6,626 nucleotides of DNA from the NCBI GenBank assembly GCA_029939035.1, contig JAOZTS010000003.1, positions 17,400 to 24,025 on the forward strand. The letters run 5' to 3'. The position numbers were made by a program, and so were the translations under genes. The DNA comes from Candidatus Altimarinota bacterium (lineage in GTDB: Bacteria > Patescibacteriota > Gracilibacteria > UBA1369 > LOWO2-01-FULL-3). Within the stretch, counting starts at the first letter, position 1. The number at the start of each line of letters is the position of its first letter. Under the pieces are notes generated by a model. The model worked only from the letters and a program-made list of their open reading frames with translations. It was not told the DNA's origin and did no database searches. Shown piece after piece: positions 1 through 6,626 of this stretch.

Positions 1-576
1 ATCAGTGGACGGAGCAAGATCGAGAGATCGACTGGTTTGAGGTTTGGTGAATTTGTGATCGCAAAGGAGGCGCAGAAATATATTGGGGAAAATATTTTAG
101 ATGGAAGTTTGGATATTGCTGCTGATTTGATGCAGTTGTTGATTTTCGCAAAGGGCCCTGGGGAGATTCGTGGAGAATTCCAACATGTTACTTTTGTGAC
201 TGGTCCTTCACAGTATTTGGGGTTATCGCATATGATATTTGGAGATGAGGATAGAGCTGAGTATCTGAAGCGAATTAGGATAAATATGGAAAGCTTTTAT
301 GAGATTTTGGGGCTTCCTTATAACAAAAATCTTTATTACTCATGTTTCGATCTCACGACGATTCCTGGATTTAATAAAGATGGGCTTGAGCCGGAGGAGT
401 TGTTTTTGGGACTGGCAAAGAAGGGTGTGATATTGATTCCTGCTAATCTGTTTTTCAGTGAAGATGAGCGAGGGAAAAATGACTACAGGTCGTTTGCACG
501 TGGATCATTGCCGAATTTGACGTTTACCAATCTTCAGAAGGCTGCGAAATTGATAAAGGAATATGTTACTGAATAA
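1..576 (+). CDS. PLP-dependent aminotransferase, class I/II fold, C-terminal part (5' end outside window)
   Basis: The frame is open from the first base, so this is the 3' part of a longer gene; the TTG at 37 is not a real start. About 191 residues are visible, roughly half of a typical fold-type I aminotransferase of about 400. The first residues read SGRSKIERSTGLRFG, which matches the S-x-S-K-x7-(R)-x-G active-site signature. The Lys at bases 16-18 would form the Schiff base with pyridoxal phosphate, and the Arg eight residues later is the usual phosphate contact. Near the end, FARGSLPNLTF followed by an amphipathic helix fits the conserved C-terminal Arg that binds the substrate carboxylate. 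The enzyme would be cytoplasmic and transfer amino groups between an amino acid and a 2-oxo acid; the substrate cannot be read from this half. The gene ends in TAA and overlaps the convergent mnmA by 11 bp. Confidence 0.85.
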   Translation: MSGRSKIERSTGLRFGEFVIAKEAQKYIGENILDGSLDIAADLMQLLIFAKGPGEIRGEFQHVTFVTGPSQYLGLSHMIFGDEDRAEYLKRIRINMESFYEILGLPYNKNLYYSCFDLTTIPGFNKDGLEPEELFLGLAKKGVILIPANLFFSEDERGKNDYRSFARGSLPNLTFTNLQKAAKLIKEYVTE

Positions 577-1639
577 TAACCGCTGATCCGAGGCAGAGAT
601 CTTCGTCATAGAATGCGACAAACTGGCCGGCAGCGATTCCTTGGTCTGGGGAATCGAGTTTTATTGTAGCTTTGTCACCTGTGATGGCGACTTTGGCTTT
701 GTACTCATGTTCGCCGTGACGAAGTTTTACGTTGAGTTCGGATTTTGTTGGGGGTGAGCCTGCGAACCAGTTGAAGTTTGATACTTCGAGAGTGTCACGG
801 TTGTTGTCGAGCTCGTGGTAGTTGTTTGAGACGTATACTATGTTCTTTTGTGTGTCTTTTGAGACGACGTAGAATGGTTTTCCGTTTTCACCTTTTACTC
901 CTCCGATGTTGATGCCTTTGCGTTGGCCTATCGTGTAGTACCAAAAGCCTTCGTGTTCGCCCATTTTCTTTGAAGTTTCGAAGTTGATGATGTCCCCTTT
1001 CTTTGTACCTAAGTAGTGTTTGATGAATTCTGAGTATTTCACTTTGCCGAGGAAGCAAATACCTTGGCTGTCTTTTCGTGTTTTGTTTGGAAGATCATAT
1101 TTTTCTGCGAGTTCACGTACCTCGTTTTTGGCTAAATGCCCTATAGGGAAAATAATCCGCTGTAGTTGTTCTTGGCTCAGATTTGAAAGGAAATATGTTT
1201 GGTCTTTTATTGGGTCTGGGGCTTTTTTTAGTAAATATCGCCCATCCTTCTCGATGACTTGTGCGTAGTGTCCTGAGGCAATCTTGTCGAATTTGGATAA
1301 ATCTATTTTTTTGAGGAATAAGCCAAATTTGATGAAATTGTTGCACATAATGTCTGGGTTTGGAGTTCTCCCGTTTTTAACTTCATCAATTGCATATTTC
1401 ACTACTGTCTCGAAATATTCTTTTTGTAATGGGACTACTTCTAGCGGAATGTCCTCATCTTCACAGATTTGCCGAACATAGCTCAGATCGTCTTCCCATG
1501 GGCAGTCTCCTAGGAACTCCAATTCATCCTCAAGCCATATTTTAAGATAATACGCAGTCACATCGTGGCCCTGCTCCTTCAAGAGCTTGAGCGCAACTGA
1601 ACTATCTACTCCACCTGAAATTAATACAGCTATTTTCAT
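566..1639 (-). CDS. mnmA: tRNA-specific 2-thiouridylase MnmA
   Basis: MnmA installs the 2-thio group on the wobble uridine (U34) of tRNA-Lys, -Glu and -Gln, using ATP and a persulfide sulfur. The 357-residue protein is of normal family length and appears intact. The PP-loop SGGVDSS lies at residues 8-14. Catalytic Cys99 sits in NPDIMCN and Cys195 in GICFLG, the two cysteines known as Cys102 and Cys199 in E. coli. DQTYFL at 146-151, GHY at 123-125 and YTIGQRKG at about 235-242 are further family signatures, and the C-terminal third is the beta-barrel domain. Residues 36-55 carry an insert with CPWEDDL absent from the E. coli protein and, from memory, typical of the plant/organellar-like branch. 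The ATG at 1639 is the first possible start after an in-frame TAG; there is no Shine-Dalgarno. It lies 22 bp downstream of the hypothetical gene ending at 1662, so co-transcription is likely. Confidence 0.98.
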   Translation of the reverse strand: MKIAVLISGGVDSSVALKLLKEQGHDVTAYYLKIWLEDELEFLGDCPWEDDLSYVRQICEDEDIPLEVVPLQKEYFETVVKYAIDEVKNGRTPNPDIMCNNFIKFGLFLKKIDLSKFDKIASGHYAQVIEKDGRYLLKKAPDPIKDQTYFLSNLSQEQLQRIIFPIGHLAKNEVRELAEKYDLPNKTRKDSQGICFLGKVKYSEFIKHYLGTKKGDIINFETSKKMGEHEGFWYYTIGQRKGINIGGVKGENGKPFYVVSKDTQKNIVYVSNNYHELDNNRDTLEVSNFNWFAGSPPTKSELNVKLRHGEHEYKAKVAITGDKATIKLDSPDQGIAAGQFVAFYDEDLCLGSAVIIQ

Positions 1640-1645
1640 GCCGTT

Positions 1646-1651
1646 ATTGTA
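1646..1651 (-). promoter_or_regulatory. Candidate -10 box for a leaderless mnmA transcript
   Basis: On the minus strand TACAAT ends six bases before the mnmA ATG, which would place transcription start on the A of the ATG. The same geometry is seen at the 326-residue hydrolase gene. No convincing -35 element is present and the site overlaps the end of the upstream operon, so this is at best a secondary internal promoter. Confidence 0.35.
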
Positions 1652-1661
1652 CTAGAAGTTT

Positions 1662-2174
1662 TTATTGAGGGCTACCTCCTTGGGCTTTATTGAGCTGCTC
1701 TCTAACACCTCCTCCTATATCTTTTACTTTTGTACCTTTTAGGACGATTTCGCTAGGCTCTTTCGCATAGAGGTCTTTTTCTCCATACGCAGCTCCAAAT
1801 TCGCTATAAGCTTTTTTATATACATCCATAAGGGCATATCCAAGGCTATCGTCTTCTTGTTTCGACGCTTCGTAAATTCCTTCTAGCGAAATGACTTCAT
1901 CGGCAATTGCTTTTCCTACACAACTACGAAAGTCTTTCATTCTATTTAAATCGTCCGAGTTGTTTGGTTTTAGATTTTCTAAAGAGACCACTCTCCTTGC
2001 TATATAATCGACAACAGTATTTTTTACTTCTTCTCTAACGAGTTCACTGTTTGCGTCTTCACCAACATCAATCGCTTGTAGCTTTGCTTGAACATACTCA
2101 ATTAATCGAGGATTTCCAATTATGCTCTGTAGTGGCCATTGCCCTTCTCCTTCCACTTTTTGTACTTCTCCCAT
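1662..2174 (-). CDS. Hypothetical soluble protein upstream of mnmA (170 residues; 180 if started at 2204)
   Basis: I do not recognise this protein. It is acidic to neutral, without a signal peptide or membrane segment, and mostly helical by eye. A variable N-terminus is followed by charged helices (about residues 20-130 of the longer form) and a Gly/Lys/Gln-rich tail ending GGGVREQLNKAQGGSPQ. There is no cysteine cluster and no recognisable catalytic motif. The longer reading from ATG 2204 is possible, but the best promoter (TTGCCA, 17-nt spacer with TG-T, TAAAAT) has its -10 overlapping that ATG and would start RNA near 2196. I therefore prefer the ATG at 2174, which gives a 22-nt A-rich leader without Shine-Dalgarno. 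It ends 22 bp before mnmA in the same direction, so the two probably form an operon; a role in tRNA modification is not shown. Confidence 0.72.
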   Translation of the reverse strand: MGEVQKVEGEGQWPLQSIIGNPRLIEYVQAKLQAIDVGEDANSELVREEVKNTVVDYIARRVVSLENLKPNNSDDLNRMKDFRSCVGKAIADEVISLEGIYEASKQEDDSLGYALMDVYKKAYSEFGAAYGEKDLYAKEPSEIVLKGTKVKDIGGGVREQLNKAQGGSPQ

Positions 2175-2202
2175 CGTGTTTATTTTTATTTTTGTTAATA
2201 CC

Positions 2203-2231
2203 ATTTTAACATATTTTTACTATTTTGGCAA
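2203..2231 (-). promoter_or_regulatory. Sigma70-type promoter for the hypothetical gene-mnmA operon
   Basis: On the minus strand TTGCCA (2231-2226) is followed by a 17-nt spacer and TAAAAT (2208-2203). TG one base before the -10 gives an extended -10. Each hexamer matches consensus at 5 of 6 positions. The predicted start is near 2196, inside the longest reading of the downstream gene. Confidence 0.6.
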
Positions 2232-2232
2232 C

Positions 2233-2261
2233 TTGACAGGAGTCCCTTTTTGGTGTACTTT
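2233..2261 (+). promoter_or_regulatory. Candidate promoter for the 118-residue hypothetical gene
   Basis: A perfect -35 TTGACA at 2233-2238 is followed by a 17-nt spacer and a weak -10 TACTTT at 2256-2261 that keeps the key first T, second A and last T. Predicted start is near 2268, giving a leader of about 14 nt. The -35 lies one base from the -35 of the divergent promoter. Confidence 0.5.
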
Positions 2262-2281
2262 AAGTTCCTTTTTGAATTTAT

Positions 2282-2638
2282 ATGAGTAGTGCAAATGCAT
2301 TAAAACAAGATTTAGATAGATCACTGCTAGAGTTTTCACAGTCTGACGACATTGAGAACCCTAAAACAGCACAACGCTTTGATGAAGCTGGCATATACAG
2401 AGCAGGATTTAGAGCAAGAATTGACTTTGCTGCTAGGGTTGAAAGTCGACTTTCAACAGCAATTATTGCTATGCAAAATGGAGATCGTGAACCAATAGAC
2501 GCTATTTCGCGAGAATTAGATAAAATCGGGGTTGAATTAGAGTTCAGCACTGACAGTGAAGGAAATTATCAGCTTGGAGATCCGGTTAATCATGTCATTC
2601 TACTATTCAGAGGAAAACTTGAAGATAGGCTTAAATAA
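2282..2638 (+). CDS. Hypothetical small soluble protein (118 residues)
   Basis: I do not recognise this protein. It is highly charged, has no cysteine, signal peptide or membrane segment, and reads as mainly helical from residue 3 to about 90. A short beta-like C-terminus contains NYQLGDPVNHVILLFRGKLEDRLK. Support for a real gene comes from a promoter-like TTGACA about 45 bases upstream, an ATG directly after an AT-rich leader, and a TAA stop that abuts a strong terminator hairpin. The start has no Shine-Dalgarno, like most genes here. It is divergent from the mnmA operon and convergent with the large RNA whose terminator it shares. A minus-strand open frame over the same bases is rich in Ser, Leu and Ala and looks like a shadow. 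Whether the protein has anything to do with the adjacent RNA is unknown. Confidence 0.65.
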   Translation: MSSANALKQDLDRSLLEFSQSDDIENPKTAQRFDEAGIYRAGFRARIDFAARVESRLSTAIIAMQNGDREPIDAISRELDKIGVELEFSTDSEGNYQLGDPVNHVILLFRGKLEDRLK

Positions 2639-2675
2639 AAACCACACCCATAAAGTTAAATATAAGTGTGGTTTT
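2631..2675 (-). terminator. Bidirectional Rho-independent terminator shared by the large RNA and the 118-residue gene
   Basis: A perfect 10-bp stem pairs 2638-2647 with 2666-2675 (AAAACCACAC/GTGTGGTTTT) around an 18-nt loop. On the minus strand it is followed by a U-rich run, TTTTTATTTAA, so it best terminates leftward transcription of the structured RNA. On the plus strand the tract is just TTTT within the stem, but the hairpin begins at the stop codon of the 118-residue gene and probably serves it too. Confidence 0.75.
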
Positions 2676-3247
2676 AAGAGTGCTGCTCAAGAGAAATACA
2701 ATGTACTCCGACCGAAGTCGAACGTTTAATCACCTTTCCTTATATTTGACGAATCAAATAGAAGAACGAAATTGAGATTCCATGACAACGTATCTTACGA
2801 TATGTCCGCCATACTTAGGATAATGTAGCGTTACCGCTATAAAACCGATAAGAACGATATAAAGTATCTGATTAAATAAATCTTGCGATCTATTTACGAT
2901 ACCAATACCCAGGAAGGTACTCTTTCTTTAGAAAGATATTCATATCAATCACCGTAATAATAAGACACAAACCCTATTATCGAAGTAATTGCTTCCAGTC
3001 ACATATCTCACAATATGAAACTGTAACGAGTAGAATTTCCACCGAAGTGGAGAAGTATTCCCCGAGAGGGAGCTGAACTCAAGAGACTATAATATTCAAG
3101 CGATAAGAATTATACTGATGTAAATCCGAAGACTTAAACCGGTAGAAGTCAAATCAAGAATACTGTAACCAATCGAGTTCGGCTCTCTCTGGAGAATGGG
3201 GCCTAAAATGTAAATGATCTTTTGTTTTTGTTTTTGGAAACTTTTCT
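2634..3247 (-). ncRNA. Large structured noncoding RNA, about 600 nt, unassigned family
   Basis: This interval has no gene of normal size but is dense in helices. Read on the minus strand: a long-range helix pairs 3175-3190 with 3065-3080 (14 of 16 pairs). 3088-3093 pairs with 3109-3114. A C(UUCG)G hairpin lies at 3038-3051. A two-part hairpin pairs 2996-2999/3020-3023 and 3002-3006/3013-3017. 2946-2952 pairs with 2985-2991. A UAAA-loop hairpin lies at 2921-2936. A 10-bp stem with a GCAA loop at 2873-2896 is enclosed by 2863-2868/2898-2903. GUAA-loop hairpins lie at 2826-2839 and 2784-2806. A 13-position stem with a UUCG loop lies at 2737-2766. Another C(UUCG)G hairpin lies at 2707-2722. UUCG and GNRA loops appear only on this strand, and most imperfect pairs are G-U here but A-C on the other, though the longest helix is an exception. 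A promoter and a terminator bracket it. No RNase P, tmRNA or intron core motif is visible. It could instead be a long 3' UTR of the hydrolase gene. Confidence 0.72.
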
Positions 3248-3253
3248 ACGTAT

Positions 3254-3282
3254 ACTATACCATATTGTAAAAACAGACGCAA
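3254..3282 (-). promoter_or_regulatory. Extended -10 promoter of the large structured RNA
   Basis: On the minus strand TATAGT (3259-3254, 5 of 6 to consensus) is preceded by TG plus one base, an extended -10. A 17-nt spacer separates it from TTGCGT (3282-3277), which keeps only the TTG of the -35. Predicted start is an A near 3247. The first 40 or so bases of the transcript are A-rich and look unstructured. Confidence 0.6.
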
Positions 3283-3300
3283 CCCCCAAAAAGGCTTTTT

Positions 3301-4281
3301 TTACATTTTGATGTTTTTCAATTCCTCAACCATGCCAGATGTCATACGTCTTTTTTTGTGACACTTTCTGTCCTCTAGAATTGAGAATATAATTTCGCCT
3401 TCTTTTGCTACATCCACTGATTGAATGGAAAATATGATCCCACACATTGGGGATATTACCTCATAAGTTTTGGCTTTCTTTGGGACATAAATGGATCCTA
3501 TCTGGTCGCCCATGTGGACTCTGGACCCAAGTTTTTTATTGAGTTTTAGAACACCTGTATGTTTTGCAGGGACTCCAAATCTGTCTTTTAGGTAGAACTG
3601 TTCTGATGGAACTCTTGGCTCGCCGTGGAGGAAGCCTTGGGCTTTTAGAATATTTACGAGCCCTCCGAGCCCTTTTTCTAAATGCTTGTGAGCTACTTTG
3701 AGGGCGCCTCCTATCTCGATAGTGAGGATTGGGAGTTTGTGTTTCTTCGACATTTCGATTGCTAGCATTCCTCTTTTCCCTTTTCTTTCAATAATAATTT
3801 TTGACCCGAATGCCTTGGCCATTTCCCGAGTGCAGTTTGTGCAGTACTGATCTTCGTGAGTGTGAACTCTTGTGTGGGGAAGAAGAATGTGTCTTTTTCC
3901 TGAGTCGTGACAATCTATTGCTAGGTCAGCTTTTGAGTAAAAATATTTTTCTAGTGCGTTTGCAATGAGATTACTGGCAGTCTTTTGTTTTTTATTGAAA
4001 CATCGGTTCAGATCTTTCTTGTCGTAGCTCACGTGATGGGTTTGATTTTCAAATCCGCTTTGGTTACAAACTGGTAAAACAATAAGTTCTCCATTCAACT
4101 TTTTTTCGATATCATTTTCATTGCAATATTCAATAAGCTTCCTTACCAAACTAATTCCATTCACTTCATCTCCATGTACTCCACCTGAAATAACACATAT
4201 TTTATCGCTGCCCTTACCCTTGTAATGCAGATATGGAATTTCAATTTCGTGTCCTGGGATCTTTACGTGAATGTGTTTCAT
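3301..4281 (-). CDS. Succinylglutamate desuccinylase/aspartoacylase (AstE/AspA) family zinc hydrolase
   Basis: This 326-residue protein is an M14-type zinc amidohydrolase. GGVHGDE at 33-39 supplies the first zinc ligands (His36, Glu39). DLNRCF at 90-95 gives the substrate-binding Asn/Arg, IDCHDSG at 122-128 gives the third ligand His125, and TIEIGG at 187-192 gives the catalytic Glu189. Residues 240-302 form the all-beta C-terminal domain usual in the family. Members cleave the amide of N-acyl amino acids such as N-succinylglutamate or N-acetylaspartate. No ast-pathway genes are nearby, so the substrate is unknown and the astE symbol is not justified. There is no signal peptide, so it is cytoplasmic. 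The last 25 residues are Lys/Arg-rich. The ATG at 4281 lies exactly where transcription should begin from an extended -10, so the mRNA is probably leaderless. No convincing terminator follows the gene, so read-through into the structured RNA is possible. Confidence 0.92.
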   Translation of the reverse strand: MKHIHVKIPGHEIEIPYLHYKGKGSDKICVISGGVHGDEVNGISLVRKLIEYCNENDIEKKLNGELIVLPVCNQSGFENQTHHVSYDKKDLNRCFNKKQKTASNLIANALEKYFYSKADLAIDCHDSGKRHILLPHTRVHTHEDQYCTNCTREMAKAFGSKIIIERKGKRGMLAIEMSKKHKLPILTIEIGGALKVAHKHLEKGLGGLVNILKAQGFLHGEPRVPSEQFYLKDRFGVPAKHTGVLKLNKKLGSRVHMGDQIGSIYVPKKAKTYEVISPMCGIIFSIQSVDVAKEGEIIFSILEDRKCHKKRRMTSGMVEELKNIKM

Positions 4282-4284
4282 GAT

Positions 4285-4313
4285 TTGATTATAACAATTC
4301 TTTTGGGTATCAT
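4285..4313 (+). promoter_or_regulatory. Candidate promoter for the small RNA/peptide transcript
   Basis: TTGATT at 4285-4290 (4 of 6), a 17-nt spacer and TATCAT at 4308-4313 (5 of 6) predict a start near 4320. The same TATCAT -10 is used by the promoter of the Gre-like gene. It overlaps the divergent hydrolase promoter base for base at 4288-4290, so the two could compete for polymerase. Confidence 0.5.
4288..4296 (-). promoter_or_regulatory. Perfect extended -10 promoter for a leaderless hydrolase mRNA
   Basis: On the minus strand TG-T-TATAAT (4296-4288) is a consensus extended -10 box. Exactly six bases separate it from the ATG, which puts the predicted start on the A at 4281. The -35 region is poor, which is usual for extended -10 promoters. 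The -10 shares bases with a -35 on the other strand. Confidence 0.65.
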
Positions 4314-4341
4314 GTAGTGGTAATCCTTAACCTCATACATT

Positions 4342-4377
4342 ATGGACGGAGATAAAAAGGGAGGATGCGGTTGCTAA
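4342..4377 (+). CDS. Possible 11-residue Gly/Cys peptide MDGDKKGGCGC
   Basis: The only ATG-initiated frame in the small transcript encodes MDGDKKGGCGC and stops at TAA, the stop used by every gene in this window. The predicted leader is 22 nt without Shine-Dalgarno, the same layout as the Gre-like gene. The Lys-Lys-Gly-Gly-Cys-Gly-Cys end could be a metal- or thiol-reactive peptide or a Cys-sensing leader peptide. However, the first codons lie in the GGACGG helix arm, and a frame this short can arise by chance. No processing or export gene is adjacent. Low confidence. Confidence 0.22.
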   Translation: MDGDKKGGCGC

Positions 4378-4395
4378 TTGATCGCTTACCGTCCT

Positions 4396-4425
4396 AGGGC
4401 ATGACTTGAAACTGCCCTTTTTTTT
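4396..4425 (+). terminator. Rho-independent terminator of the small transcript
   Basis: AGGGCA (4396-4401) pairs with TGCCCT (4413-4418) around an 11-nt loop. The run of T from 4418 to 4425 gives an eight-base U tract. This is the clearest terminator in the window. No gene of normal size lies immediately upstream on this strand, which is what argues for a short transcript there. Confidence 0.85.
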
Positions 4426-4443
4426 GTGTCTAAAAACTCCTGG

Positions 4444-4471
4444 TTGACATATCCTCCAATTCCCTTATCAT
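4444..4471 (+). promoter_or_regulatory. Sigma70-type promoter of the Gre-like gene
   Basis: A perfect TTGACA at 4444-4449, a 16-nt spacer and TATCAT at 4466-4471 (5 of 6) predict a start near 4478. That gives a leader of about 22 nt before the ATG at 4500. Confidence 0.65.
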
Positions 4472-4499
4472 TGGCCCGCAAAATTTAACAAAATCAATT

Positions 4500-5018
4500 A
4501 TGCCTAAATCGAATTGTAGTTCTCCTAGTAGAACAGAAGCTTATGATAAATTACTTGAAAAAACTGAGTTTGATTTGGATATCCGCGTTGCACAAACTGC
4601 TTTGGCTGCAGACGCTCTTGATATAGGTACTTTTGATCAAACAGAGCCATGTAGTGCAAAGTATGGTGCGGAGGAGGAAGTGACTGCCTTGGATGCCATG
4701 CGTGCCAATGAGCAGGATGTTTTGTCGCAATTGACGGATACGCGAGAAAGCCTATCAGCTGTTGGACGTGATGTTGTTCAAGCCGGGACTATTGTTACCC
4801 TCAAATGCATTGACGACACTTACCTTGATACTGGTTTCAAAAAATCATTCTTTATTGTTCCAAATGGTGGAGGAAGAGAAATCGAATTATCTGATGGTAC
4901 AAAAATCACCTGTGTGAGCCCTGAAACTCCTGTTGCCGAGGAGTTGATAGGTTTAGTAATTGATGATGAGATTGAGATTGGAAGGGAAAGATTGATGCAG
5001 GTTGCGAGCATTGATTAA
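4500..5018 (+). CDS. GreA/GreB-like transcription factor with a divergent N-terminal region
   Basis: Residues 95-171 of this 172-residue protein match the FKBP-like C-terminal domain of Gre factors. They show an AGTIVTLKCIDD strand that opens the domain, then VSPETPVAEELIGLVIDDEIEI (139-160), the equivalent of the GreA SPLGRALLGKKVGDEVEV stretch, then a final strand. Gre factors bind the RNA polymerase secondary channel and stimulate transcript cleavage in backtracked complexes. Residues 10-92 are acidic helices that could form the usual coiled coil, but the GDLSENAEY tip motif that carries the catalytic acidic residues is absent. The turn region is instead DIGTFDQTEPCSAKYGAEEE (41-60). The protein may therefore bind polymerase without normal cleavage activity, like other secondary-channel regulators. 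The gene has its own strong promoter and no Shine-Dalgarno. The MATE gene starts 23 bp after the stop without an intervening terminator, so read-through is likely. Confidence 0.78.
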   Translation: MPKSNCSSPSRTEAYDKLLEKTEFDLDIRVAQTALAADALDIGTFDQTEPCSAKYGAEEEVTALDAMRANEQDVLSQLTDTRESLSAVGRDVVQAGTIVTLKCIDDTYLDTGFKKSFFIVPNGGGREIELSDGTKITCVSPETPVAEELIGLVIDDEIEIGRERLMQVASID

Positions 5019-5038
5019 TGCCTCTTTTTCTATAGAAT
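5011..5038 (+). promoter_or_regulatory. Candidate internal promoter for the MATE gene
   Basis: TTGATT at 5011-5016, a 16-nt spacer and TAGAAT at 5033-5038 (5 of 6) overlap the end of the Gre-like gene. They predict a start near 5045, close to the first two ATGs of the transporter gene (5042 and 5048). AGGA five bases before the ATG at 5048 is the only Shine-Dalgarno-like spacing I noticed in the window. Confidence 0.4.
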
Positions 5039-5041
5039 AGG

Positions 5042-6427
5042 ATGGCTATGAAATCTGGTATGATGAAAAGAAGGAATTTGCTGGAGGGTTCTATCACAAA
5101 GTCTCTGATATTTTTGGCGATTCCTATAATTATTGCGAATTTGCTGCACTCTGCTTATCATCTGACTGATCTTTTCTGGGTTGGTCGTTTGGGCGAGGAG
5201 GCGGTTGCCGCAATGTCTATGAACTTTCCAGTGATCTTTTTGTTTATATCTTTGGGTATTGGATTATCGATGGCTGGTTCTATTTTGGTAGCTCAATATT
5301 ATGGAGAAAAGAATCATGAGAATGTTGATTTTGTAGCTGGACAGTCGGTATTTATGATTCTGTTGGTTTCTTTGATTGTCTCCGTGTTGGGATACTTTTT
5401 ATCTCCATTTATCATTGGATTAATGGGAGCTGAGGAGGCGGTTGCTACTGCTTCTATCGAATATCTACAAGTTCAGTTTTTAGGGATGATCTTTATTTTT
5501 GGATATATGAATTTCCAAGCTTTATTGCGTGGAGTTGGGGAGGTGAAAATCCCTATGTTCATAATTTTAGGCACAGTTTTGTTGAATTTAGTTATCGATC
5601 CGATCTTTATTTTGGGCTATGGACCTATTCCAGCTTTTGGGGTAAAGGGTGCGGCTATGGCTACTGTCATCACGGAGGGTTGCGCCTTTGCAATTGGCTT
5701 GTTTTTGTTGATAAGGGGATGGCATGGAGTTAAATTGAGATGGAAAAATCTTCGCCCTAGGGCCAAATTGATAAAGAAACTTTTTGCGATAGGACTTCCT
5801 ACATCTGTGGAGATGTCGACCAGGTCGATGGCCATGATTTTTATGGTATTTTTGGTGACTGGTTTTGGTACAACTATCACTGCTGCTTACGGAATTGGTG
5901 GCGAGCTTTTGGGTCTTGTTATTCTGCCGGCTCTTGGGCTGTCGATGGCTACTTCTACAATGGTTGGGCAAAATCTGGGAGCTAGGAATGTTGAACGTGC
6001 TGAGAAAGCGTCTCAGAAGGGAGTTTTTATCGGATTTGTAACTCTGAGTATTGTGGGAGTACTGCTATTTTTCTTCGGTGGAATGGTGTCAGCTGCGTTT
6101 ATTCCGGGTGAAACTGCTGTGATTAATGAGAGCGCGAACTTTATTCGGATCATGGCTTTCTCGTTTGGATTCATTGCAGTGCAACAAGTTCTGAACGGAA
6201 CTTTCAGAGGTGCGGGAAATACAGGAACGGCTATGGCAATTTCTATTGTTTCTTTGTGGGCTCTACAAATACCGCTTGCCTATGTTCTTTCAACATATAC
6301 CTCTCTCGGGGCGGAGGGTCTTTGGTGGGCGTTTCCGATTACGAATGTGTGTGCAGGAGTTGTTGCGTATTTAGTTTTCTTGCGTGGAAAGTGGAAGAAG
6401 ACGCGGATAACTGAGGGTGTGATATAA
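5042..6427 (+). CDS. MATE family efflux transporter (NorM/DinF type)
   Basis: This 461-residue integral inner-membrane protein has about 12 hydrophobic segments and no signal peptide. MATE proteins export organic cations, drugs or metabolites in exchange for Na+ or H+. The two halves show the family's internal duplication: GLSMAGSILVAQYYGEKN (74-91) mirrors GLSMATSTMVGQNLGARN (299-316), and LLRGVGEVKIP (161-171) mirrors TFRGAGNTG (387-395). Asp43 in LTDLFWVGRLG, and Asn182 and Asp186 in LNLVIDP, correspond by spacing to the cation-site residues described for PfMATE, so the coupling site looks intact. The start could be ATG 5042 or 5048; the conserved family region begins at about residue 13, so this hardly matters. 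The cytosolic linker between halves is Arg/Lys-rich (231-247). Substrate is unknown. It lies 23 bp behind the Gre-like gene, and this spacing alone does not argue for a shared function. Confidence 0.96.
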   Translation: MAMKSGMMKRRNLLEGSITKSLIFLAIPIIIANLLHSAYHLTDLFWVGRLGEEAVAAMSMNFPVIFLFISLGIGLSMAGSILVAQYYGEKNHENVDFVAGQSVFMILLVSLIVSVLGYFLSPFIIGLMGAEEAVATASIEYLQVQFLGMIFIFGYMNFQALLRGVGEVKIPMFIILGTVLLNLVIDPIFILGYGPIPAFGVKGAAMATVITEGCAFAIGLFLLIRGWHGVKLRWKNLRPRAKLIKKLFAIGLPTSVEMSTRSMAMIFMVFLVTGFGTTITAAYGIGGELLGLVILPALGLSMATSTMVGQNLGARNVERAEKASQKGVFIGFVTLSIVGVLLFFFGGMVSAAFIPGETAVINESANFIRIMAFSFGFIAVQQVLNGTFRGAGNTGTAMAISIVSLWALQIPLAYVLSTYTSLGAEGLWWAFPITNVCAGVVAYLVFLRGKWKKTRITEGVI

Positions 6428-6428
6428 T
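6420..6428 (+). promoter_or_regulatory. Consensus extended -10 promoter for the downstream membrane-protein gene
   Basis: TG-A-TATAAT at 6420-6428 is a perfect extended -10 embedded in the last codons and stop of the MATE gene. Predicted start is near 6435, giving a leader of about 23 nt before the ATG at 6458. A weak AT-only hairpin (6424-6430 with 6436-6442) overlaps it. Confidence 0.5.
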
Positions 6429-6457
6429 AGTTTTGCTATTATTTAATCCTCATTTTT

Positions 6458-6626
6458 ATGATGGACTATGCACATTTTGGGTTAGGTTTCCTGCCTGCTA
6501 AATTTTTCTGCCTGGTATTTTTCCTCGGTGTTGTTTTGTTTGTGATTTGGGCTGCGAAGCTTGATAAGAAAACATTGAAGAAATTGTTTATTTCTATGCT
6601 CGTTGTTGGAGCTGTTGGAATGCTGG
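6458..6626 (+). CDS. Membrane protein, N-terminal fragment (3' end outside window)
   Basis: An open frame from ATG 6458 (or the adjacent ATG 6461) runs off the window. The 56 visible residues begin MMDYAHFGLGFLPAKFF. They contain one hydrophobic segment (about 15-33, KFFCLVFFLGVVLFVIWAA), a short cytosolic-looking Lys-rich stretch (LDKKTLKKL), and the beginning of a second hydrophobic segment (FISMLVVGAVGML). This looks like a small polytopic inner-membrane protein. I cannot name a family from this much. A consensus extended -10 box upstream supports the start, and no Shine-Dalgarno is present. It follows the MATE gene by 30 bp on the same strand. Confidence 0.6.
   Translation, partial: MMDYAHFGLGFLPAKFFCLVFFLGVVLFVIWAAKLDKKTLKKLFISMLVVGAVGML

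Follow-up and report, generated by a model that had tools for sequence, protein, structure and literature searches.

An apparently undescribed family of large structured RNAs with a boxA-like leader from the Candidate Phyla Radiation

We found that an intergenic region of the window, by which we mean the whole 6,626-nt stretch of DNA analysed here, specifies a large structured RNA that almost certainly represents a real family, undescribed to judge by Rfam 15 and the literature searched. In the window's genome (G000) the locus occupies positions 2634-3282 of the minus strand, with a body of about 570 nt lying between two genes. The RNA family and its structure are solid. What the RNA does we infer, and we would put at about even the chance that it is a free-standing, likely trans-acting, untranslated scaffold or sponge of an undescribed family, with a repeated helix, P1, as its binding module. 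The parts of the locus are as follows:

3277..3282, minus strand: predicted −35 element TTGCGT, 3 of 6 positions against TTGACA; homologues have TTGACA- or TTGACT-like sequences at the equivalent place
3254..3259, minus strand: predicted −10 element TATAGT, 17 nt from the −35, a spacing shared by all ten other homologues
3220..3235, minus strand: A-rich part of the 5′ leader, AAAAACAAAAACAAAA, invariant or nearly so in nine aligned homologues
3208..3219, minus strand: boxA-like element GATCATTTACAT, the strand's top match to a matrix of rRNA leaders
3175..3197, minus strand: 5′ arm of the P1 helix, in which 11 of 21 pairs changed on both sides (0 of 500 shuffles)
3163..3170, minus strand: 5′ arm of the inner helix P1b, GGUUACAG, 8 pairs, in six of nine aligned sequences
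3093..3162, minus strand: variable distal hairpin of P1, very different in length between homologues
3083..3092, minus strand: region of the P1b 3′ arm, from the leader and P1 alignment
3057..3080, minus strand: 3′ arm of the P1 helix, AGCUCCCUCUCGGGGAA, from the same alignment, with an A·C or C·A centre in 12 of 15 hairpins
3055..3063, minus strand: 5′ strand of P2, GGGGAAUAC, whose GGGGAA is common to P2 and the base of P1
3038..3051, minus strand: P3 hairpin with a UUCG loop, 5 of 5 pairs changed on both sides in eight sequences
2996..3023, minus strand: P4 hairpin with a GNRA-like loop, 6 of 9 pairs changed on both sides
2946..2991, minus strand: P5 stem-loop with the loop UUUGUG (GUUGUG in most homologues), 6 of 11 pairs changed on both sides
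2700..2945, minus strand: variable central domain with several more hairpins in the minimum free energy (MFE) structure, covariation not counted; present in L002 and L012 and mostly missing from shorter homologues
2691..2699, minus strand: 3′ strand of P2, GUAUUUCUC
2680..2688, minus strand: conserved 3′ tail GAGCAGCAC (GAGUAGCAC in several homologues), from the domain 2 alignment
2634..2675, minus strand: intrinsic terminator hairpin and U run, from the MFE structure

When the minus strand between 2634 and 3260 was folded, its MFE was −176.3 kcal/mol, compared with −137.5 (s.d. 6.5) for dinucleotide shuffles (n = 20, z = −5.9), none of which was as low; the plus strand was likewise above chance (z = −4.7). 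An earlier sequence-only reading of this DNA had counted at least twelve helices on the minus strand, and the 15 hairpins of the MFE structure bear this out. It had also listed three UUCG loops, two of them closed by C-G, together with one GCAA and two GUAA loops confined to the minus strand. These loops held up, none of them appearing in the plus-strand MFE structure, and only the closing pairs needed correction, all three UUCG loops being C-G-closed. The interval proved to be gene-free as proposed, with no minus-strand ORF of at least 50 aa inside 2634-3247 in the ORF list of the window; a 57-aa plus-strand ORF (2556-2729) overlaps the low end of the locus.

The promoter placed by that reading at 3254-3282 stood as to its location and not as to its strength. 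The sequence TTGCGT-N17-TATAGT (3282-3254, minus strand) matches the consensus at 8 of 12 positions, went unreported by a promoter scan with a threshold of 9 of 12, and was not significant for the window alone, as 47 of 500 shuffled versions of the upstream 70 nt reached the best score there. All ten other homologues carried a match of 9-12 of 12 whose hexamers are 17 nt apart and which lies 6-22 nt ahead of the leader, and the window's promoter is supported because of this position, an equivalent match lying at the same place in each of them. Seven of the ten matches were individually significant (at most 18 of 500 shuffles), and those of L011, L006 and L007 were not (42, 133 and 146 of 500). 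The strong terminator that had been claimed was recovered in the MFE structure as a 15-bp stem followed by a U run (2675-2634, minus strand); a terminator scan found none because its loop limit is 8 and the loop here exceeds that. A hairpin with a T run was also seen 3′ of the conserved tail in those homologues whose sequence was inspected.

Homologues were sought at the DNA level in 148 related genomes, 11 of which gave a match and nine of which carry the RNA. A locus in the same genus (L002) matched over its full length at 85%, and loci of another genus (L003 and L012) matched at 67% over half of the length; the remaining homologues from this search have the leader in common. In two candidate carriers, G139 and G098, the match was confined to the A-rich stretch with no P1, and both were rejected. 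A covariance model of the leader and P1, termed R1, was built from nine sequences, and a second model, R2, covers domain 2 (P2, P3, P4 and P5) and was built from six.

The aligned sequences revealed the compensatory substitutions that the sequence-only reading had named as a test, 11 of the 21 P1 pairs and 18 of the 34 domain 2 pairs having changed on both sides. The whole R1 structure was 94.9% paired in the nine sequences. Of five measures, four were equalled by none of 500 shuffles and the remaining one by 2 of 500; when the partners were slid by 1-3 columns, pairing fell to 42-57%. The P1b inner helix had none of its 8 pairs changed on both sides. For domain 2, the helices were placed by hand because RNAalifold on a MAFFT alignment of the whole domain gave a poor consensus. 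Pairing there reached 97.8% against 81.8% in shuffles, a percentage that therefore leans towards the proposed structure, while the both-side changes and the shuffles are independent of energy; 0 of 2,000 shuffles were equal on three measures and 1 of 2,000 on a fourth. P3 is the clearest helix of the domain. Covariation in P2 was weak (1 of 9 pairs), yet 98.6% of cells pair across eight sequences.

P1 has a distinctive centre. Its central mismatch, flanked by invariant pairs, was A·C in 11 and C·A in one of 15 hairpins, the others having A-U, U·U or G·U; this count excludes the outgroup loci and the second P1 of L093, whose centre was ambiguous. The helix occurs in four copies in L012 and in two each in L093 and L097. 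The GGGGAA segment has alternative partners, one in the 5′ strand of P1 and the other in the 3′ strand of P2; when folding was repeated with each forced, P1 was favoured over P2 by 3.0-12.3 kcal/mol in eight of eight sequences; the P2 state is therefore not the predicted ground state. A pseudoknot joining UUGUG of the P5 loop to CAC of the 3′ tail was considered by eye and is not claimed, a single co-changed pair (in L011) having been seen.

The RNA is patchily distributed. At a limit of E ≤ 0.1 and across 353 genomes of the class, R1 matched 11 of the 30 in the window's family plus three outside it, recovering G010 and G009 from outside its training set, with a single locus per genome barring adjacent P1 copies or strand-symmetric matches. 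No match was obtained in the other 19 family members, nearly complete genomes among them, and the RNA is therefore dispensable. The sole one of the three matches outside the family to survive the number of genomes searched was G055, from another family (locus L094, E = 4.8 × 10−5), which probably carries a homologue; those in G082 (E = 9.8 × 10−4) and G142 (E = 0.012), E values being per genome, are at chance level over 353 genomes. R2 returned its six training sequences and, weakly, G006 and G205, the latter match (E = 0.0084) being at chance level once the number of genomes is counted. It placed L004 and L006 correctly, directly after P1 (E = 1.2 × 10−5 and 3.3 × 10−5; 45.9 kb searched), and matched G006 and G011, neither of them in its training set, at the expected place. 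In a capped sample of 379 genomes from the phylum, with strict filters, R1 found the window's own match alone. The distance to the terminator ranged from 172 nt (in G001) to 1001 nt in homologues.

The leader by itself is more widespread than the RNA. At no more than two mismatches it occurred in 61 of the 353 genomes; 30 of the leader-matching loci (L014-L043) had no P1 motif and were set aside, as were six further candidates that appear coding or score at chance. Public contigs with the exact leader pattern numbered 29, of which 7 had the P1 motif and 22 did not. Five of the seven named contigs with both are labelled Candidatus Peregrinibacteria, and two metagenome-assembled genome contigs (L066 and L084) are labelled Nitrospirota/Nitrospirae; these two labels are probably wrong, both contigs corresponding to genomes of the window's own genus.

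The most conserved stretch of the RNA is this 5′ leader, AAAACAAA(A)GATCATTTACAT, which hardly varies among the nine aligned sequences. It was predicted to be mostly unpaired in 11 of 11 homologues (0.62-0.92, versus 0.25-0.41 for the rest). In each of 16 readable rRNA-operon leaders of relatives a boxA-type element, typically GATCTTTAACATTTAG, lies some 100-170 nt ahead of the 16S gene; 11 of these sites were located by pattern and five by eye, one of the five being poor. Scored against a matrix from the 16 leaders, a comparison made only after the leader had been noticed, the window's leader reached 10.5 bits, the best site of the 6,626-nt minus strand; the rRNA sites scored 13.6-18.2 bits on their own matrix in 15 cases and 8.7 in one. 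The leader ranked first among matrix sites in 10 of 14 loci, made up of 7 of the 11 in the family and all 3 outgroup candidates, and elsewhere ranked second (L012, L005), seventh (L009) and 31st (L093). The leader deviates from the rRNA elements in having A at position 5, where the 16 leaders have T or C, and T at position 8, where they mostly have A, and it is more uniform among homologues than are the rRNA sites.

The arrangement resembles that of an rRNA-operon leader, with a promoter, a boxA-like element in an unpaired leader and then a long helix-rich untranslated RNA. The relatives' boxA is GATCTTTAACAT-like; here, in contrast, two positions deviate, no rRNA follows, and an A-rich stretch absent from the 16 rRNA leaders precedes the element. 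CRISPR-array leaders offer a second likeness, in that a boxA stands close to the beginning of a long RNA that is not translated, although no repeat-spacer array is present here; for an engineered array, a part of PMC7862264 describes output raised about tenfold by a boxA near the start of the array RNA. As to how much deviation is tolerated, passages of PMC5725501 report that in Escherichia coli single changes at five positions of a boxA impair its function, and that a cryptic boxA with one critical position different showed no factor association. NusB is encoded in G000 (G000:C50:3112-3498, 140.5 bits) and in 26 of 30 family genomes. The curated cut-off of the Rho model was reached in 0 of 30 family genomes, some of them incomplete; G005 fell short by no more than about 2 bits, and weak matches of up to 48 bits, likely representing other ATPases, were seen in 14 further genomes. 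The family thus seems largely Rho-less, and a boxA would therefore serve elongation or folding and not the blocking of Rho. Nus factors at boxA have been argued, in a portion of PMC4807359, to act chiefly in rRNA folding or maturation and less in antitermination, so a boxA in a Rho-less lineage is no contradiction. That the leader functions as a boxA is, in our judgement, a little short of an even prospect.

Three outgroup loci, L094 (G055), L098 (G142) and L096 (G082), have a more rRNA-like boxA, GATCTTTTACA or GTTCTTTTACA, ahead of a long, hairpin-rich, gene-free stretch, with significance as a homologue for L094 only. A wider set of boxA-led RNAs may exist in the class.

The sequence-only reading had left a choice between a divergent member of an ornate RNA class and an undescribed one. 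The check that it proposed, the Rfam models against the minus strand, gave no family match in the window at E ≤ 1 with Rfam 15, and this absence, together with the covarying homologues, favours the second option. At E ≤ 10 four unrelated matches alone appeared, each under its gathering score, and 13 homologous loci gave no family at gathering score. We found no description of the RNA in the literature searched, whose incomplete coverage leaves an earlier description possible. Large structured bacterial RNAs beyond the housekeeping set are few, three of them with unprecedented architectures. OLE, ROOL and GOLLD, whose models are presumably part of Rfam 15, gave no covariance-model match at E ≤ 1 in the window; like the present RNA they are large, elaborately folded, free-standing bacterial RNAs of similar size with no coding role, and they differ from it in sequence and layout. 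The genes for ROOL and GOLLD belong to phages and prophages and often lie close to tRNAs; the present RNA sits among chromosomal genes. GOLLD is described in part of PMC12286853 as having one conserved and one variable region, a layout that resembles the one found here.

Several other explanations of the locus were weighed. Divergence of a housekeeping RNA (RNase P, 6S, tmRNA, SRP or another) deserves attention in this group, RNase P RNAs of the Candidate Phyla Radiation having diverged so far as to need lowered thresholds, according to a section of PMC8172020. G000, however, has its RNase P RNA (RF00010; G000:C13:5578-5965, 139.3 bits) and its 6S RNA (RF00013; G000:C112:4289-4448, 54.2 bits) elsewhere, the latter likewise a free-standing structured RNA with a separate gene, and no Rfam model matched at E ≤ 1, with tmRNA and SRP covered by the scans of the window and homologous loci only; we regard this origin as extremely unlikely. 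A cis-acting role, in which the RNA would be a giant attenuator leading into the tRNA-thiolation gene mnmA or its operon, gains from the terminator right ahead of a gene, the usual attenuator shape, and from the position of mnmA, which follows the RNA on the same contig and strand in six of nine carriers (G000, G001, G002, G010, G011 and G017; G019 and G024 are outside the counted set), with a cysteine desulfurase gene in between in G001. Against this, mnmA and the RNA are on different contigs in G006, G009 and G012, two ORFs, one of them facing the RNA, separate the two in the window, and neighbours differ at other RNA loci. Loci of mnmA without the RNA also exist, the model finding nothing at 24 of 25 and the 25th being the window's own RNA; a conserved RNA beside mnmA was looked for in genomes without a model match and was not found. 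In the window (1640-1652, minus strand) a TACAAT hexamer lies 6 nt ahead of the mnmA ATG, as it does in L002, which suggests that the mnmA message is leaderless and also speaks against a cis role. The RNA is very probably free-standing, and the attenuator explanation improbable.

A decaying remnant of a mobile element or prophage, bearing inverted repeats but no functional RNA, would fit the patchy presence (11 of 30), the shifting neighbours, the tandem hairpin copies and the lack of a protein. It would not fit the compensatory changes across genera or the retained leader and terminator, nor the one R1 locus per genome (neighbouring P1 copies and strand-symmetric matches aside); none of 12 viral contigs with the exact leader had the P1 motif, and 50,697 phage records gave no match, so that this account seems very unlikely. 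The RNA might instead act as a decoy for the machinery of ribosomal transcription, with its leader titrating NusB-S10, or its body a ribosomal protein, and so tying rRNA output to a regulator. The conservation of the leader, beyond that of any other stretch and more uniform than in rRNA boxA sites, is consistent with this, as is the ribosomal-protein sequestration proposed for OLE RNA in part of PMC12286853. Its two deviations from boxA argue the other way, and the RNA is similar to the 16S loci only in matches of 13-14 nt (E = 0.11 and 0.43), leaving the decoy an unlikely alternative to the scaffold or sponge reading.

As a free-standing scaffold or sponge, the RNA would have a transcription unit of its own, running from promoter to terminator, and would work untranslated, in trans. 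The leader would be a boxA-type site at which, much as in rRNA operons, RNA polymerase is loaded with NusB and ribosomal protein S10, and this loading could let the long untranslated transcript be completed and folded. The P1 stem, with its sequence-conserved core, its A·C mismatch and its one to four copies per RNA, would be bound by a partner, and the rivalry between P2 and the base of P1 may determine in which order folding proceeds. We propose the scaffold or sponge role through P1 only tentatively. Doubtful as a whole is a bolder picture, an rRNA-style gene without a ribosome product, whose borrowed leader would load NusB-S10 and whose one to four hairpin modules would serve as a sponge or scaffold that can be adjusted, perhaps to tune ribosome production itself, in a lineage of reduced bacteria without detectable Rho.

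The RNA adds a new large structured family for the Candidate Phyla Radiation, and its range of lengths and module numbers allows core to be told from ornament. Should the leader be a working boxA, it would give a handle on the role of Nus factors for a long structured non-ribosomal RNA without Rho.

Two other features of the window were observed. At 4342-4377 (plus strand) a tiny ORF, MDGDKKGGCGC, is followed by a hairpin and an eight-T run (4397-4425), and its equivalent in L002, MDGKKGGCGGC, holds the same place beside the RNA. GGACGG and CCGTCC are able to pair, and no Rfam match was obtained at E ≤ 1; the region 4342-4425 would either encode a conserved micropeptide ending in CxC or specify a further small RNA. 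A 172-aa ORF at 4500-5018 (plus strand) weakly matched the GreA/GreB C-terminal domain, below the threshold (21.2 versus 26.9 bits), and is possibly an elongation-factor relative.
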